A DNA stretch of 64,000 nt from Thermanaeromonas toyohensis ToBE (GTDB taxonomy: Bacteria; Bacillota; DSM-521; Neomoorellales; Neomoorellaceae): assembly GCF_900176005.1 (NCBI RefSeq), contig NZ_LT838272.1, positions 2,995,587 through 3,059,586 on the forward strand, written 5' to 3'. Both the position numbers and the translations under genes were made by a program. Positions 1 through 64,000 of the stretch are shown piece after piece. Within the stretch, counting starts at the first letter, position 1, and each line of letters opens with the position of its first letter. The notes beneath the pieces were generated by a model, which made no database searches, had not been told where the DNA came from, and saw only the letters and a program-made list of their open reading frames with translations.

Positions 1-835
1 TCGGAGGAGTTAACTTCTTTTTAAAGATATCCACATACACTTGAAGTGCTTTCCTTGCTTCTTCTGTGTCGAAATTCGGCTTGCCATCCTTAGTGTACCA
101 GCTTCCTCCAAACGAATAAAGCACATCGTTCCAAATCATTACGTTATATATTAGATTTTTTAACTGTAATGCTGTTCCGTATTCTGTTGGGGATACTGGG
201 TTGTATTGTTTAGTAAAGAAAGCGGAGGTCGCAATAAAATCATCCCAATCCCATTCCTTAGGATCTTTAGGAGAGAGTTCTTTTCCTACAATTTGTTTAC
301 TAATTTCTCTATACTTGGCCTGCCAATTTGCATCGCTTAAAAGTTTCTCAATCAAATCTTTGCGGTAATACAAAAAGTGGTTACTTATGTCCATTGGAAT
401 CCCGTAAACATTTCCTTCATTTTTAAGTGCGTTAATGCTTGTATCAATGAACATATTTAATCCTTCTATTTTATCTTGAAGTGGAACTAGATGCCCTTTA
501 TGTTCACCAATTTTGTACGTCGCTGTAAAGTAAATGTCTACATCTTGACTGTTAGCCGCCATCATAGCTGCTTCTTTTTCCCAAAACCCTTCTCGAGGAG
601 CAGGAAGCATTTTTACCTCAACCCCATCTTTGGCTCCTTGCCCCTCATTATATTTGGCGATCACCTTTGACATAGCTTCACTTTCTGGTCCTGGCCAATA
701 GAGCATATTAACAATTTCCCTTTTTCCTGAAGCCGAAGTATCTGAAGCCTTTTTTCCACCCGCAGCACACCCACCTACTAAAGCTGCTAGAGTACCCACT
801 ATAAGAATAGCCAATATTTTACTCCATTTCTTCAT
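1..835 (-). CDS. Sugar ABC-transporter solute-binding lipoprotein, cut by the window edge
   Basis: The frame opens at the ATG at 835 and runs off the left edge without a stop, so about 278 N-terminal residues are visible. It begins with a lysine-rich start, a hydrophobic stretch and a lipobox (LVGGC, Cys 23), then a Gly/Lys/Ser linker, so the protein is exported and lipid-anchored. The mature part resembles family 1 extracellular sugar-binding proteins (early YWPGPE, then KYNEGQ, later WDWDDF). It starts 17 nt inside the upstream ROK gene, so it is translationally coupled to the nanE-rpiR-ROK unit; permeases probably lie beyond the edge. By context the ligand is an amino sugar or sialic acid, but this is inference. 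Confidence 0.85.
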   Translation of the reverse strand, partial: MKKWSKILAILIVGTLAALVGGCAAGGKKASDTSASGKREIVNMLYWPGPESEAMSKVIAKYNEGQGAKDGVEVKMLPAPREGFWEKEAAMMAANSQDVDIYFTATYKIGEHKGHLVPLQDKIEGLNMFIDTSINALKNEGNVYGIPMDISNHFLYYRKDLIEKLLSDANWQAKYREISKQIVGKELSPKDPKEWDWDDFIATSAFFTKQYNPVSPTEYGTALQLKNLIYNVMIWNDVLYSFGGSWYTKDGKPNFDTEEARKALQVYVDIFKKKLTPP

Positions 836-1736
836 TATAGAGTTCTCCCTCCTTCAAAAATAAGCTTGCAGCTCCCAAAATCATAGCATCTCCTCCTAGT
901 TGAGAAATTGATAGCCTAAACGTAGGCTGCCTTGTAGGATTAAGTTGATACTTTACCATATCCATAAGCTTTTTAAGATATGGTAAAAGCTCTTTTGCAA
1001 TACCACCCCCCAGAATAATCTTTTGAGGATCGAATATAGAAACTAAGGAAGCAAGAGCATTGGCAAGATCTTCTAAAAAGTCCTTTATTATCTCTGCCTC
1101 TAGCTCTTTTCCTAATAAACTATTTTTAAGGATTTCCGAAGCCTTCATTTTAATGCCTGTTTTTTCTTCATATCTTTTTGTTAAAGCTGTTGCGGAAACA
1201 TAGGCTTCTAGACATCCTTTCCTTCCGCAAGGACAACTTCTACCGTTAGGATGAATGATTAAGTGTCCTATTTCGCCTGCGGCTCCAGTAGAACCTCTAA
1301 AGAGTTTCCTGTTTATTACAATAGCTCCTCCTACTCCTGTACCTAAAGCCAAGCATAGAAAATGTTGAACACCCTTAGCTTCGCCAAAATAGAGTTCTCC
1401 TAAGGCCATTGCATGTACATCATTTACCACTTTAACAGGAAGATAGGTTTCGCTTTCAACTATTTTTTTCAAAGGAATACCGGTCCATCCTGGAAATGTA
1501 TTCGTGGCACCAAGGATACTACCATCAAAACCCACTTGACCGGCTGTTCCAATACCTATCCCTAGGACACTTTGCTCTAAAAGTTCTTTAATAATAGATA
1601 ACACGCGCCTGACAACATGTAAACCACCTTTATCTGCTTCAGTCGATATTTCAATTACCCTTTGTAAAGACCCGTCTCTACTTACAAGAGCACCTCGAAT
1701 TTTGCTTCCCCCTACATCGATCCCTATTACCCTCAT
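819..1736 (-). CDS. ROK-family sugar kinase, likely N-acetylmannosamine or GlcNAc kinase
   Basis: Cytoplasmic ROK (repressor/ORF/kinase) protein of about 305 residues without an N-terminal helix-turn-helix, so a kinase rather than a repressor. Visible motifs are the N-terminal phosphate loop (GIDVGGSKIRGA), a VVNDVHAMALGE segment holding the catalytic Asp, the ALGTGVGGAI ATP-binding loop and the zinc motif CPCGRKGCLE. An in-frame GTG at 1751 lies upstream, but the ATG at 1736 has a GAAGGGAG ribosome site at proper distance and starts directly with the first conserved motif, so it was chosen. Next to nanE, the probable reaction is ATP-dependent phosphorylation of N-acetylmannosamine (NanK role) or GlcNAc. 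Substrate choice is inferred from context. Confidence 0.88.
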   Translation of the reverse strand: MRVIGIDVGGSKIRGALVSRDGSLQRVIEISTEADKGGLHVVRRVLSIIKELLEQSVLGIGIGTAGQVGFDGSILGATNTFPGWTGIPLKKIVESETYLPVKVVNDVHAMALGELYFGEAKGVQHFLCLALGTGVGGAIVINRKLFRGSTGAAGEIGHLIIHPNGRSCPCGRKGCLEAYVSATALTKRYEEKTGIKMKASEILKNSLLGKELEAEIIKDFLEDLANALASLVSIFDPQKIILGGGIAKELLPYLKKLMDMVKYQLNPTRQPTFRLSISQLGGDAMILGAASLFLKEGELYNEEME

Positions 1737-1752
1737 TTCTTCTCCCTTCACT

Positions 1753-2604
1753 TTAAAATAACTTTTCTAAGACTGCTTTAGCCGTTTTATTTAGACTTTG
1801 AACAGCTTTATCCTTTAATCTTATTGCTACACTTGTATACAAAATATCTAATATATGAAGCTGTGCAATTTTTGAGGTTAAGGCACCGCTTCTGAGCGGA
1901 GTCTCTTTTACAGAGGTTAAAAGTACAATATCTGCTACTGAAGTTATAGGCGACCTCGCATAATTTGTTATACATATGACCTTTGCCCCAGCTTTTTTCG
2001 CCAATCGACAAGTTTCTACAGTATCTTTTGTACTTCCAGAAAATGATATACCTACAGCAACATCTTTTTCCCCTAAATTTACTGCAGATATAGCCTGAAT
2101 ATGTGCATCTAGCATAGCATCAACATTTAATCCCAACCGTAAAAACTTATATTTGGCATCTAAGGCTGTATATCCCGAAGCACCCACTCCATAGAACTCA
2201 ATTTTATTTGCATTAACTATTGCATCAACTGCTCTTTCAAGTTCTTTCAGAGAAAGCAGCTTAACGGTATTTGATAATGCGGTAATATTTTCTGTTGTAA
2301 TCTTTTGTACTAATATATCGATAGAATCTTCAAAGGAAATATTTTCATGAATATTCATTTCGGGCCTAACTATATCTTTTGCAATATTAAGCTTAAAATC
2401 TTGAAAACCTGTTAGCCCTATGTGCCTACAAAATCTTATTACTGTGGTCTCTCCACATCCACACTTTTCTGCCAGCTCCGTTACCGAAAGGTATATAACG
2501 TTATCAAAATTTTCCAGTACATAATCTGCTACTTTTTTTTCCGCCTTCGTTAAGGAGTTATAAATACTTCTGATCTTTAAGAGGATACTACTTTGTTCTT
2601 GCAA
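1753..2604 (-). CDS. RpiR-family transcriptional regulator (HTH plus SIS domain)
   Basis: The N-terminal 75 residues form an RpiR-type helix-turn-helix (LTKAEKKVADYVLEN, then the recognition region GCGETTVIRFCRHIG). Residues of about 110-260 form a SIS sugar-phosphate isomerase-like sensor domain (IEFYGVGASGYTALDAK, VGISFSGSTKDTVE). Such regulators sense phosphosugars, so this protein probably controls the amino-sugar operon it sits in. An ATG at 2619 gives five more residues, but GGAGGAG lies inside those codons and is ideally spaced for the TTG at 2604, so TTG is the likely start. It overlaps the 3' end of nanE by 28 nt. Effector (ManNAc-6-P or GlcNAc-6-P) is inference. Confidence 0.88.
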   Translation of the reverse strand: MQEQSSILLKIRSIYNSLTKAEKKVADYVLENFDNVIYLSVTELAEKCGCGETTVIRFCRHIGLTGFQDFKLNIAKDIVRPEMNIHENISFEDSIDILVQKITTENITALSNTVKLLSLKELERAVDAIVNANKIEFYGVGASGYTALDAKYKFLRLGLNVDAMLDAHIQAISAVNLGEKDVAVGISFSGSTKDTVETCRLAKKAGAKVICITNYARSPITSVADIVLLTSVKETPLRSGALTSKIAQLHILDILYTSVAIRLKDKAVQSLNKTAKAVLEKLF

Positions 2605-3296
2605 CCTTTGCTCCTCCATTCAGTTATATAGTTTACAAAACGTCTGGTTATTTCTTGGGGTCTTGTAATTGCTGTACCAACAACAACTGCATAGGCCCCT
2701 TTTTCAAAAGCTTTTATAGCTTGTTCTGGTGTCCATATTCTTCCTTCCGCGATCAAGGGCACTTTCACATCTTTAGAAAGCCTTTCAATTAATTCAAAAT
2801 CGGGTTCATCTATTTGAGGGCTATAATCTGTATACCCTGAGAGCGTGGTGGATATTAGATTGAAGCCCAAATAATAAGCTTCGATCCCTTCTTCATAGGT
2901 CGATATATCTGCCATAATTAAGGTTTTAGGATACTTTTGTCTTATCATTGTAAAAAATTCCGCTGTTGTAATGTTCCCCGGTTTACATGCCTTTGTCGCA
3001 TCTACTGCAACAATGTCAGCACCAGCTTTGATTACCTTATCAACTTCTTCAATTGTTGGAGTTATATAGGGTTTATATCCCTCATAATGTTTTTTTATAA
3101 GTCCAATTATCGGAAGTTTTACTTCCTTTCTAATTGCTAATATATCTTCATACCCGTTTGCCCTTATTGCTACTGCCCCACCTAATTCAGCTGCTTTTGC
3201 TATCCTAGCCATTATAAAAGAACTGTGAAGGGGATCATCTACTGGTGCCTGACAAGAAACAATTAGTCCCTTTTCTAGACGTCGTAATATATCCAT
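2577..3296 (-). CDS. nanE: N-acetylmannosamine-6-phosphate 2-epimerase
   Basis: TIM-barrel enzyme of about 239 residues that converts ManNAc-6-P to GlcNAc-6-P in sialic-acid and ManNAc catabolism. Recognisable NanE features are GLIVSCQAP near the N-terminus, the catalytic Lys in IGLIKK, ITPTIEEVDKVIKAGADIVAVDAT, the middle MADISTYEEG and the C-terminal phosphate loop PLIAEGRIWTPEQA...GAYAVVVGTAITRPQ. The first ATG (3302) directly abuts AGAGGAG; the second ATG at 3296 has the correct 6-nt spacing and was chosen. It is the first gene of the operon nanE, rpiR, ROK kinase, sugar-binding protein. Its product GlcNAc-6-P would need NagA, whose gene appears deleted in the other amino-sugar locus at 30.5 kb. 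Confidence 0.93.
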   Translation of the reverse strand: MDILRRLEKGLIVSCQAPVDDPLHSSFIMARIAKAAELGGAVAIRANGYEDILAIRKEVKLPIIGLIKKHYEGYKPYITPTIEEVDKVIKAGADIVAVDATKACKPGNITTAEFFTMIRQKYPKTLIMADISTYEEGIEAYYLGFNLISTTLSGYTDYSPQIDEPDFELIERLSKDVKVPLIAEGRIWTPEQAIKAFEKGAYAVVVGTAITRPQEITRRFVNYITEWRSKGCKNKVVSS

Positions 3297-3302
3297 AGCC
3301 AT

Positions 3303-3560
3303 CTCCTCTAATATATAGATTCGCTCTCTGATAAAAAAATCCTCCTTTTTGTGATGAAAAAGTGGATTTATTTTTTTATTCTATTATCTACTGGCTCCTT
3401 GCGAGGAAGAGGTGGCTAAAGCGGAATTCGGTTTACCTAGAGCGGGTCCTCTCTGATGGGTCTAATGGGTAAGCCCGTAAAGGAGGCCCTGCCTTATGGA
3501 GGCTCAAATAAATAGGTTGGGGACTTTCCCCCGAAAGCCCAAGCCCATGCCGGGCGCACA
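3303..3560. other. Non-coding leader region of nanE operon, structure unassigned
   Basis: No gene recognised. Read on the minus strand it holds several potential hairpins, for example GGGCTTTC with GAAAGTCCC around 3520-3540, and a CTTTTT/AAAAAG inverted repeat around 3345-3362 that could be an operator close to nanE. I could not match it to cobalamin, 6S, SRP, RNase P or other RNAs that I know by sequence. Confidence 0.3.
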
Positions 3561-3561
3561 C

Positions 3562-3585
3562 AAAAAAGCGCGGTTATTACCGCGC
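3562..3585 (-). terminator. Intrinsic terminator of the CoA-disulfide reductase gene
   Basis: On the minus strand a perfect 7-bp stem (GCGCGGT/ACCGCGC) with a 4-nt loop is followed by TTTTTT. It lies 22 nt after the stop codon at 3608. Confidence 0.9.
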
Positions 3586-3607
3586 CACCTTCCTTTATAA
3601 TCTTCCT

Positions 3608-5323
3608 TTATTTCCCTTTGACTACCTCAAAAGGCCAGGCCGCAAGGCCTCCTTCCATAAAGAATACCCGGGTAAAACCTAAACTCTTTAAAATTAGCTC
3701 CGCTTCATATCCCCGCAGGCTTATCTTACAGAAGGCTATAATATCTCTGTCCCTGGGGAGGCTTGCCGCCTCCTGCCGGAGCTTGCCTAAAGGAATATGC
3801 CGCACCTGGGGGTAGGGTAGGCGTATTTCTTCTACTTCCGCTGGCGTCCGCACATCCAAAAGGAGCAAATCCTCTCCTCGCTCAAGACGTTCTTTAACCT
3901 CCAAGGGGTTTAAGCTTTGAGCCAGCCCATCTAGCTTATTACGCAGGGCATTAGCTGCATGAGTCAAAGGATCGAGGGCTGTAGAGTAAGGAGGAGCATA
4001 AGCTAGATCTAGATTAGCCACCTGGTCTATTGTAGCTCCTAAAGTAATAGCAGTTGCCGCCACGTCCACCCTTTTAGCCACTTCTCCTGGTCCCACAATT
4101 TGAACACCTAGAAGCTTACGGGTAGCTTTATCCGCTACCATTTTTATAATAATAGGTTTGCTGCCCGGGTAGTAATGGGCCCGGTCCGGGTTAGGGCAGA
4201 TAATAGTTTCTACTTTATAACCGCTAGCCCTAGCCTCCTTTTCCGAAAAGCCTGTACGGCCTACGTTATAATCGAAGGCTTTGAAAATAGCTGTACCCAG
4301 TACCCCTGGAAACTTTTCGCGGCCTCCAGTAACATTAGCCCCTAGAACTCGACCATGCCGGTTGGCTGTAGAGCCTAAGGGTAAATAAATTGGTTTACCA
4401 TTCAAAACATGAATATTTTCTACACAATCACCGCCTGCCAGGATATCAGGATCGTCTGTTTCTAAGTATTCGTTAACTATTATTCCTCCTGAGGTTCCAA
4501 GGCGCAAGCCAGCCACCTGGGCCAAGGCAGTATTAGGCCGCACCCCTGTAGCTACTATCACCATATCGGTGGGAACCATATCTTCTTCTGTAATTACTGC
4601 TTTAACTTTCCCCTCTTCGTCCCCTTCTAAACGTAATACCTTACAGCTTAAACGTAAATCCACCCCTTGGGTCCGCAAATGTTTAGCTAAGAGGGCTGCC
4701 ATATCTGCATCTAACTGGGCACTCACCAGCTGAGGAAGGGCTTCCATAAGAGTTATTTTAAACTCCCGTCCATAGGTTTGGGCGGCGGTCTTAAGGGCAT
4801 CAGCCACCTCTAACCCGATAAGTCCACCGCCAATGATAACTACCTTTTCTACCCGACCGCTAGCTAAAGCGTCTCTAATAGCTGCCGCTTCTTCTAGGTT
4901 TCCCAAGGTATAAACTCTGCCTAAATCCAGGCCCGGGATAGGGGGCCTAACAGGGGTACTTCCCGTAGCCAAAATCAACTTGTCATAAGGTAAAGTTTTG
5001 ACTTCCCCTGTCTCTAAATTCATCACTCGCACTTCTTTAGCTTGACGATCTATAGAAAGAGCTCGGGTACGAGTAAGAACGTTTATCCCTTTAATCCCCT
5101 TAAAATAGGCTGCATCCCTTACTACACCTGCTGGTGTACACATCAACTCCTCCATTTCTTTTACTACCCCAGCTATGTAATAAGGCATGCCACAACCAGC
5201 ATAGGAAAGAAAACTTCCCTGCTCTACTAAAGTAATTTCAGCCTCTGGATCTAACCTACGGGCTCGAGCAGCTGCCTTGGGTCCCGTCGCTACTCCTCCG
5301 ATAATAACGATTTTGCGAGCCAT
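3608..5323 (-). CDS. CoA-disulfide reductase / NADH:(per)sulfide oxidoreductase with C-terminal rhodanese domain
   Basis: A 571-residue fusion. Residues 1-450 are a pyridine nucleotide-disulfide oxidoreductase of the CoADR/Npsr type: FAD loop VIIGGVATGPKAAAR, single redox Cys44 in SYAGCGMPYY, NAD(P) loop VVIIGGGLIGLE, FAD contact ILAGGDCVE. Residues of about 475-570 are a rhodanese domain (LLLLDVRTPAEVEE) with its sulfur-carrying Cys at about 532 (FCKISLRGYEAE). Enzymes of this build reduce CoA disulfide, CoA persulfide or polysulfide with NAD(P)H in the cytoplasm, in oxidative defence or sulfur respiration. It is monocistronic with its own terminator, and its promoter carries the shared operator pair described at 5354-5402. 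RBS GAGGGGG precedes the ATG. Confidence 0.9.
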   Translation of the reverse strand: MARKIVIIGGVATGPKAAARARRLDPEAEITLVEQGSFLSYAGCGMPYYIAGVVKEMEELMCTPAGVVRDAAYFKGIKGINVLTRTRALSIDRQAKEVRVMNLETGEVKTLPYDKLILATGSTPVRPPIPGLDLGRVYTLGNLEEAAAIRDALASGRVEKVVIIGGGLIGLEVADALKTAAQTYGREFKITLMEALPQLVSAQLDADMAALLAKHLRTQGVDLRLSCKVLRLEGDEEGKVKAVITEEDMVPTDMVIVATGVRPNTALAQVAGLRLGTSGGIIVNEYLETDDPDILAGGDCVENIHVLNGKPIYLPLGSTANRHGRVLGANVTGGREKFPGVLGTAIFKAFDYNVGRTGFSEKEARASGYKVETIICPNPDRAHYYPGSKPIIIKMVADKATRKLLGVQIVGPGEVAKRVDVAATAITLGATIDQVANLDLAYAPPYSTALDPLTHAANALRNKLDGLAQSLNPLEVKERLERGEDLLLLDVRTPAEVEEIRLPYPQVRHIPLGKLRQEAASLPRDRDIIAFCKISLRGYEAELILKSLGFTRVFFMEGGLAAWPFEVVKGK

Positions 5324-5353
5324 AAATCGTCCCCCTCAAACTCGCTCCTATTA

Positions 5354-5402
5354 GAACATATTTTTTTGTGACCAGTATAGCACCTATTAGAGCATAGGTC
5401 AA
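5354..5402 (-). promoter_or_regulatory. Promoter with two operator-like boxes (site 1 of shared set)
   Basis: On the minus strand TTGACC (5397-5402), 17 nt spacer, TATACT (5374-5379). The spacer starts TATGCTCTAATAG and a second copy TATGTTCTAATAG lies downstream of the -10 (about 5348-5360). The same layout occurs at 9386-9436, 21159-21210 and 54498-54555. Confidence 0.75.
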
Positions 5403-5450
5403 TAATAGTTTAAGAGAAAATTTTTCTTAGTATAAGCTTAAGTAATTCTA

Positions 5451-6182
5451 TTAAGCCCCCTTACGGGATGACCACCTTTTTTCCCACACCGGCCATAAAG
5501 CTTCCGCTGCCTCTACCACTACAGCATCAAATTGCAAAGCTTTATTTGCTTCCACTTCTTCCCAACACTGGCGCCAGCTAAGGGCGGGACGATAAGGCCG
5601 GTCAGAAGTCATAGCATCGATAGCATCACATAAACCGATGATTCGCGCCCCTAAAGGAATGGCTTCTCCTTTTAACCCTTTAGGGTATCCCTTACCATCC
5701 CAGCGTTCGTGGTGATAAAGGACTAGAAGGGCGATGTCCTCTAACCGCCGCGAACGGCTTAAAATATTATAGCCTATTTCAGGATGCCGTCTAATGGCCG
5801 CCCATTCATGGGGCAAGAGCTTACCAGGTTTTTGTAAAATTTGGTCCGGGACACCGATTTTACCAATATCATGCAAATGGGCGGCAATATGTACTTTTTC
5901 TAACTCTTTGCCCCTGAGCCCCAAACGGCGACCCAGGTCATAAGCCATATCTGCTACCCGGCTGGAATGCTCTTTAGAATAAGGATCCCTCGCCTCTAAA
6001 GCAGCCGTCAAACACTCAATAATATCATGATAAATGTCGGAGCATAGACCCCATGTAAACATAGACTTGCCCCCTTGGGCTACTATCCGCGTTACCTTTC
6101 CTCTAGTACCCGGCTTTAAGGTACTCAAGGTTAACAGATCACCCTCCAATTCTACTTCCTCGATATTGAAACTCATTCTCAT
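5451..6182 (-). CDS. HD-GYP domain phosphodiesterase with FeoA-like N-terminal segment
   Basis: Residues of about 55-225 form an HD-GYP domain, the family that hydrolyses cyclic di-GMP or related dinucleotides: HSSRVA, the metal-binding HLHDIGKIGVPD and the signature HHERWDGKGYPKGLKGEAIPLGARI (residues of about 157-181). No membrane segment or receiver domain is present. Residues of about 17-37 (LSTLKPGTRGKVTRIVAQGG) resemble the beta-barrel start of FeoA/DtxR SH3-like domains; only part of such a domain is present, so this may be a degenerate metal-sensing input. It lies 36 nt downstream of a Fur-family gene in the same direction, which fits a metal-linked role (inference). Start is uncertain by two codons. 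Confidence 0.85.
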   Translation of the reverse strand: MRMSFNIEEVELEGDLLTLSTLKPGTRGKVTRIVAQGGKSMFTWGLCSDIYHDIIECLTAALEARDPYSKEHSSRVADMAYDLGRRLGLRGKELEKVHIAAHLHDIGKIGVPDQILQKPGKLLPHEWAAIRRHPEIGYNILSRSRRLEDIALLVLYHHERWDGKGYPKGLKGEAIPLGARIIGLCDAIDAMTSDRPYRPALSWRQCWEEVEANKALQFDAVVVEAAEALWPVWEKRWSSRKGA

Positions 6183-6218
6183 TTCTCAGTTATAAAATAA
6201 TGCTAATAATATCCTTTG

Positions 6219-6689
6219 TCAAGGGTTATTACCCTTTGTTCGACAGGAAGGACAATAGCCAAAAAATAAGAGAGAGGCCTTAGCGATTTCAAAGCCCTTA
6301 TCTTTACACTTATCCACCAAAGTATCGATTCCTATCTCTAATTCCTTGGTCTCCCCGCATTCAAGGCAAATAAAATGAACATGAGAATCTTTATCAATAT
6401 CATATCTAGTAATACCTTCTGTGGAAGGTATTTTTTGCGCAATACCTAGCTGGGCAAATAAATCTAATGTGCGGTAAACAGTAGCTAACCCTAAGGTAGA
6501 ACAATAATTCTTCGCTACCTGATATATTTTTTCTACCGTTGGATGTTCTGGTGATAGCTCTAAGAAAGCTTTAAGTACCGCCTTGCGCTGACGAGTGAGC
6601 CGGCGATCGCTCTCTTGTAAACGTTGTAAATTATCCTGGACTGCATAAAATTTCTCTCGGTCTTTCGAGACTTTTTCGACATTTTCCAT
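6219..6689 (-). CDS. Fur/PerR-family metalloregulator
   Basis: A 156-residue cytoplasmic DNA-binding protein. The N-terminal winged helix (RLTRQRKAVLKAFLE, PTVEKIYQVAK, GLATVYRTLDLF recognition helix) is followed by the dimerisation domain with the regulatory-metal sequence HVHFICLECGE and a second pair CPSC near the C-terminus, the two CxxC pairs of the structural zinc site. The N-terminus is about 20 residues longer than typical Fur. It is the last regulator-type gene of the NifX-ferredoxin-MinD cassette (14 nt gap), so it could be the regulator of the shared operators, although those boxes do not look like a classical Fur box. Fur, PerR and Zur cannot be separated by eye. Confidence 0.9.
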   Translation of the reverse strand: MENVEKVSKDREKFYAVQDNLQRLQESDRRLTRQRKAVLKAFLELSPEHPTVEKIYQVAKNYCSTLGLATVYRTLDLFAQLGIAQKIPSTEGITRYDIDKDSHVHFICLECGETKELEIGIDTLVDKCKDKGFEIAKASLLFFGYCPSCRTKGNNP

Positions 6690-6702
6690 GGATACCCCCC
6701 CT

Positions 6703-7563
6703 TTAGCTTCCTAGCCTCACTTGCAATTTCTCCCAAAGGGAGGTAACAGCACGAGCTGCTTTAGAGTACTTATTGGTTAAAAAGGATTGGCCGCGGGATA
6801 GCGCTTGGTTAACCTCCTCATCAAAGGGTATCTTTCCTGCTATTTCTAGCCCCTGTTGGGCACAATATTCCTCTATTTCTTCACTTTTCTCTAAAGCTAG
6901 GTCAAATTTGTTTATAGCTATTACAATCGGTACTCGAAAATGGCTGGCAAGAGTTATTACCCTTTCCAAATCATGTTTACCTGCCACAGTGGGCTCCGTA
7001 ACCACTAAGGCTAAGGAGACACCCGTCAAGGAAGAAATTACAGGGCACCCTATCCCAGGTGGTCCATCAATAATTATTAAACTTAAGCCTTTTTCCCGGG
7101 CCAGGTTACGGGCTGCCTGGCGGATAACTGTAACGAGTTTTCCCGAATTTTCCTCTCCCACTCCTAGGCGGGCATGGACCAAGGGGCCAAAATTAGTCCG
7201 GGAGATATACCAATATCCCACCATCAACTGCCTAAATTTGATAGCCCCTACCGGGCATAAACGGAAGCAAACACCACATCCTTCGCAAAATATAGGATCT
7301 ACTCGAAAATCCTTTATGGCTTCAAAACGGCAGGCTTCTTCACATAAACCGCATCTGGTACACCGCTCTATATCAATACTCGCTTTATAGCCCCCCCAGA
7401 ATTCATTGCTGCTTTCTTCTTCGGGATGGAGAAGAAGGTGTAAGTCGGGGGCATCTACATCGCAATCTACCAACACTTTATTCTTAGCTAACATGGCCAA
7501 AGCAGCTACTAATGAGGTTTTACCCGTTCCACCTTTACCACTAATAACCAGTAGTTCAAACAC
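6703..7563 (-). CDS. MinD/Mrp-type P-loop ATPase with inserted 2[4Fe-4S] ferredoxin domain
   Basis: A 286-residue protein with an N-terminal deviant Walker A (ISGKGGTGKTSL), a ferredoxin insertion at about 60-112 (CTRCGLCEEAC and CEGCGVCFRLCP), Walker B IIIDGPPGIGCPV at about 163 and TEPTVAGKHDLER. Proteins of this type occur in pairs in anaerobes next to NifX-like proteins and are thought to act in Fe-S or metal-cluster delivery; the exact client is unknown. It overlaps its paralogue by 8 nt and uses a GTG start. The pair probably forms a heterodimer (inference). Gene order is NifX, NifX, ferredoxin, ATPase, ATPase, Fur. Confidence 0.88.
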   Translation of the reverse strand: MFELLVISGKGGTGKTSLVAALAMLAKNKVLVDCDVDAPDLHLLLHPEEESSNEFWGGYKASIDIERCTRCGLCEEACRFEAIKDFRVDPIFCEGCGVCFRLCPVGAIKFRQLMVGYWYISRTNFGPLVHARLGVGEENSGKLVTVIRQAARNLAREKGLSLIIIDGPPGIGCPVISSLTGVSLALVVTEPTVAGKHDLERVITLASHFRVPIVIAINKFDLALEKSEEIEEYCAQQGLEIAGKIPFDEEVNQALSRGQSFLTNKYSKAARAVTSLWEKLQVRLGS

Positions 7564-8407
7564 CTTTCTTCACCATCCCGTCTATTCTCTGCCATAAATC
7601 CCTAAAAACAGGAGCCCATTCAGGAAATCCTAAAATAAAGGGGACTCCTTTCGCATAACAAGCGGCATAACGCTGATCAAAGGGTATTTTTAAAACCACC
7701 GGGACATCCTCCTGATAACAATACCTTTCGACCTCACCATCTGTAAAAGTAGAGCGGTTAATAATAACCCCACAAGGAATCCTCAATTCTCGGCTTACCT
7801 CTATAGCCAATTTCAAATCATAAAGCCCAAAGGGCGTGGGTTCTGTAACTAAAAGGCAAAAATCGCTTCCACTTATGGCAGTCACAACAGGGCAAGAAGT
7901 GCCAGGTGGAGCATCTATTATCACGGCCTTATTAGGTCTAGCACGTTTCTTTACCGCTTTTATAACCGGCGGGGCCAGCGGTTTACCAATATCCAACCGA
8001 CCTTCTACCATTTCTATCCTCCCTGCCCAGCCGCTGGCTACTATACCTATCCGGAAAGGGATTTCCTTTATAGCTCCCCTAGGGCAAAACCTGCTGCAGG
8101 CCCCACATCCATGACAGAGCTCAGGGAACACCAAAACCCTTTGGCTGGCTATGGCTATGGCGTTGAAGGCGCATATCTTAGCACAAGTACCACAATAGTT
8201 GCACTTATTTTCATCTACTTCTGGTACCAAGAGGGTTACTTCCTCTTTCTGGGTATAAGTAGGGTTTAAAAATAAGTGGCCGTTAGGTTCTTCCACATCA
8301 CAATCGAGAAATTGAACCGGTATTTTCTCCTCTAAGGCCAAAGCTAAACTAACAGCTACCGTAGTCTTGCCTGTCCCGCCTTTACCGCTGGCCACCGCCA
8401 CTTTCAT
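7556..8407 (-). CDS. MinD/Mrp-type P-loop ATPase with inserted ferredoxin domain (paralogue)
   Basis: A 283-residue paralogue of the following gene with the same layout: Walker A VASGKGGTGKTTV at residues 5-17, Cys clusters CNYCGTCAKICA and CHGCGACSRFCPRGA at about 68-112, Walker B VIIDAPPGTSCPV and LLVTEPTPFGLYDL. The KGG-TGKT signature is that of the MinD/Mrp/NubA group of ATPases that bind Fe-S clusters. It lies 33 nt downstream of the small ferredoxin gene and overlaps the next ATPase, so the two should be made in a fixed ratio. Role in cofactor assembly is inferred from family and neighbours. Confidence 0.88.
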   Translation of the reverse strand: MKVAVASGKGGTGKTTVAVSLALALEEKIPVQFLDCDVEEPNGHLFLNPTYTQKEEVTLLVPEVDENKCNYCGTCAKICAFNAIAIASQRVLVFPELCHGCGACSRFCPRGAIKEIPFRIGIVASGWAGRIEMVEGRLDIGKPLAPPVIKAVKKRARPNKAVIIDAPPGTSCPVVTAISGSDFCLLVTEPTPFGLYDLKLAIEVSRELRIPCGVIINRSTFTDGEVERYCYQEDVPVVLKIPFDQRYAACYAKGVPFILGFPEWAPVFRDLWQRIDGMVKKGV

Positions 8408-8440
8408 AGGATTAAATTCACCACACTTTTTGCTTATTAC

Positions 8441-8608
8441 TTAATCTAGGCTCAAAGCCCCATTAGGGCACTCATCTACACAAGTACCGCACTCCACACA
8501 ATCTTCGTTTACCTTAGCCACCCCTTCTACAGTTATAGCTGCTACAGGGCACACTTCTGCACATGTCCCACATCCACTACACTTTTCCTCTATTACCAGT
8601 ACTGGCAT
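8441..8608 (-). CDS. Small 2[4Fe-4S] ferredoxin
   Basis: A 55-residue clostridial-type ferredoxin with two full cluster motifs, CSGCGTCAEVCP and CVECGTCVDECP. The longer open frame starts at 8668, but ATG 8608 follows GGGGAGG at good spacing and starts right before the ferredoxin fold, so 8608 is the start. It lies between the NifX-like genes and the MinD-type ATPases and could donate electrons or clusters to them. Confidence 0.93.
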   Translation of the reverse strand: MPVLVIEEKCSGCGTCAEVCPVAAITVEGVAKVNEDCVECGTCVDECPNGALSLD

Positions 8609-8637
8609 AAATAAAACCTCCCCTTTCCTTAAAGTAA

Positions 8638-8985
8638 TTAGCATCCGTGATGGTGATCGTGCTGGCACGGACCGCCTTGGCTCTTTAAATTGCCCCTCAA
8701 GTACTCCCGTACTGCTTCGTCCACTAGGCCTCCTACACCGGTAATGGTCTCAATCCCTTGTTGCGCAAATAGCTCCATGGCCCTTGCTCCCATGCCCCCA
8801 GCGATTACACATTCTACACCTAGACTAGCCAAATATCCTGGCAAAAACCCTGGCTGGTGTCCGGGATTGGGGATTACTGTCTTGCTTAAGATCTCCCCGC
8901 TTTTCACTTCAAATAAAGTATAATGGGAGCAATGCCCGAAATGTTCGGCTACCATATTACCCTCTGTAGCTACTGCTATCTTCAA
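8638..8985 (-). CDS. NifX/NafY-like (dinitrogenase Fe-Mo cofactor biosynthesis) protein with His-rich tail
   Basis: A 115-residue protein of the NifX/NafY/NifB-C-terminal fold (VAEHFGHCSHYTLFEV, then GVECVIAGGMGARAMELF, GIETITG). It ends in HDHHHGC, a likely metal-binding tail. The family binds Fe-Mo cofactor or precursors in nitrogen fixers, but no nif structural genes are in view, so here it is more likely a general metal-cluster carrier. It uses a TTG start at 8985 after GGAGGGAG. It lies 2 nt from a second NifX-like gene upstream; the two are diverged paralogues. Confidence 0.88.
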   Translation of the reverse strand: MKIAVATEGNMVAEHFGHCSHYTLFEVKSGEILSKTVIPNPGHQPGFLPGYLASLGVECVIAGGMGARAMELFAQQGIETITGVGGLVDEAVREYLRGNLKSQGGPCQHDHHHGC

Positions 8986-8987
8986 AA

Positions 8988-9365
8988 CTATCTCCCTCCC
9001 CTTCCAAAACCAAAATGAGGACCTACAGTTGCCCCGGAAACAGGTGTCGCCTTCCCTTGTCTTAGCTCTTCCAAAGCAGCCTTAACTGTAGAAGCTGTAG
9101 TTTGATAAATCTTTATTCCCGCGCTCTGTAATACACGCATGGCATTGGGGCCTACCTGCCCGGTCAGCACAATTTCTACCCCTTTGTTTATCAGCATCTG
9201 AGCCGCGCTTATACCGGCCCCGCCTCCAGCCGCCGCGCTATCATTGGAAATAGCCTCGATTATTGTCCCGCCGGGTCCTGCTATAACAAAATAAGAGCAG
9301 CGTCCAAAACGCGGGTCTACACTAGCTTCCAGGCTCGGCCCTTGAGCCGTAACAGCTATTTTCAC
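8988..9365 (-). CDS. NifX/NafY-like metal-cluster-binding protein
   Basis: A 125-residue protein with the same fold: VDPRFGRCSYFVI, a Gly/Ala-rich GGGAGISAAQMLINKGVEIVLTGQVGPNAM and GIKIYQT. The C-terminus is Gly/Phe/Arg-rich (HFGFGRGGR) instead of His-rich. GTG start at 9365 after GGGGGG. It is the first gene of the cassette NifX-NifX-ferredoxin-ATPase-ATPase-Fur and is driven by the promoter with paired operators just upstream. Client protein unknown. Confidence 0.87.
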   Translation of the reverse strand: MKIAVTAQGPSLEASVDPRFGRCSYFVIAGPGGTIIEAISNDSAAAGGGAGISAAQMLINKGVEIVLTGQVGPNAMRVLQSAGIKIYQTTASTVKAALEELRQGKATPVSGATVGPHFGFGRGGR

Positions 9366-9385
9366 CTTCTACCCCCCTATCAGAT

Positions 9386-9436
9386 TTATGACCATTTGTT
9401 CATTTGTATTATATTCCTATTATGACCATATGTCAA
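9386..9436 (-). promoter_or_regulatory. Promoter with paired operator-like boxes (site 2 of shared set)
   Basis: Minus strand: TTGACA (9431-9436), 17 nt, TATAAT (9408-9413), a near-consensus sigma-A promoter. The spacer begins TATGGTCATAATAG; a second AATGGTCATAAAT lies downstream of the -10 at 9386-9398, and ACAAATGAACA follows the -10. Repression by a regulator covering both is the obvious model. Confidence 0.8.
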
Positions 9437-9703
9437 TAATTTCGCCTCCCCTAGTTACTATCCTAGTTTTCCTTCCCTCCTCTCCCTCGCAAGTGCCATT
9501 ATAATATTCGTTTTAGTTATAACTTGCACAATAAAAAGATACCCCCCGAGAGTTTTAGGGATTTATGCTTGAATTATAAAAACTGGTCCGAAAAATACTC
9601 TGTAGGGTATCCATAAGGCTAATGGTGTCATAACCATATGGAATAATGATCATGAAGGATCTTTAACGGATGTTCAAAACAATAACTAATAGGAGGTGCT
9701 AAC
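9437..9703 (+). promoter_or_regulatory. Intergenic region upstream of yedE, with an operator-like sequence
   Basis: No gene. At 9626-9654 GTGTCATAACCATATGG is followed by AATAATGATCATG. Its reverse complement (ATTATTCCATATGGTTATGA) closely resembles the spacer operator at 9414-9440. Further on, ATGTTCAAAACAATAA (9670-9685) resembles the downstream boxes. AGGAGG precedes the yedE ATG. No clear plus-strand -35/-10 pair could be chosen. Confidence 0.45.
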
Positions 9704-10765
9704 ATGCGTGGTATCAATTCGCGCCAATATCTAATGATCGTAGCCGGGTTTGTCCTAGGGGCTGTAGCTGCCCTGATGACAGTAGCAGGCAACCCAGCTA
9801 ATATGGGTATCTGCCTAGCCTGTTTTTACCGGGACATAACCGGCGCCTTAGGTTTACACAGGACAGCAACTGTCCAATACCTAAGGCCGGAAATTATGGG
9901 TATAGTTCTAGGCGGCTTCATTTCTGCCCTCGCTTTTGGGGAATTCCGAGCCAGGGGAGGTTCTGCGCCTCTTGTTCGCTTCTTTTTAGGTGCTTTCTTT
10001 ATGATAGGTGCTATGGTGTTCCTCGGATGCCCAGTAAGGGCTGTATTAAGGGTGGCAGGAGGAGATTTAAATGGGCTGACCGGTATAGCCGGAGTGGTGA
10101 CTGGTGCTTTAATAGGAATTTATTTTTTAAAAAGGGGTTTTAACCTGGGCCGTTCGACCCCAACCTATACAGCAGCTGGCTGGATAATGCCTCTATTTAT
10201 GGTGGGCCTCCTGCTGCTGGCCATCTTTAGACCCCAATTCATATTCACCAGCAAAGAAGGTCCAGGCGCTGCTCATGCACCTTTGATCCTTTCTCTAATA
10301 GTAGGATTACTATTCGGCTTCCTCGCCCAAAGGACCAGGATGTGCTTTGTGGGGGGCTGGCGCGATCTGTTCTTGGTAAAGGATACTTATCTTTTCAGCG
10401 GTATAGCTGCCTTTTTTATAGGTGCTCTTATCCTTAATCTCATGTTAGGTAAAGTCCATGTAGGTTTTGTTAATCAGCCTATTTCCCATAGCAATCACTT
10501 GTGGAACTTTCTAGGGATGATCCTGGCCGGCCTTACTGCCACTTTACTGGGAGGATGTCCCCTACGCCAAACGGTCCTGGCTGCCGAAGGGGATACCGAT
10601 GCTGGTATAACCGTCTGGGGGATAATAGCAGGAGCCGCCTTTGCCCATAACTTCGGGCTGGCCTCTAGTCCTAAAGGTCCCAGTCCCCTGGGCCCTCTAG
10701 CTGTGGTTATAGGTTTAGCCTTTGCCCTGGCTGTAGGGTTCTTGATGCGGGAAAGGATCGATTAG
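9704..10765 (+). CDS. yedE: YedE/YeeE-family membrane transporter for sulfur or selenium species
   Basis: A 353-residue integral membrane protein with about 9-10 hydrophobic segments. It is an internal duplication: both halves carry a Cys-containing entry motif (NMGICLACFYRD near residue 30; RMCFVGGWRDLF near 210) and a GCP(V/L)R motif (GCPVRAVLRVAGGDLNGL; GGCPLRQTVLAAEGDTDAG). YeeE/YedE proteins import thiosulfate, and the YedE/FdhT branch is linked to selenium metabolism. The downstream DUF3343, kinase-like and TusA-like genes fit that branch. The conserved cysteines probably relay the substrate through the membrane. Substrate is not decidable by eye. Confidence 0.88.
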   Translation: MRGINSRQYLMIVAGFVLGAVAALMTVAGNPANMGICLACFYRDITGALGLHRTATVQYLRPEIMGIVLGGFISALAFGEFRARGGSAPLVRFFLGAFFMIGAMVFLGCPVRAVLRVAGGDLNGLTGIAGVVTGALIGIYFLKRGFNLGRSTPTYTAAGWIMPLFMVGLLLLAIFRPQFIFTSKEGPGAAHAPLILSLIVGLLFGFLAQRTRMCFVGGWRDLFLVKDTYLFSGIAAFFIGALILNLMLGKVHVGFVNQPISHSNHLWNFLGMILAGLTATLLGGCPLRQTVLAAEGDTDAGITVWGIIAGAAFAHNFGLASSPKGPSPLGPLAVVIGLAFALAVGFLMRERID

Positions 10766-10791
10766 CTCTAAAAACAGGAGGATGGACTCTA

Positions 10792-11343
10792 TTGATTTTA
10801 AAATGGCCTGGCCTGGCTACCCGCGCGGTCCAAGAAAAGAAAAATACCCGGGGAATAATAATCTTCCCTACAGTGGAAGAGGCTTTAAAGGGGGAAAAGG
10901 TGGTTAAAAAAGCCGGATATGAAGGTAAGCTGGTGGCGCCACCCCCTGCTTTGCGGAAGGGTTGCGATTTGGCTGTAGAGATAGAGCTGGTAGAGCAAAC
11001 AGCAATTGCTCGCGCTTTACAAGGACAGGTCTATTATATAGGTATCTATCCCTTAGAAGGTTCTGCCGAACTATTGCAGATAGTAAAGATCGTCTATTTT
11101 CCAGAACACGTAATGGTAAAAGCCGGTAATATGAAAATTGTTTTTTCTAAGGACACCGGTATAATCGTCAATATATCAGGGGGTGGCTGCCCAGATGTTC
11201 CTTACCTGTATACCAAACTAGTAGGCTCCCATCTAGAGACAATCCCCCGGCCGCAAGATTTAGGTTTCACCCTCTGCGCTTTAATGCTGGATAGAGCCTG
11301 GGAAGAAGCTTTGGCTATCTGGAAGGGAGGAAGGCTCACTTGA
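10792..11343 (+). CDS. DUF3343 protein with extra C-terminal domain
   Basis: 183 residues. Residues of about 18-80 match the DUF3343 pattern (TRGIIIFPTVEEALKGEKVVKKAGYE, then a Cys-containing RKGCDLAVEIE), a small domain commonly found beside YedE and TusA/SirA-like proteins. The remaining 90 residues, with a GGGCPDVPYL motif, are not recognised and make it roughly twice the usual length. It starts at a TTG with GGAGGA 9 nt upstream; the nearby ATG at 10782 is out of frame. It overlaps the next gene by 4 nt. Function unknown; a carrier or chaperone of reduced sulfur or selenium is plausible from context only. Confidence 0.75.
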   Translation: MILKWPGLATRAVQEKKNTRGIIIFPTVEEALKGEKVVKKAGYEGKLVAPPPALRKGCDLAVEIELVEQTAIARALQGQVYYIGIYPLEGSAELLQIVKIVYFPEHVMVKAGNMKIVFSKDTGIIVNISGGGCPDVPYLYTKLVGSHLETIPRPQDLGFTLCALMLDRAWEEALAIWKGGRLT

Positions 11344-12236
11344 TCCTCATTGTGGGAACTGTTCCCACAGAAGATCTTGACCTTGTCCAGGGTAAAGTGG
11401 TAAAGGTAGGAGATTCGCTTAAGGTCCAGGATTATGCTTTCCCTTGTGGGCAGGGTACAGGAGCCATGATCAGCGCATGCCTTGCGGTAACAAGTGCTTT
11501 GGGCGTAGAACCTCCCCATGCGCTTCTGGCCGGAGATATTGGCAGGGGCCAAGGCACCAGGCGCCTTTATCAATATTTAATAGAGCACGTGAGGGAACTG
11601 AAGCCTAGGATTCTTGCCCTACATTATTGCCTGCCCATAGTTAGATTGATACAAAAGCTTTGTGAAGCACTTGAGTATTGCCAACCCCGGCCTTTGTTAG
11701 TTGCCGATGCTGGGGCCATGTACGCAGCTAAGGCGGGTGGAATGGCTCCTCAATTTGATATTTTTACTCCCGACCCCAGTGAAATGGCCTTTCTCGCTGA
11801 TCCAGAAGCTGCTCATCCCGCTTATGTCAGCCGTCATCTTTTTGACACCGAGACCCAACAAGTTCCTGAACTGATAAAAAAGGCTTATACCAATGGTGGA
11901 GCCGCTAAAATCCTCTTAGTTAAAGGGGCTATAGATTATATTGCCACTGAAGGAAGGGTTATGGCTAGGATAGAGGAGCCTTGTGTGCCGGAACTAGAGT
12001 GCATAGGTGGAACAGGGGACACCATAACCGGCATGATAGTTGCTTTAACAGGCGCCGGGTGGGATCCCCTGAAAGCAGCTATTATAAGTGCCCAGATCAA
12101 CCGGCTGGCTGGCAAAATGGCAGGCGCCACACCAGCCACTCCGGTAGCTCGACTCATCGAGTATATTCCCGTGGTTTTAAAAGCCCATAACCCCAATTAC
12201 CTGGAAAGGAGGTTCCTCCAATATGATAGAAATTGA
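11340..12236 (+). CDS. Ribokinase-fold protein related to NAD(P)H-hydrate dehydratase/sugar kinases
   Basis: 298 residues. The C-terminal GGTGDTITGMIVAL (about residues 222-235) is the anion-hole and catalytic Asp motif of the ribokinase/YjeF-C superfamily; PDPSEMAFL and KILLVKGAIDYIA fit the core of the same fold. The N-terminal third (GQGTGAMISACLAVTSALGVEPPHALLAGDIGRGQGTRRLY) is not typical for sugar kinases. It is translationally coupled on both sides (4-nt overlap with DUF3343, 14 nt with tusA), so it works with the YedE system. It may phosphorylate or dehydrate a small molecule; no substrate can be named. Confidence 0.65.
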   Translation: MILIVGTVPTEDLDLVQGKVVKVGDSLKVQDYAFPCGQGTGAMISACLAVTSALGVEPPHALLAGDIGRGQGTRRLYQYLIEHVRELKPRILALHYCLPIVRLIQKLCEALEYCQPRPLLVADAGAMYAAKAGGMAPQFDIFTPDPSEMAFLADPEAAHPAYVSRHLFDTETQQVPELIKKAYTNGGAAKILLVKGAIDYIATEGRVMARIEEPCVPELECIGGTGDTITGMIVALTGAGWDPLKAAIISAQINRLAGKMAGATPATPVARLIEYIPVVLKAHNPNYLERRFLQYDRN

Positions 12237-12441
12237 TGTGCGTGGCTTATCTTGCCCTATACCGGTGGTAAGAACTAAAAAGGCTATGGAACAGCATCCT
12301 GGTCAACCTCTCTTGATCCTTACTGATAGTGAAACATCCAAAGAAAACGTTAGCCGCTTGGCCCAGAGCCAGGGGTACTCAATAAAAGTAGAAAAAACCT
12401 CAAATATGTACCGTCTACTATTGGAACCGCGCGTAGAATAA
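12223..12441 (+). CDS. TusA/SirA/YedF-like sulfur carrier protein
   Basis: 72 residues with the hallmark DVRGLSCPIPVVRTKKA: the Cys of the CPxP motif carries a persulfide or selenide. TusA-like proteins beside YedE take part in sulfur or selenium transfer in the cytoplasm. The ribosome site AAGGAGG sits in a short self-complementary sequence (GGAGGTTCCTCC), so initiation may depend on translation of the preceding gene. Last gene before the terminator. Confidence 0.92.
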   Translation: MIEIDVRGLSCPIPVVRTKKAMEQHPGQPLLILTDSETSKENVSRLAQSQGYSIKVEKTSNMYRLLLEPRVE

Positions 12442-12469
12442 ACCTTCTAAAAAATACCTCCCAAACAAA

Positions 12470-12511
12470 GTCGGGTGTAGGAGGTTCTTATTTCCTTTAC
12501 CCGGCTTTTTT
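12470..12511 (+). terminator. Terminator of the yedE operon, possibly bidirectional
   Basis: Outer stem GTCGGGT/ACCCGGC followed by TTTTTT on the plus strand; the complement also ends the convergent ABC transporter operon, whose stop codon at 12510 overlaps the T-run. Confidence 0.75.
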
Positions 12512-14189
12512 ATATCATATCTTGAACGGAAATTCCCTCTGTCAGATCGGCCGCCAGGCTTAGAAGCGTACGGGTGTAAGGATGTTTGGGGTTAGATATA
12601 ACTTCGCTGGCCGGCCCCTCTTCTACCAAAGAACCGTCCTTCATGACCGCCAGGCGGTCGCTCACTTTTCTAGCCAAAGCGATATCATGGGTAATAAAGA
12701 GTATGGCCAATCCCCTTTTCTCCTGCAGGTTAAGGAGAAGCTTTAGAATCTTAGCTTGTATACTGGCGTCTAGGGCAGAGGTGGGTTCATCGGCAATTAA
12801 AAGCTTGGGATTTAATACCAGGGCCCGGGCAATGGCCACCCTCTGGGCTTCTCCACCGCTGAGCTCGTGGGGATATTTGTGCAAGAAAAAGTCCTGAGTT
12901 GGTAGCTCTACTTCTTCCAGAACCTGCTTTACTCGTTCCACCTTCTCCTCTTCCCTGCCCCAGCCCTGCACGTCCAGGGGCTCTTTCACCAACTGTAAGA
13001 CATTCATCCGGTGACTTAGGGATTCCTGGGGATTTTGAAAGATCATCTGCACTCGTTGATAGAATTCCTTGTCCCTGTGTAAAACTTTTTGACCCTCCAG
13101 CCAAATTTCGCCCTTATCCGGTGGCAGCAAGCCCATGATGGTCAAGGCCAAGGTGGTCTTACCAGATCCACTTTCCCCCACCAGGGCTAAGGTTTCTCCT
13201 TCGTACAGGGTCAATTCCACTTCCTGCACGGCCCGCACCCCGTTAAAGGATTTGCTAAGGTTTTTTATTTCTAGTAAAGGTATTATCCCTCCCCGGTGAC
13301 AGGCCAAGAAGTAGTCCCCAAGGCCTTTCAATTCCGGCACTTCTTGGGAACAGATTTCCATCCGCTGGGTACAGCGGGGATGAAAAGGGCATCCGCCCAC
13401 AGGCTTATAAGGAGGCCCGGGGATCCCTTGTAAATCCTTGACTGTGGTCATGTTGGGATAAGAGCGCAAGAATCCCCGGGTATAGGGATGGCGCGGGAAG
13501 GTAAAAAGACTCCTAGTGGCGCCTAGCTCTACTACCCGACCACCATATAAGACGGCCACTCGGGTGGCCAGTTTAGCAGCTGTAGACAGGTCGTGGGTGA
13601 TTAACAAAACGATTTTATCCCTAATTACCCTTTTAAGGAGACTTATAATTTCCGCTCTAGTTATAACATCTAGAGAAGCAGTAGGTTCATCTAGGATGAG
13701 TACCTCGGGATCATTGGCCAAGGCCAGGGCTAAAAGAACCCTCTGTTTTTCCCCGCCGCTCAACTGGTGAGGAAAGGTGTGCAACCGGTCCTGTCTTAGG
13801 CCAACCGCTTTAAGGATCTCCACCGCCTTCCCTTGGGCAACCTCTTTGTCTTTAAGCCCATGAATCAGTATAGCCTCCATGACCTGGTCCACCACCGGAT
13901 AAAGGGGGTGCAGGGCGTCCTCCACGTTTTGAAAAACCATAGCTATCTCTTTTCCCCGGATCCGGCAACGTTCTTCCTCCGGCAGGGCGAGGATATCCCT
14001 GCCCTTAAACAAGATCTGCCCAGTGCACCTGCCAGGCGAAAGCCCCATAATGGAGAGGCCCAAAGTAGTCTTGCCTGCCCCGGACTCCCCTACAACAGCC
14101 AGAACTTCCCCTTTTTCTAACCGTAGGTTAATACCCTTTAACACCGTTAGGTGGCCAAAGGACACTTGCAAATCTTTAATGACCAGCAT
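12510..14189 (-). CDS. Fused double ATPase of a Dpp/Opp/Nik-type ABC importer
   Basis: 559 residues comprising two complete ABC ATPase domains. The first (1-290) has Walker A GESGAGKTT, signature LSGGEKQR, Walker B LILDEP and the oligopeptide-transporter C-terminal Cys motif (PFHPRCTQRMEIC) that usually carries a 4Fe-4S cluster. The second (about 305-550) has GESGSGKTT, LSGGEAQR and LIADEP. In most Dpp/Nik systems these are separate proteins (DppD and DppF). It energises uptake through the two permeases encoded just upstream. The operon runs fmdE, binding protein, two permeases, ATPase. Confidence 0.93.
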   Translation of the reverse strand: MLVIKDLQVSFGHLTVLKGINLRLEKGEVLAVVGESGAGKTTLGLSIMGLSPGRCTGQILFKGRDILALPEEERCRIRGKEIAMVFQNVEDALHPLYPVVDQVMEAILIHGLKDKEVAQGKAVEILKAVGLRQDRLHTFPHQLSGGEKQRVLLALALANDPEVLILDEPTASLDVITRAEIISLLKRVIRDKIVLLITHDLSTAAKLATRVAVLYGGRVVELGATRSLFTFPRHPYTRGFLRSYPNMTTVKDLQGIPGPPYKPVGGCPFHPRCTQRMEICSQEVPELKGLGDYFLACHRGGIIPLLEIKNLSKSFNGVRAVQEVELTLYEGETLALVGESGSGKTTLALTIMGLLPPDKGEIWLEGQKVLHRDKEFYQRVQMIFQNPQESLSHRMNVLQLVKEPLDVQGWGREEEKVERVKQVLEEVELPTQDFFLHKYPHELSGGEAQRVAIARALVLNPKLLIADEPTSALDASIQAKILKLLLNLQEKRGLAILFITHDIALARKVSDRLAVMKDGSLVEEGPASEVISNPKHPYTRTLLSLAADLTEGISVQDMI

Positions 14190-14196
14190 CTTCCAT

Positions 14197-15030
14197 TTAT
14201 CCTCGCAAGCGAGGATTTAAAACCCCCTCCAGGGCATAACCAATAAAAGTTAAAGCAGTAACAGTCACAGAAAGAGCCAGGCCAGGGGGCAAAAGCCACC
14301 ACTTCCATACTCCCAAATAAGTAAAATTTAGGGCCTGCTGCATCATTTTGCCCCAACTTAGCAGGGTAGGATCAGAGACGCCTAAAAAGGATAGACCCGC
14401 TTCCATAAAGATGGCCCGCCGGGCATTCTGTATCATGACGGCCAGCAAAACCGGGCCCAGATCCGGAATTATATGGCGTGCCATAATATAAAACGAGCCT
14501 GCGCCAAAGGTACGGGCCGCTGCTACGGACTTTTTCTCTTTTAAGGATAAGGCTTCTGCCCTTATTATCCTGGCTCCGCCAGGCCAGAGGAAAGCCGCCA
14601 GCAAGAGGATTAAAGTTAAAAGATGGGGTTTTAGGTAAGCTCCCACAAGTATCGCTACCAGGACCGGGGGAATAACCAGAAAGGCGTCTACTACCCGCAT
14701 ACACAAGGCATCGTAAAGGCCACCCGCCAGGGCAGCTGAACTACCTACCAGTACGCTTATTATTCCTGCCAGCAGCGCAGCCCCGCACCCTACCAGTAGG
14801 GAAGTCCGCGCTCCATAAAGCAGACACGACCAGACATCCTGGCCCACGTCATTAGTACCCAGCCAGTGTTGGGCTGAAGGACGGCTAAAAGCAGCCCCAA
14901 CCCTAGCCTCCGGCGAATAAGGGGCCAAAAAAGGTGCCAAGGCAGCCAAAAAGGCTAAAAATAGGAAGAGCCATAAGCCCGTCCTTCCCAACCTGTTTTC
15001 TTTTATCTCCTGCCAATAATTAACGTGCAT
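14197..15030 (-). CDS. Dpp/Nik-type ABC permease (DppC-like)
   Basis: 277 residues. An N-terminal membrane segment is followed by a loop with WLGTNDVGQDVWSCLLYGARTSLLVG, typical of DppC/OppC/NikC, then the ABC permease core with the EAA-type coupling motif (AAARTFGAGSFYIMARHIIPD) and AGLSFLGV near the end. About six membrane segments. It overlaps the upstream permease by 11 nt and is 7 nt from the ATPase, so it is strictly operonic. It pairs with the DppB-like permease to form the membrane channel. Confidence 0.93.
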   Translation of the reverse strand: MHVNYWQEIKENRLGRTGLWLFLFLAFLAALAPFLAPYSPEARVGAAFSRPSAQHWLGTNDVGQDVWSCLLYGARTSLLVGCGAALLAGIISVLVGSSAALAGGLYDALCMRVVDAFLVIPPVLVAILVGAYLKPHLLTLILLLAAFLWPGGARIIRAEALSLKEKKSVAAARTFGAGSFYIMARHIIPDLGPVLLAVMIQNARRAIFMEAGLSFLGVSDPTLLSWGKMMQQALNFTYLGVWKWWLLPPGLALSVTVTALTFIGYALEGVLNPRLRG

Positions 15031-15991
15031 AAGCTATCCTCGGATCAAGCTTCCGATAAAGCAAATCTATCATTAAATTAATGGCCAACACAGTCACCGT
15101 AATTACCAGTAGAACTCCCTGGATAACCGGATAATCCCGCACCAGGAGGGCATTGTAAAGAAGAGTGCCCAAGCCAGGATAAGAAAAAACAACTTCCACA
15201 AAAAGGGTGCCGCTAATTAAGTGGGATAAATGCAGCCCGGCAGCGGTAACTACCGGTAAAAGGGAATGGCGGCCGGCGTGATAATACCGCACCCGGCCAT
15301 CCTTACAACCCTTGGCCCGAGCCGTAAGGATAAAGGCCGCGCCTAAAGTAATGATCATGCTATTACGGGTTAAAAGGAAGGTGCCCACCAGGCGCACTAA
15401 AACCAGCGTTGCCAAGGGTAACGCCAGGTGGTGCAAAATATCCAGCACCAGGTAAAAGCCAGTTAAACCAGCGTAGGGCGTTAAACCCCCGCCCAAAGGG
15501 AAAAGGCCCCAGATCACGCCAAACAAAAGCAGGAACAAGACCCCAATAAAAAAGTCGGGAAACCCGTTTAAAAGCATCAAAGTGGTTAGTAAAAGCCTAT
15601 CTAGCGGCTGCCCGCGCCTCCAGCCTGCTTCCACACCTAATATAAACCCGGCTATGGTGGCCAAAATTAAAGCCAGACCTGCTATCAACAAAGTCCAGGG
15701 AAGAGAGCGCAATACCACTGAGGCTACCGGTGCATGGTAGTAATATGAGTAACCCAGGTCACCCCGAAAAAGAGCCCTCAAGTAGGCAATAAACTGTTCG
15801 CTTAAGGGCCGGTCCAGAGCAAAGCGCTGGATTAGCTCGGCCTTTAACTCCGGCGTCATAGCTAACAGCGCGTCATCACCGTATATAGCCTCTAAAGGGT
15901 CGCCTGGCATAAGACGGGGCAGGAGGAAATTTAGAGCCAGTATAAGAAAAAAGGCCGTAACATAGTTGGCTATCTTCCCTGTTATACTCAT
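15020..15991 (-). CDS. Dpp/Nik-type ABC permease (DppB-like)
   Basis: 323 residues. Typical DppB/NikB start (FLLPRLMPGDPLEAIYG), a periplasmic-side loop after the first membrane segment (RFALDRPLSEQFIAYLRALFRGDLGYSY), and the coupling-loop region TARAKGCKDGRVRYYHAGRHSLLPVV. Six membrane segments are visible. The coupling motif deviates slightly from the usual EAAR form. It overlaps the DppC-like gene. Confidence 0.92.
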   Translation of the reverse strand: MSITGKIANYVTAFFLILALNFLLPRLMPGDPLEAIYGDDALLAMTPELKAELIQRFALDRPLSEQFIAYLRALFRGDLGYSYYYHAPVASVVLRSLPWTLLIAGLALILATIAGFILGVEAGWRRGQPLDRLLLTTLMLLNGFPDFFIGVLFLLLFGVIWGLFPLGGGLTPYAGLTGFYLVLDILHHLALPLATLVLVRLVGTFLLTRNSMIITLGAAFILTARAKGCKDGRVRYYHAGRHSLLPVVTAAGLHLSHLISGTLFVEVVFSYPGLGTLLYNALLVRDYPVIQGVLLVITVTVLAINLMIDLLYRKLDPRIAYAR

Positions 15992-16039
15992 ATATTCCCC
16001 TGTACCAACCTGGATTTCCCTTCCTTCATAACGGGATGG

Positions 16040-17617
16040 TTATTTCACAAAGGCCATTTTATTCAAGGGGTTGGGTACACCTGAACCTACACCTCCCGGG
16101 GTAAAGTAAAGTTCTATGCGGCCATCATGGGCCCAGTAACTGGTGGGATAATACAGGGGCAAGGCCGGCATCTCTCGGGCATAGATCTCCTGGATCTGGT
16201 TCACCAACTGGCGTCGCTTTTCTAAATCCATCTCCAAGTTCTGTTTGGCCAGCAAACTATTCAATTCTTCGCTTTTATCATAGCGTGCGCTGTTAAATCC
16301 CTGGCCGGAAATTACTCGGTTCAATATTTCCGGATCGCCTCCCAGGCCGCCATGGCCGCTTAAAGCCAGGTCAAACTTCCACTCCTTCACCCTATTATCA
16401 AGCGTCTTGGCTTCCAAGCTGCGCAAGTTTACTTTTATACCTACTTTTTCCAATTGTTCCTTTACAAGCTCAGCTACCCTTTCCTCAGAAGACCTACTCC
16501 CTGTGCCCCGGAACAAAAGCTCCAGTTCCAAGATTTGTCCGTCCCTGGCTAGGTAATTTCTCTGACGAGTGTATCCCAGGCTGGCCAACAACTCTTCCGC
16601 CTTGGACGGGTTATAGTTATACTGTTCCACACGGGCATTATACCAGGGATTATCTGGTGGAATAAGGCCTGGACTGCCTGCCAATCCAAAGCCCCGCAGA
16701 GCTACTTTGACCAGGGCCTCCCGGTCAATAGCCAGGGCCAGGGCCTGGCGGAATTCCCTCTTGCTCAAGGGACCTTTCCGATGGTTGATCAAAAGTTTGG
16801 CTACCCAATCGTGGGTTCCCCTCAAAATCTTAAACCCTTCTTTTTTAAGATCTTCTGTTAGCTCCGGAGGTGGGGAGGCAGCGTTGACCTGCTTCTGCCT
16901 TATAGCGGCCGCCGCCATCTCCTCACTTATTTTTACAAACTTCAACTTGCTCACCCGCGGCTTGCCCTGGTAATAGTTATCATAGGCCTCGTATAAGTAG
17001 GTGCCCTGTTCCCTATTGTAATCTACCAGCTTAAAAGGCCCCGTGCCTATAACAGCCTCTTTCTGCTGAAACTTTTCCGGTTCCTCCACATTTTGCCAAA
17101 TATGAGCAGGCAGAATGGGCAAGGTACCAGCTATATTGCTTAGAAAGGGCGCATACGGTTTGCTCAAACCCAATTTCACTGTATACTCGTCCAGTGCTTC
17201 CGCCTTCTTAATCACAGAAGTGTCTACCCACTGGTAAGGGTGCTTACGCATATAATCTACCGTAAAGACTACATCCTTAGATGTGAATTTGTGCCCATCG
17301 TGCCAGGTAACATTTTGGTTTAAATGAAAGATATAGGCATTATCTTGTGGGTCGTATTGCCATTCCCTAGCCAGGGCCGGAACGAAACCCTGGGCATCTT
17401 TCCAGATTAGGGTGTCAAAAATAAAGCTCATGCGCACATAACCCGGGCCCCGAGGATAATGGCCGTAAGGGCTAGGGAAACCCCAATCTCCAGTAGTATC
17501 CGCTATGGTGTAGACACCTTGATTTTCTACCTTCTGCCCAGCACAGCCTGCTAGCAGCAAAAAAATTGGTAAAAGGCTTAAAACTACCATCCCCAGCCGC
17601 CAGGCTTTTCTTCCCAC
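16040..17617 (-). CDS. Family 5 extracellular solute-binding lipoprotein (Dpp/Opp/Nik type)
   Basis: 525 residues with a signal peptide and lipobox (LLAGC, Cys at about 25). Family 5 marks include FHLNQNVTWHDGHKFTSKDVVFTVDYM, the GTGPFKLVDY loop, and KREFRQALALAIDREALV. Members bind peptides, nickel chelates, or other oligomers. Beside fmdE the substrate could be a metal complex or metallophore, but no residue seen by eye decides this. GTG start at 17617, with GGAGGGGG about 12 nt upstream; the nearby ATG is out of frame. Confidence 0.9.
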   Translation of the reverse strand: MGRKAWRLGMVVLSLLPIFLLLAGCAGQKVENQGVYTIADTTGDWGFPSPYGHYPRGPGYVRMSFIFDTLIWKDAQGFVPALAREWQYDPQDNAYIFHLNQNVTWHDGHKFTSKDVVFTVDYMRKHPYQWVDTSVIKKAEALDEYTVKLGLSKPYAPFLSNIAGTLPILPAHIWQNVEEPEKFQQKEAVIGTGPFKLVDYNREQGTYLYEAYDNYYQGKPRVSKLKFVKISEEMAAAAIRQKQVNAASPPPELTEDLKKEGFKILRGTHDWVAKLLINHRKGPLSKREFRQALALAIDREALVKVALRGFGLAGSPGLIPPDNPWYNARVEQYNYNPSKAEELLASLGYTRQRNYLARDGQILELELLFRGTGSRSSEERVAELVKEQLEKVGIKVNLRSLEAKTLDNRVKEWKFDLALSGHGGLGGDPEILNRVISGQGFNSARYDKSEELNSLLAKQNLEMDLEKRRQLVNQIQEIYAREMPALPLYYPTSYWAHDGRIELYFTPGGVGSGVPNPLNKMAFVK

Positions 17618-17664
17618 GTCATCTTACCCCCTCCTGTTTTCCTCGACCCTAGTATTCTCCTAGC

Positions 17665-18273
17665 CTACCACCCCCGGCTGTACTCGTCAGCACATGGAAT
17701 ACAGACGGGTTTTCCTCCTTTCACGCGCGCTCGCACCTCGGCTACTGGCTCACCGCACACAGAACAAATTACGGAATCAAAAAGGCGCGCCTTGGGAGGA
17801 GGTTCTACCTCTAGCCTTTGCACAGTGCATATTTCTTCCTCTGGTGCTTCTAAAATATAGCGCATCCGCTGCTCTTGGTATTGCTGGAAAAGAGCCTTCT
17901 CCTCTTCGCTAGCTTCCCTCCCAAACACCTTTTTCCTTAACTCTCGGTAAGTCTCCTCCTGTTGCCAGGCCGTCGCCTTTATGGCTATGCGGACTGCCCG
18001 GTGGCTGTCCCGGCAGATGAAGGTAAAAACATGCTTACCATAATCCCGGTAAAGCAGGTTGCCCTTCCCCAGGGTACAACCCGTTAATACCTGAATAGCA
18101 TCCACTCCACAGGCGTCGGTCTCCACCACGGCTACTAGTTCCTCATCTTGCGCCCGTTCTGTCTTCAGCTCCCGCAACGCAATTTGGGCTGCCCGGTAGC
18201 CTACGGCCAACCCCGGGCAAGCATGGCCATGAAATTCAACAGCTCTTTCCCAATCGCTCAATGGACGGCACAT
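17665..18273 (-). CDS. fmdE: FmdE/FwdE-family protein with zinc-ribbon tail
   Basis: About 202 residues. Residues of about 10-150 are the FmdE domain (VEFHGHACPGLAVGYRAA, ETDACGVDAIQVLTGCTLGKGNL, VFTFICRDS), with conserved His and Cys residues likely to bind metal. The C-terminal CSVCGEP...CIPCADEY is a zinc ribbon. FmdE was named from tungsten/molybdenum formylmethanofuran dehydrogenase operons but is widespread in anaerobes without that enzyme, often beside metal transporters. The open frame extends to an ATG at 18315, but that codon lies in the terminator hairpin of the leader, so the ATG at 18273 (AAGGAG upstream) is preferred. First gene of the ABC operon. Confidence 0.85.
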   Translation of the reverse strand: MCRPLSDWERAVEFHGHACPGLAVGYRAAQIALRELKTERAQDEELVAVVETDACGVDAIQVLTGCTLGKGNLLYRDYGKHVFTFICRDSHRAVRIAIKATAWQQEETYRELRKKVFGREASEEEKALFQQYQEQRMRYILEAPEEEICTVQRLEVEPPPKARLFDSVICSVCGEPVAEVRARVKGGKPVCIPCADEYSRGW

Positions 18274-18300
18274 ACCCCAAACACGCTCCTTTTTAAAGAC

Positions 18301-18411
18301 TAAATAAAAAACCATGGAAGCCGCCTCCGCCCTGCTTAAGCTAGAGAACCTCCATGGTTCTGGCTAAAGCTTGAAAAGTTGGACTTTAGAGCCCCCTGGC
18401 TCCTTGCCAGG
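18301..18411 (-). promoter_or_regulatory. Candidate attenuator or riboswitch leader of the fmdE-ABC operon
   Basis: From the predicted start near 18408 the minus-strand RNA can form hairpin P1 (CCTGGC/GCCAGG, 18395-18411) and P2 (GGCT..AAAG/CTTTAGCC, 18362-18393). Two mutually exclusive structures follow: GAACC(ATGGA)GGTTC at 18346-18360, or AACCATGGA with TCCATGGTT (18351-18359 with 18310-18318) followed by TTTTTTATTTA, a terminator. The alternative pairing is the standard architecture of transcription-terminating riboswitches. No known class was recognised. Confidence 0.6.
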
Positions 18412-18414
18412 TAG

Positions 18415-18443
18415 TCTATAAATTAATTCGCCACAACTGTAAA
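18415..18443 (-). promoter_or_regulatory. Promoter of the fmdE-ABC operon
   Basis: Minus strand TTTACA (18438-18443), 17 nt, TATAGA (18415-18420). It lies downstream of the terminator of the preceding operon and just before the structured leader. Confidence 0.65.
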
Positions 18444-18452
18444 AATCCCTTC

Positions 18453-18479
18453 ACAAAATTAGCCGGGCATAACCCGGCC
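18453..18479 (-). terminator. Terminator after the DUF5320 gene
   Basis: Minus strand stem GCCGGG/CCCGGC (18462-18478) followed by TAATTTTG. Ends the FmdB-NifU-Mrp-DUF364-DUF5320 operon. Confidence 0.7.
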
Positions 18480-18496
18480 TTAAGTTTTAAAAAAGC

Positions 18497-18766
18497 TCAA
18501 TTCTTTTTCTCTTCCCCATCCTCCCCCTCTTTCTCCAGAGCATCGATCTGAGCTTTAATGGCCTTAAGCTGGTTCTCCAAAAGTCTGGCTTGCTGCTTTA
18601 ACCATTCTACTTGCGGTTCCATCTCCTGAAAAGCAGGAACTCCGCCGGTCAAAGGTATGGGCCCCCACCAGGCCCGCATCCAGCCGGGTAGCCCCGTAGC
18701 GTAGTACATGTATCGCCAGCCCCGGCCAAAGCCGCCTAGACACCAAGGAAAACCGCCCCAAAACAT
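18497..18766 (-). CDS. DUF5320-like small protein, short form
   Basis: About 89 residues starting at ATG 18766 after GGAGGATGATATT; the longer frame to 18805 overlaps DUF364 and lacks a ribosome site. The first 45 residues are rich in Gly, Trp, Phe and Pro ([23 protein letters not shown]), followed by a charged helical tail likely to form a coiled coil ([27 protein letters not shown]). The [14 protein letters not shown] core is shared with the second DUF5320 gene at 54.1-54.5 kb. This family lies next to Mrp/NifX-like genes in many anaerobes. Function unknown. Confidence 0.82.
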
Positions 18767-18792
18767 AATATCATCCTCCTCCTTTTCTCTTT

Positions 18793-19518
18793 TTAATAAC
18801 CACAAAAACAGTAACGCTCAAAACCAGCAAGATAAGCAATGCCAGCAATAGTAACTCCATAAAAGATGATAGGTTTTTGCCCCAATAAAAGGGTTATAGT
18901 ATCATTTACTGCTGTAGTCCCTGTAGCCACTATTATATCGCACCAATCTAAGATCTCGGGTGTATGAGAAACGTCTTCCACTATAACCTTACCTTTCTTC
19001 TGCCCAATATTATCCGGGTCTAAATCAACCACTCTTAAAGGAAAACATTCAGATAGGTTTATAACCATAGCAGGTTGCAACCCGATGAAAGCAATGCGGG
19101 GATGGCTAAAGCGTTCTCTTATATAAGTTACTAACTGCCTAGCACATTGCCCGGGTTCCTTATCCCGGCAATGCACAGTCTTATCCACTAGTTTTAAATA
19201 CCGCATAACGGCATTGAGGGTAGCTACAAACACCGCTCTCTCGAAGTTATTCTTTAAAGGCAAAGCAAGTACATCTTCTATAGTACCTCGAAAGTTCCCC
19301 GGCATGTCAGTAAAAGCTTGACCCCGGTTACCTAAAAATAGAGCTTCCATCATCACTTCTTTACCCTTTAAAAGAGGAAAATCATCCCTTTCTGGTCGCC
19401 CAATGGCTTCCTCAGGCGTTAAAGGTCTAGCATTTATTACTTGTATCTCTTCCCTCTGTAAGCCATTAGCAGCAACTAACTCGCTAAATTTGCCCCGAAT
19501 ATCTTCTAAAAATCCCAT
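18793..19518 (-). CDS. DUF364 / DUF4213 protein, putative heavy-metal chelation family
   Basis: 241 residues. The N-terminal part (about 1-95) resembles DUF4213 and the C-terminal part (about 100-240) DUF364 with a Rossmann-like core ([59 protein letters not shown]). The family is annotated as putative heavy-metal chelation and occurs with molybdenum and nitrogenase-like cofactor genes. C-terminal FERYCFCGY adds two Cys. It lies between Mrp and DUF5320 in one operon. A role in metal handling is family-based inference. Confidence 0.82.
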
Positions 19519-19601
19519 TTTCGCTCCTTCCCCTTAGGCCATTTTAAAAACACGTCCCACATCACCTAAAGTAAACTTATCCCCTAAAGCCTGATAAAGG
19601 C

Positions 19602-20435
19602 TTATAAAGATATTCGGCTAATAAAACCTTGTACACGTTCCAACAACATACCTTGGTAACTCTCTATCTTACCGTGATCGCACAAGGTAGTTAACTCCGG
19701 GTCCAGGGGCAAAACACCTAAAAGAGGTATACCGGCTTTGGCCGCCGCCTCTTCAGCTCGACTGGGGCCGAAAATATAAATTTCCTTGCCGCAATCTGGG
19801 CAAAGGATATAGCTCATATTTTCTACCAAGCCTAGTATTTTAACCTTCATTAAGCTTGCCATTTTAATAGCCTTACGCACTATCATATTAGCCAGTTCCT
19901 GGGGTGAAGTAACAATCACTATTCCAGCAAGGGGAAAAGATTGCATTACTGTTAGAGGTGCATCTCCAGTACCTGGGGGCAAATCAACTAAAAGATAATC
20001 AAGCTCGCCCCAAAGTACATCGGTCCAGAACTGCTTTACTGCACTGGCGATGAGCGGCCCACGCCAGATGACAGGATCATCTTCCTGGGGTAACAAGAGA
20101 TTTAGAGAAATAATTTTTATTCCCAGCGGGCTTTCCGCCGGAAAAATTCCTAGATCGCTCCCCTGAAGAGGCCGATGAATATTAAACATTTTAGGGATAC
20201 TGGGACCTGTAATATCTGCATCCAGGATACCCACCTGGTAACTTTCCCGGGCCAGGGCTACTGCCAGTAACGCGGTCACTGAAGATTTGCCGACCCCGCC
20301 TTTGCCGCTCATAATACCGATTACATGTTTTATATGGTTTATGTCCTTGGAGGGGAGCTTTTCTGCTTTTTTTGTTTCGCAAGTAGTAGAAGTACATGTT
20401 TCAGGGTGGCAAGTCTCGCAGGCCTCTTTAGTCAA
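19602..20435 (-). CDS. Mrp/NBP35-type Fe-S carrier ATPase
   Basis: 277 residues. The N-terminal tail is Cys-rich (five Cys in the first 20 residues: CETCHPETC, CETK), a likely metal or cluster ligand set. It is followed by the MinD-type deviant Walker A IMSGKGGVGKSSV (about residues 41-53), DADITGPSIPKMF, Walker B YLLVDLPPGTGDAP and the CPDCG pair at about 212 that binds the bridging Fe-S cluster in Mrp dimers. It probably receives clusters from the NifU-like scaffold encoded 18 nt upstream. The 83-nt gap to DUF364 has no gene. Confidence 0.92.
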   Translation of the reverse strand: MTKEACETCHPETCTSTTCETKKAEKLPSKDINHIKHVIGIMSGKGGVGKSSVTALLAVALARESYQVGILDADITGPSIPKMFNIHRPLQGSDLGIFPAESPLGIKIISLNLLLPQEDDPVIWRGPLIASAVKQFWTDVLWGELDYLLVDLPPGTGDAPLTVMQSFPLAGIVIVTSPQELANMIVRKAIKMASLMKVKILGLVENMSYILCPDCGKEIYIFGPSRAEEAAAKAGIPLLGVLPLDPELTTLCDHGKIESYQGMLLERVQGFISRISL

Positions 20436-20452
20436 CGTTTCCTCACCACTTT

Positions 20453-20854
20453 CTAATCTTTTTTGGTGTTTTGTAGCGCCTTTTGTTTTGGCCTTTTAGC
20501 CAGGTAATCCTCGATAGCTTTATGGAGGGCTTCGGCGCCTAAATTAGAGCAATGTATTTTGGGATCAGGTAAGCCGCCCAGGGCCTTGATAATATCCAGG
20601 TCGGTTATTCTTAAAGCTTCCTCTACCGTCTTTCCCTTAGCTAGTTCGGTCAATATACTGCTGGTAGCTATAGCTGCCGGGCAGCCTGAGATTTCAAACT
20701 TTACGTCTATCAATTTCCCTTCCTGGACCCTTATATAGATTTTCAAATAATCACCACAATTGGGATCTCCTATTATCCCTATACCGTCGGCATCCGGTAT
20801 ACAGCCGACATTACGGGGATTAAGAAAATGTTCCAGCACGCTGGTATTGTACAT
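20453..20854 (-). CDS. NifU/IscU-type Fe-S scaffold protein
   Basis: 133 residues of the IscU/NifU N-terminal domain: LEHFLNPRNVG, and the three cluster Cys in GDPNCGDY, SGCPAAIATSS and KIHCSNLGAEALHKAI. No cysteine desulfurase gene is adjacent in view. Operon partner of the FmdB-like zinc ribbon upstream and Mrp downstream; likely a scaffold for a specialised assembly route rather than the housekeeping one (inference). Confidence 0.92.
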   Translation of the reverse strand: MYNTSVLEHFLNPRNVGCIPDADGIGIIGDPNCGDYLKIYIRVQEGKLIDVKFEISGCPAAIATSSILTELAKGKTVEEALRITDLDIIKALGGLPDPKIHCSNLGAEALHKAIEDYLAKRPKQKALQNTKKD

Positions 20855-20888
20855 AAGGTCACCTCTTTAAGTTTCCCTTCGATGCCCA

Positions 20889-21119
20889 CTAGCTGCGGCA
20901 ACAACTACCGGGTACACAATCATCTGGTCGCGAATCTCTACCGCAACATAGTCCTTTAGAATCTGGGTTTGTCCGTATGTTACCCTTGATTATATCCGGT
21001 GGCGAAAATATCCTTACAAGTTTACTGCTCCCACAAACAGGGCAACTTTGAGCCTCTTCTCGCTTGTAAAACACGCTCAGTGCTCCACAATCGTTACACT
21101 TATACTCAAATTCGGGCAT
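20889..21119 (-). CDS. FmdB-like zinc-ribbon protein with Cys-rich tail
   Basis: 76 residues. PEFEYKCNDCGALSVFYKREEAQSCPVCGSSKLVRIFSPP is the FmdB/putative regulatory zinc-ribbon domain. The tail (GLCCGRDSRPDDCVPGSCCRS) adds five cysteines, which suggests extra metal binding. AGGAGG is too close to the ATG at 21125 but ideal for the second ATG at 21119, which was chosen. First gene of the five-gene operon controlled by the promoter at 21159-21210. Confidence 0.85.
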   Translation of the reverse strand: MPEFEYKCNDCGALSVFYKREEAQSCPVCGSSKLVRIFSPPDIIKGNIRTNPDSKGLCCGRDSRPDDCVPGSCCRS

Positions 21120-21158
21120 CCCCATCGCCTCCTAGAGGCTTTTAAACAATCAGTGGCT

Positions 21159-21210
21159 TTTATGGTCATTTGTTCATTTGTATTTTATCCTGACTTTGAA
21201 CATATGTCAA
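21159..21210 (-). promoter_or_regulatory. Promoter with paired operator-like boxes (site 3 of shared set)
   Basis: Minus strand TTGACA (21205-21210), 17 nt, TAAAAT (21182-21187). The spacer starts TATGTTCAAAG; after the -10 comes ACAAATGAACA and AATGACCATAAAAG, identical in arrangement to 9386-9436 (34 nt between the two ATG steps in both). The -35 abuts the stop codon of the radical SAM gene at 21211. Confidence 0.8.
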
Positions 21211-22212
21211 TTAAAAATAATAACCCACAACATAAAGCTTGGAACACCCTTGGCAAACAGGATTTAACTTCTTAAGAAAAGAAGTGCGAAAATCCCGATA
21301 AGGGGGACTTTCCCAAATAGAATCCAGGGAAGCCTCCTTAACGTTACCGAACGTAAGTTTAAGTACCGGCAATGCCCCGCCTTTGGTATATCTTAAGGGA
21401 ACGCCAGAAACCGGCAGGTTAGAAAAAACACAGGGAGACACTGAGCCATCGCTTCCTACAAATAAAGAGCGCAATATGTTTTCTGAACAAAGGCCGGGAG
21501 GTCGGTTACGATCTATCAAATAGTAGTAAATTTCTAACCCTTTCTTTCGGCCCTCTCTCACTACGGCATCTAGAAGGCCCTTTACCTTAGCCCATTCCCG
21601 AGGAGCCTCTACAGATATAGCTTCTTCCTTTAGTTCCGGGGAAGGAACAAAGTCTAGGGTACTTATAACTACTTGCTTTATTCCTCGACCTTGTAACCAC
21701 ATGGGGAGTTTTGGCAAATTTTCCAATCCGGAACGTAGGAGCATATAGGCCACGTGGATGTCAGGTTTTTGGCTACGGTAGCGCCTTTTAGCAGCGGCTA
21801 CTTCGTTAATAGCCTCTAGAACCTGGTAAAAAGTGGTGCCCTGCCTCCATTTATCATGTTCTTCTTCTATACCTGCCAAAGAAAAGGCCAAGATATCCAT
21901 ACCTGAAGCTACTATCTCACTCGCTGTCCTCGCCTCCACTAGCGTTCCATTAGTGGTAGTGCCCACCAGGCATCCTGCTTTCTTAGCGCGGTCAACAAAG
22001 GTGAAAAAATGAGGATGGAGCAAAGGCTCACCCCATCCCTGGAGAAATATTAGGCTAGCTTGGGGAAAATAAGGTACCAGCCTTTGGAAGGTATCCGGGT
22101 CAAGATGCCTACTTTTCCAGGAATTGCGGTAAACCGTATGGGGACAATAGCTACACATGGCGTTACAGTAGGAAGTGACCTCTACCTGGATCCAGTCAAA
22201 TTTTAGTACCAT
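21211..22212 (-). CDS. Radical SAM / SPASM-type protein
   Basis: 333 residues. The radical SAM cluster motif is CNAMCSYC at residues 17-24 (CxxxCxxC), followed by the GWGEPLLHP SAM-binding loop. The C-terminal part has Cys residues (SPCVFSNL, then PVCQGCSKLY) fitting a SPASM/twitch auxiliary cluster. Such proteins modify peptides or proteins or act in cofactor synthesis. No precursor peptide gene is visible nearby and the gene stands alone, so its substrate is unknown. Confidence 0.9.
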   Translation of the reverse strand: MVLKFDWIQVEVTSYCNAMCSYCPHTVYRNSWKSRHLDPDTFQRLVPYFPQASLIFLQGWGEPLLHPHFFTFVDRAKKAGCLVGTTTNGTLVEARTASEIVASGMDILAFSLAGIEEEHDKWRQGTTFYQVLEAINEVAAAKRRYRSQKPDIHVAYMLLRSGLENLPKLPMWLQGRGIKQVVISTLDFVPSPELKEEAISVEAPREWAKVKGLLDAVVREGRKKGLEIYYYLIDRNRPPGLCSENILRSLFVGSDGSVSPCVFSNLPVSGVPLRYTKGGALPVLKLTFGNVKEASLDSIWESPPYRDFRTSFLKKLNPVCQGCSKLYVVGYYF

Positions 22213-22261
22213 GTTTTAATCCCCCAACTTAGAATGGCAAAAAGAAGTTCATTGACCTATC

Positions 22262-23641
22262 TTAGAATTGATAAGTTAATGGTATAATAAAGTGAAAAGT
22301 GCTCCCCTGACCAGGTTTGCTCTCCGCCCATATACGACCGCCATGAGCTACTACAATTTCTCTAGCAATGGCCAAACCTAAACCCATCCCTCCTCCAGCC
22401 TCCAGCTTAGAGGCCCTGGAACGGTAAAAACGTTCAAAGATGTAGGGCAGGTCTTGGGGAGCTATGCCCGGCCCAGTATCTGTAATAGAAACATGAAGGT
22501 GGTCCTTCCCTTTTTCTACCTGGAGTCTGATAAGCCCTCCTGGCGGGGTATGACGTAAGGCATTAGATAATAAGTTCAGAAAAACCTGGGTTATACGGTC
22601 AGGATCTATCCTTATTAAAGGCAAGGGGCGATCTACTTCGACTTGAAAATTTATATCCTGGCTAGCAGCTTCAGCTGCAAAGGTAGTGGTCACCCGTTCT
22701 AATAATTCTTCCAGGGAAACCTCCTGGAAGTGGAGAGCAAGTTTTCCTATCTCCGCTAAGCTTAGCTCCTCTAAATCTTTCACGAGCCTAGAGAGCCTTA
22801 AGACTTCATCATGTAAAGAAGCCATGAGTTCCGGTGTGGGCTTAGATACCCCTTCCTGCATAGCTTCCAGGTTGCCCCTTAACACAGCTAGGGGAGTGCG
22901 CAATTCGTGGGCGATATCCGCCATCAAATTTTTTCGCGAATTCTCATAGCCTTCCAGACTATCAGCCATGGAATTAAAGGCTTGAGCTAGCTCCCCTATT
23001 TCATCTTGACTAGATATAGTAACCCGATGATTCCACTGGCGGGTGGCAATTTTACGCGCAGCGGAGACCAACTCCCCTAAAGGTGCAGTTAGCCGGCGAG
23101 CAAGGAATAATCCTAAGGCTATAGCCAGCAGAAAGGCCATTAAGCCGCTTAAAGCAGTACCTAGTAAAACGCTATCCTTAAATTCTTGTTCTAGGGAACG
23201 GATTCCTGTTTCGGACCTGGTAGTTACTAAAAGGTAGCCTATAATATCCTGGTTATAACTTAAGGGGAAAGCTTTTTTTAGTTCAGTCGGGCTTAACCTT
23301 TGACCGAGAAAGGTTCCTTCAGAATCTCCGATTATTTTCCCCTCCTTATCTGTCAATATAATTCTTTCCAGACCCCCCCGGCCTGGAAAGCCAGGCCCGC
23401 CCCGTCCCCACCCTGGCCTGGGGTAACTGAACAGGGACTGTACCCCTTCAAAGCTCCCATTATTACGACGATAATAGGAAAGAAGGATAGATCGCCATTC
23501 TAAAATTCTAAGTTCTTTTTGCCGGTTTAAATAAGTGTCAAAGGAGCGACCGGCAATAATATTGGAGGTAACAGCCACCAGGGCTATGGCTACCAAAGCT
23601 ACTGCCACCATAGCAGCAGTGATTTTAAAAGATAGCTTCAT
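22262..23641 (-). CDS. Membrane sensor histidine kinase
   Basis: 459 residues. Membrane segments at about 8-28 and 157-180 enclose an extracytoplasmic sensor with a Gly/Pro/Arg-rich stretch (YPRPGWGRGGPGFPGRGG). HAMP domain (about 180-235), HisKA with phospho-His in DIAHELRTPLAVLRG, and HATPase with N box (NLLSNALRHTPPGG), DTGPGI and GMGLGLAIARE. It starts 3 nt after its response regulator gene and forms a two-component system of unknown stimulus. The downstream secreted Gly-rich protein might be a target (inference). Confidence 0.93.
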   Translation of the reverse strand: MKLSFKITAAMVAVALVAIALVAVTSNIIAGRSFDTYLNRQKELRILEWRSILLSYYRRNNGSFEGVQSLFSYPRPGWGRGGPGFPGRGGLERIILTDKEGKIIGDSEGTFLGQRLSPTELKKAFPLSYNQDIIGYLLVTTRSETGIRSLEQEFKDSVLLGTALSGLMAFLLAIALGLFLARRLTAPLGELVSAARKIATRQWNHRVTISSQDEIGELAQAFNSMADSLEGYENSRKNLMADIAHELRTPLAVLRGNLEAMQEGVSKPTPELMASLHDEVLRLSRLVKDLEELSLAEIGKLALHFQEVSLEELLERVTTTFAAEAASQDINFQVEVDRPLPLIRIDPDRITQVFLNLLSNALRHTPPGGLIRLQVEKGKDHLHVSITDTGPGIAPQDLPYIFERFYRSRASKLEAGGGMGLGLAIAREIVVAHGGRIWAESKPGQGSTFHFIIPLTYQF

Positions 23642-23644
23642 ATC

Positions 23645-24334
23645 CTATCTGGGCCTGAACTTGTAGCCCACTCCATAAACAGTAAGTATATATTGGGGAT
23701 TAGCAGGATCTTTCTCTATCTTCTTTCGCAAATTGCTTATATGGGTATCCACTGAGCGCTCGTAACCTAAAAAAGCCTCACCTAAGGCTAAATCTAATAA
23801 CTGCATACGAGTGAAGACCCGACCTGGATGGCGCGCCATAACCGAAAGAAGAGCAAATTCAGTAGGGGTTAGTTCTATTTCGCGATCCTCCACCCTTACT
23901 TCCCGCGTAGTAAAATCTATGTAAAGATCTCCAAGGGTTAATTCCTCATGCCGGGATGTGTCTTTAGCCTTACTTCGCCTTAACACCACTTTTATGCGAG
24001 CCACTAGCTCTCTCAGGCTAAAAGGCTTGGTTATGTAATCATCCGCACCTAGCTCTAGGCCCAAAAGTTTATCTACTTCTTCACTCTTAGCTGTTAACAT
24101 AATTATAGGGATATCAGATTTTTGTCTTACCTGTTTGCAAACTTCTAAACCGCTTAACCCTGGCAGCATCCAGTCGAGAACTACTAGATCAAAATTGTGT
24201 CGTTCTAGAAGCTGTAAGGCCTCAGGACCTGTGGTTGCCGTTTTGACTTGGAACCCTTCACCAGCTAGGTAGTTGGCCACCATTTCCTTGATTTTTTCTT
24301 CGTCCTCTACTACCAAGATTAACGGTGCACCCAT
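23645..24334 (-). CDS. OmpR/PhoB-family response regulator
   Basis: 229 residues: receiver domain with acidic pair VEDEEK, phospho-Asp in LVVLDWMLPG (about residue 54) and Lys in YITKPFS, then a winged-helix DNA-binding domain (ELTPTEFALLSVMARHPGRVFTR, VDTHISNLRKKIE, YGVGYKF). Partner of the histidine kinase downstream. The ribosome site is weak (GGGAGG about 15 nt before the ATG). Confidence 0.93.
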   Translation of the reverse strand: MGAPLILVVEDEEKIKEMVANYLAGEGFQVKTATTGPEALQLLERHNFDLVVLDWMLPGLSGLEVCKQVRQKSDIPIIMLTAKSEEVDKLLGLELGADDYITKPFSLRELVARIKVVLRRSKAKDTSRHEELTLGDLYIDFTTREVRVEDREIELTPTEFALLSVMARHPGRVFTRMQLLDLALGEAFLGYERSVDTHISNLRKKIEKDPANPQYILTVYGVGYKFRPR

Positions 24335-24488
24335 CTTTTTTACTTATAACCTCCCTAGTATCGTCTGCCTTTTATCTCAGACCATAGATATTCCTCGCTA
24401 TGAACATTCTGGTATATTATGGCATGCTTGCCGTTTCCGTGCCTTCCTGAGGTAGACCAGTAAGTGAAGTTTGGCTACATATAAATAC

Positions 24489-24587
24489 TTATAAATACTT
24501 ACTGATTGCTATTTTAACTCTAGGTGTACGTAACTCCAAGGCTCCTTTTTTAGGACATATTTCAAGGCAGTTCAGGCAGCTAATGCA
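24489..24587 (-). pseudogene. Remnant of a 4Fe-4S ferredoxin domain
   Basis: Minus-strand frame reads CISCLNCLEICPKKGALEL and continues about 14 residues to a TAA. The CxxCxxCxxxCP motif is intact but the frame is blocked by a TAG immediately before the first Cys and there is no usable start codon. AGGAGG lies just upstream. Best explained as the 3' remainder of a ferredoxin or polyferredoxin gene. It lies in an otherwise empty gap between the response regulator (24334) and the secreted-protein gene (24673). A short direct repeat (ATAAATACTT twice) sits at its end. Confidence 0.6.
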
Positions 24588-24630
24588 CTATTCCTCCTAA
24601 AAAGCAGAAACTTTCTTGACAGCAGGTCTA

Positions 24631-24665
24631 AATTAAATACAGGCGGGAGCCATCAAACCCCCGCC
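24631..24665 (-). terminator. Likely terminator of the secreted-protein gene
   Basis: Minus strand GGCGGG/CCCGCC hairpin followed by TGTATTTAATTT; an imperfect T-tract. Confidence 0.55.
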
Positions 24666-24672
24666 TCTCCCA

Positions 24673-25200
24673 TTACCTGCTATTCCCACCATTTCCCAGG
24701 CCAAAACCATGGCCTATTCTACCCTGACCTAAGCCATTCTCTTTAATCCTGGCCTGGCCGTTACCAGAGCCATTATCAAAGCCCTTCCCGGCCCAGGGTG
24801 GTGGCCCCACAGAGGTACGGTTGATACTATACTCCACGCGCTGTTTCATATTTTTTAGGCAGAGATCAGCTTGCTCTTGAGTAATGCGGCCTTCCTTTAC
24901 CATCTGATCCAGAATCCTTTTACGCTCCTCCAAAATTTTCTGTACCAGCTGCTCTTTATCCACTCCTTGAGCTTCGGCAATTTCCACCAGGGACCGGCCG
25001 GAATGACGTTGTTCTAAAACTTTAGTTGGGTTAAGCCCCAGGATCCCTGCAATAGTACTGACTAAATTCCCCTGCACTCGACCAATCCGCAATCCCCAAC
25101 CTAACCTGGTGGCACTGGTAATGTCCCCGGCAAAGGCTGGGGTCAAGAAGAGACCCACCAGTAGTACAGAAAGAATAACCATCCATTTTGTACGTCTCAC
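24673..25200 (-). CDS. Secreted protein, DUF2680-like, Gly-rich tail
   Basis: About 175 residues. A signal peptide (RRTKWMVILSVLLVGLFLTPAFA, cut after AFA) is followed by a helical region LGLNPTKVLEQRHSGRSLVEIAEAQGVDKEQLVQKILEERKRILDQMVKEGRITQEQADLCLKNM, the pattern of DUF2680-like secreted proteins of Firmicutes. The last 45 residues are Gly/Asn/Arg-rich (GFDNGSGNGQARIKENGLGQG). The frame starts at a GTG at 25218, but AAGGGGG is well placed for the GTG at 25200, which was chosen. Function unknown; it may be controlled by the neighbouring two-component system. Confidence 0.75.
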   Translation of the reverse strand: MRRTKWMVILSVLLVGLFLTPAFAGDITSATRLGWGLRIGRVQGNLVSTIAGILGLNPTKVLEQRHSGRSLVEIAEAQGVDKEQLVQKILEERKRILDQMVKEGRITQEQADLCLKNMKQRVEYSINRTSVGPPPWAGKGFDNGSGNGQARIKENGLGQGRIGHGFGLGNGGNSR

Positions 25201-25333
25201 GTGTATAACCCCCTTCACTAATTTTTAAGTCTGGCATAGGAATATCTCCTTGCCTTGGTTTCCAGTATAAAGGACAGTTACCAAAAAGTACTCAAGAAAT
25301 TATCAAGAAATTGTTAAGGGCTAGAGATAGTTA

Positions 25334-25363
25334 TGGACATTATATCAATTAGCATGCTATAAT
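25334..25363 (+). promoter_or_regulatory. Promoter of the cysteine desulfidase gene
   Basis: TGGACA (25334-25339), 18 nt, TATAAT (25358-25363), about 40 nt before the coding start. Confidence 0.6.
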
Positions 25364-25406
25364 TAAGTAGAAGTTAATTTTTGTAGAAAAGGATGAACTA
25401 TAGATA

Positions 25407-26696
25407 ATGCCGGGAGATGTGTTGCTCCGAGAATTACAAAGAGAAATAAGATTAGCCGTCGGCTGCACCGAACCGGCCGCCATCGCTCTGGCCGCTGCCC
25501 ACGCCACTGCTGCCCTAGGCGACCTGCCCCAAGAAGTCGAGGTAATTTTGGATCCCCAAACCTATCGCAATGCCCTCGCTGTAGGTTTACCTTATACTTC
25601 TCTCAAAGGCCCAGCTATGAGCGCTGCTTTAGGGGTTTTCTTACCTCCGCAAAAAGAACTCCTTATTTTTGCTGATCTAGATCCCCATAAAGCTAGAAAA
25701 GCTGAAGAGCTATGCTGTAATGGTCGTGTGCATACTATCTATGACCCTTCTTTCCCGGACTTATACATTGAAGTAAGGGTTAAAAATGATATACATAGGG
25801 CTAGAGCCTGTATTAAATATACCCATACCAATTTAGTCCTTATAGAAGGTCCGCGGTTTAATCAAAATAAATTTATATTTACTTCTAATCAATCTTTGAA
25901 GTTCAATCTGTGGGAAAATATTAGTTTCCAAGATATTTTTCCCCTTTTAGACCAATTGGCCCCTGAGGATCTAGGTTTCCTTTACCAGGCAGCCCGAACT
26001 AACCTGGCCATGGCCAAATGTGGTTTACAAAAAGGTAGCGGTATGGCTTTAGGCCGTAAACTTCTACATATGAGCCGGCAAGCTTTAGCCACCTGCCGCT
26101 ACCCTGATTTTAACTGGTTAGGAGTGTGTCTAACTGCCCAAGCCCTCGCCTGTGCCGCCGTAGACGCTCGCATGTCAGGAGAACCTTTGCCTGTAGCCAC
26201 TTTAGGAGGTAGTGGAAACCAGGGCATCACCAGTCTATTGCCCGTATGGTTACTGGCTAAAAAACTTAGGGTAAAACAGGAGACCATGGTTAAATCTCTC
26301 GCCCTTTCCGCTACCGTAACCCTTTTGGTAAAAAATAAATTGGGTAGCCTGTCCCGTATATGTTCTAGCGCTTTCGCTGGAAGCTGGGGAATTGCAGCAG
26401 CTACCCTTTGGCTATTAGGAAGCGATTTCCCTTGTATAGCTCGTACTTTATGTAACCTAGCCAGCAGTTTAAGCGGTATAATCTGTGATGGAGCCAAACC
26501 ATCGTGCAGTCTAAAAGTAATGGTAGGAGTAGAGATAGGTTTAAAAACCGCCCTCCTCACCCTTCAGGGCTTAGCCGTTTCTCCTTCTGGCCTAGTAGCA
26601 GAAACTGTAGACCGAACCCTAGACAATGTCGCGAGCCTAGCCCGGGTGGGAATGGCAGGCGTGGACCAAATATTGTTGGCTTCCGCAACGCATTAA
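25407..26696 (+). CDS. cyuA: L-cysteine desulfidase, UPF0597/CyuA family
   Basis: 429 residues. Family marks are the N-terminal GCTEPAAIALAAAHA, GLPYTSLKGPAMSAALG, GSGNQGITSLLPV and the C-terminal GIICDGAKPSCSLK, with conserved Cys expected to bind a 4Fe-4S cluster as in serine dehydratase alpha subunits. The enzyme releases sulfide, ammonia and pyruvate from L-cysteine in the cytoplasm and supplies sulfide for Fe-S assembly in anaerobes. Solitary plus-strand gene among minus-strand genes. The RBS before the ATG at 25407 is weak; a TTG at 25422 preceded by GGGAG is an alternative start. Confidence 0.88.
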   Translation: MPGDVLLRELQREIRLAVGCTEPAAIALAAAHATAALGDLPQEVEVILDPQTYRNALAVGLPYTSLKGPAMSAALGVFLPPQKELLIFADLDPHKARKAEELCCNGRVHTIYDPSFPDLYIEVRVKNDIHRARACIKYTHTNLVLIEGPRFNQNKFIFTSNQSLKFNLWENISFQDIFPLLDQLAPEDLGFLYQAARTNLAMAKCGLQKGSGMALGRKLLHMSRQALATCRYPDFNWLGVCLTAQALACAAVDARMSGEPLPVATLGGSGNQGITSLLPVWLLAKKLRVKQETMVKSLALSATVTLLVKNKLGSLSRICSSAFAGSWGIAAATLWLLGSDFPCIARTLCNLASSLSGIICDGAKPSCSLKVMVGVEIGLKTALLTLQGLAVSPSGLVAETVDRTLDNVASLARVGMAGVDQILLASATH

Positions 26697-26723
26697 CAGC
26701 ATAGCGCAAAGGATCTAGGTCCT

Positions 26724-28001
26724 TTATTCCAAGGGATAAACCACGGCTACTTTATTCTGAAGAAGACGAGGCATCTCTCCTAATCCCCACCCAGGCGTAG
26801 TAGTCTCAGTATAATAGTAACGCTGGCCTTGGTATTCAAAGTAAAATAAGCTTTCTCGCGCCGGAAGTTCACGGGTATCAAAGGCAATACCTACTGCTTC
26901 ATGGCCAATGTTGTTTCCAAATTCCTCTGGAGGAAATTCTAAAAGAGCCACCTGATACCCAAGCGCTTTAAGGAAGCTAGCTAAAAGGATAGACTTGCTT
27001 TTGCAGTCGCCCCCTTCTAGGATAGTAGTAGCTGGCAGGCGCGGTAGGGGAGTATAAATGTAGGGTAAAGATTGGACAAAGCTTAAAATGAATTCCGCTT
27101 CATAAAAGCGATTATATCCTTCTTTAGCTGCCTGGCGATGTAGTTCAAGAGCCAGGTTATTAGTATAAGTGTAGTTCATATGCTCTTTTACCCAGGGCCG
27201 GAAATCGCCAGCAGGTGCTTGTAATACTGAAAGTAAAAACTCCTTAGTAGAAGAGGGCAAGCTGTCTAAAAGGGTAGCCCGTTCATAGGATCCCAGAGTG
27301 TTCCATTCTTCTAAGATTTTTTCTAAATTCTGGTTGTATTCTCTTAAAGAAGCAGGTACTATTATCTGCCACTGGTATTGGGCCCCATGATAATTCCATA
27401 AATAGCTCTTCTTGATAGCTTGGGTTCCCGTATAGGAAGTGAGGAGTTGGGATTTATTAGTTTCTCCTAGTGTAATATCCTGGCTAGCCGTGATTATTAC
27501 TTTTTGCCCTTCTTCCTCCCAACTTACTTTATACCCTAAAGCTTCTGCCACATAGCGGGCGGGTAAGTAAACTCGCCCCTCTATTAAAAGGGGCGCTACA
27601 TCCATGGGAAAAGTAACGGAAGTAACTACCTGGGCTTCTCCCGACTGGACCCTTTTAATTACACTTAGATACTTGTTATGTACTCCCAGCCTTATCTCAA
27701 AATAAGCAGAATCTTCTATAGTTGTCTTCAAAGTAACCGTACCTGTAGCGCCATCCCAGGAGATGTTTTGGGGAGCTACATTTAAAGCATAGGCTAGGTA
27801 GCGTAAGGGTACAAAAGAGCGGCCGGAGGATAAAAAGGGTACAGCATCCATGCTAAAAGCTTGATCATTAACCCAATAAGTAGGCTGGCCTATAACAAAG
27901 GTAACGCGCAGACCACTAGCATAGGCAGGCGCAATGAGGCATCCAAAGCTAAACAGAAAAATAAAAAGCCCTATTATTATCCAGTACGCTTTCCGTCCCA
28001 A
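26724..28001 (-). CDS. Exported protein: copper-amine-oxidase-like N-terminal domain plus transglutaminase-like domain
   Basis: 425 residues with a signal peptide (about 1-30). Residues of about 45-175 contain the stalk-type PF07833 domain with its two repeats (SMDAVPFLSSGRSFVPLRYLAYAL; PMDVAPLLIEGRVYLPARYVAEALGY). Residues of about 325-400 look like a transglutaminase/protease core: ILEGGDCKSKSILLASFLKALGY (Cys), NNIGHEAVGIAFD (His) and an Asp soon after. This combination fits a cell-surface or wall-associated protein. No metal ligand set for a true amine oxidase is present. Catalytic activity is inferred from the C-H-D order only. Confidence 0.78.
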   Translation of the reverse strand: MGRKAYWIIIGLFIFLFSFGCLIAPAYASGLRVTFVIGQPTYWVNDQAFSMDAVPFLSSGRSFVPLRYLAYALNVAPQNISWDGATGTVTLKTTIEDSAYFEIRLGVHNKYLSVIKRVQSGEAQVVTSVTFPMDVAPLLIEGRVYLPARYVAEALGYKVSWEEEGQKVIITASQDITLGETNKSQLLTSYTGTQAIKKSYLWNYHGAQYQWQIIVPASLREYNQNLEKILEEWNTLGSYERATLLDSLPSSTKEFLLSVLQAPAGDFRPWVKEHMNYTYTNNLALELHRQAAKEGYNRFYEAEFILSFVQSLPYIYTPLPRLPATTILEGGDCKSKSILLASFLKALGYQVALLEFPPEEFGNNIGHEAVGIAFDTRELPARESLFYFEYQGQRYYYTETTTPGWGLGEMPRLLQNKVAVVYPLE

Positions 28002-28088
28002 AGAATTCTTAACCCCCTTTTTGGGCTAAGTTCTTTCCTTAACTAAAATAATTTTCGAAAAGGGGGTTGCTTTTCCTTCTCTCCTCCC

Positions 28089-28124
28089 GCTGGACCATCT
28101 CCACTTCTTCTCCGCTTTCACTCC
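28089..28124. repeat. Copy 1 of a 36-bp intergenic repeat
   Basis: Plus strand starts GCTGGACCATCTCCACTT and ends CACTCC. It matches 53975-54010 at 32 of 36 positions. Both lie in gaps with terminators near by. On the minus strand a 35-codon frame (28030-28137 region) passes through it but has no ribosome site. Confidence 0.65.
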
Positions 28125-28177
28125 GTTTTTCGAACATATGCATCATAAAGTAAGGTTAAATTAATTCTGTGGCCAAC

Positions 28178-28216
28178 ACAAAAAACCGGATAGCAAGTAC
28201 TCCTACCCGGCTTTTT
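28178..28216. terminator. Terminator, bidirectional by sequence
   Basis: Stem CCGG.TAG/CTA.CCGG (28186-28210) flanked by AAAAA on the left and TTTTT on the right, so it can work on both strands. It follows the suhB stop codon at 28226 on the minus strand. Confidence 0.8.
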
Positions 28217-28225
28217 CTTTTTTAT

Positions 28226-29041
28226 CTACCGCCTGGAGAGCAGGCGGACGAGCTCGCTATGGATTCTCCCGTTGGTTGCCAGTATGGAAGGGCTAGACAA
28301 AGAAAAAGGCTCCCCCTGGCAAGTAGTAACACATCCCCCAGCTTCTTCTACCAAAAGCTTACCTGCTGCTACGTCCCAGGGAGAAAGTCTCCATTCCCAG
28401 TATCCTGTAAGCCGACCACATGCTACATAGGCTAGCTCTAGGGCAGCCGAACCCAAAGCCCTTAAATCGCGCACCCGGGGAGCCACATCTTGGATGTTGA
28501 GTAAAGTTTCTTCCTCGGGAGATAAGTTATAAGGAAAGCCGGTACACACTAAGCTCTCCTGTAAAGTATTCTGCTCGGAAACCCTTATGGGTTTATCGTT
28601 AAGCCAGCAGCCAAAGTTTCTATGGGCGTAAAATATCTCGTGGCGATTGGGGTCGTAGACCACCCCGAGGACTATATCTCCTCCCCGCTGTAGGGCAACA
28701 GAAATACTAAAAAAGGGTAAGCCCTGGACAAAGTTAGTAGTTCCATCCAAAGGGTCGATGATCCATAGATCGGGTCGTTGGCCCTCTTTCCCACCCCTAC
28801 CAGGCTCTTCTATTCCTCCTTCTTCGCCTAAAATCCTGTCCTCTGGGAAATTCTCCCGTAAGAGTTTTTTGATCAAGGCTTCTGATTGCCGATCTACCTC
28901 AGTCACAAGATCTGTGACCGAACTCTTAGTAGAGAAGTGTTCCACCCTTCCCAAGGCCTCCCGGACGTATCTCCCAGCTTGAAAGGCTGCTTGCTTGGCT
29001 ATTTCTAGCTTACTCTTTAAGTCCTCGCCCCTATCCTGCAT
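28226..29041 (-). CDS. suhB: Inositol monophosphatase-family phosphatase
   Basis: About 271 residues. The lithium-sensitive phosphatase motifs are present: EVDRQSEALIKK, GEEGG (metal-binding Glu), WIIDPLDGTTNFVQGLPFFSISVAL (motif WIIDPLDGT) and WDVAAGKLLVEEAGG near the C-terminus. It hydrolyses myo-inositol phosphates or related sugar phosphates, Mg-dependent, in the cytoplasm. A GTG at 29047 is in frame, but GGGAG is best placed for the ATG at 29041. Single-gene unit ended by the terminator at 28178-28216. It could also be a fructose-1,6-bisphosphatase or NAD-phosphate phosphatase of this superfamily. Confidence 0.9.
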   Translation of the reverse strand: MQDRGEDLKSKLEIAKQAAFQAGRYVREALGRVEHFSTKSSVTDLVTEVDRQSEALIKKLLRENFPEDRILGEEGGIEEPGRGGKEGQRPDLWIIDPLDGTTNFVQGLPFFSISVALQRGGDIVLGVVYDPNRHEIFYAHRNFGCWLNDKPIRVSEQNTLQESLVCTGFPYNLSPEEETLLNIQDVAPRVRDLRALGSAALELAYVACGRLTGYWEWRLSPWDVAAGKLLVEEAGGCVTTCQGEPFSLSSPSILATNGRIHSELVRLLSRR

Positions 29042-29430
29042 ATCCACTTCTCCCTTCTCCGGGCCAATTTAATACTTCCATCTTTCGACGCCAAATCTTC
29101 CACTGACGCCCATCGTTTTCCGCCAGGGCTCTACCATATGAGCAATTTTACCCGTATCAGGTCGCGCTTATTGTTTCCGCCTCGACCAGTCGGGCCGCGA
29201 AAGGTCGAGGGGTTCGAAATCGGAGGAATTTTGCCGTCCTTGCCGCATCCTGTTGAAGTACTGTGCTATCAACATAAGGCCCTTCCGGCGACCGTGTTTC
29301 CACCAAGCGCTCCCTTTGTGTATTATCTTTTCGACGCGCGGCATGGATTCCCCTCCCGAAGCTTCCATTTCGGGTTATTTCGGGTTTATAATGTTGGGGC
29401 AAATCCGACTATGTTTCCCCGCAGATGCTT
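29042..29430. other. Gene-free region of about 390 bp, compositionally odd
   Basis: Between suhB and the ptsH terminator. Several overlapping short frames exist on both strands (for example about 29157-29402), but none has a recognisable motif or a good ribosome site. GC and CG content look higher than in neighbouring gaps, with runs such as TCGCGCTT and CGACGCGCGGC. It may be a decayed gene or foreign fragment; no assignment is possible. Confidence 0.35.
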
Positions 29431-29464
29431 AAAACGAAAGCCTCCCTTATAACAGGGGGCTTTC
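29431..29464 (-). terminator. Terminator of the PTS/nagB/ptsH operon
   Basis: Minus strand stem GAAAGCC/GGCTTTC (29436-29464) with an inner CCCT/AGGG extension, followed by GTTTT. Directly downstream of ptsH. Confidence 0.8.
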
Positions 29465-29473
29465 AGCTGCAGT

Positions 29474-29743
29474 CTATTCTCCTTCCCCGAAATTACTTGC
29501 TACTAATTTTTCCAAGGCCTCTACAGCTTCCCTTTCATCTTCTCCTTCTGCCCAAATAATAATAGGAGTACCTTTAGTGATACCTAACCCCATTACTCCT
29601 AATATACTTTTGGCATCCGCCTCTCTTTCTCCATGCTTTATAACCACCTTGCTTTTGAAAGTTTGGGCCGTCTTTACAAAAAGGGCGGCTGGCCGGGCAT
29701 GGAGGCCTGCCTCGTTAGTTACTATAACTTGCCTTTCTACCAA
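29474..29743 (-). CDS. ptsH: HPr phosphocarrier protein
   Basis: 89 residues. The active-site His lies in NEAGLHARPAALFV (His of about residue 15) and the regulatory Ser in DAKSILGVMGLG (about residue 46), which HPr kinase phosphorylates in Firmicutes. HPr passes phosphate from enzyme I to the PTS IIA protein encoded in the same operon. It overlaps the 3' end of nagB by 7 nt. Enzyme I is not in the window. A canonical Ser46 supports a role also in CcpA-type catabolite control, but that is family knowledge. Confidence 0.95.
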   Translation of the reverse strand: MVERQVIVTNEAGLHARPAALFVKTAQTFKSKVVIKHGEREADAKSILGVMGLGITKGTPIIIWAEGEDEREAVEALEKLVASNFGEGE

Positions 29744-30483
29744 ACTTGCCCTTCCCCCTTCAAAAACTTGGCCGCCTCTTTATCTACAATTACCACTAGC
29801 CCTGGATGGAGCTGGAGTATAGAGGCAGGTACACTTTTATCTACCGGACCTTTTAAAGCCCTAGCTATTATGCTAGCTTTGCTCTCCCCATAGGCTAAAA
29901 GAAGTATCCGGTTAGCCCTCATTATGGTCTTTATGCCCATGGTAAGGGCAAACCCCGGTATACCTTCCCCTCCTTCTTCTTCGTTGTCTTTTATGGTCTC
30001 CGGGGTAAGCTTGGCCAGATGGGTTAGGCTCCCCCATTCGGTACCCGGTTCGTTAAAACCTATGTGGCCGTTACTACCTATCCCTAAAACTTGCAGGTCT
30101 ATACCCCCTGCTTCCCTTATGGCTTCTTCGTATCTTCGGCATTCTTCCTCTATGTCTTGGGCTCCCCCATCAGGAAGATGTATGTTTCCCCGGGGTATGT
30201 TTAGGTGTTTAAAAAGGTTTTCCCACATGTAGTAGTGAAAGCTCCGCTTGTCTTCGGGAGAAATACCATAGTATTCGTCTAGGTTGAAGGTTTTTACCCG
30301 GGAAAAATCAAGCCCTTCTTCTTGGTGTAGCCTTATTAGTTCGCGGTATAGCCCTAAGGGGGTTTTGCCTGTGGCTAGTCCTAGTACGGTGGTAGGTTTT
30401 TTCTTTATTTGTTCTGCTACTCTTAAGGCTGCCTTCCTACTTAGGTCTTGGTAGTCTTCTGCTATTATTAGCTCAGGATGCAC
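29737..30483 (-). CDS. nagB: Glucosamine-6-phosphate deaminase
   Basis: 248 residues. NagB signatures: LGLATGKTPLGLYRELI near the N-terminus, FNLDEYYGISPEDKRSFHYYMWENLF, GIDLQVLGIGSNGHIGFNEPG, and the C-terminal ILQLHPGLVVIVDKEAAKFL. It converts glucosamine-6-P to fructose-6-P and ammonia. Length and motifs are complete. It is preceded by a deleted nagA remnant and followed by ptsH in the GlcNAc/glucosamine PTS operon. Confidence 0.95.
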   Translation of the reverse strand: MHPELIIAEDYQDLSRKAALRVAEQIKKKPTTVLGLATGKTPLGLYRELIRLHQEEGLDFSRVKTFNLDEYYGISPEDKRSFHYYMWENLFKHLNIPRGNIHLPDGGAQDIEEECRRYEEAIREAGGIDLQVLGIGSNGHIGFNEPGTEWGSLTHLAKLTPETIKDNEEEGGEGIPGFALTMGIKTIMRANRILLLAYGESKASIIARALKGPVDKSVPASILQLHPGLVVIVDKEAAKFLKGEGQVW

Positions 30484-30511
30484 TCTTTATCTTCCCTCCT
30501 TAGGCTTCTTT

Positions 30512-30682
30512 TCAGGTATGGTATATTATCTCCCCTTTTATCATGGTGAGTTTTACTTCCCAGTTGGGGTTCAAGATTATTTCCCTTTACTTCCGCTTCT
30601 CCTCCGCCATGTATGTGTAGGTATTAATTTGGTGGGGTGTGTATACCCGGCTCGCTGTTATTAGAAATTTCCTTTTAGACAT
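30512..30682 (-). pseudogene. nagA: Remnant of nagA (GlcNAc-6-phosphate deacetylase) with a large internal deletion
   Basis: A 57-codon stretch with RBS AGGTGAGAG before ATG 30682. It reads MSKRKFLITASRVYTPHQI, the typical NagA amino end, then degenerates to a TAA at codon 32. It resumes in the same frame with ILNPNWEVKLTMIKGEIIYH and a TGA, the typical NagA carboxy end (aspartate/asparagine-rich loop, V.LT..G). About 320 catalytic codons are missing. Position between the PTS genes and nagB is where nagA normally lies. The identification rests on both ends matching the same family and on context. Confidence 0.75.
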
Positions 30683-30707
30683 ACTCTCACCTAAAAAATT
30701 CTAAAAG

Positions 30708-31640
30708 TTACCTTAAAGGCGATAGTGCCATACGCCGATATGTATGTCGCCTGCCCTTTATAGCTATAGAGTAAGTCATGATATTCTCTGGAAAGGCTAT
30801 ACCAGAAAACCCAGCATCTCCTATATGGTGAATGTCAGCGCCGACCATCTTACTGTTAAGCGCCAGACTACGAAGGGTGTCATGGTCAGCCCCTTCCTGG
30901 GAGGTTCCAATAGTAGTTATGGCTAAGCATTTATTACTATGAATAAACTGTATCCATTTGTGGGCTATCTCAATAGTTACTCCTGGTATGGTCCCGGGAG
31001 CCGGGATCAGTACTCCATCAGCACCTGCTTCAATTAAGGCTTTAATAACCTCAATATTTACTAGAGTCTCCCCGCTTTCTTCCCTTACCCCAGCGCCATG
31101 CATCCGGCCAGCCATTATTATTAACCTATCTTTTAGCTTGTTTTTAATGTTTCTTACAGCTTTTACCACATCTTCGTTTGTTACCCCAGTAGAGGGATTC
31201 CCGGTTATAACGATAAAATCAGCCCCTTGGGAAAGAGCTAGTTCAGCATTAGCCGGAGTAGCCATTCTTCCCTGGGAAATATATGGTGGATTGCTGGGTT
31301 CTAAATTAATGCCCACTGGCCGCCCAATTAATTCTTTAATATCCTTTATTATCCGGCCATAACCTGGAGAAACTCTAGTAAAACCTAAAGACATCTCAGA
31401 AGAAATTTCGGACGGCATCCCAAAAATACAAGGGGATACTACATCATAACCGTTAAGCAGCACCATGTCCGCCCCAAAAGCACCTGCAAGCTCTGCATTT
31501 GTAACCCCATCTACCAACGGAGGACATTGGCATACCACTTCAGCCATTATAGTTCTGCCCTCCGAAAGGAAAATTGCATCTTTTAACTCGGAAGACTTCA
31601 TACCCTTAAAGTCACTGGCCTTGGCTTCTAAAATCCGCAT
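30708..31640 (-). CDS. PTS-associated TIM-barrel protein (DUF7916-like)
   Basis: About 310 residues. Visible segments are EGRTIMAEVVCQCPPLVDGVTNAELAGAFGADMVLLNGYDV, PVGINLEPSNPP, ADFIVITGNPSTGVTN, EAGADGVLIPAPGTIPGVT and GADIHHIGDAGFSG, an eight-stranded barrel pattern with phosphate-binding-like loops. Homologous proteins occur in PTS operons of Clostridia and have no established reaction that I can name. The frame extends to a GTG at 31658 with overlapping IIA sequence; the ATG at 31640 starts at the family-like MRILEA. Given the operon it probably acts on an amino-sugar phosphate (inference). Confidence 0.7.
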   Translation of the reverse strand: MRILEAKASDFKGMKSSELKDAIFLSEGRTIMAEVVCQCPPLVDGVTNAELAGAFGADMVLLNGYDVVSPCIFGMPSEISSEMSLGFTRVSPGYGRIIKDIKELIGRPVGINLEPSNPPYISQGRMATPANAELALSQGADFIVITGNPSTGVTNEDVVKAVRNIKNKLKDRLIIMAGRMHGAGVREESGETLVNIEVIKALIEAGADGVLIPAPGTIPGVTIEIAHKWIQFIHSNKCLAITTIGTSQEGADHDTLRSLALNSKMVGADIHHIGDAGFSGIAFPENIMTYSIAIKGRRHTYRRMALSPLR

Positions 31641-32139
31641 ACCCATCTCTGCTTTCACCCTTTAAGCTCACCATAAATAAAGTGTCTTCTCCTGCTTTGA
31701 CTACTAAATCTCTGGCTCGCCTATCCATAATTACACCAGGAAAGGGGTTTAAAATAATTACAGGGGAAAGGGCTGATTCAGCTTCTTGGCGGATAATTTC
31801 TAAGTTAAACTTAATGAGCAACTGACCCTTTTTAACTTCCTCCCCTACTTGTACAATCTTGTTAAAGGCTTTTTCTAATTTTGCTGTCCCGATACCAATA
31901 TGAATTAAAAGGTTACCCCCGGTTTTAAGATTTAAGACTATAGCATGACCAGTAGGAAAAATAGTTTCCACCCGGCCATCAGCCGGTGCTAAAACCACTT
32001 CTTCGAGCGGATCAATTGCCAGGCCCTCCCCTAACATTTTCTGCGCAAATACTTGATCTGGGACTTTCTCTAGCGGTAGTATTCTTCCGGTAAGGGGAGA
32101 TAATAGTTCAACAATTTTAGCTCCCTGATTGCTGCTCAT
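31612..32139 (-). CDS. PTS glucose-family EIIA component
   Basis: 175 residues of the Crr/EIIA-Glc fold: LLSPLTGRILPLEKVPDQVFAQKMLGEGLAI, the accessory His in PTGHAIVLNL, and the phosphorylated His in GNLLIHIGIGTAKL. The phosphate comes from HPr and goes to the EIIB Cys. It has 15-20 residues more at the C-terminus than E. coli Crr (KGESRDGYADFRSQGQ), overlapping the next gene. Separate IIA, IIB and IIC proteins here replace the single NagE polypeptide of many bacteria. Confidence 0.93.
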   Translation of the reverse strand: MSSNQGAKIVELLSPLTGRILPLEKVPDQVFAQKMLGEGLAIDPLEEVVLAPADGRVETIFPTGHAIVLNLKTGGNLLIHIGIGTAKLEKAFNKIVQVGEEVKKGQLLIKFNLEIIRQEAESALSPVIILNPFPGVIMDRRARDLVVKAGEDTLFMVSLKGESRDGYADFRSQGQ

Positions 32140-32144
32140 ACCTT

Positions 32145-32414
32145 TTATTCCTTCATCTCGCTTAATATTTTCTTCATTTCGCTTTCAATCAGATCTGCTA
32201 CAGTTCCTAACACCACCTGGACTGAACCCTCTTTTTTTATTACTCCTACCGCGCCCAAAGCTCGAAGCTTTTTGTCATCTACTAAACCTGGATTGTTTAC
32301 TATTACCCGAAGCCGGGTGATACAAGAATCTAACGATTTAATGTTGGTCTTCCCCCCCAAAGCCTCTATCATTTTTCTCGCTTTGTCTGACAACTTTGTT
32401 CCCTCCCAGGTCAA
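32145..32414 (-). CDS. PTS glucose/GlcNAc-family EIIB component
   Basis: 89 residues. The phosphocysteine lies in NIKSLDSCITRLRVIV (Cys of about residue 30), the standard EIIB signature of the glucose superfamily, followed by ALGAVGVIKKEGSVQVVLG. Encoded as a separate protein between IIC and IIA, with 5 nt to IIA. Confidence 0.95.
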   Translation of the reverse strand: MTWEGTKLSDKARKMIEALGGKTNIKSLDSCITRLRVIVNNPGLVDDKKLRALGAVGVIKKEGSVQVVLGTVADLIESEMKKILSEMKE

Positions 32415-32473
32415 AAAGTTTTAGAGGGGAGAGGAGAAATCCCTCCTTCCCCCCTGCTTTATATTTTAAAAAT

Positions 32474-33601
32474 TTATGTTTGCTGCGTTTCCTCTATCTC
32501 CTCTTCCCTGCCAGGAGTAGGTAAATTTAAAAGGCGAATAGCGGTTCGGAAAATAACATAGTATATTACGCCAAAAACCAAGCCAAGGGGAATTAACCAC
32601 AGGGGTTTAGTAGCTAGACCATAGTTAAGTATATAATCGATAAACCCTGCAGAAAAACCAAAACCATGCTTAATGCCCAAAGCAGTAGTTATGGCCATAG
32701 AAACTCCTGCTAATAAAGCATGAATAATATAAAGAATTGGTGTGAGGAACATAAAAGTAAATTCAATAGGTTCTGTGATACCAGTAAGGAAAGAAGTGAG
32801 GGCGGCGCTAAAAAGAATACCTCCTACCACTTTCTTTTGGCTAGGTTTAGCTTCATGATACATGGCTAATGCCACACCAACTAAACCAAACATCATAATC
32901 GGGTACCAACCAGCCATAAAATTGCCAGCAGTAGGATCTCCAGCGAAAAAACGACTTAGATCGCCATGCACTACTGTACCATCTGGTTTAGTAAAACTGC
33001 CAAAAACAAACCAAACTAAGCTATTTATAATATGGTGGAGACCAAAAGCAATAAGGATCCGGTTAAGAAAGCCAAAGACAAAAACTCCAATTACACCAGC
33101 ACTAACTATCCATGTCCCTACTTCGTTAATAACTTTCTGGACTGGAGGCCAGAGGTATCCAAAAGCGACTCCTAATACAAGGGCCCAAAAAGCGGTAATG
33201 ATAGGAACAAAACGCCGACCGCCAAAAAAGCCAAGATAATCAGGAAGTTTAATATTATGGTATTTATTGTAAAGTACGGCAGCCAAGGCACCAGTTAAAA
33301 TACCGGCTAATACCCCCATGTTAATATCTTTATTCATTACAGCTAATACTTTTGTAAATACAATATAACCAACCATCGCCGAAAGGCCCGCAACCCCTGC
33401 CTGTTCCGCTAGGCCTATCCCTACCCCAATAGCAAACAGTAAAGGTAAGTTGGCAAAAATAGCTCCTCCCGCCTCAGCCATTACCTTTATATTTAAAAGA
33501 TCAGGTTGACCTAACCGCAAAAGCAAAGCTGCAGCAGGAAGAACTGCAATAGGAGTCATTAAAGCTTTGCCTATCTTTTGTAAAGAACCAAAAAAATTCA
33601 T
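32474..33601 (-). CDS. PTS N-acetylglucosamine-type EIIC permease
   Basis: 375 residues with about 10 membrane segments. NagE/PtsG-type marks: GKALMTPIAVLPAAALLLRLG at the N-terminus, the substrate-binding loop GITEPIEFTFMFLTP, and FGLHHIINSLVWFVFG. Absence of a fused IIB domain is normal given the separate gene 59 nt downstream. Spacing, nagB and the nagA remnant support GlcNAc or glucosamine as substrate. Expression is controlled by the RAT/terminator in the preceding gap. Confidence 0.92.
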   Translation of the reverse strand: MNFFGSLQKIGKALMTPIAVLPAAALLLRLGQPDLLNIKVMAEAGGAIFANLPLLFAIGVGIGLAEQAGVAGLSAMVGYIVFTKVLAVMNKDINMGVLAGILTGALAAVLYNKYHNIKLPDYLGFFGGRRFVPIITAFWALVLGVAFGYLWPPVQKVINEVGTWIVSAGVIGVFVFGFLNRILIAFGLHHIINSLVWFVFGSFTKPDGTVVHGDLSRFFAGDPTAGNFMAGWYPIMMFGLVGVALAMYHEAKPSQKKVVGGILFSAALTSFLTGITEPIEFTFMFLTPILYIIHALLAGVSMAITTALGIKHGFGFSAGFIDYILNYGLATKPLWLIPLGLVFGVIYYVIFRTAIRLLNLPTPGREEEIEETQQT

Positions 33602-33711
33602 TTTTCATCTGTACCCCCTTCCTCTTAGTTTAATTAGCTTTAAAATGTTAATTTCTCCACAAAGCTTACTTAATCATTTCCACCCCCCACATAAGGTTAA
33701 ATTTACAAGCC

Positions 33712-33790
33712 CAAAAACAAAAATGAGCTAGAAGCCACCTTACGGCTTTCTAGCTCATGCCTGCCACTTTAGCAGTAACACGCTAGTTTT
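33712..33790 (-). promoter_or_regulatory. RAT antiterminator and overlapping terminator upstream of the PTS genes
   Basis: Minus strand GTGTTACTGCTAAAGTGG then CAGGCA (about 33757-33784) matches the ribonucleic antiterminator pattern bound by BglG/LicT proteins (TTACTG ... CAGGCA). It runs directly into ATGAGCTAG..GCC/GGC..CTAGCTCAT (33723-33758) followed by TTTTTGTTTTT. The last RAT bases are the first bases of the terminator stem, so only one structure can form. Confidence 0.88.
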
Positions 33791-33820
33791 AGAAAATCCA
33801 TCTATCTATATACTTTTATT

Positions 33821-34675
33821 TTAAAGTTTTTTATCCAACTTAGAATAAACCTTTAACCTTTGAAGGTGTAAAGCTAGATAACCTATTTCGTCCTCACTGA
33901 TCTGGCAACACAATTCTTCTTCCATAATTCTTGCTAATTTAATTGCTAGCTGATAAGAATCATAAAACTCCGTTTTAATTTTGTCAAGCAGAGGATTTCG
34001 GGGATTTTTCCCACTAGTAATGCATTCTAAGGCCAATTTTAAATGGGTAACGAGGCGAATATAAGCTATTTCTCCCTCTTGAAAAGCAATCCCTAACTCT
34101 TTTTCTATATTGTTTATTATCTTTTGGATAAGAGTGGTATGTTTTAATATAGTTTTGGGGGGTTGGTTACGGCGTGCAGCGTATAAATGCAAAGCCAAAA
34201 AGCCCTGTTCTTCCTCTGGTAAGATAACGCCTATCCGCTCTCGGATTAAGCGCAGCGCCTCTCCTGCAATGGCATATTCTTCAGGATATAAAATCTGGAT
34301 TTCATTTAAAAATAGATTGGGTATTTCAATACCTTTTTTGACGCGCTCGATAGCAAATCCTATATGATCAGGAAGTGCAAGATGGATATGCTCATTTAAT
34401 GGGCTCCCTAATTTGTGAGAGGCTATACTAATAATCTCTTCTGCCACCTGGATAATATCTTCGTCTATAATTTTAAGAAGCTGAAAATATTGTTGGTGTT
34501 TTGCCTCATCAAGAAAGAAAAACACCTTTTCTACTTTATGGGTATCAAGGAGGGTTCCTCTTGCCCCTGGAGAAAACCCCAACCCCTTCCCCATGGCAAT
34601 AACTTCCCGACCAGTCTTTATATCTTTGGCTAAAACCACGTTATTGTTTAATGGCCTGATCAATTGAAGTTCCAT
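33821..34675 (-). CDS. BglG/LicT-family transcription antiterminator
   Basis: 284 residues: RNA-binding CAT domain (about 1-56, IRPLNNNVVLAKDIKTGREVIAMGKGLGF) followed by two PTS regulation domains. PRD1 (about 65-170) has HIHLALPDHIGFAIERV and EEQGFLALHLYAAR; PRD2 (about 172-280) has LVTHLKLALECI and EDEIGYLALHLQRL, with the phosphorylatable His residues. It should bind the RAT just downstream and be controlled by phosphorylation from the PTS, giving substrate induction. First gene of the operon. Confidence 0.94.
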   Translation of the reverse strand: MELQLIRPLNNNVVLAKDIKTGREVIAMGKGLGFSPGARGTLLDTHKVEKVFFFLDEAKHQQYFQLLKIIDEDIIQVAEEIISIASHKLGSPLNEHIHLALPDHIGFAIERVKKGIEIPNLFLNEIQILYPEEYAIAGEALRLIRERIGVILPEEEQGFLALHLYAARRNQPPKTILKHTTLIQKIINNIEKELGIAFQEGEIAYIRLVTHLKLALECITSGKNPRNPLLDKIKTEFYDSYQLAIKLARIMEEELCCQISEDEIGYLALHLQRLKVYSKLDKKL

Positions 34676-34755
34676 ATCCCTATGGGGCCCCTTACTTATA
34701 ATTATCCATCTCTATCTCCAAAAAATTAGACCTATAGAGAGCACTCTACAAGAAA

Positions 34756-35016
34756 CTATAACATGATTTTACCCACCCCTGCAATATTAACCCTATTGAA
34801 GTTCTGGTCTAAACGGCTGTTTACTCGCTCTACCGCTGTACGCTTCTTGTAAAGCTTCTGCCAGCGGTAGCTGAAACGTGCTAGAGGCATGAACACCCTC
34901 CGCTCTTCTTTAAGGGGTATTCGAATACTGCTCTTAACCGGACATTTTTCTATACCTTTATTACATTTGAGCCCATAATGCCTGGCCGGACAGCGGTATT
35001 TTAATGTATTTAGTAA
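34756..35016 (-). pseudogene. C-terminal fragment of a DDE transposase (IS1182/IS4-like)
   Basis: A frame without start codon runs about 86 codons to a TAG at 34756. It has the zinc-finger-like CPARHYGLKCNKGIEKC and then the DDE-transposase C-terminus IPLKEERRVFMPLARFSYRW followed by KLYKKRTAVERVNSRLDQN; the YKKRTAVERVNSRL helix, with its Glu, is the third-acid region of such transposases. No terminal inverted repeats were found, so only a remnant of an insertion sequence is left. Confidence 0.75.
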
Positions 35017-35159
35017 CAGCTAACTTTGTCCTTATAGTCGTATACTTATGTTCTATTTAGCACCCTAACCAATTTGGAAAATCTCCGTATAGAAGTTATA
35101 ATCATCTCAGAGGGTAAGGCCCCCGTCTCAACTCCTTTTGAAAATAGGAGCAGCGGAAA

Positions 35160-35756
35160 ATGAGCTATTCGGTTGCGCACAGGGCAGCAGTGCTCCTAGC
35201 AGCAGGTGAATCCAGGCGTATGGGACGTCCCAAGGCCCTTCTACCCTGGGGACATTCCACTCTATTGGAATATAATCTCCAGGAGCTGGTGGCAGCTGCG
35301 AACCAGGTCGTGGTGGTGCTAGGAGCGCATGCAGACCGCCTCAGATCCCTAGTAAGGCCACCGGTTCAGGCGGTGTTCAATCCGGATTGGCCGAGCGGGC
35401 GGGTCTCGTCGGTGCTCGCAGGCCTCAGAGCCCTTGGGGCCCCGAGTTCTATTCTTATCGCGGGGGTAGATTCACCCTTGGCCCCTGGCCTCGCAATTCG
35501 CTTGTTCGAGGCCCACGCTGCTAGCGGCTGTCCCATTACTGTTCCCACCCATGGTGGCCGTTTCGGTCATCCCCCCGTCTTTGACGGTTCCTTACTTCCA
35601 GAGCTCCTAGGGATTACAGAGGAGGGGGAGGGGCTACGGGAAGTCTTGCGCCGTTATCCTGTGTATACCCTTGAAGTCCCTTATCCCTCAGTGCTTTGGA
35701 ACTTTAATCGACCTGAAGATTACGAGGCAGCATACCGTTTAGTTCATGGGTTATGA
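35160..35756 (+). CDS. MobA/MocA-like nucleotidyltransferase (molybdenum cofactor cytidylyltransferase type)
   Basis: 198 residues. N-terminal nucleotide-binding motif AAVLLAAGESRRMGRPKALLPWG, VVVVLGAHADRLR, DSPLAPG metal-binding Asp, THGGRFGHPPVFDGSLLPEL. This is the MocA/YgfJ/CTP:molybdopterin cytidylyltransferase group that matures cofactors of molybdenum hydroxylases. It lacks other Moco genes nearby and is flanked by a transposase remnant and a decayed gap, and its codon use is more GC-rich than its neighbours, so it may be transferred or left over from a larger cluster. RBS AGGAG. Confidence 0.85.
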   Translation: MSYSVAHRAAVLLAAGESRRMGRPKALLPWGHSTLLEYNLQELVAAANQVVVVLGAHADRLRSLVRPPVQAVFNPDWPSGRVSSVLAGLRALGAPSSILIAGVDSPLAPGLAIRLFEAHAASGCPITVPTHGGRFGHPPVFDGSLLPELLGITEEGEGLREVLRRYPVYTLEVPYPSVLWNFNRPEDYEAAYRLVHGL

Positions 35757-35996
35757 CCACTGAAACCTTAAAACCGGTGCCTTTTATTTACGCCGCGGTT
35801 CCTATGCCAGCAAGCAAAGTATGCCTGGCGCTTGGGGGTTGCCTGCACCTGGTCAATTAAGACTGTGGAAGCCGGATAATCTTTGAGGTAACGGGAATGG
35901 CTCTGAAACTAAAAGGGAAATCGAGAGAGAGCGCTGTTCGGTAAACATTGATATTCCACCTATGATAGCCGAACTGCGCCGTCGAATAGTTGAGCG
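35757..35996. other. Gap with a possible 3' remnant of a gene
   Basis: No complete gene. On the plus strand a frame of about 37 codons without a start (35887-36000) ends IPPMIAELRRRIVER-stop, a plausible protein C-terminus. Upstream frames are broken by stops. It might have followed mocA originally. Family unknown. Confidence 0.3.
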
Positions 35997-36036
35997 CTAA
36001 AAACTCCTCCAAAGGTCATTTTCTCTTGAGGGAGTT
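35997..36036 (-). terminator. Terminator overlapping the 3' end of the ABC ATPase gene
   Basis: Minus strand AACTCC/GGAGTT stem (36031-36036 with 36002-36007) followed by TTTTTAG; the TAG stop codon of the ATPase gene is part of the T-tract. Confidence 0.65.
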
Positions 36037-37079
36037 AGGGTTTTTAGCTTTCTAAAATTGAAATTTATCCACACTGGACTTCCCACCTCTAGTCTTTGTT
36101 CTTCCGCTGTGAGGCAAGGTATTTCTACCGTGAGCAAGTGCCCCTCTACCTCTACTTGGCATTGGATGGTGTACCGGCCAGGGGAAGTTTTAATTATCCT
36201 CCCTTTATATTTATTAATTCCAGGAGCAGGAGGGGGATAAATAGATAAACTAATATCATAGGGCATAATAGCTATCTCTCTTAAGCTATCCCCTCCCTCC
36301 CAGGGGACTAGCAAAACTAACTTACCGCAATGGGCCCTGGCTAGTCCAGGGCCTATCGCTTCATATCTATCCACTTTCAAAAGATTGGGAGGGGGGATAA
36401 AACCCTGAATTTTAGCTGCTGGGCGCAGGAAAATTTCTTCTGGAGTCCCTACTTGACCTAACTCGCCCTCCACTATGACTGCTATCCGGTCTGCCAGCTC
36501 CCGCGCCTCCGAGAAGTTATGGGTAACATATAGGGTAGTTAAAGATAGACGGCGCTGAAGCTCTTTTATCTCTAAACGTAAAAGCTTAGCTAAGCTGTAA
36601 TCAAGGTTGCTCAAGGGCTCGTCCAAAAGTAAAATACGGGGCTCTACGGCCAGGACCCGAGCTAAAGCTACCCTTTGCTTTTCTCCCCCGCTTAAATTCC
36701 TAGGATAACGGCTTCTAAGATGGCCAATATTTAAAAGTTCCATCACCCGGGATATTCTTCCTGGTATTTCTGCCAGGGAAAATCCCTTGGCTTTAAGCCC
36801 AAAGGCTATATTGTGGTACACATCCATGTGGGGAAATAAGTATAGTTCCTGGAATACATAGCCGATCTGGCGTTTTTCGGGGGGCAAGAGATCTACTTTC
36901 TCCTCTCCAAAGTACACTTCTCCCTCATATTCCACTAGGCCAGCAATAACATTTAGTAAAGTAGTTTTGCCAGCACCAGTAGGTCCTAAAAGAACCAATA
37001 GTTCCCCCTCTTTAATCTCTAAATCAATTTCTTTAAGGCAAAACTTGGTAGATATCTTCTTTAGGGTAATGGCTGGCAT
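35997..37079 (-). CDS. ABC transporter ATPase with C-terminal TOBE-like domain
   Basis: 360 residues. ABC ATPase core (about 1-235): Walker A GPTGAGKTT, Q-loop FQELYLFPHMDVYHNI, signature LSGGEKQR, Walker B ILLLDEPLSNLDYSLAK, His switch VTHNFSEA. Residues of about 240-345 form a TOBE/MOP-type regulatory domain (VEVEGHLLTVEIPCL), which is more typical for molybdate, sulfate, iron or thiamine importers than for SsuB/TauB. Partner of the permease and the binding protein upstream. Together with the riboswitch-like leader this hints at a molybdenum/tungsten-related substrate. Confidence 0.9.
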   Translation of the reverse strand: MPAITLKKISTKFCLKEIDLEIKEGELLVLLGPTGAGKTTLLNVIAGLVEYEGEVYFGEEKVDLLPPEKRQIGYVFQELYLFPHMDVYHNIAFGLKAKGFSLAEIPGRISRVMELLNIGHLRSRYPRNLSGGEKQRVALARVLAVEPRILLLDEPLSNLDYSLAKLLRLEIKELQRRLSLTTLYVTHNFSEARELADRIAVIVEGELGQVGTPEEIFLRPAAKIQGFIPPPNLLKVDRYEAIGPGLARAHCGKLVLLVPWEGGDSLREIAIMPYDISLSIYPPPAPGINKYKGRIIKTSPGRYTIQCQVEVEGHLLTVEIPCLTAEEQRLEVGSPVWINFNFRKLKTLTPSRENDLWRSF

Positions 37080-37103
37080 ATTGTACTCCCAACCCTTTTA
37101 CCT

Positions 37104-37859
37104 CTATTTCCAGGCCCCAGTTAATTTATGCTCTAACCAGAGGAATATCCTTTCTCCCCCAAAGCTCATAAGGGAAAGGATAAACAGGCAGACAAAAATT
37201 ATATCTACCCGTATAAGGCTTTCTGCATTTATAAGCAAAGCCCCTATACCGGTGGGGATAGCTATCATCTCTGCTGCCACTACTGTGCGCCAGGCCATGC
37301 CAGCTTCTAACCGCAAGCCAGTAAAGATGTAAGGCAGGGCTAGGGGAATTATCACGTGGTGCAATATAAGCCAAGGGGAAGCACCTAATACCCGCGCCGT
37401 TTGGATATATTTAGGGTTTACAGATCTTATGCCAGCGATGGTATTATAAAGCAAAGGGAAAAAGGAGCATATAAATATTAAGGTAACAGGCAAAGCTTCG
37501 CTTAGGCCTAGCCAGAGCATAAGCAAAGGGAGCCACCCTAAGGCAGGTATAGGGTATAAAATGCTAAATAAGGGTGCTAGGCTCTTGTAGGCTAGATTAG
37601 AGCATCCCAGGATTATGCCCATTACCACTCCTGTTAAGCTCCCTAAAACAAAACCTCCCACTACGCGGAGCAAAGAAAGGGTTAGATGTTTTAACAAAAT
37701 GCCCTCCCCTGCCAAGTATACAAATTCAGCTATGACTTTACTAAAAGGAGGGAAAAGGGGAGAAGCAATCAAGCGTGCTCCTACCTCCCAGCCGCTTAGG
37801 AAAAGAAAGGTAGGTATCCAATAAGCCCAAGTTAGCCTCCCATCTTTTTTAGAGAACAT
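37104..37859 (-). CDS. ABC permease of the SsuC/TauC/ThiX type
   Basis: 251 residues with six membrane segments. N-terminal FLSGWEVGARLIASPLFPPFSKVIAEF is typical for the nitrate/sulfonate/taurine permease group; the coupling motif is AARVLGASPWLILHHVIIPLALPYI-like (ARVLGASPWLILHHVIIPLA), followed by GLRLEAGMAWRTVVAAEMIA. It forms a homodimeric channel with the ATPase downstream. Substrate cannot be read from the sequence. Confidence 0.9.
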   Translation of the reverse strand: MFSKKDGRLTWAYWIPTFLFLSGWEVGARLIASPLFPPFSKVIAEFVYLAGEGILLKHLTLSLLRVVGGFVLGSLTGVVMGIILGCSNLAYKSLAPLFSILYPIPALGWLPLLMLWLGLSEALPVTLIFICSFFPLLYNTIAGIRSVNPKYIQTARVLGASPWLILHHVIIPLALPYIFTGLRLEAGMAWRTVVAAEMIAIPTGIGALLINAESLIRVDIIFVCLFILSLMSFGGERIFLWLEHKLTGAWK

Positions 37860-37874
37860 CTTAGTCTTTCTCCC

Positions 37875-38894
37875 TCAATCGCTATATAACACTTCTTCCG
37901 CTCTAACCTGTTTTTTAAGGTAGCCATAATAATACATAAGGTCTATTATTTTTTGTATCTCCTGGGCATCTAAATGGGGGTTGTAGTCGAGGTTGGACAT
38001 GGATTCCTTGATTACCGCTGGTGTGACACTTATATCAGCCTCAGGACTCGACATCTCTTCCTTAACGGTATTTTGGTATTGATTTAAGCTATGGGCTACT
38101 ATGTTAGCCGTTTCTTCCCGGTGGCTATTTATAAACTCAGTGGCCTTTTTATTAAGGGAAATAAGTTTTTTCACTGCTCCAGGGTGCTCCTTTAAAAATT
38201 TATCTGTAACTATTAAAACGCTCCCTTGCATATTAGGCCATATATCCTGGCTTTTAGCCAAGATTTTCATACCGGAAAGCTGGGCAGCCAGGGTAGTAAA
38301 ATGCTCCGGAGCGAAAATAGCATCTACTTTGCCTGAACGCAAAGCTAAAAGTTGTTTGGCAGGATTCATGCGTACCGTGTGGGCCAAGATCTTCCCCCGG
38401 TCTAACTCTTTTTGTTTAATTAACAAGTTAAACAAAAGGTCAGTAGTGGCTCCTGGTTGCATGGTGGCTATTTTTACTTCTTCTTTCTCTAAATCTCTAA
38501 ATTCCTTTATTTTACTGGTATTAACTACCAGACCATAACCATTTTTATGGGTACCAGCCACTATTTTCAAAGGTACTCCCCCATTGGCATAAGCCGCCAA
38601 GGCCGGTACCAGGCAGATATAAGCCATATCTATCCCACCTTTGGTGAGAGCCGCTGCCAGGGCTACCCCAGTGGCATAGACGTTAAAGCTAGTAACCTCG
38701 AGATTATTTTCTTTAAACCATCCTTTTTCCTGGGCCACATAAAAGGAAGCGGCATGGTCTGTATATTCCACCGCTACACTTAAAGGAACCCCCGCTTCTC
38801 TTTCCTTTACGTTTTTGGGGCCACATCCCTCTAGAGGTATCAATCCCGCTATTAGGATAGCTAAGATCAATATAAAAGCTATCTTCTGCCTCAT
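37875..38894 (-). CDS. NMT1/SsuA-like substrate-binding lipoprotein
   Basis: 339 residues with signal peptide and lipobox (PLEGC, Cys at about 24). Mature part: LSVAVEYTDHAASFYVAQEKGWFKENNLEVTSF, DMAYICLVPALAAYANG, PGATTDLLF, GKVDAIFAPEHFTTLA, the pattern of periplasmic NMT1/TauA/SsuA-type proteins that bind sulfonates, thiamine precursors or other small anions. First gene of the three-gene operon behind the structured leader at 38934-39088. If that leader is a Moco/Tuco riboswitch, the ligand may be a cofactor precursor or oxyanion; this is inference. Confidence 0.88.
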   Translation of the reverse strand: MRQKIAFILILAILIAGLIPLEGCGPKNVKEREAGVPLSVAVEYTDHAASFYVAQEKGWFKENNLEVTSFNVYATGVALAAALTKGGIDMAYICLVPALAAYANGGVPLKIVAGTHKNGYGLVVNTSKIKEFRDLEKEEVKIATMQPGATTDLLFNLLIKQKELDRGKILAHTVRMNPAKQLLALRSGKVDAIFAPEHFTTLAAQLSGMKILAKSQDIWPNMQGSVLIVTDKFLKEHPGAVKKLISLNKKATEFINSHREETANIVAHSLNQYQNTVKEEMSSPEADISVTPAVIKESMSNLDYNPHLDAQEIQKIIDLMYYYGYLKKQVRAEEVLYSD

Positions 38895-38933
38895 GCCCTT
38901 TAAAAACCTCCCATCGCTTAATTGAAAAGCAAA

Positions 38934-38962
38934 TTAAAAACCCCACCGGAGGAGGTGGGGTT
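38934..38962 (-). terminator. Leader terminator (expression platform) before the ABC operon
   Basis: Minus strand CCCCACC/GGTGGGG hairpin followed by TTTTTAATTT, 40 nt before the binding-protein ATG. The loop (TCCTCC) is complementary to the 3' strand of the aptamer's closing stem (GGAGGA), giving an alternative structure. Confidence 0.8.
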
Positions 38963-38975
38963 TCACCCCTTTAAT

Positions 38976-39088
38976 CCTCCTTTTCGAAACGGAAGGCATA
39001 GCGGTTTCCCTGCTATACCCCGCGGGCTTAAAAAGCCCGGGCCAACCTGCCATAGGAGGCTTCCCTTAGGCCAGGAAGGCTCGGAGGT
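38976..39088 (-). ncRNA. Candidate riboswitch aptamer, molybdenum/tungsten-cofactor (Moco/Tuco) type
   Basis: A 113-nt minus-strand element closed by ACCTCC/GGAGG (39083-39088 with 38976-38980). It contains the 11-nt tetraloop receptor halves CCTAAG (39065-39070) and TATGG (39050-39054), and a GGGAAACC hairpin with a GAAA tetraloop (39003-39010), plus a GGGCTTTTTAAGCCC hairpin. The starting CUCCGAGCC and the tetraloop/receptor pair are what I recall of Moco RNAs; the GEMM c-di-GMP riboswitch has its tetraloop before the receptor, the opposite order. Class assignment from memory only. Confidence 0.55.
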
Positions 39089-39202
39089 AAACTAAATTTA
39101 ACATATGTTCGATTCGCTTTTTTATATTCGACAGCTACACATAAACTCCTTCTTGAACACGATTTAAATTTATTTAAGCCAAGAGGAGAATGATCCAGGG
39201 AT

Positions 39203-39886
39203 TTAAAGCAAGCGGTAACCCACCCCCGGCTCGGTTATAAGGTGACGTGGCCGAGAGGGATCAGCTTCTATCTTGCGTCGAAGCTGGCCAATATAAACCC
39301 TCAAGTAATGGATTTCATTCTCATACGGGGGACCCCAAACCGCCCGCAAAAGTTGCCTGTGGGTAAGGACTTTACCTGCATTTAAGGCTAAATTTTTTAA
39401 AAGCTCGTATTCAGTAGGGGTAAGCTTAACCTCTTCTTCGCCTACTGTAACCCTTCGCCTGGCTAAGTCTATTTTTAAATCTTCAAAGTATAATACAGGT
39501 TCCTCTGTAGTCCCTGCCCTATGCCGCAAGGCTGCGCGTATACGAGCAAGCAACTCACCCATACTAAAAGGCTTGGTAACATAATCATCAGCTCCGGCAT
39601 CTAACGCCTGTATCTTATCAGCCTCGTGTTCCCTCACGGAAAGAATTATAACAGGTGTAGATGACCATTCCCGCAGCCGCTTTATAACCTCTAGGCCATC
39701 CATATCAGGCAACCCTAAATCCAGAATAATTACATCAGGCTTATAAAGAGCGACCTGCTCCAGCCCTTCCTCGCCGGTAGCAGCCTCTTCTACCTGGTAT
39801 CCATGTCCAGACAGGGCTACTTTTAAAAGCCGACGGATTTGAAGCTCATCGTCAATTACTAGTACCCGCGCCCCTTTAGTCTCCAT
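39203..39886 (-). CDS. kdpE: KdpE potassium response regulator
   Basis: About 227 residues: receiver domain (VLVIDDELQIRRLL, phospho-Asp in DVIILDLGLPDMDG, YVTKPFSMGELLARI) and OmpR-type winged helix (KLTPTEYELLKNLALNAGKVLTHRQLL, YLRVYIGQLRRKIE, GVGYRL). The RAAL and WGPPYENEIHYLRVYI segments are typical of KdpE. It overlaps kdpD. The frame extends to a GTG at 39895, but ATG 39886 is better placed after AGGTG. It should activate kdpFABC at low potassium or osmotic stress. Confidence 0.93.
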   Translation of the reverse strand: METKGARVLVIDDELQIRRLLKVALSGHGYQVEEAATGEEGLEQVALYKPDVIILDLGLPDMDGLEVIKRLREWSSTPVIILSVREHEADKIQALDAGADDYVTKPFSMGELLARIRAALRHRAGTTEEPVLYFEDLKIDLARRRVTVGEEEVKLTPTEYELLKNLALNAGKVLTHRQLLRAVWGPPYENEIHYLRVYIGQLRRKIEADPSRPRHLITEPGVGYRLL

Positions 39887-42578
39887 CTTTTTCACCTACC
39901 CTGGCAGGGGGTATTTCACCTGGTCCAGTACCAGGTAAAGGTAAGGTAAAGGTAATGGTAAGTCCTTCCAGGTGATTGCTAGCCCAGATCCGGCCACCAT
40001 GGGCTTCCACAATTCCTTTGCAAATAGCCAGACCTAACCCCGTCCCGCCCACGGCAGGAGAAGTTGGTATCCGATAAAATTTATCAAAAATGCGTTCTAG
40101 ATCTTCGGAAGAAAGCCGGGGCCCTTTGTTGCTGACCGCAATTTCCATCCAACCATCCTTACAGCTGACAGTTAACAGTATCTCGCTACCTGGCGGAGAG
40201 TATTTTAAAGCATTATCCAGTAAATTTACCAGCACTTGTTCTATCAGTATGAAGTCAGCTTTTATCAAGGGTAAATGGGGATCCACCTTTATAGTTAAAG
40301 GCCGCGATTTTAAAGCCTCTCCTAGCCGGCTGGTAGCTACTCCTATAACATCTTCTATATCTACCCATTCCTGCCTAAGCTTAAGCAAGCCGCTTTCTAG
40401 CCGCGCCATATCTAAAAGGTTACTAACGAACCTGTTCATACGGCTAGCTTCCTGTTTTATCGTTTGCAGTAGCTCTCGACGGGTGGCGGCATCAAAAACT
40501 TTATCTCCCTCTAAGAGGCTAGTGACCGCGCCGATAATCGAGGCCAAGGGTGTACGTAAATCATGGGAAAGGGAATTAAAAAGGGCGGAGCGCAAGCGCT
40601 CTGACTCAGCTAAAAAGCGGGCTTCCTGGGCTTCCCTTTGAAGCTTAAGCCGGGTTATAGCCAAAGCCGCCAGCCCTGCAAAAGCTTCCGCTAAGCGCAA
40701 TTGCTCCGGCTGAAGGCCTTTTAAAGAGCCTTTTAAAGAAATTCCCAGCACACCTTGTACCCCTTCACCTGCCTGTAAAGGAAGATAAAGGCCCCCTGCC
40801 CCGCTCAAAGTATCTGTGCCCTGGCCGGCTTTATGGCCGTTCTTAAATACCCAAGTAGCCACTGCCCGCTCGTTTTCATCCCAAAAATTTTTTTCATAAT
40901 CCCTTGAGCTAGCGCTAATTTGCAATTTCCCCTCTTTGTCTGGTAATAATAGGGCTACAGGCCGCTCTAAAGTTTCAGCTACTTTTTGGGTAATTTTTTC
41001 TAAAACTGGCTTAAGTTCCGCCACCGCCGCTATATCACGGCTTAAAGAGTAAAGGGCAGCTAGTCTGTCCCCCCGCTCTCGGCAACTTTTTACCTCCGCC
41101 TTTAGCCGGTTAGATAAAGTGCCAGTAAATAAGGCTACTAACACAAAAATGATAAAGCTTATAATATAACGGAGATCAGAAACGGAGAAACTACCCCTAG
41201 GTGGAATAAAAAGGAAATCAAAAAGAAGAAAACTGCTTATAGCTGCTACTACGGCAGGACCCGCTCCCCATCTCACAGCGCTAAACAATACAGGTAACAA
41301 GAAAAGCATAGCTATATTTACTAAACCCAGGGAAAATTGCCACCAAACACAGAAACCAGCCACGATAAGGGAAGCACCTAAAGCCCCTATATAGGAGGTC
41401 CAAGAAAAGGGACGCGCAATTAAAGGAAAATAAAGCTTTTCTGGAGGCTGGTATTTTCCAGGGATAACATGCACGCTAATCCCTTGGCTATGGCGTATAA
41501 CTTTATCCACTACCGATCCATGGATGAGCTCCCAGAATCTTGAATGTAAGGGTTTCCCGATGACGATATGCGTAACATTCCGCTTTCTAGCCAGTTCTAA
41601 AATCTCTTCCGCTACGTCTTCCCCGGAAAGGGTTATAGTTTCAGCTCCTAACTCTTCCGCTAAGCGAAGATTCTTGGCCAACCGTTCCTTTTCTTCTTCC
41701 TGGGCGGGAAAGCGACCTGGAGTATCAACGTATACAGCTAGCCACTCCGCCTCTAACCCTTCAGCCATCCTCCGGGCCACCCTGATTAAACGAGCTGAAA
41801 AAGGGCTAGGGCTAACACAGACCATAACCCGTTCTCCTGCCGGCCAAGGCCCGGGGATGCCATGGGCCCGCATATAGGTTTCTAACTGGCGGTCTACCCT
41901 TCTGGCTGCATAGCGCAGGGCTAGCTCCCGTAAAGCATTTATGTTTCCCGGCCGGAAAAATCGCCTTAAGGCTTCTTCAGCCATCTCCGGTACATAGACT
42001 TTACCCTCTTTAAACCTTAAAATAAGCTCTTCTGGGGGCACATCTATTAGCTGAATTTCGGCTGTTTCTAATATCCGATCGGGTACGGTCTCCCGTACCC
42101 TGATACCTGTGATCTGGGCCACGATATCATTTAGGCTTTCTAAATGCTGGATGTTTAGAGTAGTATAAACATCTATCCCTGCGTTAAGTAATTCCTCTAC
42201 ATCCTGATAACGCTTGGCGTGGCGTGACCCAGGTACATTAGTGTGGGCCAATTCATCTACTAAGGCTAGGGCAGGTCGGCGGGAAAGAAGGGCATCCAGA
42301 TCCATCTCTAAAAACTCTTTACCCCGATAAATCAGGCGCCGAGGTGGTATGATAGGCAAACCCTCTAAAAGGGCTTCTGTCTCCGCCCGACCGTGGGTTT
42401 CTACCCAACCCACTACTACATCCACACCCTCTTTTAACCTCTCCTGAGCTGCTTCCAGCATAGCATAGGTTTTCCCTACCCCTGCGGCAGCCCCCAAAAA
42501 AACGGTAAGCTTCCCTCGCTCTTCTTGTTCAACGCTCTCTAAAAGAGCCTCTGGGTCCGGCCGGTGCTCCTTCTCCAT
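39876..42578 (-). CDS. kdpD: KdpD sensor histidine kinase
   Basis: 900 residues, complete: KdpD N-terminal domain with Walker A (GAAAGVGKTYAML, residues of about 29-41) and VVGWVETHGR, ALVDELAHTNVPGSRHAKRYQDVEELL; universal-stress-like domain (about 245-370); four close membrane segments (DUF4118, about 390-490); GAF domain (about 505-640); HisKA (SLSHDLRTPLASIIG) and HATPase (NLLDNALKYSPPGS, GTGLGLAI). It senses potassium or turgor, and in Firmicutes its stress-protein domain often binds c-di-AMP. Downstream of kdpC by 16 nt. Confidence 0.95.
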   Translation of the reverse strand: MEKEHRPDPEALLESVEQEERGKLTVFLGAAAGVGKTYAMLEAAQERLKEGVDVVVGWVETHGRAETEALLEGLPIIPPRRLIYRGKEFLEMDLDALLSRRPALALVDELAHTNVPGSRHAKRYQDVEELLNAGIDVYTTLNIQHLESLNDIVAQITGIRVRETVPDRILETAEIQLIDVPPEELILRFKEGKVYVPEMAEEALRRFFRPGNINALRELALRYAARRVDRQLETYMRAHGIPGPWPAGERVMVCVSPSPFSARLIRVARRMAEGLEAEWLAVYVDTPGRFPAQEEEKERLAKNLRLAEELGAETITLSGEDVAEEILELARKRNVTHIVIGKPLHSRFWELIHGSVVDKVIRHSQGISVHVIPGKYQPPEKLYFPLIARPFSWTSYIGALGASLIVAGFCVWWQFSLGLVNIAMLFLLPVLFSAVRWGAGPAVVAAISSFLLFDFLFIPPRGSFSVSDLRYIISFIIFVLVALFTGTLSNRLKAEVKSCRERGDRLAALYSLSRDIAAVAELKPVLEKITQKVAETLERPVALLLPDKEGKLQISASSRDYEKNFWDENERAVATWVFKNGHKAGQGTDTLSGAGGLYLPLQAGEGVQGVLGISLKGSLKGLQPEQLRLAEAFAGLAALAITRLKLQREAQEARFLAESERLRSALFNSLSHDLRTPLASIIGAVTSLLEGDKVFDAATRRELLQTIKQEASRMNRFVSNLLDMARLESGLLKLRQEWVDIEDVIGVATSRLGEALKSRPLTIKVDPHLPLIKADFILIEQVLVNLLDNALKYSPPGSEILLTVSCKDGWMEIAVSNKGPRLSSEDLERIFDKFYRIPTSPAVGGTGLGLAICKGIVEAHGGRIWASNHLEGLTITFTLPLPGTGPGEIPPARVGEKDGD

Positions 42579-42594
42579 ATAACCTAACCACCTT

Positions 42595-43167
42595 CTACCT
42601 TAAAGCATCCAAAGCTAGATTAAGTTTTAAAACATTCACCCGGGGTTCGCCTAAAAAACCAAACTGACGACCCTCAATATGTTGTTCCACAAGCTGTCTG
42701 ATCTTTTCTTCTGGTATTCCCCGCATCCGGGCTATCCGGGGTACTTGAAGGTAGGCAGCCTCTGGGCTTATATGGGGATCCAGGCCGCTAGCTGAAGCTG
42801 TTATCAAGTCAGCAGGCACCGTTTCATTTACTGATAATCCATTCTCCTCCCGGGTTCTTACTAGCCGTTCGGCAATAGCTTCTAACAGCTTTTTATTAGT
42901 AGGACCTAAATTAGAACCTCCCGAAGCAGTAGCATCATATCCTTCCCCTGCAACCGAAGGCCGGCCATGAAAATAACGGGGGTCTGTAAATTTTTGGCCT
43001 ATAAGCTCCGAACCCACCACCCGCCCATCCTGGTAAATTAGAGATCCTTTAGCTTGGCGGGGAAAAAGGAGATAAGCCAGACCTGTGGTGGCTAGGGGAT
43101 ATATAAAACCTAAAAACAGTGTCATGGTAAGAAGCATTATGATCGAAGTTAAAACTATCCTCTTCAT
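42595..43167 (-). CDS. kdpC: KdpC subunit of potassium-transporting ATPase
   Basis: 190 residues with one N-terminal membrane segment (about 8-30) and the KdpC domain: [80 protein letters not shown]. KdpC stabilises the complex between KdpA and KdpB. Full length. Confidence 0.95.
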
Positions 43168-43207
43168 AAAATAATATCCCTTCCCTAAAGCTTAAGCTTA
43201 GTATTCT

Positions 43208-45271
43208 TTACACCAGGCCTAAAACGACTAAGAACAAGTCGATAAGTTTTATACCTATAAACGGGGCTATTAAACCGCCTAAGCCGTATATTAAAAGATT
43301 TTGCCTAAGGATAGCGTTGGCTCCTAACGGCCGGTAGGCAACCCCCCGGAGGGCTAAAGGGATCAGGGCTATTATAATCAAGGCGTTAAAGATGACCGCG
43401 GAAAGAATAGCGCTAGCAGGAGTAGCCAGTCCCATTATGTTTAAAGCTTTAAGCTCGGGATAAGTAGTGGCAAACAGGGCCGGGATAATAGCAAAATACT
43501 TGGCTACATCATTAGCTACGCTAAAGGTAGTCAAAGCGCCCCGTGTCATCAAGAGCTGTTTGCCTATTTCCACGATCTCTAAGAGTTTAGTGGGATTGCT
43601 GTCCAAATCCACCATATTGCCCGCCTCTTTGGCTGCCTGGGTCCCGGTATTCATGGCCACTCCTACGTCAGCCTGAGCCAAAGCTGGGGCATCATTAGTC
43701 CCATCACCGGTCATAGCCACCATATGTCCCTTGGCCTGGTACTCGCGGATGAGTTTTAGCTTGGCCTCCGGGGTAGCTTCAGCCAGGAAATCGTCCACCC
43801 CTGCTTCCGCGGCTATGGCCGCTGCTGTCAAAGGGTTATCCCCCGTAATCATTACTGTTTTAATACCCATGCGGCGTAGCTGGGCGAAGCGCTCTTTGAT
43901 GCCTCCCTTGACTACATCCTTAAGGTAAATAACCCCTAATACCTTTGCCCCTTCAGCCACTACCAAGGGGGTCCCTCCTTCCCGGGCCACCTTTTCTACT
44001 GTAGCCTTGACCTCTTCGGGTAAGGCACCTCCCTGTTTTTGAACATAAGCCTCAATGGCATCCACTGCTCCTTTGCGTATTTCCCTTCCCTCTATATTTA
44101 CACCGCTCATGCGAGTATGGGCGCTAAAGGGGACGAAAGTGGCTCTTAAACTACTCAAATCCCTTTCCCTAAGGTTAAATTTATTTTTAGCCAGCACGAC
44201 AATACTCCTACCTTCTGGCGTCTCATCAGCCAAAGAAGCTAGCTGGGCTGCATCTGCGAGCACTTCTTCGGATACTCCAGGAGCTGGAATAAAGGAAGTG
44301 GCCATACGATTGCCCAGGGTAATAGTTCCCGTCTTATCTAAAAGTAACACATCCACATCGCCAGCTGCTTCTACAGCCCGACCAGACATGGCCAATACAT
44401 TGCGTTTAAGTAGTCTATCCATACCCGCGATCCCTATGGCGCTTAAAAGTCCCCCGATAGTGGTGGGGATAAGGCATACCAACAAAGCGATTAAAACGGG
44501 TATGGATGCCCAGGTACCTGAGTAAAGGGCAAAGGCTTCCAGAGTAGCTACCGCCAGTAGAAAAATGATAGTCAAAGCTACCAGCAATATGGTCAAAGCG
44601 ATCTCATTAGGCGTCTTTTGCCTCTTAGCCCCTTCCACTAGACTTATCATCCGGTCTAAAAAAGTTTCTCCTGGATTGGCCGTTATGCGTACCTTGATCC
44701 AGTCTGAGAGAACTCGCGTTCCTCCCGTTACAGAGCTACGGTCTCCTCCCGATTCCCTAATAACTGGAGCCGACTCTCCCGTAACCGCGCTCTCATCTAC
44801 AGAGGCGATCCCCTCAATTACCTCCCCGTCACCCGGGATAATATCTCCAGCTTCTACCAGAACAATATCGCCCTTGCGCAGCTCTGAAGCAGGTATCTTT
44901 TTTATCTGGCCATCGACCAGTTTCTTGGCCACTGTCTCCTTCCTTGTGCGACGTAAGGCGGCAGCTTGGGCCTTACCCCGGCCTTCAGCCAAAGCCTCTG
45001 CAAAATTAGCAAAAAGAACAGTCAGCCAAAGCCATAAGGTGAGTTGTAAATTGAGATTTATGGCTTCTTTCATCCCCGCTAGCAGATCACGGAAAGTAAA
45101 AAAAGTAGTAAGCAAAGCCCCGATTTCTACTACAAACATTACTGGGTTGCGCCACTGAAAGCGGGGATTAAGCTTAAGAAAAGCATCTTTAGCAGCCGGT
45201 AATAAAGAAGCGCGCATTAAACTTGCCCTAGATTTAGCCAGGCGATTAGATAAGTCGTCTTCCCGCAGCAT
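43208..45271 (-). CDS. kdpB: KdpB P-type ATPase subunit
   Basis: 687 residues. P-type ATPase motifs: TGES (actuator, VTGESAPV), phosphorylation site [11 protein letters not shown] (about residue 315), nucleotide-binding [11 protein letters not shown], and [21 protein letters not shown]. Seven membrane segments. It hydrolyses ATP to drive potassium uptake through KdpA. Complete and in operon order F-A-B-C-D-E. Confidence 0.97.
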
Positions 45272-45301
45272 ATAAGCCTAAATTCCCTCCTTCTGGCCAC
45301 T

Positions 45302-47005
45302 TTAAAAAGTTTTACCCCTTAACATTAAAAGATGCTCTACTATAGGACCCAGGGCCAGGGCAGGGAAAAAGGTTAAAGCCCCCACAATAAGCACTACTAT
45401 AGCGAGTAGAAAAACAAAAAGGGGAGTGGTAGTTTGGAAAGTACCTGGCCCCGGCGGTATAGTCTTTTTAGCCGCCAGGCTCCCAGCTATAGCCAAAGCA
45501 GGCAGGATAACCCCAAAACGTCCTATAAGCATAGTAATACCTAAGGTTATATTGTAAAAAAGGGTATTAGCATTTAGCCCCGCAAAGGCGCTGCCGTTAT
45601 TCCCAGCGCTTGAGGAAAAGGCATATAGGATTTCGCTTAAGCCATGGGGCCCTGAATTTAAAAGGGAAGAAGTCCCTGCTTGAGTTATTGCCGCTACAGC
45701 ACTACCTAAGAGTATGGCGGCCGCAGGGATGAGCACAGCTAGGGTGGCCATTTTCATTTCCCAAGCTTCAATTTTTTTACCCAAGTATTCTGGTGTGCGG
45801 CCCACCATAAGTCCCACAATAAACACCGTAAGGAGGACAAAAATTAGCATCCCATAAAGCCCTGCCCCTGCTCCTCCAAAAATAACTTCTCCCACCATCA
45901 TCTGAAGTAGAAGAATAAACCCTCCTAAGGGGGTAAAACTATCGTGCATAGAATTAACAGCCCCACAAGCCACAGCAGTGGTTATAGTCGCAAATAGAGA
46001 AGATTGGGCTAAACCGAATCTTACTTCTTTACCTTCCAGGGCCGTAGGAGAACTTACCCCTAAAGCTTTAATGAGGGGGTTACCATAATATTCGCTGGCG
46101 TAAACTATACTTAAGCCCAAAACAAAGAGCAAAAACATAGCGGCCAGAATAGCTATTCCCTGGCGGCGATCCCCTACTAACCGGCCAAAGGTTATAGGCA
46201 AGGCAGCGGGAATGACCTGCATGGCTAACATTTCTAGCAGATTAGTAAAAGGCGTGGGATTTTCATAGGGGTGGGCTGAATTGGCGCCAAAAAATCCCCC
46301 TCCATTGGTACCCAAAAGTTTAATGGCCTCCTGGGAAGCCACTGGCCCCATAGCCAGGGTCTGTTCTCTCCCTTCTAGGGTGGTAACTTTTAAATAGGGG
46401 CTTAAGTTTTGGATAACACCTTGGGAAACCAGGACTAAAGCTAGGAGCAGGGAAAGGGGTAATAACACCCAAAGGGTAGCCCGGGTAAGATCTACCCAGA
46501 AGTTGCCTAAAAAGCTAGTCTCCCGCCGGATAAAGCCCCGGGTTAAAGCTAAAGCTACTGCGATACCCGTAGCAGCCGATAAAAAATTTTGCACAGTCAA
46601 GGCAACCATCTGGGTGAAGTAGCTCATGGTCCTTTCGCCAGCATAGGCCTGCCAGTTAGTATTGGTCATGAAACTTGCTGCCGTATTGAAAGCCAAATCT
46701 TGCGGTACAGCGCCAAAATGCTGGGGGTTAAAGGGCAGTATCCCTTGAAAACGCTGAATCAGGTAAACAACAAGCATCCCTAAGAAGTTAAAAATTAAAA
46801 GTGATAGCGCGTACTCGCGCCACCCCATTTCCTTTTTAGCATCAACCCGGGCTAGGTGGTAAAAAATTTCCTCCAGTGGCTTCAAGACTGGATCTAGAAG
46901 CGTCCTCTCTCCCTTAAAAACCCGGGCCATGTAATGACCTAGGGGGACAGCCAAAAGTACAAGTACCAGTAGATAAAAGCCCATCTGAAGTAAGTCAAAA
47001 CGCAA
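45302..47005 (-). CDS. kdpA: KdpA potassium-binding channel subunit
   Basis: About 567 residues, ten membrane segments, with the four selectivity-filter-type loops (for example FMTNTNWQAY, LGTNGGGFFGANSAHP, CGAVNSMHDSFTPLGG, GNNGSAFAGL). The open frame extends to 47251 over kdpF and the promoter, which is an artefact. A TTG at 47005 with GGGGTG 8 nt upstream, or the ATG at 46984, are the realistic starts; TTG is preferred because it starts 21 nt after the kdpF stop. Membrane potassium uptake. Confidence 0.93.
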   Translation of the reverse strand: MRFDLLQMGFYLLVLVLLAVPLGHYMARVFKGERTLLDPVLKPLEEIFYHLARVDAKKEMGWREYALSLLIFNFLGMLVVYLIQRFQGILPFNPQHFGAVPQDLAFNTAASFMTNTNWQAYAGERTMSYFTQMVALTVQNFLSAATGIAVALALTRGFIRRETSFLGNFWVDLTRATLWVLLPLSLLLALVLVSQGVIQNLSPYLKVTTLEGREQTLAMGPVASQEAIKLLGTNGGGFFGANSAHPYENPTPFTNLLEMLAMQVIPAALPITFGRLVGDRRQGIAILAAMFLLFVLGLSIVYASEYYGNPLIKALGVSSPTALEGKEVRFGLAQSSLFATITTAVACGAVNSMHDSFTPLGGFILLLQMMVGEVIFGGAGAGLYGMLIFVLLTVFIVGLMVGRTPEYLGKKIEAWEMKMATLAVLIPAAAILLGSAVAAITQAGTSSLLNSGPHGLSEILYAFSSSAGNNGSAFAGLNANTLFYNITLGITMLIGRFGVILPALAIAGSLAAKKTIPPGPGTFQTTTPLFVFLLAIVVLIVGALTFFPALALGPIVEHLLMLRGKTF

Positions 47006-47025
47006 GCCTAATACACCCCACTTCT

Positions 47026-47112
47026 TTATAGTTCTTCTGCCTTCATTAAGGTGTAGAGTAGATAAATAAGAAGGCCTATAGAAACTACGGCCCCCAGGAG
47101 AATATCTAACAT
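47026..47112 (-). CDS. kdpF: KdpF small membrane subunit
   Basis: A 28-residue single-span peptide (LDILLGAVVSIGLLIYLLYT in the membrane, then LMKAEEL) directly before kdpA. Length, position and composition are those of KdpF, which stabilises the Kdp complex. Start ATG 47112; RBS region AGGGGGACG. Confidence 0.88.
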   Translation of the reverse strand: MLDILLGAVVSIGLLIYLLYTLMKAEEL

Positions 47113-47153
47113 ATATCGTCCCCCTATAAGTTGTTTTTCTGAAACTGATATGA

Positions 47154-47181
47154 ATTATACCCTTAGGTCGCCTAAATCTAA
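47154..47181 (-). promoter_or_regulatory. Promoter of kdpFABCDE with a dyad in the spacer
   Basis: Minus strand TTAGAT, 16 nt, TATAAT (47154-47159). The spacer contains TTAGG-CGA-CCTAA (47163-47175), a perfect 5-bp dyad that could be a KdpE or other regulator site. Confidence 0.55.
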
Positions 47182-47216
47182 GATCAAAAATAGAACGGGA
47201 AGGGTAAAAAAAGCAT

Positions 47217-47242
47217 AAAAAAATCCTCCCTACCCGGGAGGA
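47217..47242 (-). terminator. Terminator of the Hdr-like operon, containing the last stop codon
   Basis: Minus strand TCCTCCC/GGGAGGA perfect 7-bp stem (47224-47242), loop of 5, followed by TTTTTTT. The TAG stop of the FAD oxidoreductase gene (47230) lies at the loop. Confidence 0.85.
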
Positions 47243-48489
47243 ACACAGCATAGCGTTTCTTCAACTGGAGGTAAATTCAATATAGCTCTGCCTTCTTCCA
47301 TAAGGGTAACCCAGGAGTTCATGGCCTCTCGTACCGATATAATATTACTTCCTTTTATCTGCACCCCTAAGATAGCCCCTGTATCCCTGGCATAAATCAT
47401 CCTTACTACTGGACTTCCTGGATAAGTATTAAGCTTTATATCAACTCTTCCGGCTTCTATACCCAAGGAGGCCGCCTTAAGCCAAGTTAACCCTGCACTT
47501 CCTAAGGCAAGCCCCCCTATAGCAAGCAACAGCTTATCTATCCTTATTTTTCTTGTCTTCTTAGGGCCATATAAGTTAGCCGCTGCTACTCGTGCCTCGT
47601 GGCCCGCCATACTTGCCCTTCTTATGTATGAACTGTCAGTGTCAAAAAAGAAAGGCTTGGAGGCACAATCCCCTACAGCAAAGACATCTTCTTTACTAGT
47701 GCGCAAGTATTCGTCTACTTTTATGCCTCCTTCTCCGATCTCTATACCCGCTCGGAAGGCCAGGTCTATGTTGGGTACTAATCCAATAGCTAAAACTACT
47801 ACTTCCGCCTTAAGGAGTTCTCCTGTGGAGATCCGGACTGATTGGACCTGCTCTTTCCCGTAAAACTCTTCGATAGTAGCACAGTTAATTACTTTTATAC
47901 CTTGGGACATCAACCTTTCTTCAATTAAAGAACAGAGATCTTCATCGAACATAGAGGAGAGACAATGGGGCTCTCGCTCTACCACAGTTACCCGCAAGCC
48001 TCGTAAACTGCAAGCTTCGGCCAGTTGTAAACCAGAAATCCCCCCGCCAAGGATAACAATATCTTGTGCCTGGTCCAAAGCGTTTATAAGTTCTCTTAAG
48101 TAGGCAAGGTGTTTTTTTAGGGTATATATACCTCTTAGGTGATGGCCTTTTACAGGCCAAGGGGCGGGGTGACTACCTGTAGCTAGGATTAATTTATCGT
48201 AATATAGCTGGGTAGAATCTATAAAAGACACCCATTTACCCTGCGGTTCTATCTCTTTTATCTCCTCTATTAATATTTCAATACCATTGTCCAGGAGAGA
48301 AAAGTCGTGCATTAAATTTTTCTTTAATTCACCCCTACCACAGGCATAGGCCAATCCCCAGGGTAAAAGGGGTATTCTCTCCTTACGCACAAGGGTAACT
48401 TTCCGGGAAGGAAAGTAGCCTCTGGCAGCCATAGCTGCCGTATAGCCTGCTAGGCCACCACCTATAATAAGAATATCTGTCCTTTTCAT
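47230..48489 (-). CDS. FAD/NAD(P)-dependent pyridine nucleotide-disulfide oxidoreductase
   Basis: About 419 residues. FAD loop ILIIGGGLAGYTAAMAA at the N-terminus, NAD(P) loop IVILGGGISGLQLAEA in the middle, second FAD motif EDVFAVGDCA. No redox-active disulfide Cys pair is visible, so it is likely a ferredoxin- or NADH-type oxidoreductase or coenzyme A-like branch rather than a thioredoxin reductase. The open frame reaches 48660, but ATG 48489 follows GGAGGG at 8 nt and starts the FAD domain. Last gene of the CCG-protein/HdrA operon; it may provide the NAD(P)H link of the complex. Confidence 0.88.
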   Translation of the reverse strand: MKRTDILIIGGGLAGYTAAMAARGYFPSRKVTLVRKERIPLLPWGLAYACGRGELKKNLMHDFSLLDNGIEILIEEIKEIEPQGKWVSFIDSTQLYYDKLILATGSHPAPWPVKGHHLRGIYTLKKHLAYLRELINALDQAQDIVILGGGISGLQLAEACSLRGLRVTVVEREPHCLSSMFDEDLCSLIEERLMSQGIKVINCATIEEFYGKEQVQSVRISTGELLKAEVVVLAIGLVPNIDLAFRAGIEIGEGGIKVDEYLRTSKEDVFAVGDCASKPFFFDTDSSYIRRASMAGHEARVAAANLYGPKKTRKIRIDKLLLAIGGLALGSAGLTWLKAASLGIEAGRVDIKLNTYPGSPVVRMIYARDTGAILGVQIKGSNIISVREAMNSWVTLMEEGRAILNLPPVEETLCCVPPG

Positions 48490-48521
48490 TCCAGCCGCCC
48501 TCCAAAAGGTGTCTTTTAAAC

Positions 48522-51500
48522 TTACTTGGCTCTTAAAAAGCCCGCTATTCCCCGGCTTTCTTGATGAGGCGGCGGCAGCCGCCAAACCTTTATAACCTCC
48601 CCTTCCTCCCCTAGCCAGCGTAATATATCCCTTACCCTCTTTAAGGCCTTCTCCTGGCAAGTAGCCGGATCAGGCTTTAAGGACCGGCTACCCCATACCC
48701 TGGGCGGCCGGAAATGGCATTGATCTTCCGTACAGCCTGTAAGTATCACCTCCTTGGCGCCCATTTCCAAAGCTTTAAGCAATTCCCAGGTACCAATCCG
48801 GCTTAAGCAAGGTACTTGTAAAACACTAACGTTTTCTTTTAAACCTAAACTCCCTAGGTTTTCCCAATAAGCATAGGCACAATAGCTACAGGTATATACC
48901 ACTGTAGTAGGAGTACCATCTGTACAAGTCTTTAAAGCACGTAATTCAGCTTCTATTTCCTCCTTGCTGTATCCCACCAGGGTAATAGCCCCCGCTGGGC
49001 AATGGGCCACACAGTTACCACAACCCTGACAAAGTAAGGGATTGATGCTAGAACGATTTCCAATAATGGAGGGTGCACCATGAGGGCAGACACGAACACA
49101 AGTTAAGCAAGCAGCGCAGGCTCCCTCTACCCGGGCTACCCGCCGCCAAGGCAGGTTCTTTTCTCCCTTAAGTACCAAAGCAGCTTTTAAGGCTGCCGCC
49201 TGGGCAGAGACTATGGTTTCTTCCAAACTTTTAGGCCCCTCTGCCAGCCCGCAGGTTAAGACACCAGGCACCGGTGTTTCTACCGTTTTAAGCTTGGGAT
49301 GCAAAGTGGTGAAGAAACCGTATTCATCTAAGGGTAATTTAAATATCTGGGCCAGTTCCATATTATCTTGGGGAGGTTCAACACCCGTAGCTAAAACAAC
49401 TAAGTCAGCAAGCAAAAACACTTCTTCTCCTAAAATGGGTTCATATACCTTAACCTTTAACCGATCCCCTCCTGCTGGCTCTACCTCTGGAGGAGCTTCA
49501 GGAGTATAGCGCACAAATAATATTCCTTGGGAACGGGCAGCTTCGTACCATTGTTCTTTAAAGCCATAGGCCATAATATCGCGGTTTAAAATATATATCT
49601 TAAGGCCTGGATTAATTTTCTTTAGCTCTAAAGCATTTTTTAAGGTCTCGCTGCAGCAAGTGCGGCTGCAGTAAGGGTGATCCTTATCCCGGGAATGGAC
49701 ACATTGAATGAAAACCACCGAATTAAGCCTTGCCAACTCTTCACGTTTAAATTTCAGCCGCTCTTCCAGTTTAAGTCCTGTAACCACCCGCGGATGCTGT
49801 CCGTAAAGGTACTGGTTAGGCTCTTTTTCTTTAGCACCAGTAGCAATTATTAAAGCGCCATGTTCGATTATTTCCCTTTTCCTCTCTTCATCTATTTCCA
49901 CCGTACTTTTAAAACAACCCACCTGGCCTTCGCTTTTTATAACCCTAGCCCCTAGATAAAGGTGAACCTGAGGATGGGTGCTAACTTGTTCTTCCAAAGT
50001 AGAAAGCCAAGATTCAACCTGGCCACCTTCCAGCACCTGATACAAGCACCGGGCGTTCCCCCCCAAGCGCTTCTCTTTCTCTACCAAGTGTACTTCATAT
50101 CCTAGCCTAGCTAAGGTAAGAGCAGAAACCATGCCCGCTACTCCACCACCCACCACTAAGGCGGCAGAATTTAAAATGGCCCCTTCTCCCATCACCTTAA
50201 GCGGTGGAGAGGATTGTACCCGGTTTACAGCTATCCGGATAAGTTCTTTAGCTTTATTTGTAGCCCTTGGGGAATCGCTATATAAGCGAGTAGCATGGGC
50301 AAGGAGATTTACTACTCTCCCTCTATTAAGTGGTAAGCCAATTTCTTTAAGGCATCTCACCATTACAGGTTCTAACGCCCGGGCGCTACAAGCAGCTATT
50401 ACCACGTGACCCAAGGCCTGGTCTTTGATCAGCCTTTCTATTTCCCTGGTATCCTTTAGGGGACAAGAAATAACCCATTTAACTGCTGTTACCCCCGTTA
50501 AGGTTAAAGCGTATTTTTCTAGCTCTTTAAGGTTTAAGTTGCCTTTAAGCAGTGGACAATCGCATATAATCACCCCTATGCCAAAGCTTGAACCTGAATT
50601 TGAAGGGGAGGATTGGCTAAGGGAACTAGAGGAACTAAAATCTAAGGTATGTCCCAACTCTCGTAGCCTTAAAAGACAAGCAGCAGCGGCAGCCGAACCT
50701 TGAGTTACAGCATCAATTACATCGCAAGGACCAGTGAAAGCTCCGGCTACAAAGACACCTGGCTGCCCATTTGAGACGGGGGAAAAGGGAGAAATAGCAG
50801 CGAATCCATAACTGTTTAGGTTTATTTGTAACTTTTTAGCTATTTTTTCCCCATGAACTGGTGCTTTGACCCCTGTGGATAATATCACTAAATCAAATTC
50901 TTCTACCCGAGCCGTCCCATCATCTAAGGCATAGCGGAGAAGCAAACGGGGATGACCAGGCGGTTGTATGAGGCTATGCACACGAGACCGTATCAGGCGA
51001 AGCCTTATACTTTCCCGGGCCTTCTCTAGGTACCTTTCATAAGTTTTCCCATAAGTACGGATATCCATATAAAACAGAGTGATTTCGGGTAGTGGCAAAT
51101 CCTGAAGCCGGGCCGCCTCCGCAATAAGGAGAGCTTCTTTTAAGGCATAAAGGCAGCATATAGTTGAGCAATAAGGAACGCCATGGACTGGATCCCGTGA
51201 CCCTGCACACTGGATAAAAGCTACCCGTTCTACCATCCCTCCATCGCTAGGCCGGCGTAAGGCTTTACCACTAGCAAGATGCTTCTCTAATTGAAGACCT
51301 GTCCAAACACCGGGATAATGACCATAACCATAACGCCTTTCGAGTATAGAAGGTATATATTCTTCATATCCTGGGCAAAGGATAAGGGCATCTACTTCCC
51401 GGTTTTCTTCCCTTTCTTTATGGTAAAGACGTAAAGTAAAGCGCCCTTCTTTGCCGGTTATATCTTTCACTTCTACCCCTGAAAGTACTTCTACTTTTCC

Positions 51501-51746
51501 GGGTTCTAGCAGATTAATAAAATAAGGCGAGCGAAGGCAGAAAAAACCCTGTTCAGGTGAGAGATGGCAAGCACTACAATCATTAGTAGGGAAGGTCTTT
51601 ATGAGGTCTAAAAGCCTGCCCCCTGGCCTCTCTCCTCGTTCCACTAATACTACGTGGCATCCCATCCGGGCCAGATCCAAAGCCGCCTGAGCCCCTGCAA
51701 TACCTGCACCTATCACTGCAACTGTGGGGCTGTGTCCAAAACCCAT
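48522..51746 (-). CDS. hdrA: HdrA-like flavoprotein fused to MvhD
   Basis: 1074 residues. Domain order: N-terminal FAD domain (VAVIGAGIAGAQAALDLARMG, CSAC at about 57), HdrA-type central Cys region (GVIICDC, VIAACSARALEP), second FAD domain (ALVVGGGVAGMVSALTLARLG), two 4Fe-4S clusters (CAACLTCVRVCP, CQGCGNCVAHCP at about 915-955), then an MvhD-type 2Fe-2S domain (TCSYCAYAYWENLG ... VPCLSRIG ... GCTEDQCHFR). HdrA proteins bifurcate electrons with ferredoxin; MvhD couples them to hydrogenase or formate dehydrogenase. Two FAD modules in one chain is the long HdrA form. RBS GGGGGAG. Confidence 0.93.
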   Translation of the reverse strand: MGFGHSPTVAVIGAGIAGAQAALDLARMGCHVVLVERGERPGGRLLDLIKTFPTNDCSACHLSPEQGFFCLRSPYFINLLEPGKVEVLSGVEVKDITGKEGRFTLRLYHKEREENREVDALILCPGYEEYIPSILERRYGYGHYPGVWTGLQLEKHLASGKALRRPSDGGMVERVAFIQCAGSRDPVHGVPYCSTICCLYALKEALLIAEAARLQDLPLPEITLFYMDIRTYGKTYERYLEKARESIRLRLIRSRVHSLIQPPGHPRLLLRYALDDGTARVEEFDLVILSTGVKAPVHGEKIAKKLQINLNSYGFAAISPFSPVSNGQPGVFVAGAFTGPCDVIDAVTQGSAAAAACLLRLRELGHTLDFSSSSSLSQSSPSNSGSSFGIGVIICDCPLLKGNLNLKELEKYALTLTGVTAVKWVISCPLKDTREIERLIKDQALGHVVIAACSARALEPVMVRCLKEIGLPLNRGRVVNLLAHATRLYSDSPRATNKAKELIRIAVNRVQSSPPLKVMGEGAILNSAALVVGGGVAGMVSALTLARLGYEVHLVEKEKRLGGNARCLYQVLEGGQVESWLSTLEEQVSTHPQVHLYLGARVIKSEGQVGCFKSTVEIDEERKREIIEHGALIIATGAKEKEPNQYLYGQHPRVVTGLKLEERLKFKREELARLNSVVFIQCVHSRDKDHPYCSRTCCSETLKNALELKKINPGLKIYILNRDIMAYGFKEQWYEAARSQGILFVRYTPEAPPEVEPAGGDRLKVKVYEPILGEEVFLLADLVVLATGVEPPQDNMELAQIFKLPLDEYGFFTTLHPKLKTVETPVPGVLTCGLAEGPKSLEETIVSAQAAALKAALVLKGEKNLPWRRVARVEGACAACLTCVRVCPHGAPSIIGNRSSINPLLCQGCGNCVAHCPAGAITLVGYSKEEIEAELRALKTCTDGTPTTVVYTCSYCAYAYWENLGSLGLKENVSVLQVPCLSRIGTWELLKALEMGAKEVILTGCTEDQCHFRPPRVWGSRSLKPDPATCQEKALKRVRDILRWLGEEGEVIKVWRLPPPHQESRGIAGFLRAK

Positions 51747-51749
51747 CTT

Positions 51750-52985
51750 TTACTCCCCCTTCTCCGTGGTGATCAGCGCTTCTGCCACCAGCTCTACTAA
51801 GTTTTTAGCCTTGGCCTCCAAATGATAAAACCGGCACAAATCGTTCAATTGGTCTACGCAATTATGACAGGGGGTGGCTATTATCTTGGCTCCTGTCTGG
51901 CGAATCTGTTCTATCTTGACCTGTCCCTTAGCTAAACGTACCCGGCCAAATTCACTTAAAGAGAGCATCCCCCCTCCACCACCACAGCAGTAATTATTCT
52001 CCCGGTTAGGTATCATTTCCCGGAAGTCTAGCACCGCGAGTTTTAGCACTCGCCGCGGTTCCTCGAACACTCCTTCCTTACGTCCCAGGTTACAAGGGTC
52101 ATGATAAGTTACCGGCTCGGGATTACGCGCAGGATCTAGCTTAAGCCGCCCCTCTCTCAAATACTGATCCATGAGCTGTACAATACTTCTCACTTCGAAG
52201 GGGAGCTTATAACCTAACCATTGCTCTGGTCCCCACTTTATGGCCCGGAAGGCGTGGCCGCATTCAGTCATAACTAGTTCCTGGCAGCCTAACCTTTCCA
52301 TCTCCCCTACAAGCCTTTCGATCAAAATCCCTCCCGCCCGGTCATCTCCCGTAAACAGGGCGTAGTTAGTAGCATCCCAGTACTGGCTAGAAAGTGTCCA
52401 ACTCTCTTGAGCTACGTAAAATATCTTGGCGGCAGCCAAAATGCTTAAAGGGAAGAACTTGGCCTCCCGAGGGTTAATTACATATAAAACCCGCGCCCCT
52501 TTTTTATCTACCGGAATTCTAGCCTCCTCACCGAATTCGGCTTGCAATTCTTCTTGCATCCACTCCAAAGTATCTAGATAATCCTCCCTTGTAATCCCCA
52601 TGTTATTACCGGACTCCAAAGCCAGATCTACCACCTTCTGCAAGTTTTCCGGTACCCGGTTTTCTTTAGCCAATTGACTTCTTAAGGCCCTGATGAGATC
52701 CCCCATATTTACCCCTACTGGGCAGTAAACTGTACACCGGCCGCACATGGTACACAGCCACACCATGTCCGAGGCCAACACTCTCTCGTAGGCACCCCAT
52801 AAGAGCCACCGTACAATCCGTCGAGGATCTACCAAAGGACCTATATCCCCTGTCGGGCAGCCACCTGTACACGCGCCACACGCCAAGCAGGAATTTAAAG
52901 TTGCCTGACCCAGGGCTTTTTCGAGTTTAAGCTGCAAGCTCTCATACGGGGTGCTGGCTTCTAAAGCCTTGACTGCTATGGCCAC
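51750..52985 (-). CDS. HdrD/HdrBC-like protein: two 4Fe-4S clusters and CCG domain
   Basis: About 411 residues. N-terminal clusters CLACGACTGGCPTG and CTMCGRCTVYCPVG; C-terminal CCG-type cysteine motifs (CNLGRKEGVF, YCCGGGGGMLSL, TPCHNCVDQL), which in heterodisulfide reductase bind the noncubane active-site cluster. It is therefore the probable disulfide- or thiol-active subunit working with HdrA. The frame reaches 53096 inside the MerR gene, but the GTG at 52985, 6 nt after the MerR stop and 10 nt after GGAGGGGGG, is the realistic start. Acceptor unknown, as methanogen heterodisulfide is not expected here. Confidence 0.88.
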   Translation of the reverse strand: MAIAVKALEASTPYESLQLKLEKALGQATLNSCLACGACTGGCPTGDIGPLVDPRRIVRWLLWGAYERVLASDMVWLCTMCGRCTVYCPVGVNMGDLIRALRSQLAKENRVPENLQKVVDLALESGNNMGITREDYLDTLEWMQEELQAEFGEEARIPVDKKGARVLYVINPREAKFFPLSILAAAKIFYVAQESWTLSSQYWDATNYALFTGDDRAGGILIERLVGEMERLGCQELVMTECGHAFRAIKWGPEQWLGYKLPFEVRSIVQLMDQYLREGRLKLDPARNPEPVTYHDPCNLGRKEGVFEEPRRVLKLAVLDFREMIPNRENNYCCGGGGGMLSLSEFGRVRLAKGQVKIEQIRQTGAKIIATPCHNCVDQLNDLCRFYHLEAKAKNLVELVAEALITTEKGE

Positions 52986-52990
52986 TTTCT

Positions 52991-53326
52991 TTAAGCCCCC
53001 CTCCCTAAATCTCCCTGGCAATACCAACCGGTCTTCCTCTGCCAGCAGGGCCTTACCCCTTCTACCTTGTCCTGCGTAGCACATCCCGGCGGGCAAACTC
53101 CCTCCTGCCAGCAGGGATACCAGTTAAGATAACCTGGGAGTTCCACAAGTTTAAAATGCCGCTTATCAAGCAGGTTTTTAATAAACATCAGGCGCTGCAA
53201 ATCGAGCTCAGAGTAGCAGCGCCTCCCTTCCTTCAAGCGGGGCCTAATCAAGCCCTTCCGCTCCCAATTTTTAAGGCGACCAGGAGAGATATTTAACAGC
53301 TGGATAACCATTCCAGGAGGATACAA
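52991..53326 (-). CDS. MerR-family regulator with Cys-rich C-terminus
   Basis: 111 residues. MerR helix-turn-helix (about 5-70: VIQLLNISPGRLKNWERKGLIRP, RRCYSELDLQRLMFIKNLLD). The C-terminal 45 residues hold CWQEGVCPPGCAT and RPCWQRKTGWYCQ. This Cys pattern matches the paralogue at 53566 and is not the usual MerR, CueR or SoxR ligand set. First gene of the CCG/HdrA operon, so it may autoregulate it. Start ATG 53326 has GGAGG in CCAGGAGGA-like context shortly upstream. Confidence 0.85.
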   Translation of the reverse strand: MYPPGMVIQLLNISPGRLKNWERKGLIRPRLKEGRRCYSELDLQRLMFIKNLLDKRHFKLVELPGYLNWYPCWQEGVCPPGCATQDKVEGVRPCWQRKTGWYCQGDLGRGA

Positions 53327-53565
53327 TTTAACCGCACCCCGCTGTCTTTCCCTTTTGCTGTATTTTTAGCTATAGGAAAGTTCTTTCTATCTATATCATA
53401 TTTTTTGTGCTATGTAATGTCAATAAACTTGTAAAGAATATTATAAGTTTATTAGCCTAGACATTATAACTACTTTAGCTCTCTCTGCCTTGATTTAATT
53501 AAAAGTAATAGCGTAAAATAGCATTAACAGAAATATCGAAATCTATAAGAGGGGTACTTTTATAT
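53327..53565. promoter_or_regulatory. Divergent promoter region between two MerR genes, with a palindrome
   Basis: Minus promoter TTGACA (53418-53423), 17 nt, TATGAT (53395-53400). Plus promoter TTGATT (53490-53495), 18 nt, TAAAAT (53514-53519). Between them ATAAACTT (53423-53430) and AAGTTTAT (53445-53452) form a perfect 8-bp inverted repeat with a 14-nt gap, overlapping the edge of the minus -35. A MerR-type dimer is a natural candidate to bind, but MerR sites normally lie in the spacer. Confidence 0.7.
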
Positions 53566-53949
53566 ATGCCCGAGCAGCTCCTTTATACCATAAGCGTAGT
53601 AGCAGAATTACTAGGCCTCCAGCCGGGAACCTTGCGCGTGTGGGAAAGGCATAAGCTGATCCGACCGGCGAGGAAAAATGGCCGACGGTTATATTCCAAT
53701 AATGATCTGAAGCGCTTGCGGTTTATACAAAAGCTAATAGAGAAAGGCTTTAACCTGACGGCCATCAAGCACTATTTAGCTCTTTACCCTTGCTGGTTCC
53801 ATGAGGATTGTCCTGCCTGCGCCCATCAAACCGAACGTTTAGGGTGCGCTAAGCCCTGCTGGAAGGAAGAAGGTACCTATTGTCAGCTTTCCTTTGAAGA
53901 TCCAGCGCTATGCCATAATTGCCCTTATAAAAAGGATCCACCCCACTAA
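53566..53949 (+). CDS. MerR-family regulator with Cys-rich C-terminus (paralogue)
   Basis: 127 residues. MerR domain (TISVVAELLGLQPGTLRVWERHKLIRPARKNGRRLYSNNDLKRLRFIQKL). C-terminal Cys set CWFHEDCPACA, KPCWKEEGTYCQ, then PALCHNCPY; ten Cys in all. The pattern C-W-x5-C-P-x-C ... PCW(K/Q).....YCQ is shared with the divergent MerR gene. Monocistronic, followed by the terminator pair near 53952-53977. Confidence 0.88.
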   Translation: MPEQLLYTISVVAELLGLQPGTLRVWERHKLIRPARKNGRRLYSNNDLKRLRFIQKLIEKGFNLTAIKHYLALYPCWFHEDCPACAHQTERLGCAKPCWKEEGTYCQLSFEDPALCHNCPYKKDPPH

Positions 53950-53951
53950 AA

Positions 53952-53977
53952 ATAAAAAAGCCGGGGTGGAGCCGGCT
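53952..53977 (-). terminator. Terminator-like hairpin
   Basis: Minus strand AGCCGG/CCGGCT stem followed by TTTTTTATTTTT; a nearly identical hairpin lies at 54051-54076. The repeat copy 53975-54010 starts at its edge. Confidence 0.6.
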
Positions 53978-54010
53978 GGACCATCTCCACTTTATCTCCG
54001 CTTCAACTCC
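53975..54010. repeat. Copy 2 of the 36-bp intergenic repeat
   Basis: 32 of 36 bases match 28089-28124. A minus-strand frame that crosses it ends WLLRAYKEELKRR-stop, which looks like the C-terminus of a lost protein, but the same frame is not kept in the other copy. Confidence 0.6.
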
Positions 54011-54048
54011 TCCTTATAAGCCCGCAAAAGCCAGGCAGAAACATTAAA

Positions 54049-54076
54049 TTAAAAAGCCGGGGTGAACCCGGCTAAA
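54049..54076. terminator. Terminator after the second DUF5320 gene
   Basis: GCCGGG/CCCGGC stem (54056-54072) flanked by AAAAA and TAAAAA; on the minus strand it is followed by TTTTTAATTT. Confidence 0.75.
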
Positions 54077-54111
54077 AATCTTAAGAAAGCTTTAAAGCCT
54101 ATTTTCCCCTT

Positions 54112-54480
54112 CTAAGAGCTCTCTTGGCCTTTATCCTTTTCCTCAAGTTCCTTTATCTGGGCTCTAATTTCTTCTAACTCTTTTTCCAAAAAATTAGCCT
54201 GCTGCTTAAGGATTTCTAGTTCTTGCGAGCTGGCCGGCGCTCCCAAAGGTAATGCGCCAGGAAAAAAAGGAGGAAACCACCCCCAGCCACGTAGCCAGCC
54301 GGGCAAACCGGTAGCCCAGTACATGTGGCGCCATCCGCGGCCAAATCCACCCCAAAATCGGGGGAAACCCCAGAAGGCCCGGTTTAAAAATCCTGGCACC
54401 GGGAAACCGGCGCAAAAGCCCGCTCTCCTTCCCGTAAGGGGGCCCAAGCCCCAAGGACCTGTCCTGTCGCCTCGCGGCAT
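54112..54480 (-). CDS. DUF5320 protein, full-length form
   Basis: About 122 residues from ATG 54480. N-terminal MPRGDRTGPWGLGPLTGR and AGFC are the DUF5320 signature; middle [22 protein letters not shown] matches the short paralogue at 18.5 kb; the last 45 residues form a charged coiled coil (ELEILKQQANFLEKELEEIRAQIKELEE). The frame extends to 54507, where the codons overlap the operator; AAAGGAGGG fits ATG 54480. Monocistronic, with the shared operator promoter. Often near NifX/Mrp genes; function unknown. Confidence 0.85.
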   Translation of the reverse strand: MPRGDRTGPWGLGPLTGRRAGFCAGFPVPGFLNRAFWGFPRFWGGFGRGWRHMYWATGLPGWLRGWGWFPPFFPGALPLGAPASSQELEILKQQANFLEKELEEIRAQIKELEEKDKGQESS

Positions 54481-54497
54481 CTCTAAAATCCCTCCTT

Positions 54498-54555
54498 TAA
54501 TGGTCATATGCTTGTTTTTCTGTTTTTAATATACCTCTTTTATGGTCATATGTCA
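54498..54555 (-). promoter_or_regulatory. Promoter with paired operator-like boxes (site 4 of shared set)
   Basis: Minus strand TTGACA (54550-54555), 17 nt, TATATT (54527-54532). Spacer starts TATGACCATAAAAG; second box GCATATGACCATTAAAG at 54494-54510, 42 nt downstream instead of 34. Confidence 0.8.
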
Positions 54556-54686
54556 ATAATAAGTGTAAATAAAAAGCATATGCAGGTTAAGGGTAATACC
54601 CTTCCGGGCATAAGTGTAGCGCCAGCAGCCCCTACCATACCTAGGAGTTAAGCTGCCTGCTTGAAAACCAACGATTTTACTTTTCC

Positions 54687-54800
54687 TTGACTCCTAGCAA
54701 TGGTTGGGGATATAATGAATAATGACAGAAAGATATTTAAGATGGGTAAGGGGGCCCCAACCATGTATTAGTTTTCCAAGCTAATACAGGTTGGGGTTTT
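54687..54800 (+). ncRNA. Candidate small RNA with own promoter and terminator
   Basis: TTGACT (54687-54692), 18 nt, TATAAT (54711-54716) predicts a start near 54723. The RNA of about 75-80 nt would end in a strong hairpin CCCCAACC/GGTTGGGG (54755-54762 with 54789-54796) with an inner TATTAG/CTAATA stem and TTTT. A 20-codon frame (ATG 54723) lies inside but has no ribosome site. The gap around it (54556-54901) has no gene. Confidence 0.55.
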
Positions 54801-54901
54801 GCTTTTAAGGCCCCGGTGAAGCCTGGTCCCCCCTCATAATAACCGTAACCCCCTAAAGCTTAAAAGGGACACTAGGCCTCCGGGGCCTTTCATTTGCGTT
54901 C

Positions 54902-56071
54902 TTATCTGAGCGGGGCTGAAACCTTTGGTACTGTGCTGTTACTCACCTGGCTATTAAATTCAGCAGCGTATCTTAAGATGCGGTGGAGTATCTCCTCCCG
55001 TTTGGCGTTGATGGCTTCGAAGTTCATGGCCGGAATATAAAAACTTTCCATATAATCATGGGTCAATTTAGCCTGGCGGATGTAGGCCACAGCCCGGTCC
55101 AAACAAGCTTGGTAACGGAACTTAGCACTTAAGATCTCCTGGGTGTACACAGCGAGTTTATTTTTGTCTATATACTCAGATAAATTGATGCTCATGGCAA
55201 TAAGGTGATTAAAGGGCGTGGGATCAAAGGTATGGGGAGGCTCTACATTCATTACTGCTACCTTTATTTCGGGAATAATCACCAGGTCATAATTGTCAGG
55301 GTTAAAGGGGCAGTGATAAATTTCCGTAAATAGGCCCTTAGCTGTAGCAAAGCTAGCCACACGCTCAAGCATACGGCTTACTCCCGAACCTGGTTCACCG
55401 GATATAGTATAGATACGTTCTACATCGTGGAGTAAGGTCTCCACATTGCCTGTGACGATACCTTCGGGAGTAATAGCGGTGGCAAAAAGATGACGAGCTT
55501 TGGGGGCCCGATCATACCGGGCAGCCACTCCAGCAAAGACAGCATCCAAGAGCCTAGCCTGGGCACGGTTTATCAGGGCTTCATTGAGGCATTCCTCCAC
55601 ATAACTTTCCCATTCATCCCGAATCACCTTGGCCTCTTTTAGGGCACTGTAAGCCGTACGGAAAAGACGGTTTACCCGGGCATTGGCCTCTAAAATTTCC
55701 TGCTTATGTTCCCGCATTTTAGCTTCATCCCAAAAATCGCCCAAGTGGATAATTTCATCTACAGCTCCTGGATTTTTAGGATCTACTATATGCGGAGCAG
55801 TACCGTCAATGAGGGCCACTTTTATTCCCGGAATAACTACAGCATCCAGGGAGCCATTATCAGAAGAGCAGCAATGAAATTCAACATCGAAACCTTTCTC
55901 TAACATGCTTTCCCCTATCTTGCGCATGAAAGTGGACTTGCCTACCCCCGGCCCGCCCTTTACCACAAAGATACGAGTGGCGTCGGGTTCGATGATGTAG
56001 TCATAAAAAGAATAAAATCCATAGCAAGTATTACCTCCTGGAAAGACCTTCCTAAGCCTTCCTCGCGGCAT
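54902..56071 (-). CDS. PRK06851-type P-loop ATPase, internally duplicated
   Basis: 389 residues made of two similar halves. The first has an intact Walker A (KGGPGVGKSTFM, residues of about 38-49) and FHCCSSDNGSLDAVVIPGIKVALIDGTAPH. The second has a degenerate loop (SGEPGSGVSRML, about 232) lacking the Lys-Ser/Thr, with parallel text YHCPFNPDNYDLVIIPEIKVAVMN. So only one site should bind ATP. The family is common in anaerobic and spore-forming Firmicutes and has no firm function. Monocistronic. Confidence 0.85.
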   Translation of the reverse strand: MPRGRLRKVFPGGNTCYGFYSFYDYIIEPDATRIFVVKGGPGVGKSTFMRKIGESMLEKGFDVEFHCCSSDNGSLDAVVIPGIKVALIDGTAPHIVDPKNPGAVDEIIHLGDFWDEAKMREHKQEILEANARVNRLFRTAYSALKEAKVIRDEWESYVEECLNEALINRAQARLLDAVFAGVAARYDRAPKARHLFATAITPEGIVTGNVETLLHDVERIYTISGEPGSGVSRMLERVASFATAKGLFTEIYHCPFNPDNYDLVIIPEIKVAVMNVEPPHTFDPTPFNHLIAMSINLSEYIDKNKLAVYTQEILSAKFRYQACLDRAVAYIRQAKLTHDYMESFYIPAMNFEAINAKREEILHRILRYAAEFNSQVSNSTVPKVSAPLR

Positions 56072-56223
56072 GGCGTTCTCCTCCTTACTTCATTTTTTAA
56101 TCCCACGATAATACTTCTCTCCAGGAGAATAATATGCTCCCCTCATCTCTTAAGTGCAGAACCCTTTTCTTTTTACATAGTGAAATTTTCTTGCATAATA
56201 CAGTATTCAACACCTCGACCCTA

Positions 56224-56251
56224 TTGTTTTTCTCGAGTATTACGCTATAAT
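56224..56251 (+). promoter_or_regulatory. Promoter of the ANTAR regulator
   Basis: TTGTTT, 16 nt, TATAAT (56246-56251), about 80 nt upstream of the ATG at 56335; the leader includes GGCC/GGCT-type short hairpins. Confidence 0.6.
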
Positions 56252-56334
56252 GGTGGGTACAGGGCAATGGGGTCCTGAAATTGGCCGCAAAGGGGTGGCT
56301 AGGTATCCGTCGTAGCTTGAGGTGAGGGCTTTTT

Positions 56335-56949
56335 ATGCGCCAGCCCAAGATTTTTCTGGCTTCAACCGATCAGGCCTCCCTCCAGACCTTAAAGCAAATT
56401 TTACAAAGGGAAGGTTACGCGGTAGCGGGTGTGGCGCAGGACGGCAGCCAAGCCCTAAGGCTGATCCATACCCTGCAGCCAGATCTAGTGATCTTGGATA
56501 GCGAGTTGGCGGGTACCGGCGCCCTGGAGGTGGCTAGGTTTATTAATGAAGAACAAGTGGCTCCCATCATTATGTTGGCTTCCTCCTGGCACCGGAACAT
56601 TATAAATAAGACCAGGGATTTTCCAGTATTCGCTTATCTTGTTAAGCCGGTCCAGGAAACCACTCTGCTACCTGCGGTGGAAGCCGCCTTAGCTAATTAT
56701 GAAAAGCTGGTACGCCTAGAGAAAGAACTAAACAAGCTTAAAGAGACCTTGGCTGCCCGTAAGGTAATAGAAAGGGCCAAGGGTATCCTTATGGAGACTC
56801 TGGGGCTTACGGAAGCAGAAGCTTATCGGCGGATCCAGAAGCAGAGCATGGATAAGTGTGTACCTATGAAAGCCATAGCCGAAGCTATAATTGTGGCCCA
56901 CGAATTGCAAACAGGCCAAAGAAAAAAAGAGGATATAAAAAAAAGCTAA
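56335..56949 (+). CDS. ANTAR-domain response regulator (NasR/AmiR type), antiterminator of glnA
   Basis: 204 residues: receiver domain (about 4-125; phospho-Asp in LVILDSELAGTG) and C-terminal ANTAR RNA-binding domain (about 140-195: RKVIERAKGILMETLGLTEAEAYRRIQKQSMDKCVPMKAIAEAII). ANTAR proteins bind hexaloop hairpins in RNA and prevent termination. The gene lies directly upstream of such a hairpin and of glnA, as in other Clostridia. No cognate histidine kinase is adjacent. Confidence 0.93.
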   Translation: MRQPKIFLASTDQASLQTLKQILQREGYAVAGVAQDGSQALRLIHTLQPDLVILDSELAGTGALEVARFINEEQVAPIIMLASSWHRNIINKTRDFPVFAYLVKPVQETTLLPAVEAALANYEKLVRLEKELNKLKETLAARKVIERAKGILMETLGLTEAEAYRRIQKQSMDKCVPMKAIAEAIIVAHELQTGQRKKEDIKKS

Positions 56950-56960
56950 ACTAATCCATT

Positions 56961-57013
56961 GGGGCAACGGCGTCCCTGGACAGGCTTTAAGGCCTGTCGA
57001 AGGGACGTTTTTT
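56961..57013 (+). promoter_or_regulatory. ANTAR-target hairpin overlapping the glnA leader terminator
   Basis: GGGGC-AACGGC-GTCCC (56961-56976) has a hexaloop with A at position 1 and G at position 4, the ANTAR rule. It shares CGTCCC with a strong terminator CGTCCCTgGACAGGC/GGCCTGTCgaAGGGACG followed by TTTTTTG (56971-57013). Forming the first blocks the second. The expected first hairpin of the dual motif was not clearly found. Confidence 0.8.
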
Positions 57014-57052
57014 GTTTAATCCATGTACCCGCATCTTAGGAGGTTAAAAGTC

Positions 57053-58387
57053 ATGGATGAAAAGGAAAAGAAGATAAAGGTATTGAAGCAAGCTGAGGAA
57101 TGGGGAGTAAAGTTCATCCGGCTCCAGTTCACCGATATTTTCGGTGTGCTCAAAAATGTAGCTATACCAATAGATCAGCTTCCCAAAGCCTTAAATAATG
57201 AGCTTATGTTTGACGGTTCCTCCATTGAGGGATTTGTCCGCATTGAAGAATCCGATATGTACCTTTATCCGGATCCGGATACCTTTGTGATTTTTCCCTG
57301 GAGACCGAGGGAAGGTACCGTGGCCCGGCTCATCTGCGATATCTATAATCCTGATGGTACCCCCTTTGAAGGTTGCCCGCGCAACACTTTAAAAAGGGTA
57401 GTAGCAGAAGCTAAAGATATGGGATTTGTAATGAACGTAGGGCCGGAGGCTGAGTTCTTCCTTTTCCACACTGACCAGGCCGGCCGACCCACCCTGGAGA
57501 CCCATGACCAAGCTAGTTATTTTGACCTTACACCGGTCGATTTAGGTGAGGAAGCCCGGCGGGACATGGTGCTTACCCTAGAACAGATGGGATTTGAAAT
57601 CGAAGCGTCCCATCACGAGGTGGCCCCCGGGCAACATGAGATAGATTTTAAATATGCTGATGCCCTTACCACTGCCGATCGCATCGCCACCTTTAAATTT
57701 GTGGTGAGAACTATAGCCCAGCGCCATGGTCTTCACGCTACCTTCATGCCTAAACCAATTTATGGTATTAACGGCTCAGGTATGCATTGCAATATTTCCC
57801 TTTTCCGCGACGGGCAAAATGCTTTCTATGATCCCCAAGGAGAACTTGGGTTAAGTGACGTAGCCTATCATTTCATAGCAGGTATTATGGCCCACGCCCG
57901 GGCTTTAACAGCTATCACTAACCCCACCGTTAACTCATACAAGCGCTTGGTTCCCGGGTATGAGGCACCTGTATATATAGCCTGGTCTCCCAGGAACCGT
58001 AGCCCCCTTATCCGTATACCGGCTAAGCGTGGGCCTTCTACCCGTATCGAGGTACGGCACCCGGATCCTTCCGCCAATCCTTATCTAGCCATTGCCGTGC
58101 TGCTTAAGGCCGGTTTGGACGGCATAAAGAAGAAACTTGAGCCTCCTCCGCCGGTCTATAAAAATATCTATGCTTTATCTCCTGAGGAGCTAGCCCGGGA
58201 GGGCATAGGGGTTCTACCTTCTAGCCTAGAAGAGGCTCTGGCGGAACTAGAAAAAGATGAGGTGATCAAGGAAGCCTTGGGTTCCCATATCTACGAGCGA
58301 TTTATGCTAGCTAAAAGGCTAGAATGCGAGCAATACCGGACCACTGTACATCCGTGGGAAATAGAACACTACCTGACCAAGTTCTAA
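57053..58387 (+). CDS. glnA: Glutamine synthetase type I
   Basis: 444 residues. GS motifs: [17 protein letters not shown], the ATP-binding [33 protein letters not shown], the C-terminal RPAKRGP-like [15 protein letters not shown] and [10 protein letters not shown]. No adenylylation-site insert, so GSI-alpha type as usual for Clostridia. The frame starts at 57023, but ATG 57053 after TAGGAGG is the real start. It makes glutamine from glutamate, ammonia and ATP. Regulated by ANTAR antitermination and probably by feedback. Confidence 0.97.
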
Positions 58388-58502
58388 AGCCTCTGCTGGG
58401 CTTAAGCTAAAGTTCTGGGGCCCCCGTAAAATTAGCGTTATAGCGTTATAAAGAAGGGTTCCCTTTGGGGAAGCACTGCTTTTAGGGAAAGGAGAGATTA
58501 CT

Positions 58503-59609
58503 ATGTACCGCGAAGGGGGCTGCCGCATTCCTTCTGGATGCGGTTTAAGCGGCTTCATCAACCGCGACGGCCGACGAGAAACAGGCGAACGTATTATAGT
58601 ATCTATCGCCTGCCTAAATGAGCGGTCCAATGGATTAGGTGGGGGGTTCGCTGCCTACGGGATTTACCCGGAATACAAGGATTACTATGCCCTGCACTTG
58701 CTTTTTGAAGATAAACACAGCCGCCAGATGGTAGAGGATCTAATTAAGGAGAATTTTTACATCGCAGCCGAAGATCGCATTCCCACCCGCCAGGTGCGCT
58801 CCATAGGTCCCGCTCCCATGCTCTGGCGCTACTTCGTAGTACCTCGCCTATCCAAAATAGGGGAGACGGAAAAGACCGAAGAAGATTTTATGACCCAACT
58901 GGTCATGCACATCAACGATACTATCCCTGGAGCTTATGTAGTCTCCAGCGGTAAAAATATGGGGGCCTTCAAGGGTGTGGGGTATCCAGAAGATATAGGG
59001 GAGTTTTTCCGGTTGGACGAATACAAGGCCTATATGTGGATCGCCCACGGCCGCTTCCCCACCAATACCCCGGGTTGGTGGGGCGGAGCCCATCCTTTCA
59101 CCCTTCTTAATTGGTCAGTGGTACACAACGGTGAAATTTCCTCCTATGGGGCCAACCGGCGCTTCCTAGAGATGTTCGGGTACAAAATTACCCTGCAGAC
59201 AGATACTGAAGTCATAGCCTACGCCATTGACCTTTTGGTTCGTCGCCATGGGCTCCCTCTCCCCCTGGTAGCCAAAGTACTGGCCCCTCCCTTCTGGGAG
59301 GAAATCGATAGCCTGGAACTTAAGGAGCGGGAGCTTTATACCAATCTTCGGGCCCTTTATGGGAGCCTAATGCTCAACGGTCCCTTTGCCATCATTGTAG
59401 GTTATCCCGGAGGGCTTATGGCCTTAAATGATAGGATTAAGCTCCGCCCTTTGGTGGCCGGGGAGCAAGGTTCCACCTTGTATGTGGCCAGCGAAGAGGC
59501 TGCCATCCGGGTGATATGCCCTAATGTAGAGCGCATATGGTACCCCTCCGGCGGCGAACCTGTTCTGGGCGAGCTTAAGGAGGAGTGTGCATGTCGGTTA
59601 TCCGCATGA
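58503..59609 (+). CDS. Glutamate synthase, glutaminase (amidotransferase class II) subunit
   Basis: 368 residues, equal to the N-terminal domain of GltB as a separate protein, as in archaea and many Clostridia. The catalytic nucleophile is Cys13 in PSGCGLSGF, so a 12-residue propeptide may be cleaved. Further marks WIAHGRFPTNTPGWWGGAHPF, NWSVVHNGEISSYGANRRFL and TDTEVIAYAIDLL. It releases ammonia from glutamine for the FMN subunit downstream. Overlaps that gene by 19 nt. RBS AAAGGAGAG. Confidence 0.92.
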   Translation: MYREGGCRIPSGCGLSGFINRDGRRETGERIIVSIACLNERSNGLGGGFAAYGIYPEYKDYYALHLLFEDKHSRQMVEDLIKENFYIAAEDRIPTRQVRSIGPAPMLWRYFVVPRLSKIGETEKTEEDFMTQLVMHINDTIPGAYVVSSGKNMGAFKGVGYPEDIGEFFRLDEYKAYMWIAHGRFPTNTPGWWGGAHPFTLLNWSVVHNGEISSYGANRRFLEMFGYKITLQTDTEVIAYAIDLLVRRHGLPLPLVAKVLAPPFWEEIDSLELKERELYTNLRALYGSLMLNGPFAIIVGYPGGLMALNDRIKLRPLVAGEQGSTLYVASEEAAIRVICPNVERIWYPSGGEPVLGELKEECACRLSA

Positions 59610-61099
59610 ATCCACCTGAATTTCGCGTGATCCGGGATGAAGAAAAGTGTATAAAGTGCCTGGTCTGCGTACGCCAGTGCGGGTTTGAAGCCCAGCAATA
59701 CGATCCGGAGGAAGACAGGGTCTACAGCCTAGACGAAAATTGTGTAGCCTGCCAGCGGTGTGTTTGCCTGTGCCCCACCCGGGCCTTACGTATAGAACAG
59801 AATCCGGTGCCTTATAAAGCCAACGCCCATTGGACACCGGAGCATATCCATAACATCAACAAGCAAGCAGACACAGGCGGGGTCCTTTTGACGGGGATGG
59901 GGAACGATAAGCCCTACCCGGCTTATTTTGACCGATTGCTCTTAAATGCCAGCCAGGTAACCAACCCTTCCATCGACCCTTTGCGGGAACCCATGGAGCT
60001 ACGTACCTATCTCGGTAGCCGTCCTGACTACTTGGGCGGGGAAAAGGATCGCCATTTTGGTCCTACTCCCCTAGTTCCCATAGAGACACCTATTATGTTT
60101 ACGGCCATCTCCTATGGAGCCATAAGCCATCAGGCTTTTGAAGCTTTAGCCAGGGCTGCCAAGGCTTACGGCACCCTCTTTAATACTGGGGAAGGCGGTT
60201 TACCAGAAGACTTGTATGAATACGCTGACCATGCCATAGTCCAAGTGGCTTCTGGTCGCTTCGGCGTTCACAGCGAGTATCTTAATGCCGCCCGGGTTAT
60301 TGAAATCAAGATCGGGCAGGGTGCCAAGCCAGGGATAGGTGGGCATCTCCCAGGAGAAAAGATCACCGCCTCCATTGCTGCTACGCGCATGATCCCCGAA
60401 GGAACTGACGCCTTATCCCCGGCACCGCACCATGATATCTACTCCATCGAGGACCTGCGGCAGCTTATCTCTACCCTGAAGGAAGCCACTAGATATACCA
60501 AACCGGTATCGGTGAAGATCGCGGCCGTGCATAACGTGGCCGCCATCGCTAGCGGTATAGCCCGCGCCGGGGCGGATATAATCGCCATTGATGGCTTCCG
60601 GGGAGGTACCGGTGCTGCACCCCTCATGATACGGGATCACGTGGGAATACCAATTGAGTTGGCCATCGCTGCTGTGGACCAACGCCTCCGCGAGGAAGGC
60701 ATCCGCAACCGGGTATCTCTAGTAGCAGCCGGGGGCTTCCGCTGCAGTGCGGATGTAGTTAAGGCCATTGCCTTGGGAGCAGATGCAGTGTACATTGGTA
60801 CCGCTGCCCTGGTGGCCTTAGGCTGCCACCTCTGCCAGAAGTGTTATACAGGCAAATGCAGCTGGGGCATAGCCACTCAAGATCCTTATAAAACAAGGCG
60901 TCTCAATCCAGAGATAGGAGCCGAAAGGCTTTATAATCTCCTCCACGGGTGGTCCCACGAGATTAAAGAGATGCTGGGCGGCATGGGAATAAACTCCATC
61001 GAGAGCCTACGGGGGAACCGGCTACACCTACGAGGTGTGGGCCTTACCGAGACTGAACTTAAGCTCCTGGGAGTAAAACATGCTGGCGAGGGCATGTAA
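59591..61099 (+). CDS. Glutamate synthase, FMN-binding central subunit with ferredoxin domain
   Basis: About 502 residues. N-terminal ferredoxin clusters CIKCLVCVRQC and CVACQRCVCLCP, then the GltS FMN barrel: FTAISYGAISHQAFEALARAAKAYG, NTGEGG, KIGQGAKPGIGGHLPGEK, RAGADIIAIDGFRGGTGAAP, ADVVKAIALGADAVYIGTAAL, GCHLCQKCYTGKC (3Fe-4S or related cluster). It joins ammonia with 2-oxoglutarate. ATG 59591 fits GGAGG better than the GTG at 59585. Confidence 0.94.
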   Translation: MSVIRMNPPEFRVIRDEEKCIKCLVCVRQCGFEAQQYDPEEDRVYSLDENCVACQRCVCLCPTRALRIEQNPVPYKANAHWTPEHIHNINKQADTGGVLLTGMGNDKPYPAYFDRLLLNASQVTNPSIDPLREPMELRTYLGSRPDYLGGEKDRHFGPTPLVPIETPIMFTAISYGAISHQAFEALARAAKAYGTLFNTGEGGLPEDLYEYADHAIVQVASGRFGVHSEYLNAARVIEIKIGQGAKPGIGGHLPGEKITASIAATRMIPEGTDALSPAPHHDIYSIEDLRQLISTLKEATRYTKPVSVKIAAVHNVAAIASGIARAGADIIAIDGFRGGTGAAPLMIRDHVGIPIELAIAAVDQRLREEGIRNRVSLVAAGGFRCSADVVKAIALGADAVYIGTAALVALGCHLCQKCYTGKCSWGIATQDPYKTRRLNPEIGAERLYNLLHGWSHEIKEMLGGMGINSIESLRGNRLHLRGVGLTETELKLLGVKHAGEGM

Positions 61100-61155
61100 A
61101 TTTCAAGGAAATATGGTGCAGGGGCTGAAATTCGAGGAAGAGGTGAATCAGGCGG

Positions 61156-61611
61156 ATGAGAAAAGTGTATGCCCGCCGGGAATATTGTATTAACTGCCAC
61201 CTATGTGAAGTATACTGTGTGGCGGCCCATTCTAAAAGCCGCGATGTCTGGAAAGCCTTTAAAAGAGAAGGCCTACGGGGTACCCACCGGGTGCGGGTAG
61301 AAGAAAGATGGCCGGAATCCTTACCTGTCCAGTGTCGTCACTGCGACGAACCCCAGTGCGTCCAGGGGTGCATTTCCGGGGCTATGGTCAAGGATCCGGA
61401 GACGGGGATTGTTTATTGCCAGGAAGATAAATGTGTAGGCTGCTGGACCTGTGTTGTCAGTTGTCCTTTTGGTGCTGTACGTCCAGGTTACCGGGACGGA
61501 CGGCCTATAGCCTTAAAATGCGATTTATGCAGGGCCCTCCCAGAACCGGCCTGCGTGGCTCACTGCCCTAACCGCGCCCTGGTGTATGAAGGGAGGAAAC
61601 TTAAAATATGA
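61156..61611 (+). CDS. HycB-like four-cluster ferredoxin subunit
   Basis: 151 residues with clusters CINCHLCEVYC, CRHCDEPQCVQGC, CVGCWTCVVSCP and CDLCRALPEPACVAHCP. Electron-transfer subunit between the FAD oxidoreductase that follows (4-nt overlap) and the glutamate synthase core. Common in the six-gene Clostridial GltS operon. Confidence 0.93.
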   Translation: MRKVYARREYCINCHLCEVYCVAAHSKSRDVWKAFKREGLRGTHRVRVEERWPESLPVQCRHCDEPQCVQGCISGAMVKDPETGIVYCQEDKCVGCWTCVVSCPFGAVRPGYRDGRPIALKCDLCRALPEPACVAHCPNRALVYEGRKLKI

Positions 61612-62843
61612 GATATGTCATCATCGGTAACTCGGTTGCCGCCATCAATGCCTGCCAGGGTATCCGGGAGCTAGATAAAGAAGGGCCTATAACTATTGTT
61701 TCCGCCGAAAAATACTATGCCTACGGACGTCCCTTGATCTCTTACTGGCTGGAGGGCAAGACCGGGGAAGACAAGATGCCCTATCTCCCACCGGATTTCT
61801 ATACCCGCCATAATATTAACGTCCTTTTAGGCCGTAAAGCCCTACGTATAGACTGGGAAAGGCGAGAAGTGGAACTTGATGATGCCTCCCGTCTACCCTA
61901 CGATCGTTTGCTTATCGCTACAGGAGGCAAAGCCATAGTTCCACCTTTAGAGGGACTACAGGAAGAAGATTATGTAACCTTTCTTACCTATGACGATGTG
62001 CGCCGGCTGGCGGAAGCAGCCCACCCTGGTAAGGAAGCAGTGATCCTGGGCGCCGGTCCCAGCGGTCTTAAAGCTATGGAAAGTTTGGTTTCCCGGGGCC
62101 TGGGAGTGACCATGGTAGAGCTGGCGCCCCGCATATGGTCACCTGTTCTGGATACTGAAGCGGCAACCCTGGTAACCAGCTTCCTCCGTGAGAAAGGTGT
62201 CCGGGTAATCCTAGAAGATACTATCCTAGGTGGAAGCCGTAAAGAAGGAGGAAAGCTTAAGCTTAATCTTAAGTCCGGTAAAGAGCTAGAAGCCGATCTC
62301 CTGGTGGTGGCTATAGGTGTAAGGCCCAATGTGGAGCTCCTGGAACAGGCACCAGGGGTTACCCTGAAACGAGGGGTAGTAGTAGATGAGTACCTAAACG
62401 TAGGCTTACCGGGGGTTTTCGCTGCCGGTGATGTAGTGGAAGGCAACCCGCCCCTTTTACCCCATGCTGCTGCGCAAGGTCGCCTTGCTGGCCGCAATAT
62501 GGCTGGCGCCAAGGAAAAATATAAGGGAAGTTCGCCCTATAATGCCCTAGGGTTTTTAGGCCTACACATAATCAGCATGGGTATAACTAATTGCGAACCC
62601 GGCCAGGGATATGAAATACTGGTCCAAAAGGAAGAAAAGAAAAGGGTTTATCGTAAGCTAGTGCTGGGGAACTCCTATCTGGTAGGCGCTCTATTTATAA
62701 ACCGGGTAGATGGTGCTGGCCTTTACCGGTGGCTCATAGAGGAAAAAATAGATGTCCTCCCCTTTAAGGATAAGCTATTCCAAGATGATTTTGGTTTCCT
62801 GGATTTGCCACCTGCATTGTGGGAACCTAGGCTTAAAGCTTAA
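61608..62843 (+). CDS. NAD(P)H:FAD oxidoreductase of the glutamate synthase operon
   Basis: 411 residues. FAD loop VIIGNSVAAINACQGI, NAD loop AVILGAGPSGLKAMESL, FAD motif VFAAGDVVEG. The family (nitrite-reductase-like or rubredoxin reductase-like) fits the small GltD role: passing electrons from NAD(P)H to the ferredoxin subunits. It lies between the ferredoxin and GXGXG-subunit genes. Confidence 0.9.
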   Translation: MRYVIIGNSVAAINACQGIRELDKEGPITIVSAEKYYAYGRPLISYWLEGKTGEDKMPYLPPDFYTRHNINVLLGRKALRIDWERREVELDDASRLPYDRLLIATGGKAIVPPLEGLQEEDYVTFLTYDDVRRLAEAAHPGKEAVILGAGPSGLKAMESLVSRGLGVTMVELAPRIWSPVLDTEAATLVTSFLREKGVRVILEDTILGGSRKEGGKLKLNLKSGKELEADLLVVAIGVRPNVELLEQAPGVTLKRGVVVDEYLNVGLPGVFAAGDVVEGNPPLLPHAAAQGRLAGRNMAGAKEKYKGSSPYNALGFLGLHIISMGITNCEPGQGYEILVQKEEKKRVYRKLVLGNSYLVGALFINRVDGAGLYRWLIEEKIDVLPFKDKLFQDDFGFLDLPPALWEPRLKA

Positions 62844-62886
62844 AGAATGAAACCGAAAGTTTAAGGGGAAGGAGGCAAAAACCTAA

Positions 62887-63627
62887 GTGAAAAGGCTCAA
62901 TGCCCAAGGCTTAAGTTATCGGGAGCTTAATGAGAAGATTAGAGCCCTCCTAGACAACGGGGAAAAAGAAGTGATCATCGAAAACGTCAATGGACAGAGA
63001 TATATTGGAACAGGTATTAAGGCTCAAGCCCGGCTGGTGATCCACGGCGTTCCCGGTAACAACTTGGGTGCTCTTATGGACGGTCTTCATATAGAAGTAT
63101 ACGGTAACGCCCAAGACGGTGTGGGCAATACCATGAATGAGGGGACTATAGTGGTACATGGTCATGCCACGGACATCACCGGTTATTCCATGCGGGGCGG
63201 GAAGATCTTTATCCGGGGCCATGTCGGGTATCGTGTAGGCATCCATATGAAAGCGTTCCGGGAAAAAAATCCAGTGATCGTTGTAGGCGGTAAAGCTGGT
63301 GACTTTTTCGGAGAATATATGGCGGGGGGAACCTTGGTTCTTCTGGGACTAGGTATTAAACCAGGTGAGCAAATAGTCGGGAATTATATAGCTACCGGAA
63401 TGCATGGAGGAGAAATCTTTATCCGGGGAAAATTAGATGACGATATTCTTATTGGCAAAGAAGCCAAGATTTTAGAGCCTGAGGAAAAGGATTATCGCCG
63501 TCTAGAGGTTCTTATAAAGGAGTTTGCGGAGTATTTCGACCTAGACGCCGACAAAATTTTGGCTGTTCCTTTTATTAAACTCATACCCTATAACAAACGC
63601 CCTTATGGCAACCTCTACGCTTATTAA
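62887..63627 (+). CDS. Glutamate synthase GXGXG (GltB C-terminal) subunit
   Basis: 246 residues. The right-handed beta-helix is visible as GXGXG-like repeats (GVPGNNLGALMDG, GNAQDGVGNTMNEGTIVVHGHATDITGYSMRGGKIFIRG, GGKAGDFFGEYMAGGTLVLLG, GEQIVGNYIATGMHGGEIFIRG). It is the third separate piece of GltB. GTG start at 62887 with GGAGG about 12 nt upstream. Last gene of the operon. Confidence 0.93.
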   Translation: MKRLNAQGLSYRELNEKIRALLDNGEKEVIIENVNGQRYIGTGIKAQARLVIHGVPGNNLGALMDGLHIEVYGNAQDGVGNTMNEGTIVVHGHATDITGYSMRGGKIFIRGHVGYRVGIHMKAFREKNPVIVVGGKAGDFFGEYMAGGTLVLLGLGIKPGEQIVGNYIATGMHGGEIFIRGKLDDDILIGKEAKILEPEEKDYRRLEVLIKEFAEYFDLDADKILAVPFIKLIPYNKRPYGNLYAY

Positions 63628-63707
63628 ATTCAGTTTTCACTGGTGAAGCCTAGCCAGGTCAAAAGTTAAGCAGCCGGGGCCTTGAGGCTAGAAATACATT
63701 AATCTAA

Positions 63708-63721
63708 GTCTAGCGCTAGAC
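63708..63721. promoter_or_regulatory. 14-bp perfect palindrome before the ccs-like gene
   Basis: GTCTAGCGCTAGAC, followed by AATAAAAG. No T-run, so an operator or a weak terminator is possible. It lies in the 163-nt gap between the GltS operon and the next gene. Confidence 0.45.
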
Positions 63722-63790
63722 AATAAAAGTAAAGTAAGTTAAGATGGTTACCAGAAGTACTTAAACAAATAACCGTGGAGGCTCTATAAG

Positions 63791-64000
63791 GTGGCGGAAA
63801 GTCTTTTAACCGGTGCCTTTATAGGGTACGTAGTGGGTTCAATCTTTTTTCTGGCCGGGCTAGTAGGTAAAAGCCGTTTATGGGCGAAAATTGCCTTTAT
63901 AGCTACACTCGTAGGATTTGTGCTATTAACCGGGGGCTTAGTAGCTAGGAGTCTCGCGGCAGGCCGTCTGCCTGTAGCCAATCTATACGAATTTTTGCTT
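63791..64000 (+). CDS. CcsA/ResC-type cytochrome c assembly protein, cut by the right edge
   Basis: 70 codons from a GTG at 63791 (GGAGG 9 nt upstream) to the window end. Two or three hydrophobic segments (GAFIGYVVGSIFFLAGLVG; IAFIATLVGFVLLTGGLVA) are followed by AAGRLPVANLYEFLL, matching the loop of CcsA/CcmC-family haem-handling proteins (P..NLYE). If right, the organism makes c-type cytochromes, fitting the electron-transfer theme of the window. Only the start is visible. Confidence 0.75.
   Translation, partial: MAESLLTGAFIGYVVGSIFFLAGLVGKSRLWAKIAFIATLVGFVLLTGGLVARSLAAGRLPVANLYEFLL

Follow-up and report, generated by a model that had tools for sequence, protein, structure and literature searches.

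The window analysed here is a stretch of 64,000 nucleotides from Thermanaeromonas toyohensis (genome G000), whose minus strand carries fmdE and the genes of a Dpp/Nik-type transporter behind a structured leader:

18425 to 18450, minus strand: promoter-like site, sigma-H-like, AGGGAT-N13-GCGAATT, matching AGGAWT-N13-GCGAATA at 11 of 13 positions
18395 to 18411, minus strand: hairpin P1, CCUGGC-AAGGA-GCCAGG, the recurring (N)NGRA-loop hairpin upstream of P3
18362 to 18394, minus strand: P1-P3 linker of 33 nt, varying in length and sequence among homologues
18345 to 18361, minus strand: hairpin P3, the antiterminator, AGAACC-AUGGA-GGUUCU, seen by covariation
18306 to 18361, minus strand: intrinsic terminator overlapping P3, seen by covariation, -26.8 kcal/mol
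18285 to 18294, minus strand: Shine-Dalgarno sequence, AAAAAGGAGC
17665 to 18273, minus strand: fmdE, with a C-terminal dksA/traR-type zinc finger (PF02663, 8e-50; PF01258, 2.9e-10)
16040 to 17617, minus strand: family-5 solute-binding protein of the Dpp/Nik type (PF00496; best NCBIfam match nikA, under its cut-off)
15020 to 15991, minus strand: permease (PF00528)
14197 to 15030, minus strand: permease (PF00528)
12510 to 14189, minus strand: fused double ATPase (PF00005 twice)

The terminator 5' arm (AACCAUGGA, 18359-18351) is drawn from the 5' half of P3, so that P3 and the terminator are mutually exclusive; the 3' arm (UCCAUGGUU) lies at 18318-18310 and the run of six U at 18311-18306, all on the minus strand. 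The original prediction had described this choice as GAACC/GGTTC pairing against a terminator with a T-run, and both pairings were located as it described them, on the minus strand, and both covary. Its argument that the ATG at 18315 is blocked in favour of a later start is also borne out, as this ATG falls within the terminator 3' arm and homologues support 18273 (MCRPLSDWERAVEFHGH) as the start of fmdE. Adjoining the operon at 9704-12236 on the plus strand are genes for a YedE-like membrane protein, a small protein and a sugar-kinase-like protein (PF01256); in relatives (L060, L061), homologues of this trio are neighbours of fmdE or of ZnuA-type operons, which hints at a connection with selenium or a metal.

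The leader region folds more stably than its dinucleotide shuffles (z -3.8, 0/200). The terminator is more stable than P3, both when each is folded alone (-26.8 against -6.2 kcal/mol) and in the whole unaided RNA (-45.2 kcal/mol with the terminator, -39.4 with P3 enforced), and unaided RNA should therefore terminate. When 60 related genomes were searched at the nucleotide level, the half made of P3 and the terminator matched many times at about 80% identity, often far from fmdE; these loci share a repeated design of a hairpin, a variable linker and a hairpin overlapping a terminator. A covariance model (R1) gave further members, and in a MAFFT alignment of 24 the P3 helix had 26 double-change cells against a shuffled mean of 8.4 (0/500), while five terminator pairs had double changes (1/500 shuffles). 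With a second model (R2), 91 members were aligned (90 distinct homologues). The terminator helix, to which this alignment was not fitted, was 96% paired and had 75 double-change cells, where shuffles gave 19 (0/500); P3 had 102 against 37 (0/500), a count that is somewhat favourable because the alignment was fitted to P3. Moreover, the P3 loop and the 3' arm of the terminator change in step (AUGGA/UCCAU, AUGAA/UUCAU, ACGGA/UCCGU, ACGAA/UUCGU), and this signal is lost when the partners are shifted by 1 to 3 columns, as a true either/or switch predicts. An antiterminator and a terminator that exclude each other and are each conserved by covariation make a transcription attenuator, and the fmdE leader is thereby confirmed as a real on/off RNA switch, with the transcription-terminating logic that had been proposed for it.

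The upstream hairpin is conserved in a different manner. A stem of 5 or more pairs capped by an (N)NGRA loop was found in 48 of 79 non-redundant upstream regions, against 1.2 expected from dinucleotide shuffles (maximum 7 in 200 rounds), and this strict test did not detect P1 in the other leaders (about 31/79). Control loop patterns that do not overlap (N)NGRA (NARG, NAGR, NGYA, NCRT) occurred 0 to 2 times each. The loops seen are the pentaloops AUGAA, AAGAA, ACGAA, AUGGA, AAGGA and AGGGA and the tetraloops AGAA, UGAA, CGAA, CGGA and UGGA. P1 stems are unrelated in sequence, as are the P1-P3 linkers, which range from 1 to 84 nt. That two hairpins share a loop, while their stems and spacing are free to vary, implies that the loops are what is read, and such an arrangement looks more like a protein-binding site than a riboswitch. 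Of the two hairpins first proposed upstream of the switch, P1 is thus upheld by its recurring loop, but the second (about 18394-18362) lies in the variable linker and is not conserved. The original prediction was to fall if homologous leaders lacked covariation or the hairpin proved a plain terminator; both exclusive helices do covary and the loop motif of P1 is a recurring one, and the switch stands.

A promoter-like site also recurs in front of the element. AGGAWT-N13-GCGAATA, which we take to resemble the sigma-H consensus, matches at 11 or more of 13 positions in 32 of 77 leaders (1.5 expected), with a spacer that is nearly always 13, and AGGGATTTTTACAGTTGTGGCGAATT is the window copy (18450-18425, minus strand). 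The sigma-70 promoter TTTACA-17-TATAGA proposed earlier is present as sequence (18443-18415), but its predicted start near 18408 would lie inside P1, and we rejected it in favour of the conserved site.

Nor is the element a one-off, as its description as an orphan had suggested. R2, whose seeds were taken from fmdE-rich relatives, matched in 106 of 398 genomes of the phylum (E<=1e-3), with up to 13 copies each; the E-values are rough, and about 0.4 chance matches would be expected if they were exact. The T. toyohensis genome has five convincing members, before the window fmdE-Nik operon, chlI-chlD (417707), cobN-btuF (421134), cbiM-cbiN (841351) and a methyltransferase gene (1086702); for three of the five the E-values are no better than 0.01 to 0.23, and the assignment depends on structure and gene context. 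Its match at 2924952 (L121) and those at L117, L123 and L191 were judged false from context. In one apparently Moorella-like genus (g7), the element precedes a ZnuA-type transporter, cobN and cbiM, and in diverged form fmdE, where it reads AACCAUGAAGGUU ... AACCACGGAGGGU ... GUGGUUAUUUU. In a second genome of the window's own genus (G001), fmdE is lost and a decayed leader copy is kept between a DUF364 gene and a NifX-like gene (L032/L058; C84, about 2947-3029). At least eight copies occur within 40 kb in another genome (L154, L155; G089:C1:2511500-2552000).

Members found with R1 precede cbiM or cbiQO, chlI/chlD, Nik-type binding protein and methyltransferase genes. Pfam matches among 95 downstream proteins comprise methyltransferases (10), SBP_bac_5 (9), FmdE (9), permease domains (6), ATPase domains (6), CbiM (5), and DUF3842, Peripla_BP_2 (BtuF-type) and ZnuA (4 each), and genes checked singly encode CobN, DUF4198, an ECF component, two CsoR/RcnR-type repressors and an [FeFe]-hydrogenase. 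We judge that metal-supply-type genes are present at about 33 of 38 phylum-level loci; members also precede nuoA-C (L112), hdrA (L145) and a possible sensor (L171), which have no obvious metal role. As judged from these annotations, the common denominator of the downstream genes is nickel and cobalt supply. At three loci (L160, L169, L174), an unassigned ECF substrate component lies behind the element, with a small methyltransferase next in L160 and L174; this component is possibly a new metal or metallophore transporter. At another (L165, G118), the element stands immediately 5' of an [FeFe]-hydrogenase large-subunit gene, followed by genes for a TAT-signal protein and a cytochrome b-like protein, and is a candidate nickel-sparing isozyme switch.

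Rfam 15 covariance models gave no match at the element at gathering or permissive thresholds, including those for NiCo, mini-ykkC, T-box, Cobalamin and Moco, in agreement with the original failure to place it in a known class. We found no account of it in the literature on nickel antitermination, on FmdE and riboswitches or on orphan riboswitches, most subscription papers lying outside the search, and the family is apparently large and undescribed. One likeness in shape is the guanidine-II (mini-ykkC) riboswitch, which also has two small equal-loop hairpins and a variable linker; its loops (ACGR) and genes differ. The NiCo riboswitch (czcD motif), which folds as a four-way junction, shares the nickel/cobalt biology but differs in fold and controls exporters. 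These exporter genes are turned on by nickel and cobalt (PMC7266159). The window does contain a known class elsewhere, a Moco/tungsten-cofactor riboswitch (RF01055, 86.8 bits; 38961-39098, minus strand) before an ABC transporter of the NitT/TauT kind (binding protein, permease and ATPase; 35997-38894), which is perhaps a molybdate or tungstate importer.

What, then, reads the loops? A tandem-hairpin riboswitch, in which the two (N)NGRA loops would bind a metal ion, a metal chelate or a cofactor without any protein, is the foremost competitor, though an unlikely one. It would account for the finding that no candidate protein (ANTAR, FmdE or CsrA) is present in all carriers, guanidine-II offers a precedent for two small equal-loop hairpins forming a ligand site, and the purines of a G-R-A loop could bind transition metals. 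The aptamer would, however, be very small, with conservation confined to the loops, and a ligand that stabilizes P3 would turn uptake on at high metal, which is the reverse of what is needed unless the ligand is a sign of shortage. Of the riboswitch originally proposed to sense the transported metal, its chelate or a cofactor, the gene set supports the transported metal; the equal-loop hairpins look more like a protein site.

Among proteins, an ANTAR-domain antiterminator is one candidate. ANTAR target RNAs are dual hairpins with hexanucleotide loops that have A at position 1 and G at position 4 (PMC3369931). The element resembles the leaders read by EutV, NasR and AmiR (PMC3369931) in having two like-loop hairpins, the second overlapping an intrinsic terminator, and in that protein binding would prevent termination. 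Its loops could be read as the ANTAR loop AANGRR shortened on the 5' side to (A)NGRA, and ANTAR genes are enriched in the best carriers (37/40, against 165/358 of the other genomes, not corrected for phylogeny). Yet these are pentaloops (ANGRA) or tetraloops (NGRA), many without G at position 4, and the linker is 33 nt in the window and up to 84 nt elsewhere, compared with 5 to 12 nt in E. faecalis eut; the nickel/cobalt genes are a further difference. An ANTAR-domain gene is missing in 13 of 70 carriers (E<=1e-5), including near-complete genomes such as G192, G200, G115, G167 (one contig) and G005. The only ANTAR gene of T. toyohensis adjoins glnA. An ANTAR protein with shortened loops as its target is thus improbable, and was rejected as the universal binder. 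That gene, an ANTAR response regulator (56335-56949), lies within the window and is followed by glnA, with the glnA leader between the two (56335-57022 for gene and leader, plus strand). In this leader a strong terminator (z -4.5) is overlapped by the hairpin GGGGC-AACGGC-GUCCC, which has the canonical hexaloop AACGGC; it is likely a true ANTAR target and offers a contrast or control to the fmdE leader.

That FmdE itself might be the RNA-binding sensor of its own operon and regulon is more doubtful still. FmdE shows the strongest association, being present in 62 of 70 carriers (E<=1e-5) and in 86 of 328 other genomes (not corrected for phylogeny), but fmdE leaders were abundant among the model seeds, which inflates this figure. 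The protein is a domain-swapped dimer with a metal site and a zinc finger, and its crystallographers proposed RNA binding (PMC2954224). It is, however, missing in carriers G051, G065, G167, G200 and G338, of which G051 and G200 have well-formed leaders, and it too was rejected as the universal binder. CsrA was rejected since at least 36 of 90 P3 loops are A[UC]GAA and thus lack the GGA expected in a CsrA/RsmA loop, and the single-contig T. toyohensis genome has no match to its domain (PF02599). A plain terminator or DNA operator with no switch, for which one could cite the palindromic CCATGG repeat in the window and the G001 remnant between two genes, is hardly credible when two exclusive helices covary, loops are kept while stems change, and a conserved promoter stands in front and one functional gene set behind.

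Because ANTAR, FmdE and CsrA each fail as the universal factor, we favour a putative, probably dimeric, RNA-binding antiterminator, with the protein-free riboswitch as its main rival. Computation shows directly that two helices exclude each other, that the loop is repeated, which genes lie downstream and that no Rfam class matches. With a probability of roughly 55%, we propose that the leader belongs to an attenuator family that controls a nickel/cobalt-acquisition regulon via such an antiterminator and is on at scarcity; from these features we infer protein binding, nickel or cobalt as the signal, and the direction of the response. By default, the nascent RNA would fold into the long terminator and transcription would stop before fmdE. 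At a shortage of nickel (or cobalt), the antiterminator would grip the P1 and P3 loops and keep P3 closed, the terminator would not form, and fmdE and the transporter would be made. A nickel-free [FeFe]-hydrogenase under the element fits a switch that is on at nickel shortage. The signal may alternatively be cobalt, zinc, molybdenum/tungsten or selenium.

The proposed regulon has targets in common with that of NikR, a DNA-binding repressor, namely the Nik and Cbi transporters. NikR is absent from T. toyohensis, and a test of 36 carriers gave one clear copy, in G167, and marginal matches in two more. NikR is also found in fewer than half of organisms with NikABCDE (PMC2667541). We consider it rather probable that an RNA-based nickel/cobalt-limitation regulon, read either by a putative metal sensor that binds RNA or by the leader RNA on its own, replaces NikR in many anaerobes of this phylum. 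For nickel regulation in bacteria that have Nik/Cbi transporters and lack NikR, the element is a concrete candidate regulon and supplies an RNA model for further searches and a short RNA to serve as bait for the sensor. Our findings also suggest a relative of ANTAR-style dual-hairpin antitermination in which the loops, and probably the protein too, are different. Since nickel limits CO dehydrogenase and NiFe hydrogenase, the element also bears on acetogens used in gas fermentation.
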